64,000 nucleotides of DNA, from NCBI RefSeq assembly GCF_000145215.1, contig NC_014392.1:1620001-1684000 (forward strand), read 5' to 3'. Origin of the DNA: Caldicellulosiruptor obsidiansis OB47. Lineage in GTDB: Bacteria > Bacillota > Thermoanaerobacteria > Caldicellulosiruptorales > Caldicellulosiruptoraceae. Positions 1 through 64,000 of the stretch are shown here, one piece after another. Position 1 is the first letter of the stretch; the number at the start of each line of letters is the position of its first letter. A program made the position numbers and the translations under genes. The notes beneath the pieces were generated by a model. It did not search any database. It saw nothing but the letters and a program-made list of their open reading frames with translations, and was not told the origin of the DNA.

Positions 1-534
1 GTTAGAAGAATTGACGATTTAGGAAGGGTTGTAATTCCAAAAGAAATAAGAAGAACTCTTAAAATCAGAGAAGGTGACCCGCTTGAAATATATACTGATA
101 ACGAAGGGGAGGTAATATTAAAGAAATATTCTCCAATTGGCGAAATGGGGGCATTTGCTAAAGAATATGCTGAAACTCTTCATCAAGTAAGCGGTCATAT
201 TATAATCATCACTGATAGAGATAGAGTAATAGCTGTTGCAGGTGCTTCTAAAAAGGATTATATGGATAAACCATTAAGTCAAGAATTAGAAAGGGTTATG
301 GAAGAAAATTCTATTATTGTGGTAAAATCTGAAAATGATATGAGTAGCATACCAATTGTTGAAGGCGATACAACAAGATATACTGCTCAGATAGTAAGCC
401 CTATACTTTCTGAAGGAAGTGTAATCGGCAGCGTGATTATGTGTTCAACACAATCCCATGTTGTTATGGGTGACTCAGAGTACAAGCTTGTTCAAGCTGC
501 AACATCTTTCTTTGGAAAACAACTTGAGCAGTAG
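1..534 (+). CDS. spoVT: Stage V sporulation protein T, 5' end cut by window
   Basis: Transcription factor acting in the forespore after engulfment, fine-tuning sigma-G genes. The reading frame is open from base 1 and gives 177 residues; the family is about 178, so only a few N-terminal residues are missing. The first ~45 residues are an AbrB-type swapped-hairpin DNA-binding domain (VRRIDDLGRVVIPKEIRRTL). The rest is a GAF-like domain ending in a FFGKQLEQ helix, as in Bacillus SpoVT. A rho-independent terminator follows at once, so it ends its transcript. Identification is secure; the true start lies outside the window. Confidence 0.96.
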   Translation, partial: VRRIDDLGRVVIPKEIRRTLKIREGDPLEIYTDNEGEVILKKYSPIGEMGAFAKEYAETLHQVSGHIIIITDRDRVIAVAGASKKDYMDKPLSQELERVMEENSIIVVKSENDMSSIPIVEGDTTRYTAQIVSPILSEGSVIGSVIMCSTQSHVVMGDSEYKLVQAATSFFGKQLEQ

Positions 535-562
535 TTGTTTTTGACAAAATTTTAATGGTTGG

Positions 563-592
563 CTGTAGGTTTTTAAACCTACAGTTTTTTTT
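563..592 (+). terminator. Rho-independent terminator of spoVT
   Basis: A perfect 10-bp stem (CTGTAGGTTT / AAACCTACAG) with a 2-base loop is followed by eight T residues, 29 bases after the spoVT stop codon. Confidence 0.9.
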
Positions 593-678
593 AATGAAAT
601 ATTGGAGTATAATAAACTGTGTGAAAGAAAAATGAATTTACAACAAAGTAAATAATGCAGCTTGTTGGGGGTCATTAG

Positions 679-2019
679 ATGTTCAAATTAAACGCAGACT
701 TGACATCAGACAATTCTTTGCGCAAGAGTCTCAATTTTGTAATACTTGGTATTACATTTGGCATAGTCTTTTTTAATGTCACAACAGGGTCACCGGTTGC
801 TGGATTTGCAAAAGCAATAGGATTTGGCGATCTGATGTATGGTGTAATGCTTGCACTGCCAGTACTTGGCGGTGTAGCGCAAGTTTTTGCATCTTATTTT
901 CTTGAAAAATCAAAAAAAAGAAAGCTCATATTTTTAATAAGCGGATTTCTCCATAGGTTGCCGTGGGCGTTGATTGCCATTTTGCCGCTGATTTTAGGAA
1001 AAGGTTCGTATATCTTGCTGTTTTTCTTAATACTATTGATGACAATATCATCAATTTCTAACTCATTCACAAATGTTTCTTTTTGGTCGTGGATAAATGA
1101 CTTAGTTCCAATGCATATAAGAGGCAGGTTCTTTTCAAGAAGAGCAACAATTTCCACCATAGTGGGAATGCTCAGCGGACTTGCCATTGGAAAATATTTA
1201 GATTTGCATAATAATCTCAAGGGATTTTCTATAATTTTTGTATTTGCTGCTATAATGGGAATGCTGGATATAGGTTGTTTCTTCTTTGTAAAAGATATTC
1301 CTATGAAAAGTCAGAAACAGCAAATTGATTTGAAAATGATGTTTATTTCTACCCTCAAAAATGATTACTTTAAAAAATTTATGTTCTTTTTTGTAATTTG
1401 GAACTTTGGACTTAGCATTGCAGGCCCTTATTTTAATATGTACATGATAAAAAACCTTAAAATGAGTTATTTTGATATAATTCTCCTGACCCAAATTGTA
1501 AGCAATATTGTAACCATAATAACATTGCCATACATAGGAAGAGTGGTAGATAAAATAGGTAATAGACCCATGCTCCTTTTGGCAGCAAGTCTTCTTTCTT
1601 TATTGCCGGTTGTGTGGTGTTTCACCAACGAAAACAATTATAAGTATTTAGTGACTTTAATAAGCATATTTGCAGGAATGCTCTGGCCTATAATTGATAT
1701 GAGCAATAACAACCTAATTTTGAAATTATCTGACCAAACTCAAACGTCTATGTATGTTGGTGTTATAAATATGTTCAACGCAATATTCGGAACAGCTATT
1801 CCCATTATACTTGGAGGCTACCTTATAGAAGATATTGCACCACATGTTGTTGCCTTTGCAAAAAATTATATGCATTTAAATATAGCTACATACCATGTTG
1901 CATTTTTTCTCTCAGGATTTTTAAGATTCTTAGCTGTGATTTATCTTAAAAAGAATGTAAAAGAGCCAGGTGCAATGAGCCTTAAAAGCGTTATCAAAAG
2001 TAAAATCAAAAGAGTATAA
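679..2019 (+). CDS. MFS transporter
   Basis: Polytopic membrane protein of 446 residues with about 12 hydrophobic segments, the size of a major facilitator superfamily carrier. A motif-A-like loop (GRVVDKIGNRP, about residue 287) sits at the start of the second half, as expected between TM8 and TM9; the matching loop in the first half is degenerate (EKSKKRK, near residue 75). ATG follows a GGGGG-containing ribosome site. It is monocistronic between two terminators. No substrate can be inferred: the protein has no recognisable drug or sugar signature and its neighbours do not share a pathway. Confidence 0.85.
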   Translation: MFKLNADLTSDNSLRKSLNFVILGITFGIVFFNVTTGSPVAGFAKAIGFGDLMYGVMLALPVLGGVAQVFASYFLEKSKKRKLIFLISGFLHRLPWALIAILPLILGKGSYILLFFLILLMTISSISNSFTNVSFWSWINDLVPMHIRGRFFSRRATISTIVGMLSGLAIGKYLDLHNNLKGFSIIFVFAAIMGMLDIGCFFFVKDIPMKSQKQQIDLKMMFISTLKNDYFKKFMFFFVIWNFGLSIAGPYFNMYMIKNLKMSYFDIILLTQIVSNIVTIITLPYIGRVVDKIGNRPMLLLAASLLSLLPVVWCFTNENNYKYLVTLISIFAGMLWPIIDMSNNNLILKLSDQTQTSMYVGVINMFNAIFGTAIPIILGGYLIEDIAPHVVAFAKNYMHLNIATYHVAFFLSGFLRFLAVIYLKKNVKEPGAMSLKSVIKSKIKRV

Positions 2020-2022
2020 AAA

Positions 2023-2049
2023 TGCCCAGGCTTAATTTAAACCTGGGCA
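2023..2049 (-). terminator. Terminator of rnpB (probably shared with the MFS gene)
   Basis: An 8-bp stem (TGCCCAGG / CCTGGGCA) lies between the convergent MFS gene and rnpB. On the minus strand it is followed by TTTTTAT, so it mainly terminates rnpB. On the plus strand the T-run is poor, although the hairpin starts right after the MFS stop codon. Confidence 0.8.
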
Positions 2050-2069
2050 TTCTGGAATTATCTATTTTT

Positions 2070-2424
2070 ATGTGCGACCAGGTCTGTAAGCCGAGTTCTG
2101 TCGAGAACGGCTATTTCTCTTTGGGTCTGACGTTACCATCAGACCTCTTGCGACCAACCCGGGAACGCAGCGGGCCACTGCATTGTTCCCCTATTTGGTC
2201 TTGCTCCGGGTGGGGTTTGCACAGCCAGTCAGTCGCCTGACTGCTGGTGAGCTCTTACCTCACCTTTTCACCCTTACCATCCTTGCAAAAATGGATGGCG
2301 GTTCTTTTCTGTTGCACTTTCCTTGGAGTCGCCTCCACTGGGTGTTACCCAGCACCCTGCCCTGTGGAGCTCGGACTTTCCTCACAAGGGTTATCCCCTT
2401 GCGCAGCCGTTCGACCTGCTCGCA
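2070..2424 (-). ncRNA. rnpB: RNase P RNA, bacterial class A
   Basis: Catalytic RNA of RNase P, which matures tRNA 5' ends. The minus strand shows the conserved core GAGGAAAGTCCGAGCTC (about 2364-2380), the AACAGAAA segment, and the distal conserved GGTAAGGGTGAAA and GAGCAAGACC blocks. The ends pair as P1: GCAGGTC plus TGCGA near 2413-2424 with the complement at 2073-2084. The length of about 355 nt and the class A helices fit Clostridia. A near-perfect promoter precedes it and a terminator hairpin follows. Apparent reading frames across this stretch are artefacts of a structured RNA. Ends are estimated from P1 and the promoter, within a few bases. Confidence 0.95.
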
Positions 2425-2430
2425 TATTCT

Positions 2431-2458
2431 ATTATAAATTTTATTTAAATTATGTCAA
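2431..2458 (-). promoter_or_regulatory. Housekeeping promoter of rnpB
   Basis: A consensus -35 TTGACA (2458-2453) and a consensus -10 TATAAT (2436-2431) are separated by 16 bp. The inferred start is about 7 bp downstream, at the base of P1. The -35 box begins four bases after the ispA stop codon. Confidence 0.9.
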
Positions 2459-2461
2459 CTG

Positions 2462-3361
2462 CTACTTTTCTCTGTTTATCAAATAATTGGTAAGTTCTAT
2501 AAGAAGTTCTGAATTATCGTATTTTTTTATCACATCTATAGCTTTTTGAGAATAATTTTTAACAAGCTGCTGTGCTTCTTCCAACCCATAAAAAGTTACA
2601 AAGGTATTCTTCTTTTCCTTTATATCCTTTCCTATGCTCTTGCCCACTTTTTTACTGTCACCAATAACATCCAAAACATCATCTCTTATTTGAAAGGCAA
2701 GACCAAGATTTTTCCCGTATTCCTCCAAGTCAGATACAACACTATCTTCTGCACCTGCTACAAGAGCTCCGCATACGCACGATGCCTGAATCAATCTTGA
2801 GGTTTTCTTCAAGTGCATCTCAAACAAAAGCTCTTCACTTTTAATATCCTGTCCAGAGTTCGTTATATCAATAACCTGACCACCTATCATACCTTCGACG
2901 CCAGATGCCCAGAACAGGTATTTTGCAGCTTTTACTAAATTCTTTTCGCAACCGTAGTTTAAAATCCAATTCAGGCAAACTTCTGCTGCCAAATTTAAAA
3001 GTGCATCACCTGCTAAAATTGCAATAGCTTCTCCAAACACTACGTGACTTGTAGGTTTTCCTCTACGCAAAACATCATTGTCCATTGCTGGAAGATCATC
3101 ATGAATTAGAGAGTAAGTATGAATAAGCTCTATTGCAGATGCTATATCTAAAATTTTCCGATCAATTTCTTTGTCTTTTGAAACCATTTGATATGAAAGC
3201 AAACACAGCAAAGGTCTCAACCTTTTTCCTCCCGCAAAAACACTATATCGCATAGCCTGATATATTATCTCTGGGGACTTTTCTTTTAAAATTTTGTCTA
3301 AATGCTCTTCCACATTCTTTTGTGAAAGGTTTATATACTCCTCTAACTTTCTACTTATCAT
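2462..3361 (-). CDS. ispA: Farnesyl diphosphate synthase (short-chain polyprenyl synthase)
   Basis: Condenses IPP with DMAPP/GPP to make farnesyl diphosphate for undecaprenyl and other isoprenoids; soluble, Mg-dependent. The 299 residues carry the first Asp-rich motif DDLPAMD (D88, D89, D94) preceded by YSLIH as in E. coli IspA, the GGKRLRP substrate loop (44-50), and the second motif DDVLD (227-231). The start overlaps the xseB stop by 4 bases, so it is the last gene of the nusB-xseA-xseB-ispA operon. Chain length (C15) is inferred from the residues before the first motif. Confidence 0.93.
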   Translation of the reverse strand: MISRKLEEYINLSQKNVEEHLDKILKEKSPEIIYQAMRYSVFAGGKRLRPLLCLLSYQMVSKDKEIDRKILDIASAIELIHTYSLIHDDLPAMDNDVLRRGKPTSHVVFGEAIAILAGDALLNLAAEVCLNWILNYGCEKNLVKAAKYLFWASGVEGMIGGQVIDITNSGQDIKSEELLFEMHLKKTSRLIQASCVCGALVAGAEDSVVSDLEEYGKNLGLAFQIRDDVLDVIGDSKKVGKSIGKDIKEKKNTFVTFYGLEEAQQLVKNYSQKAIDVIKKYDNSELLIELTNYLINREK

Positions 3362-3621
3362 TCTTTTTGACCTAAACCTCCATAAATATCATCGGTAATG
3401 TCATCTTGAATATATTCTCCATTTAGTTTTTCAATTAACACTACTCTCTTTTCCACGCTCCGGAGTATATCATTGCAAATCTTTGTCAGTCTAATTCCTT
3501 CTTCATAAAGCTTTATAGCCTCTTCAAGAGAAAGATTGCCATCTTCCAAGCTCTTTACAATCTCCTCTAATCTTTTCATCGCATCTTCAAATTTTATATC
3601 TCTCTGTAGTTCACACATCAC
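3358..3621 (-). CDS. xseB: Exodeoxyribonuclease VII small subunit
   Basis: Small subunit of exonuclease VII, which degrades single-stranded DNA from both ends. The 87 residues hold the family signature FEDAMKRLEEIVKSLEDGNLSLEEAI (about 11-36) and form a helical hairpin that clusters around XseA. The gene overlaps the 3' end of xseA by 11 bases. AAGGAG stands 6 bases before a GTG (3621) and 9 before the next codon, ATG (3618), so either may initiate. Confidence 0.95.
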   Translation of the reverse strand: MMCELQRDIKFEDAMKRLEEIVKSLEDGNLSLEEAIKLYEEGIRLTKICNDILRSVEKRVVLIEKLNGEYIQDDITDDIYGGLGQKE

Positions 3622-4975
3622 TTTCAGCTCCTTCTTTCTTGAAAAACACCTTAGACTTTATTATACCATCTGAAAGCTGGGTAACTATCTCATCTCCATT
3701 ATTTACTTGTGCAATGGTGGTCAAAATCTTAGAATTATGTAATGTTATAGAATATCCCCTCTTCAAAACATTCAAAGGATTTAAAGCAATCAACTTTTCT
3801 AAGTTGACTTTATACATGAATTCTTTTTGCTGAAAAATCTTCTTAAAAGCTTCCCCAAGCCTTCTGCTACAGTTATCAAAATTTGTTCGCGCAATCGAAA
3901 GCCTTGATTCAGGATTTGCATCAGCCAATCTCTTCTCAAAATTCTTTAAATTCTTATGAACTTCATGGAGCTTTCTACTAATTGCAAAAGAAAGCTTGTT
4001 GCAATACAAATCAATATCCTGTGCACGTTTTGCAATGGTATTTGCTGGCGAATTTTGGTATAATTTATATTGAAGTATTCCTACCTTCTCTTTGACTATA
4101 TTAAATATCTTTTCCATCGCACTTTTCATTCTCTTATGATATTCATTTAGCTTCTCCAGTGCTTTGTTCTGAAAACTTACCACTATTTCGCCGGCATTGG
4201 TGGGAGTTATAGCTCTCATGTCCGCAACAAAATCACTTAAAACATAGTCCCTCTCATGCCCTACCGCCGATATAACAGGAATTTTAGATTCAAATATCTT
4301 TCTTACAACCATCTCACTGTTGAACGCCATTAAATCTTCAAATGCGCCGCCACCACGTCCAACAATAATAACCTCAACAGGCTCTGCCGTGTTGAAATAT
4401 TCTATTCCCTCGCAAATCTCATATGGAGCGTTTTGTCCCTGAACTGAGCAGCTGTAAATATATACCTGAATGTTTTCAAATCGGGTATAAATTGTATTGA
4501 GGATGTCCCTGATTGCTGCACCATTTTTTGAGGTGACTATTCCTACTTTTTTAGGATAACGTGGTATTTCTTTTTTGTACTTTGAATCAAAAAGTCCTTC
4601 TTGTTTCAGCTTTTCTTCAAGTTGCTTTAATTTTACAAATAGCTCACCAAGCCCTATATCCGTAATTTCAGTTATCTTTAGCTCGATTATTCCTTCTTTT
4701 TCATAGAAAATAACATTTCCTTTTACAAGTACTTTTGAGCCATGCTTTATTTCTACACTTTTATCAAACCAAAAAAATACACATTTTATCTTTGCATCAT
4801 ATTCTAAATCCTTAAGTTCAAAATAAAGATGGTCACCTGAAACTGAAGGTCTTATAACTTCACCTTTTAGATATATGTTTTTCAAAAGAACATCCATTTC
4901 AACTTTTTTCTTTAAATAACTTGTAAGTTCATAAACGCTCCATTCTTTCTTAGAAACTACATTGTTAATCATCAT
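3611..4975 (-). CDS. xseA: Exodeoxyribonuclease VII large subunit
   Basis: Catalytic subunit of exonuclease VII. The 454 residues match the usual length. They comprise an N-terminal OB-fold (about 10-105, with WSVYELTSYLKKKVE at the start), the catalytic domain beginning KKVGIVTSKNGAAIRD (about 142) with the GRGGGAFEDL and NAGEIV motifs, and a long C-terminal coiled-coil region that contacts XseB. The ATG overlaps the end of nusB. Operon linkage with nusB, xseB and ispA is common in Firmicutes. Confidence 0.95.
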   Translation of the reverse strand: MMINNVVSKKEWSVYELTSYLKKKVEMDVLLKNIYLKGEVIRPSVSGDHLYFELKDLEYDAKIKCVFFWFDKSVEIKHGSKVLVKGNVIFYEKEGIIELKITEITDIGLGELFVKLKQLEEKLKQEGLFDSKYKKEIPRYPKKVGIVTSKNGAAIRDILNTIYTRFENIQVYIYSCSVQGQNAPYEICEGIEYFNTAEPVEVIIVGRGGGAFEDLMAFNSEMVVRKIFESKIPVISAVGHERDYVLSDFVADMRAITPTNAGEIVVSFQNKALEKLNEYHKRMKSAMEKIFNIVKEKVGILQYKLYQNSPANTIAKRAQDIDLYCNKLSFAISRKLHEVHKNLKNFEKRLADANPESRLSIARTNFDNCSRRLGEAFKKIFQQKEFMYKVNLEKLIALNPLNVLKRGYSITLHNSKILTTIAQVNNGDEIVTQLSDGIIKSKVFFKKEGAESDV

Positions 4976-5408
4976 GATTTTTACTTCTTTTCACCTCATT
5001 TTCAGCTATCCTACCAAGAATACCATTTACAAAGCTTGGAGCTTTTTCTATCCCGAATATACTTGCCATATCAACAGCCTCATCAATTGCAACAGAAACA
5101 GGTACATCCTCCTCAAACAAAAGTTCATATACAGCTATTCTCATAAGTTCAAGTTCAACCATTGGAAGCCTGTTCAGTGGCCAGTCTTTTGAATACTTTG
5201 CAATTAGATTATCTATTATCTGCTGATTTTGTATAACCCCTTTCAGTAATTTCTCAAGATATTTCTCATCTACATCTTTGAAATCTTCATTTTGATTTAA
5301 TTCTCTAAACCTTTTGTAAAATTCTATAATATCTTGCTGCATATTTTCAAATCTGTAGGCATACAAAATCTTCATGCAGAGTTCTCTTGTTTTCCTTCTT
5401 CTGTGCAT
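4965..5408 (-). CDS. nusB: Transcription antitermination factor NusB
   Basis: RNA-binding factor that joins NusE/S10 on boxA of rRNA transcripts to support antitermination. The 147-residue all-helical protein begins MHRRRKTRELCMKILYA, with the Arg-rich N-terminus typical of NusB, and has the central VELELMRIAVYELLF and C-terminal FVNGILGRIA helices of the family. Upstream are the Asp23/AmaP envelope genes on the same strand; downstream it overlaps xseA. Confidence 0.95.
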   Translation of the reverse strand: MHRRRKTRELCMKILYAYRFENMQQDIIEFYKRFRELNQNEDFKDVDEKYLEKLLKGVIQNQQIIDNLIAKYSKDWPLNRLPMVELELMRIAVYELLFEEDVPVSVAIDEAVDMASIFGIEKAPSFVNGILGRIAENEVKRSKNHDD

Positions 5409-5432
5409 TTTATTTAATTTTCAACCCCTTTT

Positions 5433-5642
5433 TTACCATGGTAAGTGTTTGTCTAAAAATTCAATCAGTTTTTTCTTTTCAAAATATCGTCCACCTATAA
5501 AAATTCCAACACCTATACAAATGAATATAAACAACGTTTTAAAAAATCCAAAAATCAGCACAAATATTGCAAATACAAGACCTATCAACCCACCTATTAT
5601 TTCTCCCGTGTGTTTTATCAAAAATTCCTTTATCAAATCCAT
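5433..5642 (-). CDS. DUF2273 small membrane protein
   Basis: A 69-residue protein with a glycine-rich hydrophobic segment (about 13-50), probably two short membrane helices joined at a Gly-rich turn, then a basic EKKK tail. This matches the DUF2273 family, which is almost always encoded with Asp23 and AmaP. It lies 10 bases after amaP and probably takes part in the same membrane-anchored envelope-stress assembly; its molecular role is not known. Confidence 0.85.
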   Translation of the reverse strand: MDLIKEFLIKHTGEIIGGLIGLVFAIFVLIFGFFKTLFIFICIGVGIFIGGRYFEKKKLIEFLDKHLPW

Positions 5643-5652
5643 TTTAACACCC

Positions 5653-6192
5653 CTACCTCAAATGAGTAATAGGTACTTGCGGGGCAACCATATCTTTTAC
5701 ATGAAAGTTAATAGACTTAACAGGAATTCCTATCGCCACTTCCACATGACTCTTTATAGCATTTTGAACCTCTTTTGTCAACTCAGGAACGTTAACATCA
5801 CTTGTAACAACAGCATCAATGTAATATATAACTCCACTTTCGTCAAACTCTATCTCAACCGAAGTATCTTTTAGCCCTTTTATATCCCTTAATGCATTGT
5901 ACCCTGCCGATTCAAATGTTTTTGGCGAAATTAAAAGATTTCCAAACTCGTTTGTGTGAATTATTCCAAGCCTTGCTTTTTTCTTCTTAACACCAATAAA
6001 CATTACTGAAAACCCCATTACTATCAAAAGTAGCGGTATGATGGCATATACGGGTGTGTTCATATAATCATATACCGCAGCCTGAACAGTATCTACATCA
6101 AAGATGTTGAGTGGAAGTAAAATAGCAATTACAGAAAGAAAAATTACAATCAATGTAAATATAGTCAAAAGTATTCTCTCACCGATTTTCAT
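5653..6192 (-). CDS. amaP: Alkaline shock response membrane anchor protein AmaP
   Basis: Membrane anchor that holds Asp23-family proteins at the cell membrane in Gram-positives. The 179 residues contain two N-terminal membrane helices (about 9-30 and 48-70) followed by a soluble Asp23-like domain (about 75-175) with the VEIEFDESGVIYYIDAVV strand pattern. A GAGGAAAGGGACAG ribosome site precedes ATG. It sits between asp23 and the DUF2273 gene, the classical context. Confidence 0.88.
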   Translation of the reverse strand: MKIGERILLTIFTLIVIFLSVIAILLPLNIFDVDTVQAAVYDYMNTPVYAIIPLLLIVMGFSVMFIGVKKKKARLGIIHTNEFGNLLISPKTFESAGYNALRDIKGLKDTSVEIEFDESGVIYYIDAVVTSDVNVPELTKEVQNAIKSHVEVAIGIPVKSINFHVKDMVAPQVPITHLR

Positions 6193-6244
6193 CTGTCCCT
6201 TTCCTCCTCACAAAAATGAGAGTAAATCCCTGAAGACCAGAGAT

Positions 6245-6631
6245 TTACTCTGCCACCTCTTCCTTTTGCTCTTCTTTTTCAAACTTAATCCCTTGAACAT
6301 GTATATTCACTTCAACAACTTTTAAACCTGTCATACTCTCAACAGCATTCTTTACTCTCTCCTGAATCTCCCATGCAACCTCTGGAATTCTGACACCATA
6401 CTCCACTGTTATGTAGATGTCAATAGCTGCTTCTTTTTCTCCTACTTGAACTTTTACACCTTTTGCTAAATTCTTTTTTCCAAGAGCTTCTGTAATATTT
6501 CCAGTCCAAGACCCAACCATAGATGCAACACCTTTTACTTCAGAGGCTGCAACCGCTGCAATTATAGCCACAACTTCTTCAGCAATCTTTACAACTCCAC
6601 CCATTGTTTCGCCAATAGTGTTTTCTGACAT
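6245..6631 (-). CDS. Asp23/Gls24 family envelope stress protein
   Basis: Cytoplasmic protein that forms membrane-associated assemblies through AmaP and supports cell-wall homeostasis. The 128 residues carry the family core GVVKIAEEVVAIIAAVAA, YITVEYGVRIPEVAWEIQERVKNAVE and VEVNIHVQGI, then an acidic tail. I place the start at ATG 6631 because GAGGAGG lies 9 bases upstream; an in-frame TTG at 6649 is part of that ribosome site. It heads the asp23-amaP-DUF2273 set and has its own promoter. Confidence 0.92.
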   Translation of the reverse strand: MSENTIGETMGGVVKIAEEVVAIIAAVAASEVKGVASMVGSWTGNITEALGKKNLAKGVKVQVGEKEAAIDIYITVEYGVRIPEVAWEIQERVKNAVESMTGLKVVEVNIHVQGIKFEKEEQKEEVAE

Positions 6632-6681
6632 ATTAAAATACCTCCTCAATCTTTAATGAGAATTTTCATTCTATGTTATAT

Positions 6682-6711
6682 ATTATACCCTATACTTTTT
6701 TGTTTTAACAA
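6682..6711 (-). promoter_or_regulatory. Candidate promoter of the asp23 operon
   Basis: TTGTTA (6711-6706), 18 bp, then a perfect TATAAT (6687-6682), about 45 bases before the asp23 ribosome site and just after the spoIIIAH stop. The strong -10 makes a separate vegetative promoter likely. Confidence 0.6.
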
Positions 6712-6717
6712 CATCAG

Positions 6718-7254
6718 TTAATTTAAGTTTTTACTTTGAGACACTCTTATTTTGTTAAAATCCACTTTAAATACGTTCATTATCACATTTTGAATCTGAA
6801 TTAGATCTCTTTTTTCAAGTTTCTTTTGTACCACAACATATATTGTATCATCTGTGTAAAATACTGCACACTCTCCCAAACCCTTAGAACTCAAAACATT
6901 TTCGCATGTCATTTCCTTGTTGCTGATATCAATAATTTTAGCTATCTTATCATCAATCTTTTTCTGAATATTTGTATCAGTTTGCTCATCTAAAAGAGAC
7001 TTTAAAAGATTTATCTCTTTAGAACGTTCTATTTCTCTTTTTAGCTTCATTTCATCAATTGTCCCTTCTTCAGCATTGTTTTCACTTTTGTGTACAGTCG
7101 GGTTACTTACTTCAATTACAGAAGGGTTTATCTTCTTTTTATTTCCAAGCTCCATTCTTGAATTTATAATTCCTGCTACTATAAGCAAGATGACAAGCGA
7201 AATTATCATAAGCTGTCTTTTGCTGTATACTTTTACAAATATCTTCTTGTTCAC
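6718..7254 (-). CDS. spoIIIAH: Stage III sporulation protein AH
   Basis: Mother-cell component of the SpoIIIA-SpoIIQ channel linking mother cell and forespore. The 178 residues have one N-terminal membrane helix (about 15-33), a charged linker, and a C-terminal ring-building domain (about 85-178) with the CENVLSSKGLGECAVFYTDDTIYVVV pattern typical of the YscJ/FliF-like SpoIIIAH fold. It overlaps spoIIIAG by 4 bases and ends the eight-gene operon. Confidence 0.93.
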   Translation of the reverse strand: MNKKIFVKVYSKRQLMIISLVILLIVAGIINSRMELGNKKKINPSVIEVSNPTVHKSENNAEEGTIDEMKLKREIERSKEINLLKSLLDEQTDTNIQKKIDDKIAKIIDISNKEMTCENVLSSKGLGECAVFYTDDTIYVVVQKKLEKRDLIQIQNVIMNVFKVDFNKIRVSQSKNLN

Positions 7255-7814
7255 TTAACAAACACCTCCACTTTATCAGGAGTTATACCAAGCACAGTTG
7301 CTGCAGCCTTAACAAGTCCTATATATACCCTCTTATCCCTTGCTCCTTTGGAAACTATAGCCACTCCTCTGACTTTTGGGTATATCCTTTTTACCACAAA
7401 AGGTTTTGATTCACCTTGCTGTTGCAACACCACTACTTTGCTATCTATTTCTTCTTCAGAAATTGTTGTATTTTGGTTTTGTTTTTCACTTCGCCTGTTC
7501 TCTCTTGTTTCAGTAGCAAGCACGTACTCATAGCAGTCGTCAAAAGTTATCATCACTGAAACATCTCTTGTTGGGTCTATTTCCTTTAATATACCCTCAA
7601 GTTTTTTCTCAATTAGCTGTTCATACTGCTGCCCGTCCTCTTGAATTTCTTGTCGTTTTATAGTAGCACTTGTTTGTTTTGAAGATGTAGAAAAATTTGA
7701 AGAAACTACAAGAAGAAATATTCCACATACACCTAAAAAAATAATCAAATCTTTGTTTTTCGTAACATTTTCAAGCAAATCTTTTATTCTTCTCAAATCA
7801 GACATCTTTTTCAC
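7251..7814 (-). CDS. spoIIIAG: Stage III sporulation protein AG
   Basis: Ring-forming subunit of the SpoIIIA channel in the mother-cell membrane. The 187 residues show one membrane helix (about 23-40) and a soluble ring-building domain with the EGILKEIDPTRDVSVMITFDDCYEYVLATE and PKVRGVAIVSKGA segments diagnostic of SpoIIIAG. Its start overlaps the spoIIIAF stop by 4 bases, indicating coupled translation. Confidence 0.93.
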   Translation of the reverse strand: MKKMSDLRRIKDLLENVTKNKDLIIFLGVCGIFLLVVSSNFSTSSKQTSATIKRQEIQEDGQQYEQLIEKKLEGILKEIDPTRDVSVMITFDDCYEYVLATETRENRRSEKQNQNTTISEEEIDSKVVVLQQQGESKPFVVKRIYPKVRGVAIVSKGARDKRVYIGLVKAAATVLGITPDKVEVFVK

Positions 7815-8305
7815 CTCAGCTTTTGAAAATAAATTCTATCCTTGGGCACGTGGTATTTGTTTGAAATTATTTCAACCACCTTTCTATCATACTCACCTTC
7901 AATTTTTATCTCTTTAAGCCTACCAAAATCATGTGAATCAATATCTTCATAGATACTCATGTTAACAACTTGTATCTCTTTTCCACATATCTCCCTTACA
8001 TTATCTTCAATATCATCTTTTAATTTGTTTTTATATTCTTGTACAAGAGCTTGTCTATAAATATCTTGAGAATAAACTCCCTGCTGGTTGAATTCACTCT
8101 CTATCTTCTTCAGGTTTTTCTGAAACTCAAACTTTAAAAATTCAGAGTTTTCCAAAATAGGTGTTATCAATACCATGCTTGCTGTCAGTCCCAGAAAGAC
8201 ATTTATGTACTTTTTGTAGTTTTCATTTACCAAGTTTTCTATAAAAATTGCAATTATTACTATATAAAATAGAGAGAGTGCAACCTCGTTGAGAATCTCC
8301 TGCAT
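7811..8305 (-). CDS. spoIIIAF: Stage III sporulation protein AF
   Basis: Membrane component of the SpoIIIA complex. Taking ATG 8305 as the start gives 164 residues: two membrane helices (about 9-26 and 36-52), a coiled linker, and a C-terminal soluble domain. An in-frame start at 8377 would reach far into spoIIIAE and add an unnatural Cys-rich leader, so it was not used. It follows spoIIIAE by 4 bases. Confidence 0.9.
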   Translation of the reverse strand: MQEILNEVALSLFYIVIIAIFIENLVNENYKKYINVFLGLTASMVLITPILENSEFLKFEFQKNLKKIESEFNQQGVYSQDIYRQALVQEYKNKLKDDIEDNVREICGKEIQVVNMSIYEDIDSHDFGRLKEIKIEGEYDRKVVEIISNKYHVPKDRIYFQKLR

Positions 8306-8309
8306 ACTC

Positions 8310-9422
8310 TCACCTTCCAACCTGAAGCAAAAAGAGGGATGAGGAAAATGCAACAACAAACATACACAAAGCTGCAAATGCTATTGCAAAAATCAAAATG
8401 AGTACATCCGCATAGTCATCCAAAAACTGGGCAAGCTTTGCATCCCCAATCAAACCAACAAAAATAGCTGCTACTCTGAAAACAACAAATACAACCAAAA
8501 TTTTTAAAAGCGAAATTCCAATCCCTATAAGCAAAACTATTAGACCCACAACACCCAGAGAATTTTTTACTATAGCAAGGCTTGTGGCGAGAGTGTCCGC
8601 AGCATCGGATAATATCTTCCCTACAAACGGCACAAAGTTACCAACACTGTATTTAATTGATTTTGTAATTAAGCTGTCCACTGTAACATTCGCAATACCT
8701 TCTACAGACACAATAGCAACAAATACAACAATGCCAATCACTATACACCACATCAATATAGTTTTACAGAAACCCAAAATCCTTCTCAATCCCAATCTTC
8801 CACTATCAATATTTGATAAAATACCGATAAGTATGTAAGTGTACGCAAAGGGCGAGATGATGTTTTTCAAAAATTCAGACGAGAAGACAATGGCAAACAT
8901 TATCTTTGGGCTCATTACAGCTGCATATGTTGGATATCCCATAGAAGCTATCAGAGAAACAAAAAGAGGAAAAAATACTTCAGCAAAATTGCACGCATTT
9001 TGAACTGTCTGCTGGGCATCTAAAAGAACATCTTTTAAATTTTGAAGTACAATCAAAACCTCTGTAAATAAAAAAGCCAAAAACGTTACATTTGCAACCG
9101 ACTGATTCTTAAGACCTGTTTGAACGCTTGCAATGAGTATATATAATAGGGCTATAATAATTATCAAACTTATTTGACGAAAAGTAGAAAAAATTTGCCC
9201 CAATATCTTTTCCTTCAAAACATTCACTATATCTAATTTCGGGCTTTTTTGTTCTATAATATCCTCTAAATAACTTCTTATATCTTTTTCAGTGTAATCA
9301 TTTAAAATTTCTTTTGTCTTTTTAATGTATTCTTGCGAAAACTGTGATGCTTGGCAACATTCAAGTGCTATTATAAAAAATACAAATACACACACTGAAA
9401 CTAAACTCTTTTGTCCCATCAT
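8310..9422 (-). CDS. spoIIIAE: Stage III sporulation protein AE
   Basis: Largest membrane subunit of the SpoIIIA channel, 370 residues. It has a cleavable-type N-terminal signal (about 5-24, ending near CCQASQ), a short extracytoplasmic helical region, then about seven to eight membrane helices with long hydrophobic, glycine-rich stretches (for example 278-312 and 320-345), as in other SpoIIIAE proteins. Two adjacent ATG codons (9422 and 9419) follow AAGAGGA; the second is better spaced. Confidence 0.94.
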   Translation of the reverse strand: MMGQKSLVSVCVFVFFIIALECCQASQFSQEYIKKTKEILNDYTEKDIRSYLEDIIEQKSPKLDIVNVLKEKILGQIFSTFRQISLIIIIALLYILIASVQTGLKNQSVANVTFLAFLFTEVLIVLQNLKDVLLDAQQTVQNACNFAEVFFPLFVSLIASMGYPTYAAVMSPKIMFAIVFSSEFLKNIISPFAYTYILIGILSNIDSGRLGLRRILGFCKTILMWCIVIGIVVFVAIVSVEGIANVTVDSLITKSIKYSVGNFVPFVGKILSDAADTLATSLAIVKNSLGVVGLIVLLIGIGISLLKILVVFVVFRVAAIFVGLIGDAKLAQFLDDYADVLILIFAIAFAALCMFVVAFSSSLFLLQVGR

Positions 9423-9431
9423 TCATTCCTC

Positions 9432-9818
9432 TTATCTTAAAAATTTGGTAATCAAATCAAATAGGCTCATTATTAAAGGAAGTGATAAAAACAAGATTAT
9501 AATCTTTCCTGCAAATTCCACCTTTTCAGCAATTGCACTCTCACCGCTGTCTTTACACACGCTTGCTGTATACTCTGAAACCAGTGCAATACCAGTCATT
9601 TTTATTAACGTCTTTACATATCCACCTGCAAATGAAACTTTGTTACTCATCTCAATAATCTTTTCCACAACATATACAAGTTTATCAATCATCATTAAAA
9701 AAATCAGTATCCCAACTATGACTGCCACAGCAAGTCCAATCTCTTTTTGAGTTCTTTTTAATATACTCACAACAAAAATTGAGACCATGCAAAGCGCAAT
9801 GATATTTAATATTTCCAT
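9432..9818 (-). CDS. spoIIIAD: Stage III sporulation protein AD
   Basis: Small polytopic membrane protein of 128 residues with four hydrophobic segments; the family is about 130 residues. It matches the SpoIIIAD pattern (KRTQKEIGLAVAVIVGIL; GIALVSEYTASVCKDSGESAIAEKVEFAGK). It lies between spoIIIAC and spoIIIAE in the standard order and is likely part of the export gate of the SpoIIIA complex. Confidence 0.94.
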   Translation of the reverse strand: MEILNIIALCMVSIFVVSILKRTQKEIGLAVAVIVGILIFLMMIDKLVYVVEKIIEMSNKVSFAGGYVKTLIKMTGIALVSEYTASVCKDSGESAIAEKVEFAGKIIILFLSLPLIMSLFDLITKFLR

Positions 9819-9839
9819 TTTTCGTAGTCCCTCAGTATC

Positions 9840-10043
9840 TTAGTAAAGATTGAAAACTGATTTAACAGTATCAAAAAACCTTCTTATGAGATCAATTATG
9901 AGAAAAAGTACAATTATAACTCCTACAAGGGTTGTCATCATCGCAAGTTCTTCCTTTTCAGCTTTTATAAGCACCTGATTTACAAGGTACAGGATGATAC
10001 CTATTATTGCTATCTTGAAAATCAAATCTATTCCATTCATCAA
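9840..10043 (-). CDS. spoIIIAC: Stage III sporulation protein AC
   Basis: A 67-residue protein with two membrane helices (about 5-22 and 33-52), the standard size for SpoIIIAC. The short linker KAEKEELAMMT between the helices and the closing DTVKSVFNLY tail fit the family. It is spaced 19 bases after spoIIIAB and 21 before spoIIIAD. Confidence 0.93.
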   Translation of the reverse strand: MMNGIDLIFKIAIIGIILYLVNQVLIKAEKEELAMMTTLVGVIIVLFLIIDLIRRFFDTVKSVFNLY

Positions 10044-10062
10044 TTCTTACACCTCAACCCAC

Positions 10063-10548
10063 TTACAGAAGTAATATGCAAAGAGATACTCCACAAAAAA
10101 TCCCAAGCACTGCAAACAATTTGCTATTTTTTTTGTACTTTAGTTTGTAAACATCGTAGTATTCTCTAAGTTCTCTAATTCCTTCATCCAAAACCTTTTC
10201 TATTTCGTTTATAGAATAAAAAGCTATGACATTAAAAAGACTAATAAGAAGCCTATGAAGATTCTCATCAAGTTGATAAATATTTTTAACATCACTTTGG
10301 TTTTTCCCTATGGATAAAAAGTAGTATTCAATTACCTGATTAAACTTACTTTCCTCTTTGAGCTTGAAATTTTCCAAAATCTCGGCAAACGTCAAACGTG
10401 CTGAAATTACATTTGCTTTTGCATATGTAAAAAACACTATCATATGGTTTACAATCTTTACCTGCTGCCACAACTTCAAGGTTTGATAGTACCCAATCAT
10501 GCAAGATGAAAAGATAATCAAAACCGAACCAATTACCTTAATCACCAT
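10063..10548 (-). CDS. spoIIIAB: Stage III sporulation protein AB
   Basis: Membrane protein of the SpoIIIA complex with a GspF-like core. It has N- and C-terminal hydrophobic helices (about 3-20 and 140-160) around a helical soluble part. ATG 10548 was chosen: it overlaps the spoIIIAA stop by 11 bases and has AGAGAG just upstream. A TTG start at 10581 would extend 11 residues into spoIIIAA. Confidence 0.92.
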   Translation of the reverse strand: MVIKVIGSVLIIFSSCMIGYYQTLKLWQQVKIVNHMIVFFTYAKANVISARLTFAEILENFKLKEESKFNQVIEYYFLSIGKNQSDVKNIYQLDENLHRLLISLFNVIAFYSINEIEKVLDEGIRELREYYDVYKLKYKKNSKLFAVLGIFCGVSLCILLL

Positions 10549-11479
10549 TTCTCTCTTCACCCAGCGACAGTATTTTTTCAATGGTCCCGGGACCGTTTCT
10601 GGAACTTAAGACAATCACCTTTTCAAAAACACCCTGATTGATTATCTTTCTTGAAAACTCTCTCATATAAATGTCTTTTACCGACTCTGCATGCATTGTT
10701 GCAATTATCTTCACACCCATCTTTGACGCTTCACAAACTGCCAAATAATCAGAAGGCGACCCGAGCTCATCCATCGCAATTATCTGAGGATTTAAACTTC
10801 TTACAGCCATTAAAACCCCTCTGAGCTTATCCACCCCGTCCAACACAAAGGTTCTGATACCAATCTCCCTTCTGTCATTATCTACCATGCAAATCTCAGA
10901 CCTTTCATCAATTACCACTACTCTAAATCCTCTTCCTGCCAAAATTCCTTCACCAGAACTCAAGATTCTTACAATGTTCCTGAGAAGCGTAGTCTTCCCG
11001 CAACCAGGCGGGGAGATTATGAGAGTGTTATAGATACTAACAAGATTTTCTTTCACTGCATGTTTTAAGATTCTCTCAGGTTCAATTCTCACCGTTTTAG
11101 AAATTCTTATATTAAGCCCACTGATTGAGTTAACAAACCCCTGTTTGCTTCCATTTTCAAAGGTGAATTTTCCGGCAACTCCCACTCTATGTCCACCATC
11201 AACTGTGAAATATCCCTGGAGTATGTTTTTTTCATATGTAAACAGAGAGTTGTTTGTCAGCCTGCTTATACATTTGTTTAAAATTTCTTTTGTAATTATC
11301 AAACTTTCAAAGACATACTCTCTTTTACCAATTACAATTAGTGGACAGTTCAAGTTTATTTTTATCTCACAAATTTCATGAAGATTTTCTTCAAAGGTTG
11401 TTTTGATTGTGTAAACAATCTCGGCAGGAAGTCTGTCAAGGAGTTTTTCAACTTCTGTATTTACACTTGCAACTGCCAT
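10538..11479 (-). CDS. spoIIIAA: Stage III sporulation protein AA, ATPase
   Basis: Secretion-type ATPase that powers the SpoIIIA complex, 313 residues from ATG 11479. It has the Walker A motif PPGCGKTT, an acidic Walker-B-like IIAMDELGSPSD, and the VVIDERSEIC segment characteristic of SpoIIIAA. The start is fixed by GTGAGG 5 bases upstream; an in-frame ATG at 11503 has no ribosome site. It is the first gene of the spoIIIA operon; no clear sigma-E promoter could be picked out in the 70 bases upstream. Confidence 0.93.
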   Translation of the reverse strand: MAVASVNTEVEKLLDRLPAEIVYTIKTTFEENLHEICEIKINLNCPLIVIGKREYVFESLIITKEILNKCISRLTNNSLFTYEKNILQGYFTVDGGHRVGVAGKFTFENGSKQGFVNSISGLNIRISKTVRIEPERILKHAVKENLVSIYNTLIISPPGCGKTTLLRNIVRILSSGEGILAGRGFRVVVIDERSEICMVDNDRREIGIRTFVLDGVDKLRGVLMAVRSLNPQIIAMDELGSPSDYLAVCEASKMGVKIIATMHAESVKDIYMREFSRKIINQGVFEKVIVLSSRNGPGTIEKILSLGEERNGD

Positions 11480-11550
11480 TAAGACCTCACATTCCTTTCT
11501 CATTTGTTCTATATTAAATTATTATTATGTTACCCAGAAGATTATGAGAA

Positions 11551-11588
11551 AAAAATAAGAGCTGCAAATTTTGATTCTTTGCAGCTCT
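11551..11588 (-). terminator. Terminator of ymdB
   Basis: A perfect 11-bp stem (AGAGCTGCAAA / TTTGCAGCTCT) is followed on the minus strand by TATTTTTTT, 20 bases past the ymdB stop and upstream of spoIIIAA. Confidence 0.9.
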
Positions 11589-11608
11589 CGCAAAGCCTTT
11601 ACAAATAT

Positions 11609-12388
11609 TTACTCTTCCAGTGTAAAGTTTATCCTCTCTATAGAAACTGCTTTGCCGGTGTTGTTATCAACTTCAAATACGATTCCGTTGAACTGAGCTT
11701 TACCTTTGGCAACCTCAAATCTGACAGGAAGAAGGGTTGTGAATTTTTGAATTACAATATCCTTGTCAACACCCAACACAGAGTCATACGGCCCTGTCAT
11801 ACCAATATCCGTTATATAGGCTGTACCGTTTGGAAGTATTTTTTCATCTGCTGTTTGCACATGTGTGTGAGTCCCATATACGCAAGAAACACGACCATCA
11901 ACATAAAAACCAAGGGCTATTTTCTCTGATGTGGCCTCTGCATGAAGATCAACAATGATTATCCGACAATCTATTTTTTTTAAAATCTCATCTATTTTCC
12001 TAAACGGACAGTCCAAGTTTTCCATAAAAACTCTACCACAGAGGTTAATAACTGCAAATTTTATATTATTTTTCTCAAACACATTATATCCTCTTCCGGG
12101 GGTTGTTCCCTCGGGATAATTTGCGGGTCTTATTATCCTGGTCTCACTTTCTATGAAAGAAAAAATCTCTTTATTTGCCCACACATGGTTCCCCATTGTC
12201 ATAACATCAATTCCTATAGAAAAAAGCTCATCAGCAACCTTTTTGGTAAGTCCATTACCGCCTGCAGCATTCTCACAGTTGGCAATTACAACATCTATCT
12301 TGTAGTTTTCCTTGAGTTTAGAGAGGGTGCTCTTTAGAATGTTTCTCCCCGGCCTTCCAACAACATCTCCTATAGCTAAAAATCTCAT
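11609..12388 (-). CDS. ymdB: Calcineurin-type phosphodiesterase, YmdB family (TIGR00282)
   Basis: Cyclic-nucleotide phosphodiesterase of the metallophosphoesterase fold; in Bacillus it is linked to biofilm gene control and to RNase Y. The 259 residues show the metal ligands MRFLAIGDVVGRPG (D8), NCENAAGG, MGNHVWANKE, VDLHAEATSEK and YGTHTHVQTADE. It lies directly downstream of rny, as in Bacillus, but a terminator hairpin separates the two. Confidence 0.93.
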   Translation of the reverse strand: MRFLAIGDVVGRPGRNILKSTLSKLKENYKIDVVIANCENAAGGNGLTKKVADELFSIGIDVMTMGNHVWANKEIFSFIESETRIIRPANYPEGTTPGRGYNVFEKNNIKFAVINLCGRVFMENLDCPFRKIDEILKKIDCRIIIVDLHAEATSEKIALGFYVDGRVSCVYGTHTHVQTADEKILPNGTAYITDIGMTGPYDSVLGVDKDIVIQKFTTLLPVRFEVAKGKAQFNGIVFEVDNNTGKAVSIERINFTLEE

Positions 12389-12424
12389 TCCATACCTCCA
12401 GATATTTTCCAGAATAAATTTATA

Positions 12425-12478
12425 AAAAGCGTGTCTTGTTCAAAGCTTTTAAAAGCCATGAACAAAACACGCTTTTTT
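12425..12478 (-). terminator. Terminator between rny and ymdB
   Basis: A long imperfect hairpin (AAAAGCGTGT.TTGTTCA with its complement) has a T-run on both strands (TTTTTAT on minus, TTTTTTT on plus). It lies right after the rny stop, so ymdB needs readthrough or its own promoter. Confidence 0.85.
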
Positions 12479-12480
12479 TC

Positions 12481-14046
12481 TCATTTTGCATATTCAACTG
12501 CTCGAACTTCTCTGATTACATTTACCTTTATCTGACCTGGATAATCAAGCTCACTTTCAATTCTCTTTACTATCTCTCTTGCCATTATAACAATATCATC
12601 GTCACTCACATGGTCAGGCTTTACCATTATTCTTATCTCTCTTCCTGCTTGAATTGCATAAGCTTTTTCAACACCATCAAAAGAATTCGCAATTTCTTCA
12701 AGCTTCTGAAGTCTTTTGATATAAGACTCAAGAGATTCTCTTCGAGCTCCTGGTCGTGCCGCTGAAACAGAGTCAGCAGCCTGAATTAACACATTGTAAA
12801 TTGACCTTGTTTCCATCTCACCGTGATGCCCACCAATCGCTTCAAGGACATCCGGGTTTGTCTCCTTGTATTTTTTAGCAAGCTCATAACCAATCAGGGC
12901 ATGTGACCCTTCCATTTCATGGTCAACTGCTTTGCCAATGTCATGCAAAAGCCCTGCACGCTTTGCAATACTCTGGTCAAGACCGAGCTCTGCTGCCATG
13001 ATACCTGCTATGTTTGCTACCTCAATAGAATGTGCAAGAACATTTTGACCATAGCTTGTTCTGTACTTAAGTTTCCCTACGAGCTTAATGAGTTCTGGAT
13101 GCAAGTTGTGAATTCCAAGCTCAAATACAACCCTTTCTCCTTCTTCTCGAATCTTATTCTCAACCTCTCGTTTTGCTTTTTCGTACATTTCTTCAATTCG
13201 CGCAGGATGTATTCGCCCATCTAAAATAAGCTTTTCTAACGTGAGTTTTGCTATCTCACGCCTTATCGGGTCAAACCCTGATAATATTACTGCCTCGGGT
13301 GTGTCGTCAATTATAAGGTCAATTCCTGTAACAGTCTCAAATGTCTTAATATTTCTACCTTCTCTACCTATGATTCTACCTTTCATCTCATCATTTGGGA
13401 GTGTCACAACAGAAACAGTGTTTTCTGCAACATAGTCTGATGAATAGCGCTGGATAGCAGTAGCAATAATTTCTCGGGCTTTTTTGTCAGCTTCTTCTTT
13501 CGCTTGCTGTTCAAGCTCTTTTATCATGAGCGCAACATCATGTTTGACATCCTGTTCAACACTCTTGAGTATAATTTGTTTTGCTTCTTCCTGAGTGAGC
13601 CCAGAAATTCTTTGCAGCTCTTCCTGCTCTTTTTGTTTTAAAAGTTCGATCTCCTCTTGAAGTTTTTGAATATCCTTCAGCTTCTGATTGAGCTGCTCTT
13701 CTTTTTCCTCTACAGACGCCATCTTTTTGTCAAGCATCTCTTCTTTTTGAATAAGTCTTCTTTCGAACCTCTGAAGCTCTGCTCTTCGCTCTCTTACTTC
13801 CCTGTCGAATTCGCTCCTTGCTCTGTGTATCTCTTCTTTTGCAAGGAGTGTTGCCTCCTTTTTGTATGCCTCGGCCTGTTTTCTGGCCTCCTCAACAATT
13901 CTTTGGGCTTCTTGTTCAGCACTTTTTATGGTCTTCTCAGCAATCTTCTTTCTATATAAATAGCCCAAGAAAAAGGCAACCATTGATGCTACCAAAGCAA
14001 TTACTATAGTAACTACAAGTTTCAATGTCTCACTAATCTTTTGCAC
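12481..14046 (-). CDS. rny: Ribonuclease Y
   Basis: Membrane-anchored endoribonuclease that starts mRNA decay in Firmicutes. It has an N-terminal membrane helix (about 8-28), a long charged coiled coil (about 35-190), a KH domain ([17 protein letters not shown], about 221) and an HD domain ([28 protein letters not shown], about 367). Start choice is unusual: the GTG at 14046 overlaps the ribosome site GGAGG (14050-14046) and cannot be served by it. The codon at the right distance (8 bases) is ATT at 14037; TTG 14025 is too far. Confidence 0.94.
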
Positions 14047-14099
14047 CTCCTTTGTGTTGAATAAGTTAATGATAGATTATAAAAAACTGTTTCAATTAA

Positions 14100-14128
14100 A
14101 TTTTATTACTTTTTGCACACAGTGTCAA
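14100..14128 (-). promoter_or_regulatory. Promoter of rny
   Basis: TTGACA (14128-14123), 17 bp, TAAAAT (14105-14100), about 50 bases before the rny ribosome site. It lies just downstream of recX and gives rny its own transcript. Confidence 0.75.
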
Positions 14129-14141
14129 CAATGGCGGCTTC

Positions 14142-14756
14142 TCAATAATCTAAGAATTCTCTAATTTTTTCAACCACCGTATTGTAGTCATATCCTCTTG
14201 CCACAAACCACTTAATAACCTTTAAAATCTCTTTGCTATCCTCTTTACTTATTCTCTTTAACTTCTTTTGCAAAAGCTTTACAAGAATTTCTTTATCATT
14301 TTCAGACTTTAAATTTAGCTTTGAAATTGTGGATGATTTGAACCCATTTTTCCGCAAAAGCTGTAATAACTCAAAGCTTGACTTTCTCTTTTGATACTTA
14401 TTTACAAGCTTTTTGGCAGCCTCCAGCTCATCAATGTATCCGCTGTTAACAAAATAAGCTACCGCTTTCAAAGCAGTAGCCGAATCATACCCGCGGGAAA
14501 GCAAATATTTGTAATATCCATATTCAGATTTGAGTGGATACCTTTGAATGTAGCTTACCAGCAACTTTTTTGCACTTTTAAGACCACTTTCAAATAAAAC
14601 CTCTTCCAATTCTTTTTGGTCTATCTCATCTTTTGCATACAATTTTCTTTCAAGATAGACCTCTCTGTCTATCTCAACTTCTTTACCATCGTCAAAAACA
14701 AGCAAAGCTCTATTTCCAACTATCTTTTTATCCAATATCCTCATTAATTTCACCAC
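14142..14756 (-). CDS. recX: Regulatory protein RecX
   Basis: Modulator that binds RecA filaments and limits recombinase activity. The 204 residues are basic and helical, with three RecX-type three-helix repeats (for example [25 protein letters not shown] and [20 protein letters not shown]), as in the family. The gene overlaps the end of recA: GTG 14756 or ATG 14744 could start it, the latter having GGTGA 5 bases upstream. Co-transcription with recA would place it under SOS control. Confidence 0.9.
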
Positions 14757-15798
14757 TCAACAGCAAATCCTCATCAGAAATCTCTGCTGTTGTCTTTATC
14801 TTCTCAAATGCAAGGTTTGCATTCTGCCTTATCTTTTCAATTATCTCCTGCATTATATCAGGATTTTCTTTCAAAAACTGTTTTGCATTCTCTCTACCCT
14901 GACCAATCTTCTGACCGTTGTAGGTATACCACGCCCCACTCTTTTGAATAACATCGATGTTAACTGCAACATCTAAAACATTTCCTTCTTTTGAGATTCC
15001 TTCTCCATAAATCAAATCAAACTCAGCCTCTTTAAACGGTGGTGCAACCTTATTCTTAACAACCTTAACCTTTACCTTACTGCCTATCGGTTGCCCTTGA
15101 GACTTGATAATTTCACCTTTTCTAACCTCTAATCTGACAGATGCATAGAACTTAAGCGCTCTACCACCTGGTGTTGTCTCAGGATTACCAAACATTACAC
15201 CAACCTTTTCACGAAGCTGGTTTATGAATATGACTGTAGTCTTTGTCTTACTTGTAATTCCAGCAAGCTTTCTGAGCGCCTGTGACATGAGCCTTGCTTG
15301 AAGCCCAACATGCGCCTCTCCCATTTCACCATCAATTTCCGCCTGAGGTACAAGCGCTGCAACAGAATCAATTACAATAACATCTATTGCATTACTTCTA
15401 ACAAGTGCCTCCACAATCTCCAAAGCTTGCTCGCCACTGTCTGGCTGGGAAACAATAAGATTGTTTATGTCAACACCAAGCTTTTTAGCATAAAATGGAT
15501 CAAGCGCATGCTCAGCGTCAATAAATGCTGCCTCACCACCCATTTTCTGCGCCTCTGCAATTATGTGAAGCGCAATGGTGGTCTTCCCAGATGACTCTGC
15601 ACCATAAATCTCTACAATCCTGCCTCGCGGAACTCCTCCAACACCAAGCGCAATGTCCAACGAAAGCGCACCTGTAGGTATAACATCAATATTTTCTTTT
15701 GCCATCTCGCCAAGCTTCATTATAGCGCCTTTACCGTAAGCCTTCTCAATTTCCATAATAACCTTGTCTAAAGCTTTTTTCCTATCTAAGTTTTCCAT
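14728..15798 (-). CDS. recA: Recombinase RecA
   Basis: ATP-dependent strand-exchange protein and SOS co-protease. The 356 residues contain the Walker A loop GAESSGKT (66-73), Walker [13 protein letters not shown], the L1/L2 DNA loops ([40 protein letters not shown]) and an acidic C-tail. GGGGGTTAAAA precedes ATG. A sigma-A promoter and a LexA-type box lie directly upstream, and recX overlaps downstream. Confidence 0.98.
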
Positions 15799-15816
15799 TT
15801 TTAACCCCCATCTTTT

Positions 15817-15830
15817 CGAACATATGTTTA
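15817..15830 (-). promoter_or_regulatory. LexA (DinR) SOS box of recA
   Basis: CGAACATATGTTTA matches the Firmicutes SOS consensus CGAACRNRYGTTYC at 13 of 14 positions and is nearly palindromic. It starts 6 bases past the -10 box, over the transcription start, where LexA would block RNA polymerase. Confidence 0.85.
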
Positions 15831-15835
15831 GAATT

Positions 15836-15864
15836 ATTATATACTTTTGTCTCTAACATTTCAA
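15836..15864 (-). promoter_or_regulatory. Promoter of recA
   Basis: TTGAAA (15864-15859), 17 bp, TATAAT (15841-15836). The -35 box overlaps the stop codon of cinA. Confidence 0.85.
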
Positions 15865-17096
15865 TAATCAATTATCTTTTTTCTCAAAATGTTGAGGGCA
15901 GCCTTTGAAGTCATATCTTTTATCCTTAATCTGTCACCTGAAAACCTAAATTCAAAACTCTCACAATTATCTTTTGTTGCAATACCAATATATACAAGCC
16001 CAACAGGTTTTGTTTCACTTCCACCGCCTGGACCTGCAATTCCCGTCACAGACAGAGCAATGTGTGCAAGAGAGTTTGAAAGTGCTCCCTGTGCCATATA
16101 TTTTGCCGTTTGAGAACTTACCGCTCCGTACTCTTTCAAAACTTGTTCTGGAACACCAAGCAGTTTCATCTTAGCTTCATTTGAATATACTATGAATCCT
16201 CTGTCAAATACTTCGGATGCACCTGGAACGTTGGTAATTTTGTTACAGATAAGCCCTCCCGTGCATGACTCGGCAATGCTAACCTTTAATCTCTTTTCTG
16301 CAAGTAAACTTACCACAACTTCTTCCAATAGCTGCCCATCAACACCATAAATATACTCTCCTAAACGCTCTCTTATTCTATCTTCCATCGATTGAAGAAG
16401 TGATTTTGCTATTTCTTCACTCTCTTTTTTTGTTGTAATTCTCAGCTCAACTTCAAACGGCTTTGCATAAAGAGCTAAAGTCGGATCTGTCTGAGAGAGA
16501 ATTAAATCCTTCAGAGCCTCTTCAATAGAAGATTCACCTATTCCTACAAATTTTAAAACTCTTGAGTAAATCTTTTGTTTTGAAAATCTCTCTAAATAAG
16601 GCAAGACTTGTTCTTCAAACATGGGCTGCATCTCAAAAGGAGGTCCAGGAAGTAAAATCGCAATCTTGCCGTCTTTTTCAATGATAAGTCCAGGTGCCGT
16701 ACCATTTTTGTTGTGAAGAACTTTTGCACCTTCGGGAACGTATGCCTGTTTTTTATTAATTTCGGGCATATTTACCTGTCTGCGTTCGAAAAACTTTTCA
16801 ATTCTTCTTAATACATCTTCATCCAGCACAAGCGTCAAACCAAAATAATCTGCTACTGCTTCTTTTGTAATGTCATCAGATGTTGGACCAAGCCCTCCTG
16901 TAAAAATCAATATATCAGCTCTTTTTACAGCTGTATCAATCGCTATTTTGAGCCTTTCCATATTATCTCCAACAGTTGTCTGAAAATAAAGATCAATACC
17001 AAGTTCAGCTAATTTCTGAGCAAGATATTGGCTATTTGTATTTAAAATCTGACCAAGTAACAGTTCTGTACCAACACTTATTACTTCAGATATCAT
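15861..17096 (-). CDS. cinA: CinA family protein (NMN amidohydrolase / ADP-ribose pyrophosphatase type)
   Basis: Pyridine-nucleotide repair and salvage enzyme, traditionally named for competence. The 411 residues have an N-terminal molybdopterin-binding-like domain (about 1-165: SVGTELLLGQILNTN, FTGGLGPTSDDITKEA, LLPGPPFEM), a linker domain, and a C-terminal deamidase domain (about 255-411: VSIAESCTGGLICNKITNVPGAS, SVTGIAGPGGG). Position before recA is conserved in Firmicutes. Which activity dominates cannot be read from sequence. Confidence 0.93.
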   Translation of the reverse strand: MISEVISVGTELLLGQILNTNSQYLAQKLAELGIDLYFQTTVGDNMERLKIAIDTAVKRADILIFTGGLGPTSDDITKEAVADYFGLTLVLDEDVLRRIEKFFERRQVNMPEINKKQAYVPEGAKVLHNKNGTAPGLIIEKDGKIAILLPGPPFEMQPMFEEQVLPYLERFSKQKIYSRVLKFVGIGESSIEEALKDLILSQTDPTLALYAKPFEVELRITTKKESEEIAKSLLQSMEDRIRERLGEYIYGVDGQLLEEVVVSLLAEKRLKVSIAESCTGGLICNKITNVPGASEVFDRGFIVYSNEAKMKLLGVPEQVLKEYGAVSSQTAKYMAQGALSNSLAHIALSVTGIAGPGGGSETKPVGLVYIGIATKDNCESFEFRFSGDRLRIKDMTSKAALNILRKKIIDY

Positions 17097-17106
17097 GAAT
17101 TTCTCC

Positions 17107-17655
17107 TCACTTTTTTGTAAAATCTATTACTTTCCAGTTAGTTTTTATATAATCAAAACCTGAATAAATTGTTAAAATTACTGCAATATATAACATTATT
17201 TTGTCAAAAGGAAATCCCATAAGAACAAAGGGATAATTGTCAATCAAAAGAAGCACAACTGCTATAATCTGACTTATCGTCTTGAGTTTCCCCCATACAT
17301 TAGCAGAAATAACCATCCCTTCAGCTGCTGCAACCATTCTAAGACCTGTTACAATAAACTCTCTTCCAATTATAATCATAGCAACCCAGGAAGAAACCTT
17401 TTGTAGCTCCACCAAGCATACAAGTGCTGCTGTTATTAATAGTTTATCTGCAAGAGGGTCTAAGAATTTACCAAAATTTGTTACGATTTTTCTTGTTCTT
17501 GCTATATACCCGTCTAAACTGTCAGTAATTGCTGCTACTATAAATATAACTGCTGCAATCACCTTAGAATATGGTACACTACTGTAAAGCAAAAAAAACA
17601 TAAACACAGGGATTAAAAATATTCTTACACTTGTTAGAATATTTGCAACATTCAT
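17107..17655 (-). CDS. pgsA: CDP-diacylglycerol-glycerol-3-phosphate 3-phosphatidyltransferase
   Basis: Integral membrane enzyme making phosphatidylglycerol phosphate, the committed step to PG and cardiolipin. The 182 residues show the CDP-alcohol phosphotransferase signature DGxxARx8GxxxDxxxD (DGYIARTRKIV then GKFLDPLAD, about 48-70) and about five membrane helices. It overlaps the rimO stop by 4 bases and is 10 bases before cinA. Confidence 0.95.
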   Translation of the reverse strand: MNVANILTSVRIFLIPVFMFFLLYSSVPYSKVIAAVIFIVAAITDSLDGYIARTRKIVTNFGKFLDPLADKLLITAALVCLVELQKVSSWVAMIIIGREFIVTGLRMVAAAEGMVISANVWGKLKTISQIIAVVLLLIDNYPFVLMGFPFDKIMLYIAVILTIYSGFDYIKTNWKVIDFTKK

Positions 17656-18977
17656 AAAATTATCTCTCCTACTAAATCATACTCAAACGCATCTAGTATT
17701 TTTACCTTGACAAACTGACCAGCTGTCAATCTGTTTTTGGAAAATACTAAAACTTTCCCGTCAACCTCCGGGGCTTCAAACTGACTCCTACCAATGTAAA
17801 AGTTATTTCTATCTTTTGCTTCGATAACCACTTCGTATTCTTTCCCAATTCGTTTTCTGTTTTGTTTCTTAGAAATTTTTCTTTGGATATTTAAAACCTT
17901 TTCATATCTTCTCTGTTTTATATCTTCGTCAACCTGAGGAAGCTGCGAAGCAAGCGTCCCTTCCTCTTGAGAATACATAAAAGCACCAAGCCTGTCAAAC
18001 TCTGCCCATTTTAAAAAACTGCAAAGCTCTTCAAACTCTTCGTCAGTTTCTGTGGGAAATCCGACTAAAATTGTTGTTCTTATGACAACCTCATCAAAAC
18101 TTTCTCTTATTTTTTCTATCAGTCTTCTTATACTTTCCTTTGTTGATTTTCTGTTCATAAGTTTTAATATTCTATCGTTTACATGCTGAACTGGAATGTC
18201 AAAATAATTAACCACTTTAGAAGAAAATTTTACTACATTTACGAAATTTTCGTCTAAATCCTCAGGATAAGAGTACAAAAATCTTATCCATTTTATTTTT
18301 TCAATCTTTTCAAGCTCTTCAAGCAAAGCAGGCAACATTTTTTTACCATATATGTCTGTGCCATACTTTGTAGTATCCTGAGCCGTGAGAATAATCTCCT
18401 TATATCCTCTTTCTGCTAATTCTTTTGCCTCTCTTACTATATCTTCAATAGGTCTGCTTGTATATTTGCCCCTGATAAGCGGTATGGAGCAATAAGAGCA
18501 TCTGTTGTTGCACCCTTCTGCAATTTTTATGTATGCATAATAACTGGGTGTTGCAATTACTCTTGGCATTGAACTAGAATATACAAACGATGATGCATCA
18601 TTGAACACTTTTATCCTCTGCTTACCTTCATATAAATCTTTTATTACATCGGGTAGCTTCAACATTTCTTTTACACCAAGTATTGCATCAATCTCTGGCA
18701 TCTGCTCTAATATTTCATCTTTGTATCTTTGCGTCAAACATCCTGTTACTATCAAAAATTTGCATTTTTTGTTCTTATATTCAGCCATGTCTAATATGGT
18801 GTCTATGGATTCCTGTTTTGCATCATTTATAAAACCACATGTATTTACAACAATAACATCAGCATCCTCTGCATTGGAGGTTATTTCAAATCCTGCCTCT
18901 ACACATGCACCCATCATTATTTCACTATCAACAAGATTTTTGTTACATCCCAACGAGACAAATCCAATCTTTACCAA
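17652..18977 (-). CDS. rimO: Ribosomal protein S12 methylthiotransferase RimO
   Basis: Radical SAM enzyme with two Fe-S clusters that methylthiolates an Asp of ribosomal protein S12. The 441 residues carry the N-terminal cluster cysteines (GCNKN, NTCGF, TGCLTQRY), the radical-SAM CNNRCSYC motif (about 154), and a C-terminal TRAM domain (about 375-441). The start is TTG 18977, with AAGGAG 9 bases before it. The gene is coupled to pgsA downstream. Confidence 0.95.
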   Translation of the reverse strand: MVKIGFVSLGCNKNLVDSEIMMGACVEAGFEITSNAEDADVIVVNTCGFINDAKQESIDTILDMAEYKNKKCKFLIVTGCLTQRYKDEILEQMPEIDAILGVKEMLKLPDVIKDLYEGKQRIKVFNDASSFVYSSSMPRVIATPSYYAYIKIAEGCNNRCSYCSIPLIRGKYTSRPIEDIVREAKELAERGYKEIILTAQDTTKYGTDIYGKKMLPALLEELEKIEKIKWIRFLYSYPEDLDENFVNVVKFSSKVVNYFDIPVQHVNDRILKLMNRKSTKESIRRLIEKIRESFDEVVIRTTILVGFPTETDEEFEELCSFLKWAEFDRLGAFMYSQEEGTLASQLPQVDEDIKQRRYEKVLNIQRKISKKQNRKRIGKEYEVVIEAKDRNNFYIGRSQFEAPEVDGKVLVFSKNRLTAGQFVKVKILDAFEYDLVGEIIL

Positions 18978-18991
18978 CCCTTGGCACTCCT

Positions 18992-19861
18992 TTATATTAG
19001 ATTGTTTTGAAGCATGGTAGCAAAAAGCGTGTTTTTCATAAGCATAGCAACTGTCATTGGTCCTACACCACCGGGAACAGGTGTAATAAACGATGCCACT
19101 TTTTCTACTGTTTCAAAGTCAACATCACCAACAAGTTTCTGGGTAGCATCGTCCCTGTTTATTCCAACGTCAATTACAACTGCTCCTTCTTTTACCATTT
19201 CAGATGTGACAAACCTTGGCTTTCCAACTGCAGCAACAAGGATATCTGCCTGTTTGCAAATCTCTTTTAAATCTTTTGTATATGAATGACAAATGGTAAC
19301 TGTTGCGTTTTCTCTCAAAAGAAGCAAAGCCAAGGGCTTCCCAACAATATTGCTTCTTCCTATCACAACAGCATGTTTCCCTTTTATCTCTATATTTTCT
19401 CTTTTTAAAAGCTCAATAATCCCAAATGGTGTGCACGGTTTGATTGCTCTTTCAAACTCTATGCCAGTTGCAACCATTCCAACATTGAGCGGATGAAACC
19501 CGTCAACATCCTTGTGTGGAAGGATTTTTGTGCAAATCCTTTTCTCATCAAGTCCATTTGGCAACGGAAGCTGAACCAATATGCCGTTTATTTTCTCATC
19601 CCTGTTTAGTCTGTCAATTAAGCTCTCAAGCTCTTCTTGAGTTGTGTCTTTGCTCAGGGCAAACTCCACAGAATTTATTCCAACCTCGCTACATGCTTTT
19701 TTCTTGGAATTCACGTAGCTTCTGGATGCCGGGTCATCTCCCACAATCACAACAGCCAGCGTTGGCTCTATTCCTCTTTGTTTTAGTTTTTTAACCTCAA
19801 TCTTTACTTCATTTTTTATTTCTTGCGCTATTTTTTTTCCGTCTATTATCTTTGCTGACAC
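18992..19861 (-). CDS. folD: Bifunctional methylenetetrahydrofolate dehydrogenase/cyclohydrolase
   Basis: Interconverts methylene-, methenyl- and formyl-tetrahydrofolate in one-carbon metabolism. Motifs include [14 protein letters not shown] (catalytic Tyr/Lys), [16 protein letters not shown], and the Rossmann GRSNIVGKP and [12 protein letters not shown] segments. I place the start at GTG 19861 ([11 protein letters not shown]), 8 bases after GGAGG, giving 289 residues; an in-frame ATG at 19876 overlaps that ribosome site. The start lies inside the 3' end of the YgiQ gene, indicating tight coupling. Confidence 0.94.
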
Positions 19862-21677
19862 TTTTATTACCTCCATCTTCTGGTTTTGGTGGAATCAAGC
19901 AATCTTTACCATATCCTATCAAATCTTCTCTTTTTGCTATCTTCAAAGCCTCATACACTAAATCATAATTTTTTGGGTTGTGAAAATGCAAAAGAGCTCT
20001 TTGCATCATCTTTTCTTTTAATGTCTTTGGAACATAGACCTTTTCTAAGGTAAATGGATCTAATTCGGTGTAATACATTGTAGTTGATACAGTTCCGGGT
20101 GTTGGATAAAAGTCCTGAACTTGTTCTGGTACAAACCCATTTCTTTTTAGAAACACTGCAAGCTCAATTGCATCTTCAAGGGTTGTTCCCGGATGTCCTG
20201 ACATAAGATAAGGAATGATATACTGTTTTTTATTCAGTCTTTTATTTGTCTCAAAATATTCTCTCACAAACTTTTCATACACCTCTTTAGGAGGCTTACC
20301 CATATATTTTAACACATTATTGGAGATATGTTCAGGTGCTATTTTTAACTGACCAGAAATATAGTACATGCAGAGCTTTTCCAAAAACTTTCTGTAGTTT
20401 TTGTCAAGTAAAAGGTAGTCATACCTTATCCCCGACCTTATAAATACCTTCTTCACACCTTTTATCTTTCTTATCTTCTCTAAAAGTTCAAAATATTCGC
20501 TGTGGTCAACTTCCAAATTTTTGCACGGCTGTGGAAAAAGACACTGCCTATTTTTGCAAGCACCTCTTTCAAATTGGAGACTGCACGCAGAATTTCTGAA
20601 ATTTGCAGTAGGTCCACCAACATCGTGAATATATCCCTTAAAATCGGGAAGTTTTGTTAGCTTTTTTACTTCCTCTAAGATTGACTTCTGGCTCCTTTTT
20701 TGAATGATCCTTCCCTGATGAAAGTGAAGAGCACAGAAATTACAGCCTCCAAAGCACCCTCTGTGAGATACAATGCTGAACTTGACCTCTTCCAGTGCTT
20801 TTATACCGCCTTCTTTTTCATAAATGGGATGATAGTTTCGCTCATATGGCAGAGAATAAACATAGTCCATCTCTTCCACTGTCAAAGGCTTTGCTGGCGG
20901 ATTTTGAACCACATATAAATTTTTATGTGGCTGAACAATTATCTTTCCTGTGTACGGGTTTTGTTCCCTGTACTGAATAGCAAAAGCACGGGCATACGCC
21001 ATCTTGTCTTCTTTCACTTTTTCATAGCTGTCAATGATGATGTAGTCTTTTCCCTCAAGATGCTGAATATCCTTTGTTACATAACACGTCCCTTGAACAT
21101 CTCTTATCTCTTTTATGTTCTCTCCTTTTTTGAGCCTTGGTAGAATCTCAAACAATGGCTTTTCACCCATTCCGTATATCAAAAGGTCAGCACTGCTGTC
21201 TATTAATATCGAAGCTCTCACTTTATCCGACCAGTAATCATAATGAGCAAACCTTCGCAAAGAAGCCTCTATACCGCCAATTATGATGGGAATATCACCA
21301 TACTCTCTTCTTATCAAATTACAATAAACAATTGTTGCTCTGTTTGGTCTTTTTCCCCTTTTCATACCAGGCGAATAATAATCCTCGCTCCGTGGTTTTT
21401 TAAATGAAGTGTAATGTGCAACCATGGAGTCAAGGTTCCCTGCCGATACCAAAAAAGCAATCCGCGGTCTTCCCAACACTGTTATGCTTTTTGAGTCTTT
21501 CCAGTCAGGTTGAGGAATTATTCCAATTCTAAAACCATAATCTTCTATTATTCGTGATATTATTGCATGGCCAAAAGATGGATGGTCAACATACGCATCT
21601 CCGCACACAAATACAAAGTCAAGCTCGTCCCATCCACGCTTTTTCATGTCTTCCCTGCAAATAGGTAAAAAAGCCAT
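19809..21677 (-). CDS. YgiQ family radical SAM protein
   Basis: Large radical SAM protein (UPF0313), 622 residues, biochemical role unknown. It has the family N-terminus ([38 protein letters not shown]), a central radical SAM core with GCFGGCNFC (CxxxCxxC, about 315-325), and the C-terminal [43 protein letters not shown] block. The last ~15 residues are Lys/Arg-rich and overlap folD by 53 bases. It lies 10 bases after ftsK. Confidence 0.92.
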
Positions 21678-21686
21678 TCTACTTCC

Positions 21687-23870
21687 TCACTCCATATTCA
21701 TAAGCATCTCGTCAAACTGCTCTTTGGTTATTAAAACCTGGCGCTTGCCGGTAGAATCCATTTTGCTAATTATTCCTCTTTCCTCCATCTGGTCAATTAG
21801 CCTTGCCGCCCTTGAATAACCAATTCTGAGTTTTCTTTGTAAAAATGAGGTTGAAACATTCTGCGCTTCCACCACAAGCTGAATAGCCTTGATCAAAAGC
21901 TCATCAACCTTATCATCTTTAACATCTAAAACCTTGCTGTTTATCTCTTCAATCACTTCCTGATTGTACTCAATGTTAAAGTTCTGTTTTAAAAACTCCA
22001 CAACCTTCTCAACTTCGCTTTCAGAAACATACGCACCTTGAACTCTCAGAGGTTTTGCCAAACCTATTGGAAGATATAGCATATCACCTCTTCCCAAAAG
22101 CTTTTCAGCTCCCGCCTGGTCTAAAATTGTGCGTGAGTCAACTTGGGATGATACAGCAAAGGCTATTCGCGACGGAATATTTGCCTTAATAAGACCAGTG
22201 ATGACATCTACAGAAGGTCTCTGGGTCGCAACAACAAGATGCATACCCGCTGCTCGTGCCATCTGCGCAAGCCTGCATATACTGTCTTCAACCTCGGCAG
22301 GTGATACCATCATAAGGTCGGCAAGTTCATCTATAATAATTACAATATATGGAAGTTTTTCTTGTCCATTTTCCTCACACCACTTGTTATAACCTATAAC
22401 ATCTCTTACACCCGCTGCAGCAAAAAGTTTGTACCTGTTTGCCATCTCTTGAACTGCCCAACTAAGTGCGTTTGCAGCTTTTTTGGCATCTGTTACAACC
22501 GGTATTAAAAGATGAGGTATACCATTGTACAAACTCAGCTCAACAACCTTCGGGTCAATTAAAATCAGTTTTACCTCATCAGGCATGCACCTGTAAAGAA
22601 TGCTTATTATAAGCGAATTTATACACACACTCTTCCCCGACCCTGTTGCACCTGCAATCAAAAGGTGAGGCATTTTTGTTATATCTGCTATCACAGGACT
22701 TCCTGCAACGTCTTTACCTATGGCAAATGGTATCTTGTACTGCAGTGTGTAAAAATCTGGACTTTCAATCAACTCTCTTATATAAACAGGTTTTGGTTCT
22801 CTGTTTGGAATTTCTATTCCTATTGCAGACTTGTTTGGAATTGGTGCCTCAATTCTAACAGATGGTGCTGCCAGTGCAAGCGCAATGTCATCAGAAAGAT
22901 TGACAATTCTGCTGACCTTTACCCCCTGTCCCGGTTGCAGCTCATATCTTGTAATTGTGGGTCCAACATTTACTTCTGTCACCTGAGCTTCAATACCAAA
23001 GTTTTTTAACGTCTCTTCCAGCTTTCTTATATTTTCATTTATATCTTTTCTTGAAACCTGCAAATTATCATTTTGTTTTTTAAGATAGTCAATGGGAGGA
23101 TACAAATATTGACTGCTTGATCGTAATGTTTGCTTTTTGGCTACAACCTTATTACTTTCCTTAGATTTTTTGGGTATATTTACAATGACCTCTTCACTTT
23201 TTTTTTCTTCTTCTATATCAGCATCAAGATTGAAGTTGTAAAATCCATTACTTTTTATCTTTATATCCTTTTCAGTTTCTTCTACCCTTTTTTCATTTTG
23301 CTGGTTATTTTTAAGCTTTCTCTGTTTTAAAAAATCCCTTATCGAAAAGCTGAAAACAATCATACTCATGATTATAAGCGTGGAAAAACAAATTATGAGC
23401 GTGCCTGTAAAACCAAACAACGATACAAAAGGGTATGTAATAGCCCAGCCGAAAACACCAAATCCCTTGAAGTTCAAACCATCAAAGTATGCATCTTTTA
23501 AAACTTTTATAAATGAACCAAAAGTTTTTATATTTGTTTGCATAAAGGTGGTAAAAATCATGAATATAAGAAGTATATAAGTAAATACAATTATATCCCT
23601 TTTGTCAAACACCCTTGGTCTTCTTAAAATTGAATCAAGCGACACATAGAGCATGAAAGCAAGGATTAAGAAAACACCTACTCCAAAACATCCTAACAAG
23701 GTTTTCTTGACAAAATCGCCAACTATTCCTACTTTATCTGTTGAGACTGAAAAAACAAGAAATAGAAAGACAAAAAGCAAAAAAGTCCCGTACACCTCAG
23801 CATTTAACCTGTCAAAAACCTCTTTTTTTATTTTATATCTCTTCTTTTTCGAAACTGCCTTTGCTCTCAT
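21687..23870 (-). CDS. ftsK: DNA translocase FtsK/SpoIIIE
   Basis: Septal DNA pump for chromosome segregation at division or sporulation. It has four N-terminal membrane helices (about 25-170), a linker, the motor with Walker A LIAGATGSGKS and Walker B LILIDPKVVEL plus YIVIIIDELADLMM, and a C-terminal winged-helix gamma domain (about 660-727: VEAQNVSTSFLQRKLRIGYSRAARLIDQMEERGI). The start at ATG 23870 has AAGGGA 4 bases upstream, giving 727 residues; an upstream TTG frame would include the -10-like TATAAT at about 23905. The linker is shorter than in E. coli FtsK, closer to SpoIIIE. Confidence 0.95.
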   Translation of the reverse strand: MRAKAVSKKKRYKIKKEVFDRLNAEVYGTFLLFVFLFLVFSVSTDKVGIVGDFVKKTLLGCFGVGVFLILAFMLYVSLDSILRRPRVFDKRDIIVFTYILLIFMIFTTFMQTNIKTFGSFIKVLKDAYFDGLNFKGFGVFGWAITYPFVSLFGFTGTLIICFSTLIIMSMIVFSFSIRDFLKQRKLKNNQQNEKRVEETEKDIKIKSNGFYNFNLDADIEEEKKSEEVIVNIPKKSKESNKVVAKKQTLRSSSQYLYPPIDYLKKQNDNLQVSRKDINENIRKLEETLKNFGIEAQVTEVNVGPTITRYELQPGQGVKVSRIVNLSDDIALALAAPSVRIEAPIPNKSAIGIEIPNREPKPVYIRELIESPDFYTLQYKIPFAIGKDVAGSPVIADITKMPHLLIAGATGSGKSVCINSLIISILYRCMPDEVKLILIDPKVVELSLYNGIPHLLIPVVTDAKKAANALSWAVQEMANRYKLFAAAGVRDVIGYNKWCEENGQEKLPYIVIIIDELADLMMVSPAEVEDSICRLAQMARAAGMHLVVATQRPSVDVITGLIKANIPSRIAFAVSSQVDSRTILDQAGAEKLLGRGDMLYLPIGLAKPLRVQGAYVSESEVEKVVEFLKQNFNIEYNQEVIEEINSKVLDVKDDKVDELLIKAIQLVVEAQNVSTSFLQRKLRIGYSRAARLIDQMEERGIISKMDSTGKRQVLITKEQFDEMLMNME

Positions 23871-23931
23871 AAATCCCTTCACTTCTTCTGTGCTTATTTT
23901 TCTAAGAATATTATAGCCTTTTTCCAAAAAA

Positions 23932-23961
23932 ATAAAACCCCAAAATATCTATTTGCGGGGG
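23932..23961 (-). terminator. Terminator of the dpaAB operon
   Basis: The hairpin CCCCGCAAATA / TATTTTGGGG overlaps the last codons of dpaB and is followed on the minus strand by TTTTATTTTTTT. Confidence 0.8.
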
Positions 23962-24563
23962 TCTTCATCATTTTTTGTCCTGGGACAAAGCAAAAGTGGC
24001 TGAATTTGCTTGCCAGATACTGCTTCAATTATTGTAGGAATGAGAAGAGAGTATTCTGCAACAAGTGAATTTGGCTTTGCCAAAGGATCATCCTGCCTAA
24101 ATGGGACAAAGTAAATATTTTTTGTGTTTAGAAGAAGGGCAATATTTTTGCAGTTAAGACCAAGCGCATCGTTAGTAGATATCGCAACAACCACCGGTCT
24201 TTGATTTCTAAGATGCGCTTTTGCGCACATAACAGGGGTTTCATCAACAATTCCATTTGCAAGCTTGGCTATAAAGTTCCCTGTTGCAGGTGCAACAACC
24301 AGTACATCAAACAGTTTTTTAGGACCGACAGGTTCTGCTTCCACAATATTTGTTATTGGCGGGTTTCCACAAATAGAAACTATTCTCTTCACAACTTCGT
24401 CCGCTTTTCCATAGCGTGTATCAGTTGTCTGTACTTTTTCACTGAATATTGGCGTTATGATTGCACCTTGTTTTTTGAGTTCTTCAATCACAGGTATTAT
24501 TTGGTCAATTGTGCAGAACGAGCCTGTAATAGCAAACCCTATTTTCAGATTGTTCAAGCTCAC
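23949..24563 (-). CDS. dpaB: Dipicolinate synthase subunit B
   Basis: Flavoprotein-fold subunit (also SpoVFB) of the enzyme making dipicolinic acid, the calcium chelator of the spore core. The 204 residues carry the flavoprotein motifs GFAITGSFCTIDQI, VVAPATGNFIAKLANGIVDETPVMCAKAHLR and STNDALGLNCKNIALLLN. It follows dpaA with a 4-base gap. Expression in the mother cell is inferred from the sigma-K-like promoter before dpaA. Confidence 0.94.
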   Translation of the reverse strand: MSLNNLKIGFAITGSFCTIDQIIPVIEELKKQGAIITPIFSEKVQTTDTRYGKADEVVKRIVSICGNPPITNIVEAEPVGPKKLFDVLVVAPATGNFIAKLANGIVDETPVMCAKAHLRNQRPVVVAISTNDALGLNCKNIALLLNTKNIYFVPFRQDDPLAKPNSLVAEYSLLIPTIIEAVSGKQIQPLLLCPRTKNDEDPRK

Positions 24564-24567
24564 TCTA

Positions 24568-25449
24568 TCACCCCCAGATTTCTTCCAGCAAACTCAACAG
24601 TACTTCAGATATATATTTGGCAGCTGTAACTGGTGCCACCTTGCCAGGAAGAGAAAGCGCATGTACCACTTCAATATCCTTTTCCCTTGCATATTCAAAG
24701 TCTACTCCACCTGGTTTTGAGGCAAGGTCAATTACAAGAGTATCGGCTCTCATCCTATCTATCACTTCTTTCGTAACAACCACAGCAGGAATGGTATTAA
24801 TAATCAAATCCATTTTATTTACATACTCTGCTATATCACAGAGGCGGACCGGTAGAAAACCAAATGCTTTGCACCATGTAAGATCTGAACTTTTCCTTGA
24901 AGCCACATATATGTTTGCTTCAAATCCTCTCAAGACCTTTGCAAGGACTTTGCCTATTCTTCCATATCCAAGTATTAAGATGTTCGAAGAGTGAAGGGTA
25001 ATTGGCATCTTCTCAATTGCAATCATCAAACAGCCTTCAACAGTAGGAATTGCGTTCAGTATCGCAAGCTCTTCTTTTTCATAAAGGTCAAAAAATTTTA
25101 TATTTTTCTCTCTGCAAAGATTCTTCACACTTTCAGGAATTACGCTTGCAATGAGCACAATATCTCTACAAGATAGCTTTTCTATTAAACTTTGTATCTC
25201 TACAGACTGCTGTGAAAGAGGTGCAAATATATACTTTCCATCCTGTGTGAAGGGAATTGGTCCTATTAATACCTTAGACTTTTCAATAACCTCATCCAAA
25301 GTCTCTGCAAAATTTATATTTGGACTATTGAACACCTTGCTTTTATCTGTTGCCCATAGCAAAACATCAAATCCTTTATCAGCCAAGCTTTTCGCCAAAA
25401 TCAAAATCCTCTGGTCCCCACCAATAACACCTATATGTTTTTCCATCAT
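24568..25449 (-). CDS. dpaA: Dipicolinate synthase subunit A
   Basis: NAD(P)-binding subunit (also SpoVFA) that converts the lysine-pathway intermediate dihydrodipicolinate to dipicolinate. The 293 residues have an N-terminal GVIGGDQRILILAKSLADKGFDV domain and a central Rossmann fold NILILGYGRIGKVLAKVLRGFEANIYVASRK (about 151-181), then DLIINTIPAVVVTKE and IDLASKPGGVDFEYA. ATGATG follows GAGGGGTA. The pair dpaA-dpaB is a spore-former signature. Confidence 0.95.
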   Translation of the reverse strand: MMEKHIGVIGGDQRILILAKSLADKGFDVLLWATDKSKVFNSPNINFAETLDEVIEKSKVLIGPIPFTQDGKYIFAPLSQQSVEIQSLIEKLSCRDIVLIASVIPESVKNLCREKNIKFFDLYEKEELAILNAIPTVEGCLMIAIEKMPITLHSSNILILGYGRIGKVLAKVLRGFEANIYVASRKSSDLTWCKAFGFLPVRLCDIAEYVNKMDLIINTIPAVVVTKEVIDRMRADTLVIDLASKPGGVDFEYAREKDIEVVHALSLPGKVAPVTAAKYISEVLLSLLEEIWG

Positions 25450-25485
25450 TACCCCTCTTTTTTTGTTCTTGCTGTAAAGCTAATA

Positions 25486-25513
25486 TAATCTATGTTTTAA
25501 GTTCAAAAAAGGT
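25486..25513 (-). promoter_or_regulatory. Sigma-K-like promoter of dpaAB
   Basis: On the minus strand AC (25513-25512) stands 17 bases before CATAGATTA (25494-25486). This matches the mother-cell sigma-K pattern AC-N16/17-CATANNNTA, and in Bacillus this operon is under sigma-K. The start point would be about 30 bases before dpaA. Confidence 0.65.
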
Positions 25514-25523
25514 GCTTGGACAA

Positions 25524-25553
25524 AAAATAAAAGCCACTTTTATTAGTGGCTTT
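25524..25553 (-). terminator. Terminator after yraN
   Basis: The stem AAAGCCAC / GTGGCTTT with an 8-base loop is followed on minus by TATTTTTTG. It closes the rplS-distal operon (rbgA to yraN) just upstream of the dpaA promoter. Confidence 0.88.
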
Positions 25554-25572
25554 CTACCTCTTTCAACCTTCC

Positions 25573-25932
25573 TTAAAATGCATCTTTGATAAGATTTATT
25601 TTTGTCACATCATTTTTGCCATTTATAAATATCTCCACAACATCAAATCTGTACAAATACTTGCCCTGCGAAAGATGGTATGCAATGAAATACTCAGCAA
25701 CCCTTTTTATGTGAAGCTGTTTTTTGAAGTTGACAGATTCTGAAGGCAAACCAAATTTCAAACTTTTCCTTGTTTTTACCTCAACAAATACAATAGTCTT
25801 GCCTTCTTTTGCTATTATGTCAATTTCACCAAGCCTACATCGAAAATTGATTCTCAAAATCTCATATCCTTGTTTTCTTAAAAAATCAACCGCTAGATCC
25901 TCACCAAATCTTCCCACCTGCTTTAAATTCAT
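25573..25932 (-). CDS. YraN family endonuclease-like protein (UPF0102)
   Basis: A 119-residue protein of the restriction-endonuclease fold: GEDLAVDFLRKQGYEIL, then RLGEIDIIAKEGKTIVFVEVKTRKS, with the catalytic D..E-x-K pattern (ExD at GEID, E-V-K at FVEVKTR), as in Holliday-junction-resolvase-like UPF0102 proteins. Its true substrate is unknown. It follows the ylqH-like gene by 3 bases; co-location with rnhB is widespread. Confidence 0.88.
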   Translation of the reverse strand: MNLKQVGRFGEDLAVDFLRKQGYEILRINFRCRLGEIDIIAKEGKTIVFVEVKTRKSLKFGLPSESVNFKKQLHIKRVAEYFIAYHLSQGKYLYRFDVVEIFINGKNDVTKINLIKDAF

Positions 25933-25935
25933 CTT

Positions 25936-26214
25936 TTACTTTTCCCCGTTCCTATTAATTTTATCAAGATACCCAATGAAAACTAATATCTGCGCAACAA
26001 CCTCATACAAGTCCTCCGGAATATACTCCTGAAGCTCTAAATTAAACAGCTTTTCTGCCACGTTTTGGTCTTTATATACAGGAATGTTTTCCTGTTTTGC
26101 CTTTTCAATAATCTTTTCTGCAACATAACCTTTTCCTTTCGCAACAACTTTCGGTGCTATGTCTTTAAGATCATATTTTATAGCCACAGCTTTTTTTATC
26201 TTTTTCTTATTCAT
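25936..26214 (-). CDS. FlhB C-terminal-domain-like protein (YlqH family)
   Basis: A 92-residue stand-alone version of the cytoplasmic domain of the flagellar/type III export switch FlhB. The AVAIKYDLKDIAPKVVAKGKGYVAEKIIEKAKQENIPVYKDQNVAEKLFNLELQEYIPEDLYEVVAQIL stretch aligns with FlhB just after its self-cleavage site, but the NPTH motif itself is absent, so it cannot autocleave. The same gene order (rbgA, rnhB, ylqG, ylqH) occurs in Bacillus subtilis. Function unknown. Confidence 0.85.
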   Translation of the reverse strand: MNKKKIKKAVAIKYDLKDIAPKVVAKGKGYVAEKIIEKAKQENIPVYKDQNVAEKLFNLELQEYIPEDLYEVVAQILVFIGYLDKINRNGEK

Positions 26215-26218
26215 TATC

Positions 26219-27631
26219 TCACACCTTCAAATCAAGCCTGCTTAAGGTATTATCAAATATTAAATAGTCAACTGCAAGAGAAGAATTAGAGGTGTTATCA
26301 ATTCTGTATTCAATATCAAGTTTATACCTATTTTCTTTTAGAAGCTCTAAGAGCTTCTGCTGGTTTTCTCTTATCAAATTCAAAGTTGACAGCCTTTCAC
26401 AAACTATGATTGATTTGAAACTACCGTGGAAAACCTTTTTAACATAAATGCCTATTGTCCCAATGTTCTGCGTTGTCAGTTTTAGCATAATGGAATTTGC
26501 TTTAAAGTTTGAAACACCCTTTTTCTTGTTAACAAAAACTGAAATTTCATATTGGTGATTATTAAGCTCATACTTGAGATTAAAAATATTCATGTAAAAG
26601 GTATCAAAATCAAGTGTGATTTGCTGGCTTTGATTTGAGTTTATCTTCTCCAGCAGCTGTAACACCTTTTGTCCTGAAAACTCTGTGCGAGACCCAGCTA
26701 TCTTGAAAAGTAAAAATTCATCTTTTTTATTCAAAGCAATATCTTGAATTTTTACTGCTTCTTTATTCTGAAATCTTTCAAAAAACTCCTTAATCTTTTC
26801 CCCAAACCTTATAAATTCACTTTTTTCTTTTATAAATTCCTCTTTTGACAAAGGCTTTTTAGAAAAAATCAAGCCCAAAAAAGCAAATAAGTCATTTTCA
26901 TTATCTATTTTAATATCAAAATTTCTTATATGATCATTTAACATACTTTTAAAAAAATCCTTCATGAAATTCTTCTGAGGAACAAAAATCAATCCTTTCC
27001 CTTTTTCAAATACCACTATAAAACTCTCACTTTTGTAGTCAGAAAATTTCAGCTTTTCCAATATCCCATTTTCATTTTGACTTCCCAAAAAAACCTCTTT
27101 TTTAAATTCAAAGGTTTTATCAGACAACTTCAAAAAGACATTTTCATCTTTATCAATTTCCAAAGAAGCAACGAACATCTTTTCTTTCTCTGCAAACTCC
27201 AAAAATTCAGTTGCAAACTTATCTTCAGGAATGGTAAAAATCTCTTCTTTCTCTCTTTCTACAAGGTCAAATACGCTATTTAACTTCACAGCATCGAGGG
27301 TTTTAAATAAAGTCTCTTCTTGTAGTTTACCTCCAAAGTAAGATATACTATTAAAATCTTCTTGTTTAGAAACAACGTCCATTATCTTGAATGTAAGCTT
27401 GCCATCTTTCCAAACAGGATTTGCAAGACGCACCTTGTCACCTGGATTAAAAGAAAATGAGGAGCCATTTTGAGCTAAAATTATCTTTGAACCTACATTC
27501 AGAATAAGCCTATCTCCTTCAACTCCGACAACCTGAGCATCAAATTCTTTTGCTTGACTATCAAAAAGGTTCAGTATCTCTTTTATGTTATTTTGTGTTA
27601 AGAAAGTTACAAGATTATTTACTTGATTCAT
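26219..27631 (-). CDS. YlqG-like protein of unknown function
   Basis: A 470-residue soluble protein with no motif I can name. It has an N-terminal beta-rich part (about 30-85, QVVGVEGDRLILNVGSKIILAQ), a Lys/Glu/Phe-rich middle with many FEK repeats, and a C-terminal domain of about 140 residues. The assignment rests on position between rnhB and the ylqH-like gene, as in Bacillus, where YlqG is similar in length; the C-terminal part has the look of a hook-length-control (FliK) domain, which would suit a partner of an FlhB-like protein. ATG 27631 has AAGGTG upstream. Confidence 0.7.
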   Translation of the reverse strand: MNQVNNLVTFLTQNNIKEILNLFDSQAKEFDAQVVGVEGDRLILNVGSKIILAQNGSSFSFNPGDKVRLANPVWKDGKLTFKIMDVVSKQEDFNSISYFGGKLQEETLFKTLDAVKLNSVFDLVEREKEEIFTIPEDKFATEFLEFAEKEKMFVASLEIDKDENVFLKLSDKTFEFKKEVFLGSQNENGILEKLKFSDYKSESFIVVFEKGKGLIFVPQKNFMKDFFKSMLNDHIRNFDIKIDNENDLFAFLGLIFSKKPLSKEEFIKEKSEFIRFGEKIKEFFERFQNKEAVKIQDIALNKKDEFLLFKIAGSRTEFSGQKVLQLLEKINSNQSQQITLDFDTFYMNIFNLKYELNNHQYEISVFVNKKKGVSNFKANSIMLKLTTQNIGTIGIYVKKVFHGSFKSIIVCERLSTLNLIRENQQKLLELLKENRYKLDIEYRIDNTSNSSLAVDYLIFDNTLSRLDLKV

Positions 27632-27641
27632 ATTTTTCACC

Positions 27642-28262
27642 TTAAAGAGATAGAATATTTTTCAAAAACGAAATCCTGTGAATTTCGCATGGACCATATT
27701 TTTGCAAAATCTCTATGTGCTCTTTTGTGCCATATCCTTTGTGTTTTTCAAATTTATAGAGTGGGTACTTTGAAGAAATCTCTACTATATATCTATCCCT
27801 TGAAACCTTTGCTAAAATGGACGCACAGGCAATTGAATAGGATTTTCTGTCACCTTTTATGATAGCCCTTTGATTAAAGTTCAGGTTCGGAATTTCATAA
27901 CCATCCACTAACACTATGTCGGGCTCAATTTTTAAGTTTTCTATAGCATTTTTCATGACCAAAAAAGTTGCATTGTTTATGTTTATCTCATCTATGATTT
28001 TGCTATCCACCATAGCAACAGAATAGGCTATGCTCCCTTTTATTATCTCTTCAAAGAGTTTTTCTCTCTTTTTAGGAGTCAGCTTTTTTGAGTCTCTCAC
28101 ACCTTCAATTATCCTTTTTCTGTCCATTACAACTGCTGCAGCAAAAACAGGTCCTGCCAAAGGTCCTCTTCCTGCTTCATCAACACCGCAGATAAATCTG
28201 TAACCTTCATTCAAAAGCTTTTCCTCTATTTCAAAATAGTTTTCATCTTCTGACAACCTCAT
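27642..28262 (-). CDS. rnhB: Ribonuclease HII
   Basis: Removes RNA from RNA-DNA hybrids and single ribonucleotides from DNA. The 206 residues contain the active-site GVDEAGRGPLAGPV (D and E), DSKKLTPKKREKLFEEI, and the later D of VLVDG, then ASILAKVSRDRYI and KGYGTKEHIE. The start overlaps the end of rbgA by 20 bases; TTG 28265 is also possible with the same GGAGG. Confidence 0.95.
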   Translation of the reverse strand: MRLSEDENYFEIEEKLLNEGYRFICGVDEAGRGPLAGPVFAAAVVMDRKRIIEGVRDSKKLTPKKREKLFEEIIKGSIAYSVAMVDSKIIDEININNATFLVMKNAIENLKIEPDIVLVDGYEIPNLNFNQRAIIKGDRKSYSIACASILAKVSRDRYIVEISSKYPLYKFEKHKGYGTKEHIEILQKYGPCEIHRISFLKNILSL

Positions 28263-29091
28263 CAAGTGTTATCCTCCCAATCTTTCCTTTTCTCAAATCA
28301 TCCAAAAACATGGTTGCTGCTTTAAGAGTATCAATTTTTCCTTCTTTAAGTATACACCCTCTCTTCTTCCCAATTTCTATTAAGTACTCTTCCTCAGAAA
28401 GGGTAGAAAAATCTATTGAATACTTGGCTTTCAATAAATGAGAATATTCTTCTTTTATCATCCCAATTGTCTTCTTTGCAACAAATTCTTTATCAAAAAG
28501 TTCCTCCTTAACACTGCCTATAGCACAAAGCTTTATAGCAACAGTATCATCTTCAAGCTTTGGTATAAGTATCCCTGGTGTGTCAAGCATCTCAAAATAG
28601 TCGTTGATTTTTATCCACTGCTTTGCTCTTGTAACACCAGGCTTGTCACCTGTTCTTGCCTTGGCTGAATTTGTTATCTTGTTTATAAGTGTCGACTTTC
28701 CGACATTTGGTATGCCAAGAACAGCAAATCTTATAATTTTTCTTCGACCTCTTTGTTTTGCCTCTTCAATCTTGTCTTTTAATAAATTTTCGGCTATTTT
28801 CAATATACTCTTTACATTTGTTCCTTTTAAAGAGTCAATACATACAGCAACTTGGTTATTTTTCTGGAAATATTTTGCAAATTCGTGATTTTTCGTCTCA
28901 TCGGCTAAATCTGATTTGTTCAAAACATAAATCTTAGGTTTATCTTTTATCAAAACTTCGAGCTGTTCGTTTCTGGAACTCAAAGGTGCTCTTGCATCAA
29001 GCAAAATTAGATACAAATCAATATACTTGTTTAGCTCTAAAATTTCTCTTTTCGCCTTTTGCATATGGCCAGGGTACCACTGAACGATCAA
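28243..29091 (-). CDS. rbgA: Ribosome biogenesis GTPase RbgA (YlqF)
   Basis: Circularly permuted GTPase needed for late 50S assembly. G-motif order is permuted: G4 NKSD (about 58) comes before G1 GIPNVGKSTLIN (about 126) and G3 DTPG (about 170), as in the family. The N-terminal YPGHMQKAKRE and the C-terminal ANTAR-like helical domain are present in 282 residues. TTG start, 9 bases after GGAGG. It lies downstream of rplS, its usual neighbour. Confidence 0.94.
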   Translation of the reverse strand: MIVQWYPGHMQKAKREILELNKYIDLYLILLDARAPLSSRNEQLEVLIKDKPKIYVLNKSDLADETKNHEFAKYFQKNNQVAVCIDSLKGTNVKSILKIAENLLKDKIEEAKQRGRRKIIRFAVLGIPNVGKSTLINKITNSAKARTGDKPGVTRAKQWIKINDYFEMLDTPGILIPKLEDDTVAIKLCAIGSVKEELFDKEFVAKKTIGMIKEEYSHLLKAKYSIDFSTLSEEEYLIEIGKKRGCILKEGKIDTLKAATMFLDDLRKGKIGRITLDEVVRR

Positions 29092-29123
29092 AGTAAAAAT
29101 CCTCCTCTTTTTGTTGTAAATAT

Positions 29124-29160
29124 AAAAAAGAGACTAAGCTTTTTTAAGCATTAGTCTCTT
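29124..29160 (-). terminator. Terminator of rplS
   Basis: A 10-bp stem AAGAGACTAA / TTAGTCTCTT overlaps the last codons of rplS and is followed on the minus strand by TTTTT, so rbgA and the genes after it are reached by readthrough or a separate promoter. Confidence 0.88.
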
Positions 29161-29533
29161 CGGTATTGTTATTCTCTTTATTGTTTGGCTGCTGAACAAG
29201 CTCTTTAATCTTTGCAGCCTTACCTATCTTTTCTCTGATGTAATAGAGTTTTGCTCTTCTTACTTTACCTCTTCTTATAACTTCAATCTTCTCAAGTCTT
29301 GGTGAGTGAAGAGGGAATACTCTTTCAACACCAATACCATATGAAATTCTTCTGACTGTGAAAGTTTCCGAAAGCCCTTTTCCTCTTCTTTTTATGACAA
29401 GCCCTTCGAAAGCTTGCACTCTTTCTCTTCCACCTTCAATGACCTTAAAGTAAACTCTTACTGTGTCACCAGGTTTGAAATCAGGAATATCTTTTCTTAA
29501 CATTTCGCTTTCAATCTCTCTGATTATATCCAT
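29144..29533 (-). CDS. rplS: 50S ribosomal protein L19
   Basis: Large-subunit protein at the 30S-50S interface. The sequence [31 protein letters not shown], then [54 protein letters not shown] is diagnostic. The start at ATG 29533 is set by GGAGGG 9 bases upstream, giving 129 residues with an Asn-rich tail; an in-frame extension to 29596 is leader RNA, not protein. Confidence 0.97.
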
Positions 29534-29634
29534 CTTCCACTTTCCCTCCTTCCAGCAATAAGGATGTTCTTGCAAACCATGTTTGCAGAGGACCATGTAC
29601 TTTATTTACAAGAAAAAAGCTCAAAAATGAACAT
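29534..29634 (-). promoter_or_regulatory. rplS leader RNA (candidate L19 leader)
   Basis: The 100-nt untranslated leader between the rplS promoter and start contains GGTCCTCTGC followed by the hairpin GCAAAC-ATG-GTTTGC (29578-29592) and CTTATTGCTGGAAGGAGG, which could pair with upstream bases to hide the ribosome site. Firmicutes have a known autoregulatory L19 leader at this place; the assignment is by position and fold, not a covariance search. Confidence 0.5.
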
Positions 29635-29639
29635 GTGTA

Positions 29640-29668
29640 ATTATAACACAATTTTTTGCGTCTCACAA
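29640..29668 (-). promoter_or_regulatory. Promoter of rplS
   Basis: TTGTGA (29668-29663), 17 bp, TATAAT (29645-29640), overlapping the 3' end of trmD. Confidence 0.7.
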
Positions 29669-30378
29669 TATTTTATTAAAAATTCTCTGTCTTCGTCGGT
29701 CAGCTCAAAATCTTTGAGCAAATCAGGTCTGTTTTTTATTGTTTTCAGTAAGCTCTGATACCTTCTCCACTTTCTTATTTTTTTATGGTCTCCGCACAAA
29801 AGTATCTCAGGAACTTTTTTGCCTCTGAACTCAAGCGGTCTTGTATACTGCGGATATTCCAAAAGCCCTGTTGAAAAACTCTCTTCTTGAGCTGACTTTT
29901 CTTCAATGACTCCTTTTACAAGCCGCGAAACTGAGTCGATCACCACAAGTGCAGCATACTCTCCTCCAGTTAAAACATAGTCGCCTATAGAAATCTCATC
30001 TGTTACAATCATGTCAATTACTCTCTGGTCAATTCCTTCATAGTGCCCACATATTATTATAATCTCTTTTTCTTGTGACAGCTGCTCGGCATACCGCTGA
30101 GTGTATGTTTTGCCTTGAGGTGTAAGATAAATAACTCTGTGAGGTTTGGTTGGTTTTACACTCTCATATGCATCAATTATCGGCTGGGCAGTCATAACCA
30201 TTCCAAACCCGCCGCCGTATGGATAGTCATCTGTCCTCTTGTGTTTATCAAGTGTAAAATCTCGTATATTAATTGCCTCTATCTTTATCAGCCCTTTTTG
30301 CTGAGCTCTTTTTAAGATGCTGTAGTTTGTTGCAGACAAAATCACTTCTGGAAATAAAGTTAGAACTTTGAATATCAT
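29641..30378 (-). CDS. trmD: tRNA (guanine37-N1)-methyltransferase
   Basis: SPOUT-fold enzyme that methylates G37 of tRNAs reading CNN codons and prevents frameshifting. Motifs: FKVLTLFPEVI, RTDDYPYGGGFGMVMTAQPI, LTPQGKTYTQ, IICGHYEGIDQRVI, EISIGDYVLTGGEYAALVVIDS, the trefoil-knot SAM site. ATG 30378, two bases after the rimM stop, gives 245 residues; a TTG at 30384 would overlap rimM. Confidence 0.96.
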   Translation of the reverse strand: MIFKVLTLFPEVILSATNYSILKRAQQKGLIKIEAINIRDFTLDKHKRTDDYPYGGGFGMVMTAQPIIDAYESVKPTKPHRVIYLTPQGKTYTQRYAEQLSQEKEIIIICGHYEGIDQRVIDMIVTDEISIGDYVLTGGEYAALVVIDSVSRLVKGVIEEKSAQEESFSTGLLEYPQYTRPLEFRGKKVPEILLCGDHKKIRKWRRYQSLLKTIKNRPDLLKDFELTDEDREFLIKYCETQKIVL

Positions 30379-30380
30379 CT

Positions 30381-30890
30381 TCAATCCAACAACCCTTCAA
30401 CAACCTTTATTTTCATATATCCCCCTTCGATATTGACCTCTTTTACAATGTCTTTCAAAGCAGGAATCAGTATGTCTTTCTTTCCTATATAGCTGTCGCA
30501 AATGTACACATCATTGCTGCCAGTTTTTAAAACATCCTTTATTCTACCCAGTTTTCTGCCATCTAAATCATACACTTCAAGCCCAATAATATCGCATATA
30601 AAATAAGTGTCCTTTGGCAGTTTTTTGGCTCTTTCTCTTTCTATCACTATATACCTGTTTTTCAGCTTTTGTGCTTCATCTATGCTGGAAATTTCTTTGA
30701 ACTTGATTATCACAATATTATCTTTTACTCTATATCTTTCAATTGTGAGCTTTGTTGAAAGGTTATCTTCCAAAAAAACATATTCAAGCTCAGAAAACCT
30801 GTCAACCTCATCTGTAAGAGGTATTACTTTCACTTCTCCTTTGAGCCCAAATGTGTTCACAATCTTGCCAACCTGGAGGTACTTATACAT
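30381..30890 (-). CDS. rimM: Ribosome maturation factor RimM
   Basis: 16S rRNA processing factor that binds S19 on the 30S head. The 169 residues contain an N-terminal beta-barrel ([26 protein letters not shown]) and a C-terminal PRC-barrel ([36 protein letters not shown]). It is normally translated from the khpA-rimM-trmD transcript, but a TnpB element lies just upstream and its right end may supply the last bases before AGGTAG-ATT-ATG. How rimM is now transcribed is not visible. Confidence 0.95.
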
Positions 30891-30899
30891 AATCTACCT

Positions 30900-31209
30900 G
30901 GTCAACCGAACTGTGCATACTAGCACGAGTTCAGCAGCTGGGGTATTTATATTCCGCCTTTCAAGCTTTCCCAGCCCCAGCAGGCGGTATTTGGGAAAGC
31001 CATAGCCCCTGCCCTAAGAAGCAGGAACTTGCGCCCTTTTTAGCCGGGTCTCCCCACTTGCCCTGAAACCAAAAATGACTTCAGGACAAACATGTCCCGC
31101 AGAACTCTGCCAGGAGAGAGTGGTGTTACCACCGCTACCCTGAGAACTCGCCAGAGATTGCAGACTTTACCGCAGACATCAGAACTTGTTCCGTCCAGAG
31201 GTTCTGATG
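30900..31209 (-). ncRNA. Candidate omega RNA / right end of the TnpB element
   Basis: GC-rich structured stretch covering the last ~170 bases of tnpB and 140 bases beyond it. Plus-strand coordinates of perfect stems: 31177-31185 with 31201-31209 (9 bp), 31120-31124 with 31128-31132, 31008-31012 with 31021-31025, 30965-30973 with 30992-31000 (9 bp), 30937-30943 with 30975-30981 (7 bp), 30954-30959 with 30982-30987 (6 bp), and 30913-30916 with 30923-30926. The 7-, 6- and 9-bp stems interleave, which means pseudoknots, a hallmark of TnpB guide RNAs. The small hairpin and AGTTCGGTTGAC at the end look like the element right end; the guide would then read into rimM. Confidence 0.6.
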
Positions 31210-32527
31210 CCATCTCTGATTCACTCTCAGGGCTTTGTAAAAACTTTTTTACTCTTTCTATCTCTTTGAGTTGCTTTTTCCTTAAGCATGTGTTCTTAAC
31301 TACCTTCTGTACGTATTCCTTCAGCTTATCCAGTTCATTTTCATCAAGCCTGCCAAGAAGTTGCATATAATTGTGCGGTATCCTTTCTCTCAACCCAAGC
31401 CCTCTTCTTGCTATCACATACGCTGCCCCAACGTCTTTGCTCACCATATACTGCGGTGCATACTTCAACATCCCTATCACTGAAGTGTATGCAGGGTCCA
31501 CTTCTACAACTTCTATCCCTTCTCGCTTTGCTAAAAGTTTTACCTTCTCCAAAAGCAACCTGTATCCAAAATAGTGCCTTATCCGCCTCGATTTTCTCCC
31601 TGAAAAATCTCCTCTTCTGCCCCTGTCCTGTATGCTAAGGTTCTCTATCACTATGGCTTTTTGCTTTCCTTTTGCCATCTGTACTATCATGTGAGCATAC
31701 TGCCACCTGTAATACTCTTTTTTGCTTAAGCTTCCGCTCTCAAGCTCTGGCATCGGTATCCTACCGTAACTCAAAAACTGTCCGTTCTCATCCGTTTCTA
31801 CCCATGCTATGTGTCTTGGATATGCGTTAGTGTCTATACCTATAACTCCATTTGCTCTCGTTATCCCGGGCTTTGGAAAAACCTCTTCAACAGTAAAATA
31901 GGCATATACTACACCATTTTTTAGTTTCAACTCTACAGAATAAGGCTCTCCTGAGCTGCTTATTGCCTGCAGAAGTTGATTCCTGTCTGTGTACGTTTTT
32001 CCTTTTGTCTTCCATCCAGATTGTATCGTCGCATATACGTACTTCCTTTCCCCCACGTTGATTCTGAGCCTGGTAAAAACCCCATCTGTCTCAATCCTTG
32101 TGTTAAGATTCCCCTTCTTGCTCCTGTCTCCTCTTGAGTACAGATTCCCTTTCCTCTTCTCCTGCCACTTTCGTTGAAGTTCCCTGTACGCCCTACCATT
32201 TATGTGCCTCTTCTTGAGCTTTTCAAACAATTCTCTACCACCAAAGACAACCTTTTCTGGGTTTTCTCCTCTCTCTTCACAGGATTTTTTAATGCTTTCG
32301 GCTTTCATTATCGCATCATCAACATATCGGGAGTTCAGGTTGAAAACTCCCTGCAGGTCCCTTTTGAGTTCTTTCCTCTCATGCCCTTCCAGCAGTCTCT
32401 TATATGCATACCTCATACAAGACGACCATCTTCTCATTAGCTCTAATACTCTTTGCTTATCTTCGCTGCTATCAAAAGTTAGCTTGGCTTGAACTGTTAC
32501 CATGTCTTTTAGCACCTCTTTGCCCAT
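31040..32527 (-). CDS. tnpB: TnpB-like RNA-guided nuclease, zinc finger missing
   Basis: IS605 OrfB family, relative of Cas12. From ATG 32527 (AAGGA upstream) it has 495 residues: an N-terminal helical/WED part (VQAKLTFDSSEDKQRVLELMRRWSSCMRYAYKRLLEGH), then a RuvC domain with GIDTNAYPRHIAW (first Asp), AIVIENLSIQ (Glu), VDPAYTSVIGMLKY, and KDVGAAYVIARRGLG (last Asp). The usual CxxC...CxxC zinc finger between PxYTS and the last Asp is absent: only about 15 residues connect them. The last ~75 residues (after KKFLQSPESE) are translated from the structured RNA region and may carry no protein function. Activity is plausible but unproven. Confidence 0.88.
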   Translation of the reverse strand: MGKEVLKDMVTVQAKLTFDSSEDKQRVLELMRRWSSCMRYAYKRLLEGHERKELKRDLQGVFNLNSRYVDDAIMKAESIKKSCEERGENPEKVVFGGRELFEKLKKRHINGRAYRELQRKWQEKRKGNLYSRGDRSKKGNLNTRIETDGVFTRLRINVGERKYVYATIQSGWKTKGKTYTDRNQLLQAISSSGEPYSVELKLKNGVVYAYFTVEEVFPKPGITRANGVIGIDTNAYPRHIAWVETDENGQFLSYGRIPMPELESGSLSKKEYYRWQYAHMIVQMAKGKQKAIVIENLSIQDRGRRGDFSGRKSRRIRHYFGYRLLLEKVKLLAKREGIEVVEVDPAYTSVIGMLKYAPQYMVSKDVGAAYVIARRGLGLRERIPHNYMQLLGRLDENELDKLKEYVQKVVKNTCLRKKQLKEIERVKKFLQSPESESEMASEPLDGTSSDVCGKVCNLWRVLRVAVVTPLSPGRVLRDMFVLKSFLVSGQVGRPG

Positions 32528-32658
32528 AAATCCTTGCTGCAAAAGATGTATAGTAGAGGTGTCCTGAGAGGTGTTATTAATCCTTCCTTTTCCCAGTTTA
32601 TTAGTATTCTTCGGCAGATAGCATATATCTCTTTAACTTTTTGAATACTTAACAACAT

Positions 32659-32706
32659 TTAACATCGCCTGGTCGGAATTATATCTTTTGGCATTGTTAT
32701 TTTCAA
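32659..32706 (-). other. 15-codon ORF with strong ribosome site after khpA
   Basis: TTG 32706 lies 9 bases after AAAGGAGGT and opens a frame of only 15 residues (LKITMPKDIIPTRRC) ending before the TnpB element. Such a good ribosome site suggests the start of a former gene between khpA and rimM, cut by the insertion; a leader peptide is the alternative. I do not recognise the peptide. Confidence 0.35.
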
Positions 32707-32720
32707 CTGTTGTGACCTCC

Positions 32721-32760
32721 TTTTTAAAAAAGAGTTAGGCAAGATACGCCTAACTCTTTT
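32721..32760 (-). terminator. Terminator after khpA
   Basis: A 13-bp stem AAAAGAGTTAGGC / GCCTAACTCTTTT with a 7-base loop, then TT and an A-run on the minus strand. It overlaps the khpA stop and would cut the transcript before tnpB and rimM. Confidence 0.85.
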
Positions 32761-32992
32761 ATTGTAAAATCTCAACTATAACTCTCTTGTTGTCTTTGTT
32801 TGCTGCAGCTCTGACAACTGTTCTTATAGCTCTTGCTATTCGTCCCTGCTTGCCAATGACCTTTCCCATATCTTCAGGAGCAACTTTAAGCTCAATAATT
32901 ACTGACTGCTCACCGTGGATTTCACTAACCTTTACTTGGTCTGGATTGTCAACAAGAGATTTTGCTATGACTTCAACTAAATCTTTTAGCAT
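32759..32992 (-). CDS. khpA: KH-domain RNA-binding protein (KhpA/YlqC)
   Basis: Small RNA-binding protein, partner of KhpB, linked to cell elongation in Gram-positives. The 77 residues form a single KH domain with the GxxG loop IGKQGRIARAIRTVVRAAA (about 46-64). It sits 29 bases after rpsP, as in Bacillus (rpsP-ylqC). Confidence 0.94.
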   Translation of the reverse strand: MLKDLVEVIAKSLVDNPDQVKVSEIHGEQSVIIELKVAPEDMGKVIGKQGRIARAIRTVVRAAANKDNKRVIVEILQ

Positions 32993-33021
32993 GACAAACT
33001 ACCCCTCCTTCTACATATGTT

Positions 33022-33267
33022 TTATTCAATCACACCAGCTTTTTTAAGTAGAATTTTAACTGTATCTGTTGGCTGAGCCCCGTATGATAACCATTTTTTT
33101 GCCTTTTCAACATCAACTTTGATGTCAGCAGGATTCTTCAAAGGATTGTAATAGCCAATTTCGTCAATTGTTTTTCCATCTCTCGGTGTGCGTGAATCTG
33201 CAACAACAATTCTATAAAAAGGATTGTTTTTGGCACCCATTCTCTTGAGCCTTATTCTTACTGCCAC
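33022..33267 (-). CDS. rpsP: 30S ribosomal protein S16
   Basis: Primary 16S-binding protein, 81 residues: [32 protein letters not shown], then IGYYNPL and [25 protein letters not shown] are diagnostic. AGGAGGTGATGT precedes ATG. It lies between ffh and khpA, the conserved order. Confidence 0.97.
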
Positions 33268-33301
33268 TTACATCACCTCCTCTTTTAAATGTTTTGATGT
33301 A

Positions 33302-34633
33302 TTACATGAAAGGAAATTTAAATTTTCCTTTCTTGGCAAAGCTGGGATTTGAAAATTGCTTCATCATCCTTTTCATGTCTTCAAACTGTTTCAAAAGCCT
33401 GTTTACATCTTGAACAGTGGTGCCTGACCCCATCGCAATTCGTCTTTTTCTGCTGGAATTAATAATGCTTGGGTCTTGGCGTTCTTCTTTTGTCATGGAA
33501 TTTATGATTGCTTCTATCTTCTTAAGTTCCTTCTCACCAGCATCAAAATCCACATCACCCTTTAGTTTAATGCCGGGTATCATGGAAATAATCTGAGATA
33601 AAGGCCCCATCTTCTTTATTTGCTTTAGCTGATCTAAAAAATCTTCAAGAGTAAACTGCATGCTTCTGAGCTTTTTTTCAAGCTCCTCAGCCTTTTTCTG
33701 GTCAATTGCCTCCTGAGCTTTCTCTATTAATGTCAAAACATCTCCCATTCCAAGTATTCTTGATGCCATCCTGTCAGGATGAAAAACCTCTAAATCTTCC
33801 ATCTTCTCACCAACACCGGCAAACTTTATAGGCTTGCCAGTTATTGCCTTGACAGAAAGTGCAGCTCCGCCTCGTGTGTCACCGTCAAGCTTTGTCATAA
33901 TAATTCCGTCTATGCCAAGTTGATCATTGAAAGCTTCTGCAACATTCACAGCATCTTGACCTGTCATAGCATCTACTACAAGCAAAATTTCTGTGGGTTT
34001 CACAGCATTTTTGATATTTTTAAGCTCATCCATAAGTTCCTGATTTATATGAAGTCTTCCTGCTGTATCTATTATAACAACATCAGACCTGTTTGATTTT
34101 GCAAACTCAATGCCATCTTTTGCTATCTTGACAGCATCTTGACTTGTATAATCTGCATAGCATTTTACACCAACCTTTTGTGCAACAACTTCTAATTGCT
34201 TTATTGCAGCAGGTCTGTAAATATCACATGCAACAAGCGAAGGATTTTTCCCCTGTTTTTTCAAAAGCCCTGCAAGCTTACCAGCTGTAGTTGTCTTACC
34301 AGAACCCTGAAGTCCTACCATCATATAGATTGAAAACCCGCTTGGTGAAAATGTAAGTTTAGTGTCACTACCACCAAGAAGGTTTACCATCTCGTCGTAC
34401 ACAATTTTTATCACCTGCTGAGCAGGAGTCAGGCTTTCCAAAACTTCTTCTCCCACAGCCTTTTGTGTCACAGTGTTAATAAAATCTTTTACCACCTTAT
34501 AGTTGACATCAGCTTCTAAAAGGGCAAGCTTCACCTCTTTCATAGCTTCTTTGATATCCTTTTCTGTTAGCTTGCCCTTTCCTCTCAACTTTTTAAAGAC
34601 ATCCTGTAATTTTTCAGAAAGACTGCTAAACAT
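33302..34633 (-). CDS. ffh: Signal recognition particle protein Ffh
   Basis: GTPase of the SRP that binds signal peptides and 4.5S RNA for co-translational membrane targeting. The 443 residues contain the N domain, the G domain (MVGLQGSGKTTTAGKLA about 105; DTAGR; TKLDGDTRGGAA) and a methionine-rich M domain ending MMKQFSNPSFAKKGKFKFPFM, including GSGTTVQDVNRLLKQF. The start overlaps ylxM by 8 bases. Confidence 0.97.
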   Translation of the reverse strand: MFSSLSEKLQDVFKKLRGKGKLTEKDIKEAMKEVKLALLEADVNYKVVKDFINTVTQKAVGEEVLESLTPAQQVIKIVYDEMVNLLGGSDTKLTFSPSGFSIYMMVGLQGSGKTTTAGKLAGLLKKQGKNPSLVACDIYRPAAIKQLEVVAQKVGVKCYADYTSQDAVKIAKDGIEFAKSNRSDVVIIDTAGRLHINQELMDELKNIKNAVKPTEILLVVDAMTGQDAVNVAEAFNDQLGIDGIIMTKLDGDTRGGAALSVKAITGKPIKFAGVGEKMEDLEVFHPDRMASRILGMGDVLTLIEKAQEAIDQKKAEELEKKLRSMQFTLEDFLDQLKQIKKMGPLSQIISMIPGIKLKGDVDFDAGEKELKKIEAIINSMTKEERQDPSIINSSRKRRIAMGSGTTVQDVNRLLKQFEDMKRMMKQFSNPSFAKKGKFKFPFM

Positions 34634-34976
34634 TTTCTTGCCACTCCTGAATACTATTTATTATACTCATAATTTCTTCGTCTTTATATCTATCGTATAT
34701 TCTCCTCAGTTTTTGCAATACTTCATCAATTAAACTTATGTTTTTATAATACCTATCCGCAAGCCTGAGCTTTTCCTCATATTTTTTCAAGACCATTTCT
34801 GCTTTTCTGAATGCATCAAAAACACCTTGTCGTGATATACCAAGTTCTTTTGATATTTCTCCCAAGGTTAAATCTTCATTTACATACAGCTCAATAATCT
34901 TTTTTTGTCTTTCGGTTAAAAAATCTTTATAAAAATCATAAAGAAGACTTAAATATACCTTACTTTCTTGTTGCAT
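34626..34976 (-). CDS. ylxM: UPF0122 helix-turn-helix protein YlxM
   Basis: Putative DNA-binding accessory of the SRP operon (YlxM/p13). A sigma-70 region-4-like HTH is visible: LTERQKKIIELYVNEDLTLGEISKELGISRQGVFDAFRKAE. The start at ATG 34976 gives 116 residues and matches the Bacillus protein's N-terminus; other in-frame ATGs lie at 34988 and 35051, neither with a good ribosome site. Coupled to ffh. Confidence 0.88.
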   Translation of the reverse strand: MQQESKVYLSLLYDFYKDFLTERQKKIIELYVNEDLTLGEISKELGISRQGVFDAFRKAEMVLKKYEEKLRLADRYYKNISLIDEVLQKLRRIYDRYKDEEIMSIINSIQEWQENV

Positions 34977-35022
34977 TTTCAATTTCATCTCTCTGTAAAG
35001 CTTAAAAACTTGACACTTATAT

Positions 35023-35051
35023 ATAATAATTGATCTATAATGTTTTGTCAA
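35023..35051 (-). promoter_or_regulatory. Promoter of the ylxM-ffh-rpsP-khpA operon
   Basis: TTGACA (35051-35046), 17 bp, TATTAT (35028-35023), about 45 bases before ylxM. Confidence 0.75.
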
Positions 35052-35184
35052 AAATTTTTTAAAGATTCATTTTAAAAAATCAAAACTCTCTCAACAGTAT
35101 TTTGTGTTATAATACAATCTGTTATAAATAAAACAACTTATAATTCCAATCCAAAGCACAACTTAGCACGAAAGGAGTAAAAAG

Positions 35185-36627
35185 ATGGTAAGAGTTAGAT
35201 TTGCACCAAGTCCGACCGGTCAGCTTCACATAGGCGGTGCAAGAACAGCACTTTTTAACTACCTATTTGCCAAAAAACACAATGGAAAATTTATTTTGCG
35301 TATAGAAGACACCGATTTAGAAAGGTCAAGGGAAGAATGGGCAGAAGGTATTATGAGAAGCTTGAGATGGCTTGGAATTGAATGGGATGAAGGTCCTGAT
35401 ATTGGCGGTGAATTTGGCCCGTACTTTCAATCTCAGAGAAAGGAAATTTATCTTGAGTACATTCAAAAGCTTTTAGAAGAAGGAAAGGCTTATTACTGTT
35501 TTTGTACACAGGAAGAGATAGAAAGAGAAAGAGAAATTGCAAGGCAGCAAAAGATACCGTACAAGTACAGCAAAAAGTGCAGGAACATCAGTTTAGAAGA
35601 AGCAAAAAAGAGAATCGAAAACGGTGAAAAGGCAGTTGTTAGAATAAAAGCACCGGTAGAAGGAACAACAGTTGTGCATGATATCATTCGTGGAGATGTT
35701 GAATTTTCAAATGACCAGTTAGATGACTTTATAATCTTAAAGTCTGATGGAAATCCAACATACAACTTTGTTTGTGTAATTGATGATTATCTTATGAAAA
35801 TATCGCATGTTATAAGGGCTGAAGAGCATCTTTCGAACACCCCAAAACAGCTAATAATATATGAAGCTTTAAATATTCAGCCACCGCAGTTTGCACATGT
35901 TCCCATGATTCTGGCACCTGACAGAAGCAAGCTGAGCAAAAGACACGGTGCAACTTCAGTTGAAGAGTTTTTCGAGAATGGATACTTAAAAGAAGCAATT
36001 GTCAATTATCTTTTACTTCTTGGTTGGTCGCCTGGAGAAGACAAAACTATCATAAGTCTTGACGAAGCAATACAGAAATTTGAACTTGAAAAGATTTCAA
36101 AAAATGCAGCTATTTATGATATAAATAAGCTGACATGGATAAATGGATATTACCTGAAAGAAATAGATATTGACGACTTATATGAAAGAATGAAATATTT
36201 TTATTCAAAAGTGGGAATTGAAATAACTTCGTTTGATAAAGAATATGTAAAGTCTGTTTTAAAGCTTGTGCGTGAAAAAGTCAAAACACTTGTTGAGGTA
36301 GTTAGTGCAAGCATTTACTTTTTTGATTCTAATTATGAATACGAACAAAAGGGTGTGGAAAAATACTTCACTCCTGATAACCTTAAAAATCTTCAACTTC
36401 TTCTTGATGACCTGAAAAATATAAAGCCTTTCTCAGCAGAAGAAATTGAAAAGCTTGTGAGAAGAAAGGCTGAAGAGCTGAACACAAAAGCTGCAAATAT
36501 AATTCATACAATAAGAATGTGCATAAGCGGAAGAACTGTAACACCTGGTCTTTTCGAGATGATGGAAGTTCTCGGTAAAGATGAAGTAATAAATAGAATA
36601 GAAAAAACACTTAAAATATTTTCATAA
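35185..36627 (+). CDS. gltX: Glutamate-tRNA ligase
   Basis: Class I aminoacyl-tRNA synthetase that charges tRNA-Glu (and often tRNA-Gln in Firmicutes). The 480 residues contain the HIGH motif FAPSPTGQLHIGGARTALFN (about 5-24), KMSKS-type KLSKRHG (about 251-257), and an anticodon-binding helical C-terminus with AANIIHTIRMCISGRTVTPGLFEMMEVLG. Zinc-site cysteines near 112-134 (CFC and CRN) are reduced. AAAGGAG lies 8 bases before ATG. No T-box fold is seen in the 130-base leader; TATAAT at 35108-35113 is the likely -10. Confidence 0.96.
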   Translation: MVRVRFAPSPTGQLHIGGARTALFNYLFAKKHNGKFILRIEDTDLERSREEWAEGIMRSLRWLGIEWDEGPDIGGEFGPYFQSQRKEIYLEYIQKLLEEGKAYYCFCTQEEIEREREIARQQKIPYKYSKKCRNISLEEAKKRIENGEKAVVRIKAPVEGTTVVHDIIRGDVEFSNDQLDDFIILKSDGNPTYNFVCVIDDYLMKISHVIRAEEHLSNTPKQLIIYEALNIQPPQFAHVPMILAPDRSKLSKRHGATSVEEFFENGYLKEAIVNYLLLLGWSPGEDKTIISLDEAIQKFELEKISKNAAIYDINKLTWINGYYLKEIDIDDLYERMKYFYSKVGIEITSFDKEYVKSVLKLVREKVKTLVEVVSASIYFFDSNYEYEQKGVEKYFTPDNLKNLQLLLDDLKNIKPFSAEEIEKLVRRKAEELNTKAANIIHTIRMCISGRTVTPGLFEMMEVLGKDEVINRIEKTLKIFS

Positions 36628-36636
36628 ACATCTAAA

Positions 36637-36684
36637 AAAAGGGTTGGAAGAAAAAATTCAAAAGCACTGCTTCCAACCCTTTTT
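36637..36684. terminator. Bidirectional terminator between gltX and galE
   Basis: A perfect 10-bp stem GGGTTGGAAG / CTTCCAACCC, flanked by A7 and T5, serves both convergent genes. Confidence 0.92.
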
Positions 36685-36690
36685 CTTTGT

Positions 36691-37674
36691 TTATTCTTCA
36701 TATCCATGGGGATGAGTTGAATGCCATTTCCACGCTGTAGAAATTATTGTCTCCAAACTATTATATTTCTGCTGCCACCCAAGAAGTTCCTGAGCCTTCT
36801 GTGATGATGCAACCAAAATTGAAGGATCGCCTGCTCGTCTTGGTCCAATTTCATATGGGATTTTCTTGCCAACAACTTCGCTTGCCTTTTCGATTACTTC
36901 CATTACAGAAAATCCCATCCCATTTCCCAGATTAAATATCCCACTTTTATCGTACTTCTCTAAATACTCCATAGCCTTTAGATGCGCATCGCAAAGGTCA
37001 ACAACATGGATGTAGTCCCTTATACAAGTGCCATCTTTGGTATTGTAATCATTGCCATATACAATAACCTTTTCACGAATACCAAGCGCTGTTTGAAGTA
37101 CTATGGGAATAAGGTGTGTCTCAGGATTATGGTCTTCTCCAATAATCCCGTCGGGGTGGCTACCTGCAACATTGAAATACCTCAGGGACACAAATTTTAG
37201 CCCATAGGCAACATCCATCCATTTTAACATTTTTTCAATTGCAAGTTTTGTCTCACCATAAGGGTTTGTAGGCTCTGTTTTGTCCTCTTCAAGTATAGGG
37301 ATGTTCTCTGGTTCTCCATAGACGGCTGCTGTTGAAGAAAACACCAGTTTTTTTACATTGTGTTTTATCATTGTTTCAACAAGATTTAGAGTACCATAAA
37401 CGTTGTTGTAGTAATACTTTATAGGATTCTGAACGCTCTCTCCCACCAAAGAAGAGGCAGCAAAATGGATGACTGCTGAGATGTCATTTTCCGCAAACAC
37501 ATTTTCCAAAAACTCTTTGTCTTTAAGATCACCACTATAGAACTTTCCACCTAAAACTGCTTTCCTGTGACCTTTTTCAAGATTGTCAACAACCACCACA
37601 TCATATCCTTTTTCAAGCAAAAGCCAAACCATATGGCTTCCAATGTACCCTGCTCCACCTGTAACCAAAATCAT
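36691..37674 (-). CDS. galE: UDP-glucose 4-epimerase
   Basis: NAD-dependent short-chain dehydrogenase of the Leloir pathway, interconverting UDP-galactose and UDP-glucose. The 327 residues have the Rossmann MILVTGGAGYIGSHMVWLLL, catalytic STAAVYGEP and YxxxK (NPYGETKLAIEKML, about 149), and the substrate loop LRYFNVAGSHPDG. It is the last gene of galT-galK-galE, all Leloir steps from galactose to UDP-glucose/glucose-1-phosphate. Confidence 0.96.
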   Translation of the reverse strand: MILVTGGAGYIGSHMVWLLLEKGYDVVVVDNLEKGHRKAVLGGKFYSGDLKDKEFLENVFAENDISAVIHFAASSLVGESVQNPIKYYYNNVYGTLNLVETMIKHNVKKLVFSSTAAVYGEPENIPILEEDKTEPTNPYGETKLAIEKMLKWMDVAYGLKFVSLRYFNVAGSHPDGIIGEDHNPETHLIPIVLQTALGIREKVIVYGNDYNTKDGTCIRDYIHVVDLCDAHLKAMEYLEKYDKSGIFNLGNGMGFSVMEVIEKASEVVGKKIPYEIGPRRAGDPSILVASSQKAQELLGWQQKYNSLETIISTAWKWHSTHPHGYEE

Positions 37675-37707
37675 CTTTCTATCAACCCTTCCCTTATAAA
37701 AGAATTT

Positions 37708-38877
37708 TTAAATCTCTATTTCCCTTGCCCCATCGTCAATTTCAAATGTATAAAAATCTGCCACAAGCCCTGTTTTTGTATAGTAATTTTCCCCTACTTT
37801 TCTTACAAACTCTTCTATAGCATCTTTATGAACAATTGAGACTGTGCAGCCACCAAAACCAGCACCTGTCATTCTTGAGCCAATTACCCCTTCTATCTTT
37901 AAAGCCTCATCAAAAAGTGTGTCAAGCTCAAGTCCTGTTACCTCATAGTCATCTCTTAGCGATATATGAGATTGTATCATAAGCTTGCCAAAAGCTTCAA
38001 GGTCTCCTTTTTGCAAAACGTCAATGGATTTTAAAACTCTGTCGTCTTCGTATACAACATGTCTTACCCTTTTTAGAATTATTTCATCATCAATCAAATT
38101 TTTATATTTTTCAAACGTCTCAACGTCAAGCTCACCAAGGCACGAAATGCTAAGTTCTTTTTTCAAAAGTTCAAGCCCTTTTTCGCACTCTAGTCTTCTT
38201 TCATTGTATTTTGAGTCTGCAAGACTTCTTTTCTTGTTAGTGTTGCTGATCACAATCTTGTAATCACCAAGTTTTAAAGGTACATACTTGTACTCCATAG
38301 TGCGTGTGTTGAGAAAAATGGCATGGTCTTTTTTCCCAAGACTTGAAGCAAACTGGTCCATAATACCACAGTTTACCCCCACAAACCTGTTCTCAGCCTT
38401 CTGACATATAAAGCTAAGTTCAATTTTGTTAAGTGGCTTGCTATTGAAGAGTGAGTAAACTGCAATTCCAGTTGCACACTCAATCGCAGCAGATGATGAA
38501 AGCCCTGCTCCGTGCGGTACAGTGTCGTGAAAGAGCATGTCAAGACCTCCAACTTCATATCCTGCCTCTTTTAGCTCTTTTATAACACCAAGCTGATAGT
38601 TTCCCCACCTGATATTTTTATACTCATCAATCTTATCGATGTCTGTTTCAACAAGCTCTTTTAGGTCTGTTGCATACAAGCAAATTTTTTTGTCGTTTCT
38701 TTTTCGGGCAAGAACAGTGGTACCAACATTGAGTGCTGCAGGGAAAACATACCCGCCGTTGTAGTCTGTGTGCTCACCAATTAGGTTTACTCTTCCGCTT
38801 GAAAAAAAGCACCTGATAGGCTCTTTGCCTTCACCATAAACCTCCTTGAATATCTTCAAAAGCTCTTCAATCTTCAT
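37708..38877 (-). CDS. galK: Galactokinase
   Basis: GHMP kinase that makes galactose-1-phosphate. The 389 residues carry the galactokinase signature GRVNLIGEHTDYNGGYVFPAAL (about 29-50), the ATP loop PHGAGLSSSAAIECATGIA (about 123), CGIMDQFASSLGKKDHA with the catalytic Asp, and MTGAGFGGCTVSIV near the C-terminus. The start overlaps galT by 4 bases. Confidence 0.96.
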   Translation of the reverse strand: MKIEELLKIFKEVYGEGKEPIRCFFSSGRVNLIGEHTDYNGGYVFPAALNVGTTVLARKRNDKKICLYATDLKELVETDIDKIDEYKNIRWGNYQLGVIKELKEAGYEVGGLDMLFHDTVPHGAGLSSSAAIECATGIAVYSLFNSKPLNKIELSFICQKAENRFVGVNCGIMDQFASSLGKKDHAIFLNTRTMEYKYVPLKLGDYKIVISNTNKKRSLADSKYNERRLECEKGLELLKKELSISCLGELDVETFEKYKNLIDDEIILKRVRHVVYEDDRVLKSIDVLQKGDLEAFGKLMIQSHISLRDDYEVTGLELDTLFDEALKIEGVIGSRMTGAGFGGCTVSIVHKDAIEEFVRKVGENYYTKTGLVADFYTFEIDDGAREIEI

Positions 38878-39866
38878 TTCCTGTCTCCTCCTTGCATCTT
38901 TTCCATAAATCTTTTATAAGCCTGTCTCAGCTCTTCTGCCTTTTCCTCGGGTGAGGTGGTGTTACACGGTGCCCATGCCCCTGTTTCACTCGATGCATTG
39001 AACTTTTGCTTGTCTTTTGACCGCATGGGCGGGTAAAACTCTACATGAAAATGGTAAAATTTAGAATAGTCCTCATCGACATTGACAGGGAGCTGATGCA
39101 TACACATCATGTACGGGAATTGATAGTCAAAAAGACTGTCCAGCGTTCCTGTAGTCTCTTTTAACATCTTTGCAAAGCTGTCTTTTTCTTCTTCTGTAAG
39201 GTCAGAAATAACACCAACATGTCGCTTTGGAGATATAAATACACCATAAGGGTATTCAGTAAAGAAAGGCAGGTATGTTACAAAATGGTCGTTTTCTATA
39301 ATTATTCTCTTTTTAAACTCCTTCTCTTCCCTGTCAATCCTGCAGATTAAACACTCACCATGCTGCTCATAGTGCATCTTAGCACTTTCAAGTTCACGCA
39401 AGATTTTTAGTGGTATCCATGAATATCCATATATCTGACCATGTGGATGCGGCATTGTAACACCCACTACCTCGCCTCTGTTTTCAAAGATGAATATAAA
39501 CTTTATGTTTTTATCTTTCTTTAGAGTTTCAAATCTCTCAACCCACAGGTCCACAAGCTTTCTTATATGAGAGACCTCAAGCTCGGGCAGTGTTATCGTG
39601 TGATTTGGAGAGTATAAAATCACCTCACACTTGCCGTACGCAGGTGCAACCTTATAAAAAGATGTTGTAACATCATCTGGCTGTGGCGGATTTTGCATAA
39701 GGGCTGGAAAGTCGTTGTCATACTCTAAAACATCATAATTATCTGGAACTTTTCCAGAGCCAGGACAAAACGGGCACCAGTCTTTGGGCATCTGAGGTCT
39801 TTCCTGTCTGTGCGATGCAATCATTACCCAGTCACGCAAAAGAGGATTCCATCTGAGTTCTGCCAT
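38874..39866 (-). CDS. galT: Galactose-1-phosphate uridylyltransferase
   Basis: Transfers UMP between UDP-glucose and galactose-1-phosphate. The 330 residues contain MAELRWNPLLRDWVMIASHRQERP, a CPFC zinc site, the active-site MPHPHGQIYGYSWIP (HPH nucleophile histidine, about 155-165) and ECLICR. It heads the gal operon. GGGGGAG precedes ATG; a terminator for the upstream regulator gene lies 65 bases before it, so a gal promoter should lie in the AT-rich gap at 39867-39930. Confidence 0.95.
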   Translation of the reverse strand: MAELRWNPLLRDWVMIASHRQERPQMPKDWCPFCPGSGKVPDNYDVLEYDNDFPALMQNPPQPDDVTTSFYKVAPAYGKCEVILYSPNHTITLPELEVSHIRKLVDLWVERFETLKKDKNIKFIFIFENRGEVVGVTMPHPHGQIYGYSWIPLKILRELESAKMHYEQHGECLICRIDREEKEFKKRIIIENDHFVTYLPFFTEYPYGVFISPKRHVGVISDLTEEEKDSFAKMLKETTGTLDSLFDYQFPYMMCMHQLPVNVDEDYSKFYHFHVEFYPPMRSKDKQKFNASSETGAWAPCNTTSPEEKAEELRQAYKRFMEKMQGGDRK

Positions 39867-39923
39867 TTTTTCTCCCCCACATCAAATAAAATTTTTTCTC
39901 CTTTCTTCCTAATTTTCATTCTA

Positions 39924-39957
39924 AAAAAAAAGAAGTGCAATTTGAATGCACTTCTTT
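39924..39957 (-). terminator. Terminator after the PocR/AraC regulator gene
   Basis: A 10-bp stem AAGAAGTGCA / TGCACTTCTT with a 7-base AT loop, followed on minus by TTTTTTTTT. It overlaps the stop codon of the regulator and separates it from galT. Confidence 0.85.
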
Positions 39958-39958
39958 T

Positions 39959-40834
39959 CTATGTATTAGCATTTTTTTTAGATGTATCGTAAATATATTT
40001 ATCTTTCTTGTAATTCATCGGAGACACTCCATATTTTCTTTTAAAAAGCCTACTAAAATAGTTCTGGTCTTCTATCCCTACCAGTTTTGATATCTCTCCA
40101 ATCGGAAGGTCTGTTGTTTCTATTAGCTCCTTAGATTTTTTTAGCCTTATATTGATGAGGTATTCCTTGAACGTCACACCAAGCTGCTTTTTAAAAAGAT
40201 AACTCAAGTAAGTTGGTGACAAGTACACCATTTTAGCCAAATCATCAAGTGTTATCTCTTCCATGTAATGATTCTTGATGTATTCAATTATTCTTTCAAT
40301 TGAAGAAAGTGAAGAAATTCTTATCATCTCAGAATCTATAATATATTTCGCTACAATATGCATCATATCAAGTACACTTTTAAGTTTTTCCTGGTCGATG
40401 AAGGTAAGCTTGAAAAAGCTCTCTCTTGCTCTTTGTATATCAACTGGCTGACCATCTAATTTTTTTGCAATTTGTTCCCACATCTTTTCTGATGGCGGCT
40501 CTAAAAGAATCTGACCAATAAAAAGTGAACCTATATAGCTTGTGTTGAAAAACAGAGGAATAACAGCCTCAATAAGCCCCATGTGACATCTGTAAACATG
40601 TATGCCCTTTTTCTTTTGAGCAGTCTGTGCACCGTTCAAATCAGATTCCCTGCACGCTTCACCATTTTTGTAATAGTTTTTCATGATGGTGCAGAACTCG
40701 CACGTGCCTTTCTTTTTATTCTCAACCCATTTGTTGTCAGCTGTCAAAAAGTTTGCTGAGATTCCTGTGATGTAAGAAAAGTTGTCTAAAACCGAAATCA
40801 AATCGTCGTACTTGATAATCTCTTTAAAATCCAT
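39959..40834 (-). CDS. AraC-family regulator with PocR sensory domain
   Basis: Transcription factor of 291 residues. The N-terminal ~170 residues match the PocR ligand-binding domain: a CEFCTIMKNYYKNGEACRESD cysteine cluster (about 45-65), CHMGLIEAVIPLFFNTSYIGSLFIGQILLEPP. The C-terminal ~100 residues hold two AraC helix-turn-helix motifs (ITLDDLAKMVYLSPTYLSYLFKKQLGVTFKEYLINIRLKKSKELIE; GEISKLVGIEDQNYFSRLFKRKYGVSPMNYK). It lies directly upstream of galT-K-E on the same strand, so control of the gal genes is a fair inference; the ligand is unknown. Confidence 0.88.
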   Translation of the reverse strand: MDFKEIIKYDDLISVLDNFSYITGISANFLTADNKWVENKKKGTCEFCTIMKNYYKNGEACRESDLNGAQTAQKKKGIHVYRCHMGLIEAVIPLFFNTSYIGSLFIGQILLEPPSEKMWEQIAKKLDGQPVDIQRARESFFKLTFIDQEKLKSVLDMMHIVAKYIIDSEMIRISSLSSIERIIEYIKNHYMEEITLDDLAKMVYLSPTYLSYLFKKQLGVTFKEYLINIRLKKSKELIETTDLPIGEISKLVGIEDQNYFSRLFKRKYGVSPMNYKKDKYIYDTSKKNANT

Positions 40835-40858
40835 ATCCTTTTTACACCCTCTATAATC

Positions 40859-41275
40859 TTAATCAATACAGACCACTTTGATACCATTTTGCATGAAAAT
40901 AGCTGCTGTGATGCCGCTTCCTTCAACCAGTTTTCCTGAAAAGCTTCCATCATAGATTTTGCCACAACCACAAGAAGGACTTTTAGACTTCAAAAATGCA
41001 ATCTCTGCACCGAAAAACTTTGCAAGCTTTAAAGCCTCTATAGCACCTTTATAAAAATTATCGGTAAAATCCCTACCTGTTGTATCTATAACCCTGCCAT
41101 CTTTTATCTCACATGGATTTCGTGGTGTTGGAAGTCCACCAAGCTGTTCAGGACAAATGGGAATAAGAATGTACTCATTTTTCAATCTTTCAACAACTTC
41201 TTCTCTCAAATTGTTTGTCCCATTATATTTTGTGTTAAGACCTATAAGGCAGCTGCTGATAAGTGCATACATCAT
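40859..41275 (-). CDS. DUF523 protein (thiouracil desulfurase TudS-like)
   Basis: A 138-residue DUF523 protein. Conserved cysteines are seen at SSCLIG (C9), CPEQLGGLPTPRNPCEI and SPSCGCGKIYDGSFSGKLVEGSGITA. Characterised members use a [4Fe-4S] cluster to desulfurate 2-thiouracil; whether this one does is inference. The ATG overlaps the engB stop (ATGA), so the two are co-translated. It precedes the AraC-type gene by 25 bases. Confidence 0.83.
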   Translation of the reverse strand: MMYALISSCLIGLNTKYNGTNNLREEVVERLKNEYILIPICPEQLGGLPTPRNPCEIKDGRVIDTTGRDFTDNFYKGAIEALKLAKFFGAEIAFLKSKSPSCGCGKIYDGSFSGKLVEGSGITAAIFMQNGIKVVCID

Positions 41276-41886
41276 TTTTTACCCTTCTCCTGCAATATTG
41301 CCTCTTCCATAAACTTAATTATGGCATACTGGACCTGCTTTACTCCCATGCCAGACTTAGCAGAAAATTGGTAAAACAGTTCCTTTTCAATCCCTAGTTC
41401 TTTTGAAATAAGTTCTGTATTTTTTGTAAGTTCATTATTTGAAAGTTTATCACACTTTGTTAGTACAATCATGATAGGAATTTCTTTTTTGTCAAAAAAG
41501 CTTAGCATTATTTTATCATCTTCTGTAGGAAGATGTCTTGAATCTAAAAGCAAAACAGAAAGTTTTAGTTCCTGCCTTTCAAGCAGGTACTCTTCAATCA
41601 TTTTTCTCCATCTTCGTTTTTCTTCTTTCGAAACCTCAGCATAACCATAACCTGGAAGATCCACAACCCTGAACTTATCGTCTATATTGAAAAAATTGAT
41701 TGTTCGGGTTTTACCCGGTGTTGACCCAACCTTTGCAAGTTTGTCTTTGAACACGGCATTTATAAAAGAAGATTTCCCCACGTTTGATCTTCCGCATATG
41801 CACATCTCTGGCATTTTAATCGGCGGATAGTCTTCTTTTTTCACAGCAACCTTTTCAAGCCTTGCATTGGAAAGATTGATTTTCAA
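41272..41886 (-). CDS. engB: Ribosome biogenesis GTP-binding protein EngB (YsxC)
   Basis: Essential GTPase for 50S assembly. Motifs: CICGRSNVGKSSFINAVF (G1), G2 Thr in TPGKTRTINFF, DLPGYGYAEVSKEEKRRWR (G3), VLTKCDKLSN (G4), FSAKSGMG (G5). TTG 41886 fits the family N-terminus and lies about 11 bases after AAAGGGGG; a GTG at 41898 overlaps that ribosome site. It directly follows lon, as in Bacillus (lonA-ysxC). Confidence 0.94.
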   Translation of the reverse strand: MKINLSNARLEKVAVKKEDYPPIKMPEMCICGRSNVGKSSFINAVFKDKLAKVGSTPGKTRTINFFNIDDKFRVVDLPGYGYAEVSKEEKRRWRKMIEEYLLERQELKLSVLLLDSRHLPTEDDKIMLSFFDKKEIPIMIVLTKCDKLSNNELTKNTELISKELGIEKELFYQFSAKSGMGVKQVQYAIIKFMEEAILQEKGKK

Positions 41887-41903
41887 ATTAGCTTTCACCC
41901 CCT

Positions 41904-44231
41904 TTACTTTACAATTGCAATATCAAATACCTCATCAATTGTCTTTACAAATATAAAGTTCATATCTTTCTTCACATAGTCTTCAAGTTCATCCACATCC
42001 TTTTTGTTTTCAAAAGGCAGGATAACATTTTTAATACCCACTCTTTTTGCTGCTAAAACCTTCTCTTTTACCCCGCCAATTGGAAGTACTCTGCCGCTCA
42101 AAGTAATCTCACCTGTCATAGCAACGTCGTACCTTACTTTTCTCTGTGACAGTGCTGAAACCATTGCAGTTGCCATTGTCACTCCAGCAGACGGCCCATC
42201 TTTTGGAATAGCACCTTCCGGAACATGAATGTGAATATCGCAGTCTTTATAAAAGTTCTCGTCAATCCCAAGCTCCTTGGCCCTTGACCTTATAATGCTC
42301 ACAGCGGCCTTTGCCGACTCTTTCATAATATCTCCAAGCTGGCCTGTGAGCTCTAATTTGCCGGACCCTGGCATCACAAGCGCTTCGACATAGAGCGTCT
42401 CACCGCCAAAAGGCGTCCATGCAAGACCTGTTACAATTCCTACCCTGTCTTGTTCAATCAACTCATCTCTTCTGTACTTTCGCGCACCCAAATACTTTTC
42501 CAAATTCTTTTTAGTGACTCTTACCATCTTCTTATTTTCTTCTAAGATTTCTTTTGCAACACGTCGGCAAAGCCTTGCAATTTCTCTTTCTAAATTTCTC
42601 ACACCAGATTCTCTCGTGTAAAATGTTATGATATCTTTAATAGCTTCCGGGTCGCATCTTAACTGAGATTTTTTAAGCCCGTTTTGTTCCATTTGCTTTG
42701 GCAAAAGATATCTCTTTGCTATTTCAAGCTTTTCTTCTTCAGTATACCCTGTAATCTCTATCACTTCAAGCCTGTCAAGTAGAGGTCTTGGAATTGTCTC
42801 AAGTGTGTTTGCTGTTGCAATGAACATTACCTCAGACAAATCAAACGGAATTTCAATATAATGGTCGCGGAATGCAAAGTTCTGTTCACTGTCCAAGACC
42901 TCTAAAAGTGCAGATGCAGGGTCCCCTCTAAAATCGTGCGACATCTTGTCAATCTCATCCAAAAGTATAAGAGGGTTTTTTGTCTTTGCCTGACGAAGAG
43001 CATAAATTATTCTTCCTGGCATTGCACCAACATAGGTTTTCCTGTGTCCTCGTATTTCTGCTTCATCCCGAAGACCCCCAAGCGAAATTCTTACATAATT
43101 TCTGTTAAGTGCACGTGCTATCGACTTTGCAATTGATGTCTTCCCAACACCAGGTGGTCCTACCAGACATAAAATAGGTCCTTTCATGTCGTTTTTTAGT
43201 TTCCTTACAGCAATATACTCAAGTATCCTTTCTTTTACTTTTGTAAGCCCATAGTGGTCCTCATCAAGCACATTTTTGACCACATTTATATCAATCTTCT
43301 CATCACTTCTTACATTCCATGGAAGATCAACAACCCAGTCAAGATATGTTCTTATAACCCCCACCTCGGGCGAGTTTGGAGGCAATTTCTCAAGCCTGTC
43401 TATTTCTTTGAACACCTTTTGAAGACTTTCCTCACTTAGTCCTAACTTTTTTATCTGTTCTCTATATTCCTGGGCTTCAGAAAAAAGGCTGTCTTTTTCC
43501 CCAAGTTCGCTCTGGATTGCCTTTAATTGCTCTCTCAAATAATATTCTTTTTGGGTTTTATCAATCTGTTTTTTTACTTTGATAGCAATCTTTCTCTCAA
43601 TTTCAATTATTTCTTTTTCTTTTAATATCATCTCATATAGCTTTACAAGTCTTTCTTTCAAATCTACCTTTTCAAGCAAAAGCTGTTTATCTTCAAGTTT
43701 CACAATAACATTTGCAGCTATAACATCTGCAAGCTGGTCAGGGCTTTGAATTGTAGTGACAGACAAAATAGCATCAGGGGGAATTTTGTTTGTAAGTCTT
43801 GCAAACTCTTCAAATGCTCCAACCACATTCCTTATAAGCGCCTCTAATTCAGGGTCATCTTCTAATTTGGCTTCACTTTCTTTATATTCTTCAACCTCAA
43901 CTAAAAAATAGGGGTCTGTTGACAAATATCTTAATACCCGTGCTCTGTAGAGACCTTCAACAAGTATTCTTGAGGTCTCCCCTGGAAGTTTTAGCATTTG
44001 TTTAATCTTTACAATTGTTCCAAATTGATGCATGTCATCTGGCTCTGGTTCTTCCTGTTTGGGATCTTTCTGGGCAACAAGCAAAACAAGCTGATCATTC
44101 TCCATCGCCTGTTCGAGGGCTTTGAGAGAAATCTGTCTCCCAACATCAAAGTGAAGCATCATGTATGGAAAAACTACAAGTCCACGCAGAGGAATCACTG
44201 GTATTGTCCTTGTAGATACTGTGCTGCTCAA
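41904..44231 (-). CDS. lon: ATP-dependent protease Lon
   Basis: Homohexameric AAA+ serine protease for damaged and regulatory proteins. The 775 residues contain the N-terminal LON domain (about 8-200), coiled coil, AAA+ module with [18 protein letters not shown] (about 352), [10 protein letters not shown] (about 420), and the protease domain with [11 protein letters not shown] (catalytic Ser, about 675) and [12 protein letters not shown] (catalytic Lys, about 718). The start is TTG 44231, 11 bases after GGAGG. It is divergent from glpP. Confidence 0.97.
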
Positions 44232-44310
44232 ATTTTATCTGCCTCCGTTTTTATAATTTTACTTCTGGGTGTATAATTATATTAAAAACTCTTCAAAGGA
44301 GTTAGTTGCT

Positions 44311-44877
44311 ATGATGGAAAACTTGATAGACAAACTTATTCAAAATCCTATTATACCAGCTATAAGAGACAAAGCAATACTCGAATATGCAATAAATTCT
44401 GAGTGCAAAATCATTTTTCTTCTTCACTCTTCTATTTTAACCATAAAAGATGAAATTAATATGATAAAACAGAAAAACAAAATAGTTTTCGTCCATATAG
44501 ACCTAATTGAGGGTGTTGGAAAAGACGAAAAAGGGATTGAATTTATAATAAACTGCGGTGCTGATGGTATTATATCAACAAGACAAAACTTAATCAACTA
44601 TGCTGCTTTTCTTTCTGTACCTTGCGTTCAAAGAATATTTTTGATAGACTCGCAGTCCATAACCTCCGGTCTTAAAATAATAGAAAATTCCAAACCCACA
44701 CTAATCGAAGTTTTACCTGGTGTAATACCAAAAGCAATACAAAGGTTGGCTATTTCAACCACAGTTCCAATCATTGCAGGAGGTATGATTGAGACAAAAG
44801 AAGAGATAATCCATGCTCTGTCTTCAGGTGCTGTAGCAATCTCAACAAGCAAACCTGAGCTTTTTTCAATCATCTGA
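44311..44877 (+). CDS. glpP: Glycerol-3-phosphate-responsive antiterminator GlpP
   Basis: RNA-binding antiterminator that, with glycerol-3-phosphate, lets RNA polymerase pass the leader terminator of glp operons in Bacillus. The 188 residues form a TIM-barrel-like protein: LIQNPIIPAIRDKAILEYAINSECKIIFLLHSSI, FVHIDLIEGVGKDEKGIEFI, ADGIISTRQNLI, QRIFLIDSQSI, EVLPGVIPKAI, PIIAGGMIETKEEI. AAGGAG precedes ATGATG at 44311. It overlaps the convergent DUF1667 gene by 12 bases at the stop codons. Its targets should include the neighbouring glpA leader. Confidence 0.93.
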   Translation: MMENLIDKLIQNPIIPAIRDKAILEYAINSECKIIFLLHSSILTIKDEINMIKQKNKIVFVHIDLIEGVGKDEKGIEFIINCGADGIISTRQNLINYAAFLSVPCVQRIFLIDSQSITSGLKIIENSKPTLIEVLPGVIPKAIQRLAISTTVPIIAGGMIETKEEIIHALSSGAVAISTSKPELFSII

Positions 44878-45243
44878 CGAGTTTTTTTTGCTAACCCTTC
44901 TTGTTGCAATAACATCAGCACCAGTATCAAGAATATTTTTCATAATCACACTCTCTATTTCAACTGGTGCTGATATCTCTATGTTTTTTAAAATCAAAAT
45001 GGCTTCAAAAATTTTATCTTTTGGAATGGGAATTTTAGTTCTAACAGGCACAAACTCTACCTCACCATCTTTAACATGGACTGTGGTTGTAAGAATTCTT
45101 TTAGGGTTTGTAAACTCCTCTTTTGCCCATTCAAGTCCTTTTTTACACCCAAAACCATTTAATTCAATTTTCTCACCTTGTACATTTCTTTCAATCGTGC
45201 AACCTCTTGGACAAAGAATGCATGTGACTTTATTTTTCTGCAT
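44866..45243 (-). CDS. DUF1667 protein
   Basis: A 125-residue protein with an N-terminal metal-binding-like CILCPRGCTIE (cysteines 8, 11, 15) and GCKKG, and a conserved NPKRILTTTVHVKDG segment: the DUF1667 family. It is regularly the third gene after a GlpA-like dehydrogenase and an FAD/NAD oxidoreductase and may carry an Fe-S cluster in the same complex; no activity is established. Confidence 0.85.
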   Translation of the reverse strand: MQKNKVTCILCPRGCTIERNVQGEKIELNGFGCKKGLEWAKEEFTNPKRILTTTVHVKDGEVEFVPVRTKIPIPKDKIFEAILILKNIEISAPVEIESVIMKNILDTGADVIATRRVSKKNSSDD

Positions 45244-45270
45244 CTTTGCTTCTTCTCTCCTTTTTAGTTT

Positions 45271-46536
45271 TCAAATGTTTTGCAAGCTTACCACAATATC
45301 ATTAGAAAAATCCAGCTGAGAGAGAATCTTTTGTGAAATTTCTATGCTTTCCATCTCACCGGGTGTTAGAATGCTTTTTTTGATCTCAATAAGAATTTTG
45401 CCTGCATTGGAAATAGTCACAACAGCATCTTTATAAAAATTATCTACCCTAAACCTGAGAACAAAGGGCTGGACAAAATTTTTGTTTAGTTTTTGCGGCA
45501 CAACATATCTTATACCATCTTTTGCCACTATATTTATATGAATGTTATCCTCAAAAAGCTCAGGGTGCTGAGAATATATTGCAGCATACCTTCCTGCTAT
45601 CTGTGCTTCTTTCGTCACATTGTCCACAAGGTCATGAACATGAAGAACATTTCCACAGGCAAATATACCTTTTTGCGAGGTTGAAAATGTATTGTCAACA
45701 ACTGGACCTCCTGTTCTCATATCAAGAACAATTCCAGCTTTTTTACTCAGTTCATTTTCAGGTATCAGCCCAACAGAAAATAGCACTGTATCACATTCGA
45801 TAAACCTTTCTGTTGACGGAATTTCTTGCAGCTGAGAGTCCACCCTTGCAATTGTAACACCTTCAACTCTGTATTTCCCGTGAATTTTGACAAGCTTATG
45901 AGACAAAAGAAGAGGTATCCCAAAATCATCTAAGCACTGAACAATGTTTCTCCTTAACCCTGTAGAGTAAGGCATTATCTCTACTACTGCCTTTACCTCT
46001 ATTCCTTCTAAAGTAAGACGTCTTGCCATGATAAGACCTATGTCACCAGAACCAACAATTACTGCTTTTTTGCCAATCCTGTAGCCTTCAATGTTTATAA
46101 ACCTTTGGGCCTGACCTGCTGTGAAAATACCTGCAGGTCTTGTTCCAGGTATTATTATAGCACCTCTTGTTCTCTCTCTACATCCCATAGCAAGCACAAT
46201 TGAATCTGCTTTTATCCTCTTAAGCCCTTTTTTATTGACAGCTACTATCTCTTTTTCTGGGGTTATATCTATCACATGAGTTTCGGTAAGATACTCTATC
46301 CGATTTTCTACTACCTGCTCAATAAATCTGTGGGCATACTCAGGTCCCGTCAGCTCTTCATTAAAATAGTGAAGTCCAAAACCAGGATGAATGCACTGGT
46401 TTAAAATCCCACCTAAAAACTTGTCTCTTTCTATAATTAGAACTTTTTTATCGCCTTTTAAATTTTTAAAACTCTCTAACGCTGCTGCAAGCCCGGCTGG
46501 ACCACCACCTATTACAACTACTTTATATTTTTCCAT
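45271..46536 (-). CDS. NAD(P)/FAD-dependent oxidoreductase of the glp locus
   Basis: A 421-residue flavoprotein with FAD-binding VVIGGGPAGLAAALES (about 7-22), a second Rossmann KKAVIVGSGDIGLIMARRL (about 153) for NAD(P), and IFACGNVLHVHDLVDNVTKEAQIAGRYAA for the flavin tail. It resembles the oxidoreductase subunits paired with GlpA-type dehydrogenases in Clostridia and probably passes glycerol-3-phosphate electrons to NAD or an Fe-S partner. It overlaps the glpA stop by 14 bases. Confidence 0.85.
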   Translation of the reverse strand: MEKYKVVVIGGGPAGLAAALESFKNLKGDKKVLIIERDKFLGGILNQCIHPGFGLHYFNEELTGPEYAHRFIEQVVENRIEYLTETHVIDITPEKEIVAVNKKGLKRIKADSIVLAMGCRERTRGAIIIPGTRPAGIFTAGQAQRFINIEGYRIGKKAVIVGSGDIGLIMARRLTLEGIEVKAVVEIMPYSTGLRRNIVQCLDDFGIPLLLSHKLVKIHGKYRVEGVTIARVDSQLQEIPSTERFIECDTVLFSVGLIPENELSKKAGIVLDMRTGGPVVDNTFSTSQKGIFACGNVLHVHDLVDNVTKEAQIAGRYAAIYSQHPELFEDNIHINIVAKDGIRYVVPQKLNKNFVQPFVLRFRVDNFYKDAVVTISNAGKILIEIKKSILTPGEMESIEISQKILSQLDFSNDIVVSLQNI

Positions 46537-47977
46537 TTTTATCTTCCCACCTTTTCTCGGTCAGAATATAAGAATTTTTCCCAAACTTTGTTATTTGAGT
46601 TTTGTCAATTTTTAGCTCCCTTGAAAGTATATCCATCACACGAGGTAGACAAAATCCTCCCTGGCATCTTCCCATCCCAGCTCTTGTTCTTCTTTTTATT
46701 CCATCTACAGTCGTTGCACCTCTTTTTATTGCTTCAATAATTTCATATTCAGACACAAGCTCACACCTGCATACAATGTTACCAAATCTTGGATTAAGCT
46801 TTATCATTTCTTCTCTTTCTTTATTAGAAAGCTTTGAAAACCTTTTTATATCTTCTCTATAAGGATTAAAATCAAGATTTCTTTTCGCGTTTAGCTTATC
46901 GCTAACCAGTTCAGCAACATACTTTCCTATTGCCATTGATGAGGTAAGACCAGGTGACTCAATTCCCGCAACGTTTATGAAGTTTTTGACATCTTCGTCT
47001 TCTTCAATGATAAAGTCATGAGTATCCGGCGTTGCTCTGATTCCAGAAAAGATTGTTATTACATCTCTCTTGCTCAGGCTTGGCAATACTTTCCTTGCCT
47101 TTTCAAATACCTCATCAAGCCCTTCTTGAGTTGTTGATGTATCATCTTTTGAATCCACATACTCAGAATTTGGACCAACAAGAACATTTCCGTCTACAGT
47201 CGGGGTTACTAAGATTCCTTTCCCTTTCTCTGTTGGTACCTGAAATATTACTCTGTTTACTGGTAACTTTTTTGGCTTGTCTAAGATATAATATTGACCT
47301 CTTCTTGGATATATCTTAAAGTTTCTTGCACCTGCCATTCTACTTATTTCATCTGCGTATACACCAGCACAGTTTATCAAAATCCTGGCTCTTACAACCC
47401 GATCGTCGGCTGAACGAACTATAAAGAAATCATCATCTTTTTCTATCCTGCAAACCTCAAAACCAAAAATAACCTCTGCACCATTTTGAATAGCATTTTC
47501 AAAAAGGGCGACTGTTAACTTATACGGATTTGTAATTCCAGAGTATGGTGCAAAAAGCGCAGCTTTTATGTTTCTGCTCAAATTCGGCTCATTTGCTAAA
47601 ACCCACTCTTGACTTTTTATCTCAAGTCCTTTAACACCATTTCTCCTTCCTCTTTGTAAAAGCTCTTCCAATACATTTATCTCATAATCATCAAATGCAA
47701 CCACAAGCGAACCAATCATCTTATACTCAACATCAAGTTCATTACAAACATCCGCAAATATATTGTTCCCCTCAACATTGAATCTTGCCTTTTTAGTTCC
47801 CTCAATTGGGTCATAACCTGCGTGCACTATTCCAGAGTTTGCTTTGGACGCACCTTCTGCAACATCTTCCATTTTTTCGAGGCTACATATTTTTAATCTG
47901 TAACGTGTTAGCTCTCTTAAAATTGACATGCCAATAACTCCTGCTCCTATTACAGCAACATCATAAATTCTGCTCAT
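46523..47977 (-). CDS. glpA: Anaerobic-type glycerol-3-phosphate dehydrogenase with Fe-S domain
   Basis: FAD enzyme that oxidises glycerol-3-phosphate to dihydroxyacetone phosphate. From ATG 47977 (AAGGGTGATAAT upstream) it has 484 residues: FAD fold DVAVIGAGVIGMSILRELTRY, GIVHAGYDP, and NCAGVYADEISRMAG; the C-terminal ~90 residues are a BFD-like [2Fe-2S] domain with CRCELVSEYEI and GMGRCQGGFCLPRV. It heads a three-gene operon with the flavoprotein and DUF1667, preceded by an attenuator-like hairpin. Confidence 0.9.
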   Translation of the reverse strand: MSRIYDVAVIGAGVIGMSILRELTRYRLKICSLEKMEDVAEGASKANSGIVHAGYDPIEGTKKARFNVEGNNIFADVCNELDVEYKMIGSLVVAFDDYEINVLEELLQRGRRNGVKGLEIKSQEWVLANEPNLSRNIKAALFAPYSGITNPYKLTVALFENAIQNGAEVIFGFEVCRIEKDDDFFIVRSADDRVVRARILINCAGVYADEISRMAGARNFKIYPRRGQYYILDKPKKLPVNRVIFQVPTEKGKGILVTPTVDGNVLVGPNSEYVDSKDDTSTTQEGLDEVFEKARKVLPSLSKRDVITIFSGIRATPDTHDFIIEEDEDVKNFINVAGIESPGLTSSMAIGKYVAELVSDKLNAKRNLDFNPYREDIKRFSKLSNKEREEMIKLNPRFGNIVCRCELVSEYEIIEAIKRGATTVDGIKRRTRAGMGRCQGGFCLPRVMDILSRELKIDKTQITKFGKNSYILTEKRWEDKNGKI

Positions 47978-48001
47978 ATTATCACCCTTTTCAAAATATG
48001 G

Positions 48002-48050
48002 TAAATAAAAAGCCTGCAAATAGCCCCTCTTTAAAAGAAGCTATTTGCAG
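48002..48050 (-). promoter_or_regulatory. Leader terminator/attenuator of the glpA operon, probable GlpP target
   Basis: A perfect 13-bp stem GCCTGCAAATAGC / GCTATTTGCAGGC followed on the minus strand by TTTTTATTTACC lies 25 bases before the glpA start. Bacillus glp operons have exactly such a leader terminator that GlpP overrides, and glpP is encoded 3 kb away. It could also be a plain terminator for the small gene upstream. Confidence 0.7.
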
Positions 48051-48131
48051 GCTCTCCACATCTCTTGCCAAGCTTTATTTTAAGACAATTCAATCAAAAA
48101 ATCAATAAAAATTTTTGACCCATTACAAACT

Positions 48132-48302
48132 CTATGTCTGGTCCATGCTGGTCAGAACGTTATCAAAATAGTTTATATTGCACTTTTTCCCGTCCCAGTG
48201 AATGCAGACATCACATCTTTCATCACCTTTGTGAGAGTAACCACCATCGTTAAACTCCGGACACAATTTTGCAACTGCTCTTTGCTGTTCTTTGCTTGAC
48301 AT
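48132..48302 (-). CDS. Small cysteine-rich protein, 56 residues, unknown
   Basis: An open frame with a good ribosome site (GGGGTGATCAGAAT-ATG) encodes 56 residues, starting MSSKEQQRAVAKLCPEF. Four cysteines (14, 30, 33, 41), with CDVC and a nearby HW-D-GKKC, suggest a small zinc or Fe-S knuckle. It ends 82 bases before the glpA leader hairpin and shares its strand, so it may be the first gene of the glp transcript or a separate one. I do not recognise the family. Confidence 0.7.
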   Translation of the reverse strand: MSSKEQQRAVAKLCPEFNDGGYSHKGDERCDVCIHWDGKKCNINYFDNVLTSMDQT

Positions 48303-48451
48303 ATTCTGATCACCCCTGTTGCATATAAAATATAGTTTTTTTCTATAATTAATTTTCCTGTGAAGGTGAGATTTTATACATCTTTTGTAGAAATTATGTG
48401 CTATAATTTATTTTAAAGTACAAACAGCAATTTTGAAGGAGGCCTCAAAAA

Positions 48452-49546
48452 GTGAGCAAATTTTTTCTCCCCACAAAAGTAATATTCGAAAAAGAAGGTG
48501 TTCTGAAGAATAAAGAACTTTTCAACCTTGGAAAAAGAGCTTTCATCGTGACATCTCCATCTTCTCTGATGAACGGTTCTTTAGAAGATGTAACAACTGT
48601 ATTAGAAAAGCTTTCTATTGAATATTCAATATATAGCAAAATTGCTCAAAACCCAAGTGTAGAACAAATAGACGAGGTTTCAAAACTGGCAAGAGAGTTT
48701 TCACCAGACTTTATAATTGGAATTGGTGGAGGTTCTCCTCTTGATTCATCAAAGGCAGTGGCAGTGCTGTGTGCTGAAAAAAATCTAAAAGCTCAGGACC
48801 TTTTCGACTCAAAATTTGAAAAGTGTTTACCTATAGTTGCAATTCCAACAACATGTGGTACAGGAAGTGAGGTTACTCCATATTCAATTTTGACATTGAA
48901 AACAATTGAAAATAAGAAAAGTTTTACATCAGAATTAATTTTTCCGAAAATAGCAATTGTGGATTACAAATACCTTTTAACATTGCCATATAACGTTATT
49001 GTAAATACCCTTTTTGATGCTCTTTCTCACGTAATAGAAGGTTACCTTTCTAAAGCGTCTGATAACATAATTGAAGCTTATGCTAAAAAAGCCCTGGAGC
49101 TATTTGAAAGCTCAAAAGATAATCTAAAAGAAAACGCTTTAAAAGAAGCTGATCTTGAAAAGTTTGCATGGATATCATTGATTGGTGGAATTATAATTGC
49201 ACAGACAGGTACTCTTATTGTTCATCCTTTAGGATACAACTTTACTTATTACCATGACATCCCACATGGAAGAGCAAATGCAATCTTACTTTCAAGCTTC
49301 TTGAAACTTGAAAACAAATATTTAAAAGAGGAAGTAAACTTTGTTCTAAATTGCATGGGGTTTGATAGCATAGATGAGTTTTCTGAGTTTGTAAGATTTT
49401 TTGTTAATGATTCTATTCCAAATCTGACAAGCGACAGAATTGAATATTATGCAAAAAGAGCGCTTGAGTCCAAAAATGTGGCAAACTTAAGACATTCAAT
49501 CTCGCTTGAAGAAATGATAGATGTTTTAAAAGGTTCGGTTGAGTAA
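48452..49546 (+). CDS. Iron-containing alcohol dehydrogenase
   Basis: Group III metal-dependent dehydrogenase of 364 residues. It has the N-terminal NAD(P) domain with IGIGGGSPLDSSKAVAV (about 91-107), IPTTCGTGSEVTPYSI (about 130-145), and metal ligands in FDALSHVIEGYLS (Asp, His) and in HPLGYNFTYYHDIPHGRANA (two His). GTG start after GGAGG. Substrate (butanol, glycerol or 1,3-propanediol type) cannot be told; the divergent glp locus makes a glycerol-related role possible but unproven. Confidence 0.92.
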   Translation: MSKFFLPTKVIFEKEGVLKNKELFNLGKRAFIVTSPSSLMNGSLEDVTTVLEKLSIEYSIYSKIAQNPSVEQIDEVSKLAREFSPDFIIGIGGGSPLDSSKAVAVLCAEKNLKAQDLFDSKFEKCLPIVAIPTTCGTGSEVTPYSILTLKTIENKKSFTSELIFPKIAIVDYKYLLTLPYNVIVNTLFDALSHVIEGYLSKASDNIIEAYAKKALELFESSKDNLKENALKEADLEKFAWISLIGGIIIAQTGTLIVHPLGYNFTYYHDIPHGRANAILLSSFLKLENKYLKEEVNFVLNCMGFDSIDEFSEFVRFFVNDSIPNLTSDRIEYYAKRALESKNVANLRHSISLEEMIDVLKGSVE

Positions 49547-49548
49547 TT

Positions 49549-49810
49549 CAAAATAAATTCAGGAATTCATTTTCTCACTGCAGAAGATATCAACGATATA
49601 TTTGCTCCAAAGACTGAGTTTTCTAAAAATCATCCTAATTTTAAAATATGCTTATCAGTTTGCTGAAGCTGACAAATACACAGTTGCAGCACCTATGTGG
49701 AATTTGAGCATTCCTCCAATCTTTAAGGCATATATAGACTACATTACAGTCTCTGGAATAACATTTAAATACACAGAACAAGGGTTTAAAAAAGAAAATT
49801 TTGGGGACAA
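49549..49810 (+). pseudogene. FMN-dependent NADH-azoreductase remnant
   Basis: The middle of an azoreductase (AzoR) is recognisable in two frames: [20 protein letters not shown] in one, then [46 protein letters not shown] in another. A frameshift falls near 49645, the N-terminal ~45 residues are missing (the fragment starts right after the alcohol dehydrogenase stop), and the C-terminal third is replaced by unrelated sequence. No start or ribosome site. Not functional. Confidence 0.85.
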
Positions 49811-49813
49811 ATT

Positions 49814-49856
49814 AAAACAGGGGCTGTCAAGGAAATATTTTGATAGCCCCTGTTTT
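49814..49856. terminator. Long terminator-like hairpin after the azoreductase remnant
   Basis: AAAACAGGGGCTGTCAA pairs almost fully with the complement at 49840-49856 (a 12-bp perfect lower stem). T-runs are short on both sides; it could terminate in either direction. Confidence 0.65.
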
Positions 49857-49913
49857 GAAATAAACAAACAGAACCTGCAACCACTTGAAAATAAAGGATT
49901 ACGGGTCATTTAA

Positions 49914-50134
49914 GGTTAAAAGTCATCTTTTAGCAAAAGTATACTTTTATTACTCTGAAATTTTTGTTTTTTACCTCGAAGTTTTTCTATCGCCTTTTTA
50001 CAGGTTCTTTTCTCCAATCAAAAGAGTCTTTAAAAATGTCTAATCTGTGACCATTAATTATAACTACATGTCCTAATTGCTTTTTAATCTTTCGGAGCAT
50101 CAAAATAGTTGTTATACTGTAATTTTTTTAATTC
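49914..50134 (-). other. Gap with a possible gene remnant
   Basis: On the minus strand ATG at about 50101 opens a 37-codon frame (MLRKIKKQLGHVVIINGHRLDIFKD...), then a stop, with a further protein-like stretch in the same frame. It looks like the tail of a decayed gene; I do not recognise it. Confidence 0.3.
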
Positions 50135-51340
50135 TCAATGAATACTTGAAATTACATCATAACTTACAATACCGCCCTTTATTTGAAATAATAGCTCAAC
50201 CTTTTTATTTTTTAGTCTATAAATATTGGTGTCAAAAATTTTATTAGGTACAAATGACTGATAGTTCCTGTCAATAAAATAAATTGCTTTATTGTTTCCA
50301 TATATCGGCCAATAGGCATTAATGTCTTTGGGCACATCATTAACAATCTCCAGCTTTCCAGTATTAAGGTGAAGAATAACCGGCTTTGATCTAAACGGAT
50401 CAATAATAGAAGAATAATCCCCAAATCCTTTGTATTCCGGTTCTCCCTGTGCAAACATGTATTTATCATTTGAAATAAAGAAACCTGGCGAGTTGCATAA
50501 ACCCGTATTTTTAGAAAATTCTCTTACAGCTCCACTTTTTAAGTTCACAGCCACTAAATATACATATGGTGGAGATGCCGACGAGGAGGTACTAATTACA
50601 GCCCACTTATTATCCTCGCTTATAGCAGTAGAAAATATCAATCTGTAATCTTGTGTCAATGGTAGATTACCTATTTTTTCAGAGAAAATCTTTTTCTTTG
50701 TATTACTCTGCAAATCAATCAAAACAAATGATGTAGCTGAATAGTTTTCTTTATTGTTATTTTCCCCGCAAACTATATATCTGCTATCACAAGAAAGAGA
50801 TGGCCAGCAAAATTTGCCTTCTGCTACGCGTTCCAATATAAATAAAGATTTTTTCTCATTACCCTGTTTTTTCTGATATTTCAATACATACAGTGCTTTT
50901 TCAGTGGCTATTACAAATTCTTCTTTTTCTCTATTTACATTAATAAACTCAATCCTCTCATTTAGTCCCTGTCTAAATACTTCTTTTCTGGTTTTATAAT
51001 CAACCAGAATAACTTCTTTGAGATTCTGTGTATATGCCACATAATTTTTTCCCCATGCAAAAAATCGACGTGGAAATAGTGTAAAATTCTTGTCAACCTC
51101 AGCATCGGTTGTTTTAAATTTGAACAACAAATGGTCATTCCCACGACTGTCAACAAGTCTTCCCTCAAACTCTCTCCCATACAATAAATCTTGATTTTTG
51201 TTATTTAATACTTTTACATATCCTATTTTTTCAATACCTGATTGAAAATATGCATACAAAAATCCAAGTAAAACTATTGCAAATAATATCAGCCCAGCAA
51301 AAAGAAGTTTTTTTATAACAACTTTGTTATCTAACCTCAT
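50135..51340 (-). CDS. Membrane-anchored beta-propeller-like protein, unknown
   Basis: A 401-residue protein with one N-terminal membrane helix (about 10-30) and an exterior part built of repeated beta blades, e.g. KNYVAYTQNLKEVILVDYKTRKEVF, EFVIATEKALYVLKYQKKQG, SRYIVCGENNNKENYSATSFVLIDLQSNTKKKIF, NKAIYFIDRNY. This is the pattern of TolB/WD-type propellers. AAGGATATGAATA precedes ATG. It lies downstream of another predicted propeller protein with a similar anchor. Function unknown. Confidence 0.75.
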   Translation of the reverse strand: MRLDNKVVIKKLLFAGLILFAIVLLGFLYAYFQSGIEKIGYVKVLNNKNQDLLYGREFEGRLVDSRGNDHLLFKFKTTDAEVDKNFTLFPRRFFAWGKNYVAYTQNLKEVILVDYKTRKEVFRQGLNERIEFINVNREKEEFVIATEKALYVLKYQKKQGNEKKSLFILERVAEGKFCWPSLSCDSRYIVCGENNNKENYSATSFVLIDLQSNTKKKIFSEKIGNLPLTQDYRLIFSTAISEDNKWAVISTSSSASPPYVYLVAVNLKSGAVREFSKNTGLCNSPGFFISNDKYMFAQGEPEYKGFGDYSSIIDPFRSKPVILHLNTGKLEIVNDVPKDINAYWPIYGNNKAIYFIDRNYQSFVPNKIFDTNIYRLKNKKVELLFQIKGGIVSYDVISSIH

Positions 51341-51487
51341 TATTCATATCCTTTCTTTTCCGATATAAAAGTTTAATTAATTTGACTTTAATACCAATTT
51401 CCTCGATATCTTTGTACTAAATTTTATTAAATTCTTAAATCTAATAATTTAAACTTAAATCGTATTGTCTTGCTTTTTGCTCACAAG

Positions 51488-52462
51488 TTAATTAGACTCT
51501 GTGTACTTCATATATTGTGCACTTGTCATCCATGAATCCACTTGTAATACATACACATTCTTTTCACACGGCAACAATACAAAGACATCACCATCTTCAA
51601 GTATAACATCGCGCACTGGAAAATAATATTTACCATCTGGAATCTTAACAAGTCCTTCAATATTCTGTGTTTTTGAATTTAATTTAACTATCCACTCACC
51701 GTAATCGTTAGTTATCTTCCAGAATTGAATAAAACCTCTCTTACCAATATAATCATAAGCACAATCTTCATTAATAAGCCATCTTGGAAATTCAAAAGTA
51801 TCACTTGCATCTACGCTCGCTTTACAATCAGAAGCTTTTACTTCACTCACGCTTCCATCAGACGAAAATATTCCTTCTCTTTCTTCCGCTACATACAACT
51901 TATTTTTGTTGATATCCTTAGCTAAAAAAATTGTTTTCATTTTGCTTCCAGAAAGCACAACAAATGGGCCCTTATCATTTACCTCAAATTTATAAAACGG
52001 TTCCAATCTCAGTTCTTGATTTGTTGAGATATCAACTGCTCCCTTATTTATTGCAATTAAAGTATTTGTACCAGCATTAAACAAATATATTTTGCCCTCT
52101 TTATCTACTGCCATACCATGAATCCACTGTTCATCTGGTATATTAACCTTTTCAATCAAATTACCATCTCTCTTGCTGTATATAAGTACTCTGTGATGAA
52201 CATTATCCAGAACGTAAACCTTATCACCTTTTACATCAAAAGCATTAGGACCTTCATGAGAACCATATCCAACCATTCCAGTATATTCGATACCATCTTT
52301 TGAAACAGGAATATTTACTATAGTTTTGAAGTTTAGAAAGTTAGTTTTTTGAATAGCAGAAGCTGAAATTGCAGCAGTTTTATGAGTTGAAAAATAGAAA
52401 ATGCTTACTATCATTAAAGTAAGTATAATTGAAAATGCTAAAATCTTTTTTGGGATTTTCAT
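51488..52462 (-). CDS. Membrane-anchored NHL-like beta-propeller protein, unknown
   Basis: From ATG 52462 (GGAGG 9 bases upstream) it has 324 residues: one N-terminal helix (about 6-24), then NHL-type blades such as GPNAFDVKGDKVYVLDNVHHRVLIYSKRDGNLIEKVNIP and QWIHGMAVDKEGKIYLFNAGTNTLIAI. NHL propellers bind proteins or RNA or act as lyases; nothing here decides. A candidate promoter lies about 220 bases upstream inside the diverged repeat. The long gap to the next gene argues for separate transcripts. Confidence 0.78.
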   Translation of the reverse strand: MKIPKKILAFSIILTLMIVSIFYFSTHKTAAISASAIQKTNFLNFKTIVNIPVSKDGIEYTGMVGYGSHEGPNAFDVKGDKVYVLDNVHHRVLIYSKRDGNLIEKVNIPDEQWIHGMAVDKEGKIYLFNAGTNTLIAINKGAVDISTNQELRLEPFYKFEVNDKGPFVVLSGSKMKTIFLAKDINKNKLYVAEEREGIFSSDGSVSEVKASDCKASVDASDTFEFPRWLINEDCAYDYIGKRGFIQFWKITNDYGEWIVKLNSKTQNIEGLVKIPDGKYYFPVRDVILEDGDVFVLLPCEKNVYVLQVDSWMTSAQYMKYTESN

Positions 52463-52683
52463 TTTCCCATTCCTCCTACCTATTTTATTTTGCATCCTCT
52501 CATGAGCGCCCATGAAAAGTTGATGCCATTATAAGCTATAACCTCTCAAGAAATAATTTTAATCATATACAGGTTTAATACCAAATAGCAAATCAACCTG
52601 TTGGTATATAAACTATATTATTTTGATAAGACAATGTATAAATTGTTATATCTATTAATATCAACCTTACTATTTCTACCTAA

Positions 52684-52712
52684 ACTTTACATTAGTAATT
52701 TTATTTTGTCAA
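52684..52712 (-). promoter_or_regulatory. Promoter in repeat copy A
   Basis: TTGACA (52712-52707), 17 bp, TAAAGT (52689-52684). The -35 box is kept in copy B. It would drive the NHL-like gene with a leader of about 215 bases. Confidence 0.55.
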
Positions 52713-52818
52713 ACGCATTTTTGCTTTATTTAAATCAATTTTTTAGCAATTTTTATCTATCAGCTTTCTCTTTCTTCAAATATCTCTAAATTTTTTAAAT
52801 TTTCTCATGTCTTTTCGC

Positions 52819-52855
52819 AAATAAAAAGCTCCCCCTTTCCTGGAGGTAGCTTTTA
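52819..52855 (-). terminator. Terminator in repeat copy A
   Basis: The stem AAAAGCTACCTCC / GGGGGAGCTTTTT (one mismatch) ends in TTTTTATTT on the minus strand. It is the counterpart of the hairpin in copy B. Confidence 0.8.
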
Positions 52856-52972
52856 CATTCTCTCAAAGATGCTTTTTTTAGACTATATTCCTTTTTATCC
52901 TCACCAGTACCCTTCACTTTTTACCTTCAAAATTTTATTAACCCTTTAGTTACTTGTGTTATGTCAATTTTC

Positions 52973-53707
52973 TTACTTCCTTATTAATTCCTCATACATC
53001 GTTTGCGATGCGTTTGGCGGCAATTTCTCAAACATAGGTGGATTCTTCACCTTTTCTGCTTCTTTAATTTCCTCTGCTAACTGTTCTATAGTAATATTCA
53101 AAAATCTTTTCCTGCTTTTTTCATCATACCACCAGCAAGCTGGATATACCGTGTTGTCATCGTTAACCTTGAAAATAAATCTTCGATCAGTGCTATGCCA
53201 CCATATACCAGGTTTATCTGACTCCTCTAAAATAAAGACAAATCTTTCTCCTGGGTTCATTTTGAAGAGATCTTTATTGTTGTCACAAATCTTACTAAAT
53301 TCAAGGATTAGTCGTTTATCGGCTTTTCCTTTAAGAAACTTTTCAACTTCAATTGTAACATAAAATCTTGGTATTTGAATAATTACAGGAAAATTTAAAG
53401 AGGGGTCTTTATTCATTATTTTTGATAATACTGCATGCTCGGGTGTTCCAGGTTTAGCTTCTATATCTTCAAGTTTTTTGTATTTATTAATAACTTTTCC
53501 AACAACTATTACTTTTGCATTTTGGACTCCATATTCAAATGTTAGTGGAATTGTTAAGCCAACTCTTGTTACTGCACCTGTGAAGAAAGGTTTTTCATAG
53601 GATTTCATTTTAATAGCATTTTTAACATAATGAACAAAGATGATAGATATACTCACAATCATAGTAAAGCTAAAAATCAAAGCTATAATTTTAGTTTTCT
53701 TTTTCAT
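52973..53707 (-). CDS. Membrane-anchored protein of unknown function
   Basis: From ATG 53707 (AAGGGGG 8 bases upstream) it has 244 residues: a basic start MKKKTK, one membrane helix (about 7-27), then an exterior domain with alternating beta strands (AKVIVVGKVINKYKKL, FPVIIQIPRFYVTIEVEKFLKGKADKRLILEF, GERFVFILEESDKPGIWWHSTDRRFIFKVNDDNTVYPACWWYD). The VGKV...VEVEKFLKG...GERFVFIL pattern recalls OB-like domains found in many secreted Firmicutes proteins of unknown role. It is 21 bases after the broken protease gene. Confidence 0.75.
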   Translation of the reverse strand: MKKKTKIIALIFSFTMIVSISIIFVHYVKNAIKMKSYEKPFFTGAVTRVGLTIPLTFEYGVQNAKVIVVGKVINKYKKLEDIEAKPGTPEHAVLSKIMNKDPSLNFPVIIQIPRFYVTIEVEKFLKGKADKRLILEFSKICDNNKDLFKMNPGERFVFILEESDKPGIWWHSTDRRFIFKVNDDNTVYPACWWYDEKSRKRFLNITIEQLAEEIKEAEKVKNPPMFEKLPPNASQTMYEELIRK

Positions 53708-53728
53708 TCGATTTGCCCCCTTCATTTT

Positions 53729-54320
53729 CTACTTCCAATTTCGACAAGAAAAACCATACATTATTTCCACATCATATATATCATGTAGAGTTAGAAATTG
53801 GGCTAAGTAATTATAAGTCATAACACTTCTACCTGGTACTGTATAAGGTGGGTAAGGATTTAAAAAGTCATCGTAGTCTGTATGACCAAGTCCTATAATA
53901 TGTCCCATTTCATGCATTAGGATATACGTTCTCTCAAATTCGCTTGTACTTGCAGTTATATATGGACTTACGAAAATAGAACCAGCACCAATGTTTCTGT
54001 TGTTAATTCCTATAACATTACTTTCTGTAATTTGAATCCCATCTGTATTTGTTATGAAAGCAAGTCCCGCAATATTCCCATTATTTCCAACGGTAGCTTT
54101 CCACCATTCTTTTGTCGGTGTCGCAAAGAACAGTTTAGCTGAATTGAAAGAAGTATTTTCAAACTTCACATGTGAGTATGTGTGTATTTTTAGGTTCAAG
54201 GATCTTGCAAAGCTATGATGATGAATTTAAGCTCCAAGCATTGTTCCAGTTGTTTAGTGCATTGTTGTATACCTCAACAAACGGTGATTTCAAATAATCG
54301 CTATTAGTTTTAATATAAAG
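53729..54320 (-). pseudogene. Matrixin-like (metzincin) zinc protease, broken
   Basis: The C-terminal part is intact for about 150 residues, with the zinc motif HEMGHIIGLGH and the Met-turn-like SVMTYN. Upstream, on the same strand but in another frame, lies KSPFVEVYNNALNNWNNAWSLNSSS followed by a stop; this is the part that normally precedes it in matrixins. A frameshift near 54200 and a stop near 54225 separate the two, and no signal peptide or start with a ribosome site remains. Probably a secreted protease once. Confidence 0.7.
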
Positions 54321-54505
54321 CTCTTAGTAACTCCTCCTCTCTCAATATACCTTTGATTTTCTCAAAATATCTTTCGTTTTCTTCAAATTTCGTAGTTATA
54401 AAAATTTATTTAGTGCTTGTTATTTCTATTATTGCTTTATTCTACCACATGAAGATTAGATTCAACCTGCTTTTTGTATTAATTTAGATATTATACCATA
54501 TTGCG
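54321..54505. other. AT-rich gap upstream of the broken protease
   Basis: On the minus strand a short frame (KFEENERYFEKIKGILREEELLRALY, about 54317-54394) ends at a stop and looks like a gene remnant. It includes the 18-bp segment at 54336-54353 that recurs at 62433-62450. Nothing else recognisable. Confidence 0.4.
54336..54353. repeat. 18-bp exact repeat, copy 1
   Basis: CCTCTCTCAATATACCTT occurs here and at 62433-62450, in both cases at the upstream edge of a truncated minus-strand gene. Confidence 0.8.
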
Positions 54506-54670
54506 GCGGGTATCCGTCCACAATAACCATGGTGTTTACCCTCTCATGTCTCTCAGGGTCTTTCTTACCTTGCCCTCAATTCCCTCGTCCCATCTACCAT
54601 GGCGTGGATGTCGGTTATGCTCGTATGCAGGGTCTTCGCCCTTATGGTGATTGTACTCCGACTAACCCGC
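54506..54670 (-). ncRNA. Candidate guide (seek/bridge) RNA of IS110 element 1
   Basis: A GC-richer island of about 165 bases in very AT-rich surroundings, downstream of the IS110-family transposase. Complementary ends GCGGGT (54506-54511) and ACCCGC (54665-54670) close it; inner pairs include ACCCT / AGGGT (54538-54542, 54554-54558) and GTCGG / CCGAC (54610-54614, 54658-54662). Some IS110-family elements (IS1111 group) encode their guide RNA at this 3' position. No promoter could be assigned; strand is inferred from the transposase. Confidence 0.4.
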
Positions 54671-54912
54671 TCTCATTTTCCAATCGTCCTATAAAAATTC
54701 ATTTAATTTAATCTAATTCTTCTTCCCTTCTATTCTTAACCTTAACATACTTTCTATGATTTGAATCCCTAATAAAAGGGGCGCTTTGCTACTCGACATG
54801 TCTTAACTCTTCTCGCAAAGCTAAGAAACTTTTACCCCCTCAAGATGTGTATTCTGCTAATCTTTCGCTCCTACTTTAAACTAAAATTTCTTAACTTATT
54901 TTTTTATTTCTT
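54671..54912. other. AT-rich gap before the IS110 transposase stop
   Basis: No open frame or clear fold beyond a weak AAAGGGGCGCTTTGC stretch near 54776. It is probably the 3' non-coding part of the element. Confidence 0.3.
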
Positions 54913-56199
54913 TTACGCTGTTGTTGCTAAAGCCTCTCTCTTTATATCGCTCAACATCTTGTTCCCATCATATTTTATCCCTTTTTTTAAAATCGCGTAA
55001 AATATCCTTATCAACTTACAGCAAAGCGCTATCAGTGATTGCTTCTTCTTCAATGGATTGTTCTGCCGCATAGTGTAATACATATGCAACTTCTTAAATT
55101 CTTCATTCTTTGCTACTATTGTAATCATAGCCTTAAATAAACTACTTCGAAGCCTCCCACGCCCTCTTTTGCTTATACACGTCTGTCCCTTATGCTTGCC
55201 AGAACTATTCTCAACTATATTCAGTCCCGCTAATTTCTGTATCTGCTTAGCATCTTCATATCTCATTATATCCCCAACCTCAGATATAAAACCAACTGCT
55301 GTCTTTACTCCAACACCTTTTATCTCAAGCAGCTTTTCTCCATTCGGAACATCTTTCAAAAGTTTTGCCATTTCATCTTCTATTCCTTCCAGCTGCTTTC
55401 TTAAAAGCTCATATTCTTCAAGCAAATATCTCATCTCTTGCCTTGCCAGCTTCCTACCTTCTTTCTTACCTATACTCCTTTTAGCAGCTTCCACTAATTC
55501 CATAGCCCTTTTGCGACTTATCGCTCGCTTGTCTACTTTGTCACGCCAACATTCTATAATCCCTTCCACTCCCTTTTCTACTACATCACAAGGCAATGGC
55601 ATCTCTTTTAAAGTCAGTAGCGCTACCTTGCCTTCCCAATCAGAAAATACTTCTAAAAACTCTGGAAAATAGATATCCAGCCAGTTGATTATTTGATTTT
55701 TTAAAACACTCAAGCGCTTTTGTAGCCTTTCATATATGTTCATCGCTACTCTCATCTCAGCATATATACCCGCGGGTATATTTGGCTCTGTATATCTTCC
55801 ATCCTTCACAAGCATCGCTATTGTTTTCGGATCCTTTATATCGCTCTTTGTTGGTGTATTATCATCAAGCTCCTTGCTCCTCTTCACGTGAAAAGGATTC
55901 ACTAAAACCACTTTTATGCCATTCTCTCTTAAGTACTGCTCAAAGCACAGCCAGTAATGCCCTGTAGGCTCTATCCCTACTATCACGTTCTCTTTGCCAT
56001 GGGCTTTCATTATCTTATTTGCCCAATCCAAAAATTTTCCCATACCTTCTTTTCTATTCTCAAACTCTATTCTCTTGCCAAGCTCCACTCCTCTAAAATC
56101 AAATGCTCTGCCAACATGTATCTCCTTTGCTATGTCTACTCCTACAACTAAAGTTTTCTCTGTCACTTGTAATATCTTCTCATTTTGTGTATACTTCAA
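54913..56199 (-). CDS. IS110-family transposase (element 1), apparently intact
   Basis: DEDD-type recombinase of 428 residues, start TTG 56199 set by AAAGGAGGT 7-8 bases upstream. N-terminal RuvC-like domain: VVGVDIAKEIHVG (first Asp), NVIVGIEPTGHYW (Glu), TKSDIKDPKTIAML (two Asp). C-terminal transposase_20 domain: LLEIKGVGVKTAVGFISEVGDI, and LNIVENSSGKHKGQTCISKRGRGRLRSSLFKA with the candidate catalytic serine. All four acidic residues are present. This family inserts by an RNA that pairs with both target and donor. Its 5' end faces that of element 2. Confidence 0.93.
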   Translation of the reverse strand: MKYTQNEKILQVTEKTLVVGVDIAKEIHVGRAFDFRGVELGKRIEFENRKEGMGKFLDWANKIMKAHGKENVIVGIEPTGHYWLCFEQYLRENGIKVVLVNPFHVKRSKELDDNTPTKSDIKDPKTIAMLVKDGRYTEPNIPAGIYAEMRVAMNIYERLQKRLSVLKNQIINWLDIYFPEFLEVFSDWEGKVALLTLKEMPLPCDVVEKGVEGIIECWRDKVDKRAISRKRAMELVEAAKRSIGKKEGRKLARQEMRYLLEEYELLRKQLEGIEDEMAKLLKDVPNGEKLLEIKGVGVKTAVGFISEVGDIMRYEDAKQIQKLAGLNIVENSSGKHKGQTCISKRGRGRLRSSLFKAMITIVAKNEEFKKLHMYYTMRQNNPLKKKQSLIALCCKLIRIFYAILKKGIKYDGNKMLSDIKREALATTA

Positions 56200-56203
56200 A
56201 GAG

Positions 56204-56271
56204 GGTACCTCCTTTGTTGTGTTTTGTCGTAAGTTGTACAACTTACATTCTATATTTTATCAGGAGGTACC
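56204..56271 (-). promoter_or_regulatory. RBS-sequestering inverted repeat and 18-bp palindrome upstream of transposase 1
   Basis: GGTACCTCCT (56204-56213) contains the complement of the transposase ribosome site and has an exact 10-bp inverted copy at 56262-56271. Between them lies a perfect 18-bp palindrome GTAAGTTGTACAACTTAC (56229-56246). An mRNA entering from outside would fold and hide the ribosome site; one starting inside the arm would not. The palindrome could be an operator or end-binding site. Confidence 0.6.
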
Positions 56272-56390
56272 TTTTCTTTTCAAATCTCATTTCTCGTCAT
56301 TTTCGCTCATTTTCGTTCATTACAGGAATGCTTGTATAATTATTTTCGTAAGGCACATCAAAAAAATTCTAATAAAATAACAACCAAAGG
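56272..56390. other. Gap between the two IS110 elements
   Basis: An AT-rich stretch with short repeats of CATTTTCGTTCATT type (56296-56321: TCATTTCTCGTCATTTTCGCTCATTTTCGTTCATT in tandem-like 10-12-base units) and a TATAAT at 56336-56341. It is probably the 5' end of element 1. Confidence 0.4.
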
Positions 56391-56541
56391 TTTGGTTAAC
56401 ATAAGATTTTGAGTCTCATCAATTAAAGTAACATTTCAAATACTTCCTCTTTGAGAGGAAAGCAGCCTAAAATCACTTCCTGCTGCTTGTGCCTTCTAAT
56501 CTTTAGCCACTTTTAAAAGCATTATTTTTAACGCTGGCCTC

Positions 56542-56569
56542 TTGCCAGCCATGCTAACTTTGATATAAT
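56542..56569 (+). promoter_or_regulatory. Promoter of the candidate bridge RNA
   Basis: TTGCCA (56542-56547), 16 bp, TATAAT (56564-56569): a strong sigma-A promoter whose start (about 56576) is about 245 bases before the transposase ATG. Confidence 0.75.
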
Positions 56570-56575
56570 TCTTTC

Positions 56576-56772
56576 TATCTGGGCATGGAATTTATCTGCA
56601 CTCGCCTCCTGGGAGCGGAAGCTTCCTTCCGTATACCCGCACAAAAGACTATTATTCCATTCCAGGTAAGTCTAAACTATTTGTGGCTAAAGGCCAGCTT
56701 AAATCTTAGTTTAAGCTGGTTCCTCTATCTACTGCCCAAGGTTGTATACTTACCTTCGCTCGGAATGGAAAA
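56576..56772 (+). ncRNA. Candidate bridge RNA of IS110 element 2
   Basis: A strongly folded 5' non-coding region: a GGAAGCTTCC hairpin at 56617-56626, then a long stem TTCCATTCC-AGGTAAG (56655-56670) with CTTACCT (56749-56755) and GGAATGGAA (56762-56770), enclosing a large internal loop and a 10-bp hairpin CCAGCTTAAA / TTTAAGCTGG (56694-56703, 56710-56719). A long stem broken by a big internal loop and upstream of the transposase is the layout of bridge RNAs in the IS110 group. The loops would hold the target- and donor-pairing guides. Confidence 0.65.
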
Positions 56773-56821
56773 CTCATGCCCTAATTCAATTTTAAAATCA
56801 CTTGCGAGGAGGTCTTATGCT

Positions 56822-58118
56822 ATGAATTTAAAACCTATTGCCGGGATTGATGTCTCCAAATATTTCAGTGAAATGGTGGTTATCTCTCCTGGAAATGAAA
56901 TACTCGCTCGCTTGACTATCCGTCACAACAATCCCTCTGACTTTGATAGGGCTATTGAAATCCTTAAAAAAGTTGAAGAGGATTTCGCGGCTCGCCCTAC
57001 CATCGTCATCTCAAGCCACAGGGCATTACCACAAAATCCTCTCCCGCTTCTTTACTTCTAATGGCTGGGATGTTGCAATTATCAATCCCATCCAATTCTC
57101 ACCTCTATCAAAAATGCGGGAGGAAGTCAAAGTGAAAAATGATAAAATCGATGCCCTGTGGATTGCCTTAACCTTCAGGCTTACTAACTCTGCTATAGCA
57201 CAACCTTCATCTGAAACCCTCGATTGCTTGAAAAACTTATGCCGTCAGTATTACAACCTCAGCGATGAGTTAACCTCTTACAAATACAGACTTATATCAA
57301 CCGTTGACCAAATTATGCTCAATTTCAAAGAGGTCTTCCCTGACATTTGCTCTAAAACTGCTTTGACTGTACTTGAAAACTATCCTACTCCAAACGATAT
57401 CCTAAGCGCTGACAGTGAAAAACTTATTTCCATCATTCAACAAACTTCTAAAAAAAGCTACCAATGGGCTAAAGAAAAATATGATCTACTCATCGCAAAA
57501 GCTAAAGAATTTAAGCCTTTTTCTATATCTGACTTGGCAAATGTTACTATGCTTAAAGTCTACATTAACATGGTCTTGACTTTGCAACAAAACATCGACA
57601 AAATTTTTGAAGCCATACATCAGCTTGTTCAGCAGTCTTCACAGACTCAACCTTCAATATCCGAAAATATTAACCTTCTTCAATCTATCCCCGGCATAGG
57701 TTTTCTCACTGCTGCAACTATCCTTGCTGAAATAGGTGATTTCAAAAAATTTTCAAAACCCAACAAACTTGTTGCTTTCTTTGGCATTGATCCTTCCGTA
57801 AATCAATCTGGGCAATTTGTTTCTACATCCAACAAAATGTCTAAACGTGGCTCTAAAATCTTGCGAAGAATCTTATTTACAATTGCTCTTGCCAATATCA
57901 GAACCAAAAGAGACTCTAAGCCTTGTAACCCTGTACTCTTCGAATACTATCAGAAAAAGTGCCAACAAAAGCCCAAAAAAGTTCTATTTTGTGCTGTTAT
58001 GAGAAAGCTCATATGCATTATCTTTGCTGTTATGCGTGATAAAAAGCCTTTTGAACTTAGAACTCCTGAAGAACATATTCAAAAATGTTTTAACAAGACT
58101 GCTGTTTGTTGCGTATAA
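56822..58118 (+). pseudogene. IS110-family transposase (element 2), frameshifted
   Basis: The gene starts well (GAGGAGG 9 bases before ATG 56822) with IAGIDVSKYFSEMVV, but near 57014 the frame shifts. The second frame continues with ATGHYHKILSRFFTSNGWDVAIINP, KNDKIDALWIALTF, IPGIGFLTAATILAEIGDF and NQSGQFVSTSNKMSKRGSKILRRILF to 58118. At the shift the catalytic Glu codon of the expected E-A-T-G-H-Y motif is also lost (reads S or Q). Without the shift the protein would be about 430 residues. It differs strongly from transposase 1, so these are two separate elements. Confidence 0.88.
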
Positions 58119-58247
58119 ATAATTGTTTTATTAACAAAACATTGGTTAACCATAATATGCGCTCAGCCTCCATATATTATGTCAACTTCTAATAGAGGGC
58201 TTACCTTCTTATACCCTTTTAAAAGAATTTTTTACCATAAAATGTTA

Positions 58248-58623
58248 TCAAAAATTTTTTAAAAAACTCTTGACTTTAATTAGCTGGTCTTTAGGAAATA
58301 TTTCTGAAATTAACTTTAATGCAAATAGAACTTCACCTACTATATTTAGTTTTTCGGCATTTTTTAATATCTCCTTCCAAACAATCTTATTTCTATACTT
58401 ATTCTCAAAAAGTAAAATATCTATAAGTAGTAATAATCTTAAGTATGGCTCCTTCCCTTCTGTTAACATAGAATAATAATCCAAGATAAAATCCTTTGAA
58501 AAATGATATAAAATAAATATAAAAATTATTGTTAACATCTAACCGATAGAAAATTTTCCCTTTAATTTTATATTGTTCTGCTTTGTTTATCAAGTAACTA
58601 TATAAAACCTCACATACTTTCAT
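58248..58623 (-). pseudogene. Nucleotidyltransferase-family (NTP_transf_5-like) C-terminal remnant
   Basis: Two overlapping frames join across a shift near 58500: an N-terminal piece (MKVCEVLYSYLINKAEQYKI) and HFSKDFILDYYSMLTEGKEPYLRLLLLIDILLFENKYRNKIVWKEILKNAEKLNIVGEVLFALKLISEIF. The H..KD, YLRLLLLIDI, VWKEILKNAEKLNI pattern resembles the C-terminal half of PF14907-type nucleotidyltransferases often found in lasso-peptide clusters. The nucleotide-binding half is missing. Family assignment is by eye only. Confidence 0.5.
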
Positions 58624-58650
58624 TATACCATTCTCCTCCTAAAATAAAAT

Positions 58651-60255
58651 TTAATTGAAATCAATTTGATAAATTTTATTAAAATATCCCAATAAGTTTT
58701 TTTCATGAGTAACCATAATAACAGTAGTGTTTGGATCTTCTAGTAGACTGGAAATAACTTTTTCCCCCTCTTCATCTAAATTTGCAGTTACTTCATCAAA
58801 CAAATAAAATTGCTTCCCTTTGAGCATTGCTCTTCCAAGAGAAATTCGTTGTTTTTGCCCACCTGATAAATAAATCCCATTATCACCCGCACGTTTGTCT
58901 TTTATTTCTTCCAACATTAGTTTTTTCATAACGCTCTCTAAAGTATTTATTTCTTTGTTGAATTTCATCATCTTAATATTATCTTCCACTGAAAAGTTAA
59001 ATATAAATGGCTGTTGAGAACAATACGCAATACTTTCTCTTAAACTCTCTAAATTTATTTCCTTGAGTTCAATCCCATTAATGTAAACTTCACCTTCATA
59101 GTCCTCATAAAAACCTAAAAGAATTTTTAAAAAAGTAGTCTTTCCAGACCCATTTTCACCTATTATTGCTACTTTATCTCCTTTTTTTATGTCAAGAGAA
59201 ATATTCTTGAAAATATAATCTTTATCAAACCTATATCCTATATTTTTTATCTCTACAATTTCTATATCCTTTGTTAGTACTTTTCCTCCATATCTCTCTG
59301 GAGAGTTTATTAAATCTAATATCCTCTTTGAGAATATTTTAAGTTTATAAAACTGGTTAATCGTATTAATGATGTAATTTATCATTCCCTTTATCAAAAT
59401 TGAATATCCAGTTATTTTTATAAAATCTCCCAAGGAAATTTCATTCCTTAACATAAAATAACTGCCCAAAATATACATAAATAACATTGAAATCTGAGAG
59501 AAAGTATCATCCATTGTCTTTAAAATAACTGAAGTTTTGATCTTCTCTTTTACATACTTTTCAATAAAGTCTTGGTAGCACTTTTTTATCATTTCCTCTA
59601 TTTCCTTTTCTAATGAATGAACTTTAATATACAAAAAACTTTGAACAACTTGATTTTCTAATTCTCTTAATTCATCTTTCCTCTCCTGACCATATTTTGT
59701 AATTCTCTGGTTTTGTTTTTTTGTGATTAGAGGAATTATTATAGGAATTAAAACTAATATAAAAGATAATATTGAATAAAAAATTTCTATTTTTATCATT
59801 ACATATAGTACGTAAAGTATGAATGTACAAGAAAACAAAATTTCAACAACATCCAAAATTGCAAATCTAAATAATCTTATATCATCATTAAATCTTGTCA
59901 GCACTTCCCCAACTGTCAATTTATTTAATTTCAAAAGCTTTTGACGCAAAAATTTTTTGTAGATATTAGTATCATGTAGGACTACTACCTTCCCAAATAA
60001 TAAAGCTCTATATATAGAAGATATGCACGGCAAAACAAAAATAACAATACACAGAATAAATAGAAGACTAATTATGTTGTTTTTCAATAAATAAAAATCT
60101 CTTTCTAATGCTGCATCCATATAAACTCCTAATTTTGATACCAAACATATGTCTACAATATTTTGTAGAGAGAAAATAATTATATCACACAACAATACAT
60201 ACCAATATTTAACCAAAAAATCTTTAACTAATTTATTTTTTTCTTTAATCACCAT
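58651..60255 (-). CDS. ABC half-transporter (exporter) 1
   Basis: Fused membrane-ATPase exporter, 534 residues. It has about six membrane helices in residues 15-310 and a nucleotide-binding domain at about 335-534: Walker A IIGENGSGKTTFLKILLG, Q-loop YCSQQPFIF, signature LSGGQKQRISLGRAM, Walker B FYLFDEVTANLDEEG, and a switch His in MVTHEKN. All catalytic residues look normal. It is 17 bases after a second half-transporter, so they probably form a heterodimer. Context suggests peptide export. Confidence 0.88.
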   Translation of the reverse strand: MVIKEKNKLVKDFLVKYWYVLLCDIIIFSLQNIVDICLVSKLGVYMDAALERDFYLLKNNIISLLFILCIVIFVLPCISSIYRALLFGKVVVLHDTNIYKKFLRQKLLKLNKLTVGEVLTRFNDDIRLFRFAILDVVEILFSCTFILYVLYVMIKIEIFYSILSFILVLIPIIIPLITKKQNQRITKYGQERKDELRELENQVVQSFLYIKVHSLEKEIEEMIKKCYQDFIEKYVKEKIKTSVILKTMDDTFSQISMLFMYILGSYFMLRNEISLGDFIKITGYSILIKGMINYIINTINQFYKLKIFSKRILDLINSPERYGGKVLTKDIEIVEIKNIGYRFDKDYIFKNISLDIKKGDKVAIIGENGSGKTTFLKILLGFYEDYEGEVYINGIELKEINLESLRESIAYCSQQPFIFNFSVEDNIKMMKFNKEINTLESVMKKLMLEEIKDKRAGDNGIYLSGGQKQRISLGRAMLKGKQFYLFDEVTANLDEEGEKVISSLLEDPNTTVIMVTHEKNLLGYFNKIYQIDFN

Positions 60256-60272
60256 AAAATACTACCTCACTG

Positions 60273-61880
60273 TTAATAAATTTCAGCAATTTCGTTTACT
60301 GATTGGTTTTCGATTCTCCAAATTCTATTTACACAACTTGCCAATTCAATATTATGTGAAACAATTATTATTGTTTTTTCACTTTTACAAAGAATATCTT
60401 TCAAAATTTCTATACTTTTAGTATCAAGATAATTAGTCGGTTCATCAATTATTAAGATTGAAGACTTTTTCAACAAGCCTCTTATTATTGATATTTTCTG
60501 TTTTTGCCCATCTGAAAGTTGATTAATTTTTTTTGATAAAATATCATCTAAACCAAACAAATGCAGTAAACTTCTTTTTCTATCTTCCAAATTATCTTGA
60601 ATCATCATATTAAGGTTATTATCTATATCCTGTGTAAAGAAAGTAAAATTTTGAGGAATAAAAGAAATGTGTTTATTGAAACTCTTAAAATCTACTTTTG
60701 AAAGTGGTACACCATTAATAAGAATATCACCTTTAAAAGATTCATAAAGTCCCATTATAAGCTTCAAAAGAGTAGTTTTTCCACTTCCATTAGAACCCAT
60801 AATCAATATTTTATCTCCTTTGTTGATACGAAAATTTATTTTGTTGAAGATACTCTTAGAATTTTCATAGGAAAACGAAACATTTTTAAACACAATATTT
60901 TCAATTTCATTTATTTGTATCATATTCTCATATTGATTTTCTATATCAAAATTTAGTATTTCACTAATTCTTTCAAAAGAACTTTTTTCAACCCTCAAAT
61001 TTTGAAAACCTTTTGCTGCTACTTTAAAATTATCAATTACAATAGGAAAAAGTGATATGAACACTACAACCAAATCAGGAGTTATTAATTTTTTATATAA
61101 AAATAAACCTAACATGATATATGTACCAATTTTTGCTATATTGTTGCATAAATTGTAAAGTATATCTTCAATTGTTCCTACTTTTTCCATTTCATTTGCA
61201 CATTTTTTGCTGACTTCTTCCAAGGAAAGAAATCTTAAAGAGACCCATTCATAAAGATTATAAGCTTTTATTACCTCAATTCCTTCAAAAGACTGTTTAA
61301 TAAAACCTGTTAACTCATCATCTGCACGATGACTTTCCTCAACTATTTTATTCATATATTTTATTGTAAAAAACAGTGGAAATATAGGTAAAATCCAAAG
61401 ACCAAAAAAAATAACTGAAAGAAAAAAATTTTTTAGACCCAAAAAAATAAAATAACCTGCTAAACATATTAAGGCTGAAAAAACTGAAGAATAATGAACA
61501 TAAAAACACTTTACTATATCATTAAAGTCCTGCTCTAATCTATTTAAAATCTCACCTTGTCCATATTTTTCTATTAATGAATATTTGTTATTCAAGAACA
61601 ACATAAATAACTTTTTCTTTAGTTCAATAATTCTATTCTCTTTAAAAAATTCAATTAACAATGAAAAAAATAATTTGCCAGAAATAATAATAAGATAAAT
61701 TAAAAGAAAGGTAACTACATTACACATAAAAACCTCCATATCTTTTTGGATAGCTAATGAAAATAATTTAGCAAAGGTATTAGAAATATATATGTTTATG
61801 ATACCCTCAATTAAATTTATAAAAACAATGAAAATAGTAGGTAATAATAATACTATTCTTACATAGTATTTAAAATTCAT
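60273..61880 (-). CDS. ABC half-transporter (exporter) 2
   Basis: From ATG 61880 (AAAAGG upstream) it has 535 residues, with about six membrane helices (about 5-290) and an ATPase domain with Walker A IMGSNGSGKTTLLKLIMG, Q-loop FIPQNFTFF, a changed signature LSDGQKQKISIIRGL (Asp in place of the first Gly), Walker B ILIIDEPTNYLD and switch IVSHNIE. The altered signature suggests one weak ATP site in the heterodimer with half-transporter 1. Confidence 0.88.
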   Translation of the reverse strand: MNFKYYVRIVLLLPTIFIVFINLIEGIINIYISNTFAKLFSLAIQKDMEVFMCNVVTFLLIYLIIISGKLFFSLLIEFFKENRIIELKKKLFMLFLNNKYSLIEKYGQGEILNRLEQDFNDIVKCFYVHYSSVFSALICLAGYFIFLGLKNFFLSVIFFGLWILPIFPLFFTIKYMNKIVEESHRADDELTGFIKQSFEGIEVIKAYNLYEWVSLRFLSLEEVSKKCANEMEKVGTIEDILYNLCNNIAKIGTYIMLGLFLYKKLITPDLVVVFISLFPIVIDNFKVAAKGFQNLRVEKSSFERISEILNFDIENQYENMIQINEIENIVFKNVSFSYENSKSIFNKINFRINKGDKILIMGSNGSGKTTLLKLIMGLYESFKGDILINGVPLSKVDFKSFNKHISFIPQNFTFFTQDIDNNLNMMIQDNLEDRKRSLLHLFGLDDILSKKINQLSDGQKQKISIIRGLLKKSSILIIDEPTNYLDTKSIEILKDILCKSEKTIIIVSHNIELASCVNRIWRIENQSVNEIAEIY

Positions 61881-61924
61881 CCTTTTGCACCCTTTCCCAA
61901 TAAATATAAGCTTATTCAATAATT

Positions 61925-62116
61925 CTACTCTGTATTGTTATATAAATTATCTAATAACCAATTACATGTTACTTTTGAATCAATCACCTTTTCTTCTAAA
62001 TTCCAATCTGGCAAAAGTAATCTGTAATAGGTACATTTATTAGAAAGCTTCTCAAATAACTCAAGTGGAATGTACAAATCAACAATTCGTTTGTTAGGAT
62101 TAATTTTATTCTTCAA
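61925..62116 (-). CDS. 63-residue ORF upstream of the ABC genes, unknown
   Basis: The frame is open from a stop at 62140; TTG 62116 is the only standard start and lacks a close ribosome site (AGGAAAG is 15 bases away). The peptide (NPNKRIVDLYIPLELFEKLSNKC...WLLDNLYNNTE) is soluble with Trp/Tyr/Leu-rich end. It may be a small processing partner or, more likely, the leftover of a larger gene. It ends 44 bases before half-transporter 2. Confidence 0.4.
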   Translation of the reverse strand: MKNKINPNKRIVDLYIPLELFEKLSNKCTYYRLLLPDWNLEEKVIDSKVTCNWLLDNLYNNTE

Positions 62117-62161
62117 AAAAAATATAACGCTTCTTTCCTATTTAATCTTTTTATTTTCGGT

Positions 62162-62447
62162 TCACTTTATTGGCACTTTTTCTATAAATATAACATAATC
62201 AATCTTTGAAAAAGCAATAAATTTATCTCCCAAAACCTCTCTTGCTTTATAATATGTTTGACAATTATCACAATATAATGGTTTATGATTATTCGTTAAC
62301 AAAGACCAATAATTATACAATAAAACTTATTATTTCTATCAACCCTCAATCCTATGCTTTCATCAATACAATATCCAGTTATATCATTTGATATTATTAA
62401 GCAAATAAGATCATTTGATAACAGTTTGCCCCCCTCTCTCAATATAC
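62162..62447 (-). pseudogene. HprK-like kinase remnant
   Basis: One frame reads REGGKLLSNDLICLIISNDITGYCIDESIGLRVDRNNKFYCIIIGL, then after a shift near 62305 another reads NYWSLLTNNHKPLYCDNCQTYYKAREVLGDKFIAFSKIDYVIFIEKVPIK and a stop. GGKLLSNDLI recalls the KxxLADD segment of HPr-kinase-related proteins in lasso-peptide clusters. The N-terminal part with the P-loop is missing. Family call is tentative; that it is a broken gene is clearer. Confidence 0.42.
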
Positions 62448-62450
62448 CTT
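62433..62450. repeat. 18-bp exact repeat, copy 2
   Basis: CCTCTCTCAATATACCTT, identical to 54336-54353; in both places it lies at the broken 5' edge of a minus-strand gene fragment. Confidence 0.8.
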
Positions 62451-62546
62451 GTATACCATCCTATTTGCATATAAACTATCTCATTTGCAAGAGGCAATAT
62501 GCAAATTGCTATATTTATTAATATTCTCTTTGGAATTTTCACTTCA

Positions 62547-62576
62547 ATTTTACTTTATTAATTTTCATCCTGTCAA
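62547..62576 (-). promoter_or_regulatory. Promoter in repeat copy B
   Basis: TTGACA (62576-62571), 18 bp, TAAAAT (62552-62547). It points at the HprK-like remnant and the ABC genes. Confidence 0.6.
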
Positions 62577-62675
62577 ACTCGTTTTTTTTAGTTAATTTTT
62601 TGCAATTTTTAGCTATCAGCTTTCTCTTTCTTCAAATATCTCTAAATTTCTTAAATTTTCTCTTGTTTTTTCACA

Positions 62676-62711
62676 AACAAAAAGCTGCCCCCTTCTCTGG
62701 AGGCAGCTTTC
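62676..62711 (-). terminator. Terminator of the MMPL remnant
   Basis: The stem GAAAGCTGCC / GGCAGCTTTT with a C/G-rich top is followed on the minus strand by TGTTTGTG. It is the homologue of the hairpin at 52819-52855. Confidence 0.8.
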
Positions 62712-62731
62712 AAATTTTTTCGAAGTTCCTT

Positions 62732-63055
62732 TTATATTATATCCCTTTTTATTCTCATCAAAATATTGTACAAAAATGGAAGCAGGAAAAATGCAAGCAG
62801 AACAAGACCTATCACAACGCAGATGGAAACCTGCATAAGCGTCAGTATCCCAGATGGCAGCATTGCCGCAAATGTGCCAGCTAAAATTATCACTGCCGAT
62901 GTCACAACATGCCCAATGTTTGCTGAGGTTAGCCTGAGCGCCTCGTTTATCTCCAAGTCTTTATACTCATAAAATCTTATTAGCAAAAATACACTGTAAT
63001 CAATATTTACTTACAGCAAGAGAACTTACGCCGTACAAAATGGAAAAATGGAGTT
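62732..63055 (-). pseudogene. MMPL/RND-family exporter, C-terminal remnant
   Basis: The last ~95 residues of an MMPL protein are readable: ILYGVSSLAV, then NIDYSVFLLIRFYEYKDLEINEALRLTSANIGHVVTSAVIILAGTFAAMLPSGILTLMQVSICVVIGLVLLAFFLLPFLYNILMRIKRDII, with three membrane helices and the DYSVFLL signature. A tandem GTAAGTAA (about 63012-63019) has shifted the frame between AV and NIDY, and everything upstream is gone. Not functional. Confidence 0.8.
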
Positions 63056-63075
63056 CCCAGTATTAGAAAAATGCA

Positions 63076-63309
63076 TCAATAACATAACCCAACTTTACAA
63101 CTTACGTTATAAATTGGAAACACAAAATTCTTGACAAGTCTCACTTTAACCTCAAGGCTGGTAAGTCTCTTCTCTAAACCGTCCATTCTTTTTTCCATAC
63201 TGTCAAGTCTTTTTTCAATACTTTCTATCTTTTCATTCATAGCTTCCATTGAACTGCTGAGAGCCTTGAGTGAAGAAACTACAAGCTCTAAGATATTATT
63301 TTCACTCAT
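63076..63309 (-). CDS. Short coiled-coil protein, probably truncated
   Basis: A 77-residue frame with AAGGAG 12 bases before ATG. Residues 20-58 are heptads of the type MNEKIESIEKRLDSMEKRMDGLEKRLTSLEVKV, a trimeric-coil pattern. The last ~18 residues (NFVFPIYNVSCKVGLCY) do not continue the heptads and look like foreign sequence, so the gene is likely cut by the rearrangement that destroyed the MMPL gene. Function unknown. Confidence 0.6.
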   Translation of the reverse strand: MSENNILELVVSSLKALSSSMEAMNEKIESIEKRLDSMEKRMDGLEKRLTSLEVKVRLVKNFVFPIYNVSCKVGLCY

Positions 63310-63358
63310 TTTAAATTCAAACTCCTTATTATGTTACTTTTGTTTTTAACTCATTTTA

Positions 63359-64000
63359 TCATAACGTGAAATAGAAATAAAGATAGGTTTTTATCTTTCC
63401 ATTATAAATCTTCCTGTTTTTATCTGCTTTTCTGCCAAATGCTTTTTCAATTTTGTTATAAGCAGATAACATAAAAAATCGCCAGTTATCAAAAGTTTTA
63501 AGACATCTGCCAAAATCCCTGTAAAGCTTAAATATATCCATATCGTCAATTCTCTCTCCATATGGCGGGTTTGTCACAATTATGCCTTTCTCTGATGGTT
63601 TTTTAATTTTCCTTGCATCTGCCCTGAAAAATCTTATGTCTTTATCTACACCAATCTCCTTTGCGTTTGCTTTTGCAATGTATATCATACTTTCGTCAAT
63701 ATCAGAAGATAGTATCTCAAACTTTTTTTGGTAATCAATCCTCTCAATTGCCTCAAGCCTTGTTTTTTTCCATTCCTGTTGTGAAATAAATCCATTTTTT
63801 TCAGCCAGAAAAGTTCTGTTAATGCCGGGAGCTATGTTTCTGGCAACCATTGCTGCTTCAATTGCTATGGTTCCAGAACCGCAAAATGGGTCCCAAAATA
63901 CTTCTTCAGTGTCTTGCCATTTGGCAAGCAGGACTAAGGTTGCTGCTATGTTTTCTTTCAAAGGCGCTTTAGAAATAAGTTTTCGATAACCTCTTTTGTG
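63359..64000 (-). CDS. THUMP-class rRNA methyltransferase (RlmL/YpsC type), 5' end outside window
   Basis: SAM-dependent RNA guanine-N2 methyltransferase; the frame is open to the window edge. The visible 213 residues are the Rossmann-fold catalytic part: HKRGYR, LKENIAATLVLLAKW, WDPFCGSGTIAIEAAMVARNIAPG (SAM site), ILSSDIDESMIYIAKANA, FFRADARKIKKPSEKGIIVTNPPYGERI (NPPY active site). The N-terminal THUMP domain lies beyond base 64000. Ordinary housekeeping sequence resumes here after the accessory region. Confidence 0.92.
   Translation of the reverse strand, partial: HKRGYRKLISKAPLKENIAATLVLLAKWQDTEEVFWDPFCGSGTIAIEAAMVARNIAPGINRTFLAEKNGFISQQEWKKTRLEAIERIDYQKKFEILSSDIDESMIYIAKANAKEIGVDKDIRFFRADARKIKKPSEKGIIVTNPPYGERIDDMDIFKLYRDFGRCLKTFDNWRFFMLSAYNKIEKAFGRKADKNRKIYNGKIKTYLYFYFTL

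What the first reader, a model, noticed from the sequence alone, without database searches (positions are those of the whole stretch)
56542..56772. Bridge-RNA-like locus with its own strong promoter upstream of IS110 element 2
TTGCCA-N16-TATAAT is followed by a GGAAGCTTCC hairpin and a 16-bp two-part stem enclosing a large internal loop and a 10-bp apical hairpin. This matches the known layout of IS110 bridge RNAs, in which the loop arms specify target and donor.
Basis: partly seen in the sequence, partly recalled or inferred. Interest (0 to 1): 0.65.

Follow-up and report, generated by a model that had tools for sequence, protein, structure and literature searches.

The report
IS110 bridge RNA in decayed transposon
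The segment is the gene for a bridge RNA, the two-loop guide RNA that tells an IS110 transposon where to insert; it belongs to a recently described kind, and the copy in this genome is broken while intact relatives exist in related bacteria.

Summary
A covariance model finds the RNA directly upstream of IS110 recombinase genes in about ten lineages; its 55 pairs are 92.8% formed, 30 with changes on both sides (0/500 shuffles). Target guides in the first loop track insertion sites: left guide 209/351 matches against 161 permuted, right guide 122/259 against 88, both p<1e-5. One right-donor-guide base covaries with the element's left end (11/11 lineages, p=0.006). The promoter TTGCCA-N16-TATAAT is real; a second, TTGACT-N17-TATAAT, would form only when the ends join in a circle.
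The window's copy is dead: recombinase frameshifted, catalytic glutamate codon lost, left donor guide decayed, and its own insertion site matches its guide no better than chance. A new member of a known kind; the RNA's own promoter behind a ~230-bp leader is the only unusual feature.

The parts
56331..58290 (+). Whole IS110-group element ('element 2'), from CT core to CT core
   Evidence: About 18 full copies in the genus share these ends; uninterrupted empty sites for another copy in six genomes
56331..56340 (+). Left core CT and left end TGTATAAT (contains the -10 half of the circle-junction promoter, TATAAT 56335-56340)
58270..58290 (+). Right end TTGACTTTAATTAGCTGGT plus core CT (58289-58290); TTGACT 58270-58275 is the -35 half of the circle-junction promoter
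56343..56541 (+). Leader between left end and bridge RNA promoter, with conserved hairpins, function unknown
56542..56569 (+). Bridge RNA promoter TTGCCA-N16-TATAAT
   Evidence: -10-like box 8-17 nt upstream of the RNA in most relatives
56577..56783 (+). Bridge RNA; start inferred from the promoter, end from the outer stem
56581..56588 (+). Outer stem, 5' strand (pairs with 56774-56781)
   Evidence: 7 of 8 pairs with changes on both sides among relatives (helix 1)
56774..56781 (+). Outer stem, 3' strand
   Evidence: helix 1
56600..56610 (+). Left target guide ACTCGCCTC + core CT, in the target-binding loop
   Evidence: Match to insertion sites across copies, p<1e-5; weak for the window's own site (3/9)
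56610..56638 (+). [quoted passage not shown]
   Evidence: All 7 inner pairs with compensatory change (helix 3)
56639..56647 (+). Right target guide GCACAAAAG (reverse complement CTTTTGTGC)
   Evidence: Match to right flanks across copies, p<1e-5; L013, with the same guide, sits at CTTTTGTAC
56655..56671 (+). Two-part donor-loop stem, 5' strand (pairs with 56762-56770 and 56748-56755)
   Evidence: helices 4-5
56677..56692 (+). Left donor guide slot TATTTGTGGCTAAAGG; degenerate here, TTTGGCTGGTTGAG in relatives
   Evidence: Alignment A2; the relatives' form matches right end TTAGCTGGT
56691..56725 (+). Apical hairpin of the donor-binding loop
   Evidence: helix 7
56734..56741 (+). Right donor guide GCCCAAGG; CAAG pairs with left end CTTG
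   Evidence: A/T covariation with the left end in 11 of 11 lineages, p=0.006
56748..56770 (+). Donor-loop stem, 3' strand with a 6-nt bulge
56822..58118 (+). IS110 recombinase pseudogene: frameshift near 57012, catalytic Glu codon of the EATGH motif lost
   Evidence: intact 430-aa copies in other genomes

Best explanation
The locus encodes the bridge RNA of an IS110-group insertion sequence. In a working relative the RNA is transcribed from its own promoter in the left end, and also, after excision, from the promoter formed where the circle's ends join. It folds into an outer stem holding a target-binding loop followed by a donor-binding loop. Left and right target guides select a mostly pyrimidine-rich site around CT; left and right donor guides bind the element's own right end (...AGCTGGT-CT) and left end (CT-TGTA...). 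The DEDD recombinase then exchanges strands at the CT core. Shown here: the conserved covarying structure, its location, the exact element ends, the guide-to-target association and one donor-guide covariation. Inferred: transcription, binding to the recombinase, and catalysis. The window's copy is a decayed member: its recombinase is frameshifted and has lost a catalytic residue, and its left donor guide no longer matches its right end.
For: Recombinase: Pfam DEDD_Tnp_IS110 and Transposase_20; NCBIfam IS110 RNA-guided transposase, 245 bits in an intact relative; solved relatives IS621 and ISCro4. RNA: z = -5.29; model R1 hits directly upstream of the recombinase in about 10 lineages; 92.8% of cells paired, 30 of 55 pairs with double changes, 0/500 shuffles. 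Ends and cores; empty sites. Target guides: 209/351 against 161.2+/-7.0 and 122/259 against 88.1+/-5.8 in permutations, p<1e-5; at the level of distinct guides p<1e-5 and 2e-5. Donor guide covariation: 8 against 3 lineages, p=0.006. Junction promoter: TTGAC(T/A) and a -10 17 nt apart in the 8 lineages whose two ends could be joined with confidence (sequences).
Against: For the window's own copy the guide-to-target match is at chance level (3/9, 3/7), and the left donor guide does not match its right end. Left donor guide and right end are nearly invariant among relatives, so that pairing has no covariation support. No RNA-seq or activity data. Alignment A5 was fitted to the model, so its pair counts lean towards the structure. 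Some guide registers in distant relatives were set by eye.
Confidence: 0.93

Rival explanations
1. The structured segment is only the 5' untranslated region of the recombinase mRNA, a translational attenuator rather than a guide RNA.
For: It lies directly upstream of the recombinase start (56822) on the same strand, and no intrinsic terminator was found between the two, so it may also be part of the mRNA.
Against: Two unpaired segments vary together with the insertion site and one donor-loop base varies with the element's own end while the scaffold around them is conserved; an attenuator does not predict this.
Confidence: 0.04
2. The bridge RNA is made only from the circle-junction promoter, as in IS621; the TTGCCA-N16-TATAAT box is not used, and the mature RNA is cut out of a longer transcript that includes the leader.
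For: The junction promoter is a perfect TTGACT-N17-TATAAT with spacing kept across lineages; in IS621 the RNA starts from the junction promoter.
Against: A -10-like box lies 8-17 nt upstream of the RNA in most lineages, exact TATAAT in about half, which a leader without a promoter would not need.
Confidence: 0.3
3. The window's copy is still functional in trans: its RNA guides recombinase supplied by other copies.
For: The RNA's stems and promoter are intact in this copy, and target guides are present.
Against: Its left donor guide is altered; the other copies found in this genome, L032 and a partial one, are also broken or incomplete; its own site does not match its guide.
Confidence: 0.1

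Closest known systems
IS621 bridge RNA (IS110 group; PMC11208160)
   Same: RNA in the left end upstream of a DEDD recombinase; target loop first, donor loop second; CT core; guides on both sides of each loop including the core; circle-junction promoter
   Different: The IS621 RNA is ~177 nt and starts from the junction promoter, and its right plus left ends total 298 bp. Here the RNA is ~205 nt, begins ~245 bp inside a ~490-bp left end at its own promoter, the right end is ~170 bp, and an outer stem encloses both loops
seekRNA of IS110-type ISEc21 (PMC11187229)
   Same: Non-coding region upstream of the recombinase gene; short RNA with matches to both strands of the target; ends joined in a circle create a promoter
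   Different: Different sequence and target; in ISEc21 the functional RNA region lies within the first ~180 bp of the element
ISPpu9 small RNAs Asr9 and Ssr9 (PMC8450116)
   Same: An IS110-family element with small RNAs made from their own promoters in integrated copies
   Different: Reported as regulators of transposase expression, one antisense; different positions in the element

Membership tests
IS110-family insertion sequence | DEDD RuvC-like domain plus Transposase_20 domain | tested here: met
   broken in the window copy, intact in relatives
IS110-family insertion sequence | Insertion at a short core without other target duplication | tested here: met
   Empty sites hold one CT, occupied sites one CT at each end
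IS110 group (as against IS1111) | Bridge RNA in the left end, left end longer than right end | tested here: met
   RNA at 56577-56783 upstream of the gene; left end ~490 bp, right end ~170 bp
IS110 group (as against IS1111) | No long (7-17 bp) subterminal inverted repeats | not tested
   Not examined systematically
Bridge RNA | Conserved two-loop structure | tested here: met
   Covariation; second structure prediction
Bridge RNA | Target guides on both sides of the first loop match the insertion site | tested here: met
   Met at family level, p<1e-5; not met for the window's own site
Bridge RNA | Donor guides of the second loop match the element's own ends | tested here: inconclusive
   Right guide covaries with the left end; left guide matches in relatives without covariation and is lost in the window copy
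Bridge RNA | Binds the recombinase and directs recombination | not testable with these tools
   Needs biochemistry
Bridge RNA | Expressed from a promoter formed across the joined ends | tested here: inconclusive
   The sequence motif is present and conserved; expression not testable here

The most novel reading that the evidence does not exclude
A lineage of Firmicutes IS110 elements expresses its bridge RNA from a dedicated promoter in integrated copies, downstream of a structured ~100-230-nt leader, so guide supply is uncoupled from circle formation; the circle-junction promoter would then drive leader, guide and recombinase together.
Probability: 0.4. Interest if true: 0.4.

Novelty: new member of a known kind. 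Interest (0 to 1): 0.32.

Why it matters
It adds a bridge RNA family with naturally varying target guides and many mapped insertion sites, from genomes that probably belong to heat-loving bacteria (genus not confirmed by a tool). Intact relatives (five identical recombinases in each of two genomes) could be tested as RNA-guided recombinases. The internal promoter, if used, would mean that guide RNA is made without excision.

Tried and rejected
Rfam: no match at the locus. I first took AACTCCTC-CT, left of element 1, as the window's target and found a good guide match. The empty-site search showed that this is element 1's own site and that the native context of element 2's right flank is GATACATTC-CT-TTAGG, so the match was withdrawn and the statistics redone. 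An RNA model hit on the opposite strand of the window (31.7 bits) was treated as a reflection of the stems. Leader hairpins show almost no variation among genus copies, so no structural claim is made for them. L097 has no model hit, and the left end of L099 could not be placed with confidence.

Full report
Setting. The window lies at 1,620,001-1,684,000 of a 2,532,343-base single-contig genome, probably Caldicellulosiruptor (my inference from genome size; no tool named it). The finding sits in the left end of an IS110-type element. The recombinase gene starts at 56822 and is frameshifted near 57012; the reading frame after the break carries both IS110 Pfam domains.

Observation. The promoter is exact (TTGCCA 56542, TATAAT 56564; 11/12). 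The RNA folds far better than shuffles (-70.5 kcal/mol, z -5.29). The two-part stem and apical hairpin are as described.

Element ends. About 18 full copies in the genus start at CT-TGTATAATTATT and end at TTAGCTGGT-CT, with unrelated flanks beyond; two of them have an altered left end. The window element is thus 56331-58290. Empty sites for another copy (L042) are uninterrupted in six genomes, with one CT where the element has one at each end.

Family. A 430-aa intact recombinase in relatives matches the NCBIfam IS110 RNA-guided transposase model and the solved IS621 and ISCro4 proteins. Relatives at about 38-65% identity were found in other genera. A covariance model built from 11 genus copies hits directly upstream of nearly all of these genes, with E-values down to 1e-21 in distant loci. 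On 19 aligned RNAs 92.8% of cells pair (76.8% shuffled), 30 of 55 pairs change on both sides, and sliding partners by one column drops pairing to about 50%. The alignment was fitted to the model, but RNAalifold on the same alignment also finds 21 pairs with double changes.

Target guides. In the first loop, a segment ending in CT on the 5' side and one ending in AG on the 3' side differ between copy groups while the scaffold is conserved. Across 39 sites the 9-nt left guide matches its own left flank at 209 of 351 positions, against 161.2+/-7.0 when guides are permuted. Across 37 sites the 7-nt right guide matches at 122 of 259, against 88.1+/-5.8. Neither total was reached in 100,000 permutations. 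Collapsing to distinct guides keeps the signal (p<1e-5 and 2e-5); within the genus alone p=0.004 and 0.015. Examples: L098 GTGGCCCCC at GAGGCCCCC; L145 AGTGCTCCC at ACTGCTCCC; L075 right side CTATTAC at CTATTAT. Some guide registers in distant relatives were set by eye, a limitation.

Donor guides. Relatives carry TTTGGCTGGTT before the apical hairpin, matching right end TTAGCTGGT, but both are nearly invariant, so this pairing is consistent rather than proved. On the 3' side, CAAG occurs with left end CTTG in 8 lineages and CTAG with CTAG in 3, without exception (p=0.006).

The window copy. Its left donor guide reads GTGGCTAAAG instead of GGCTGGTTGAG, shared with L032 and L013, whose recombinases are also broken. 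Its catalytic Glu codon is lost at the frameshift. The native context of its right flank in four genomes is GATACATTC-CT-TTAGG, only 3/9 against the left guide. This copy is therefore structurally preserved but probably inactive, and by itself would not have proved guide function; the case rests on its relatives.

Expression. Joined ends would give TTGACT-N17-TATAAT; the spacing is the same in the 8 lineages that could be joined (for L076 and L064 the script's pattern picked a later box, the 17-nt one is read from the printed sequence). Close to the RNA, a -10-like box lies 8-17 nt upstream in most lineages, exact TATAAT in about half. IS621 uses the junction promoter. Own promoters for small RNAs of an IS110-family member are known from ISPpu9, so a dedicated promoter has precedent.

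Verdict. A bridge RNA gene of an IS110-group element, new in sequence but of a known kind; the promoter-plus-leader layout is a modest variation that needs RNA mapping.

Noticed in passing
window 54337-56332: Element 1 is a second IS110-family element (recombinase 54913-56241, minus strand), also flanked by CT, with a short left end and a ~574-bp right end as in IS1111 types. A crude fold of part of the right end was unremarkable.
   Followed up: partly
window 56316-56340; L034; L036: Element 1 abuts element 2 exactly at element 2's left CT core in three genomes, suggesting that element 1 targets the joint CT-TGTATAAT.
   Followed up: partly
window 54338 and 56331; L146: The native sites of the two outer flanks lie ~12 kb apart in genome G007, and the end portions of that stretch were not found in this genome. 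The simplest explanation is loss by recombination between two element 1 copies.
   Followed up: partly
window 56343-56541: The leader upstream of the bridge RNA promoter has three or four conserved hairpins in genus copies, with leader z-scores around -2 to -3 in several lineages. Function unknown.
   Followed up: partly
Function unknown.
   Followed up: no
L043, L044 (genome G005): Two intact copies have an altered left end and share one left flank but not the right flank.
   Followed up: no
L045; genome G008: The insertion site of one copy lies in a sequence repeated many times across the genus, more than 30 matches in G008.
   Followed up: no
window 2071-2422: RNase P RNA, class A, minus strand.
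   Followed up: no
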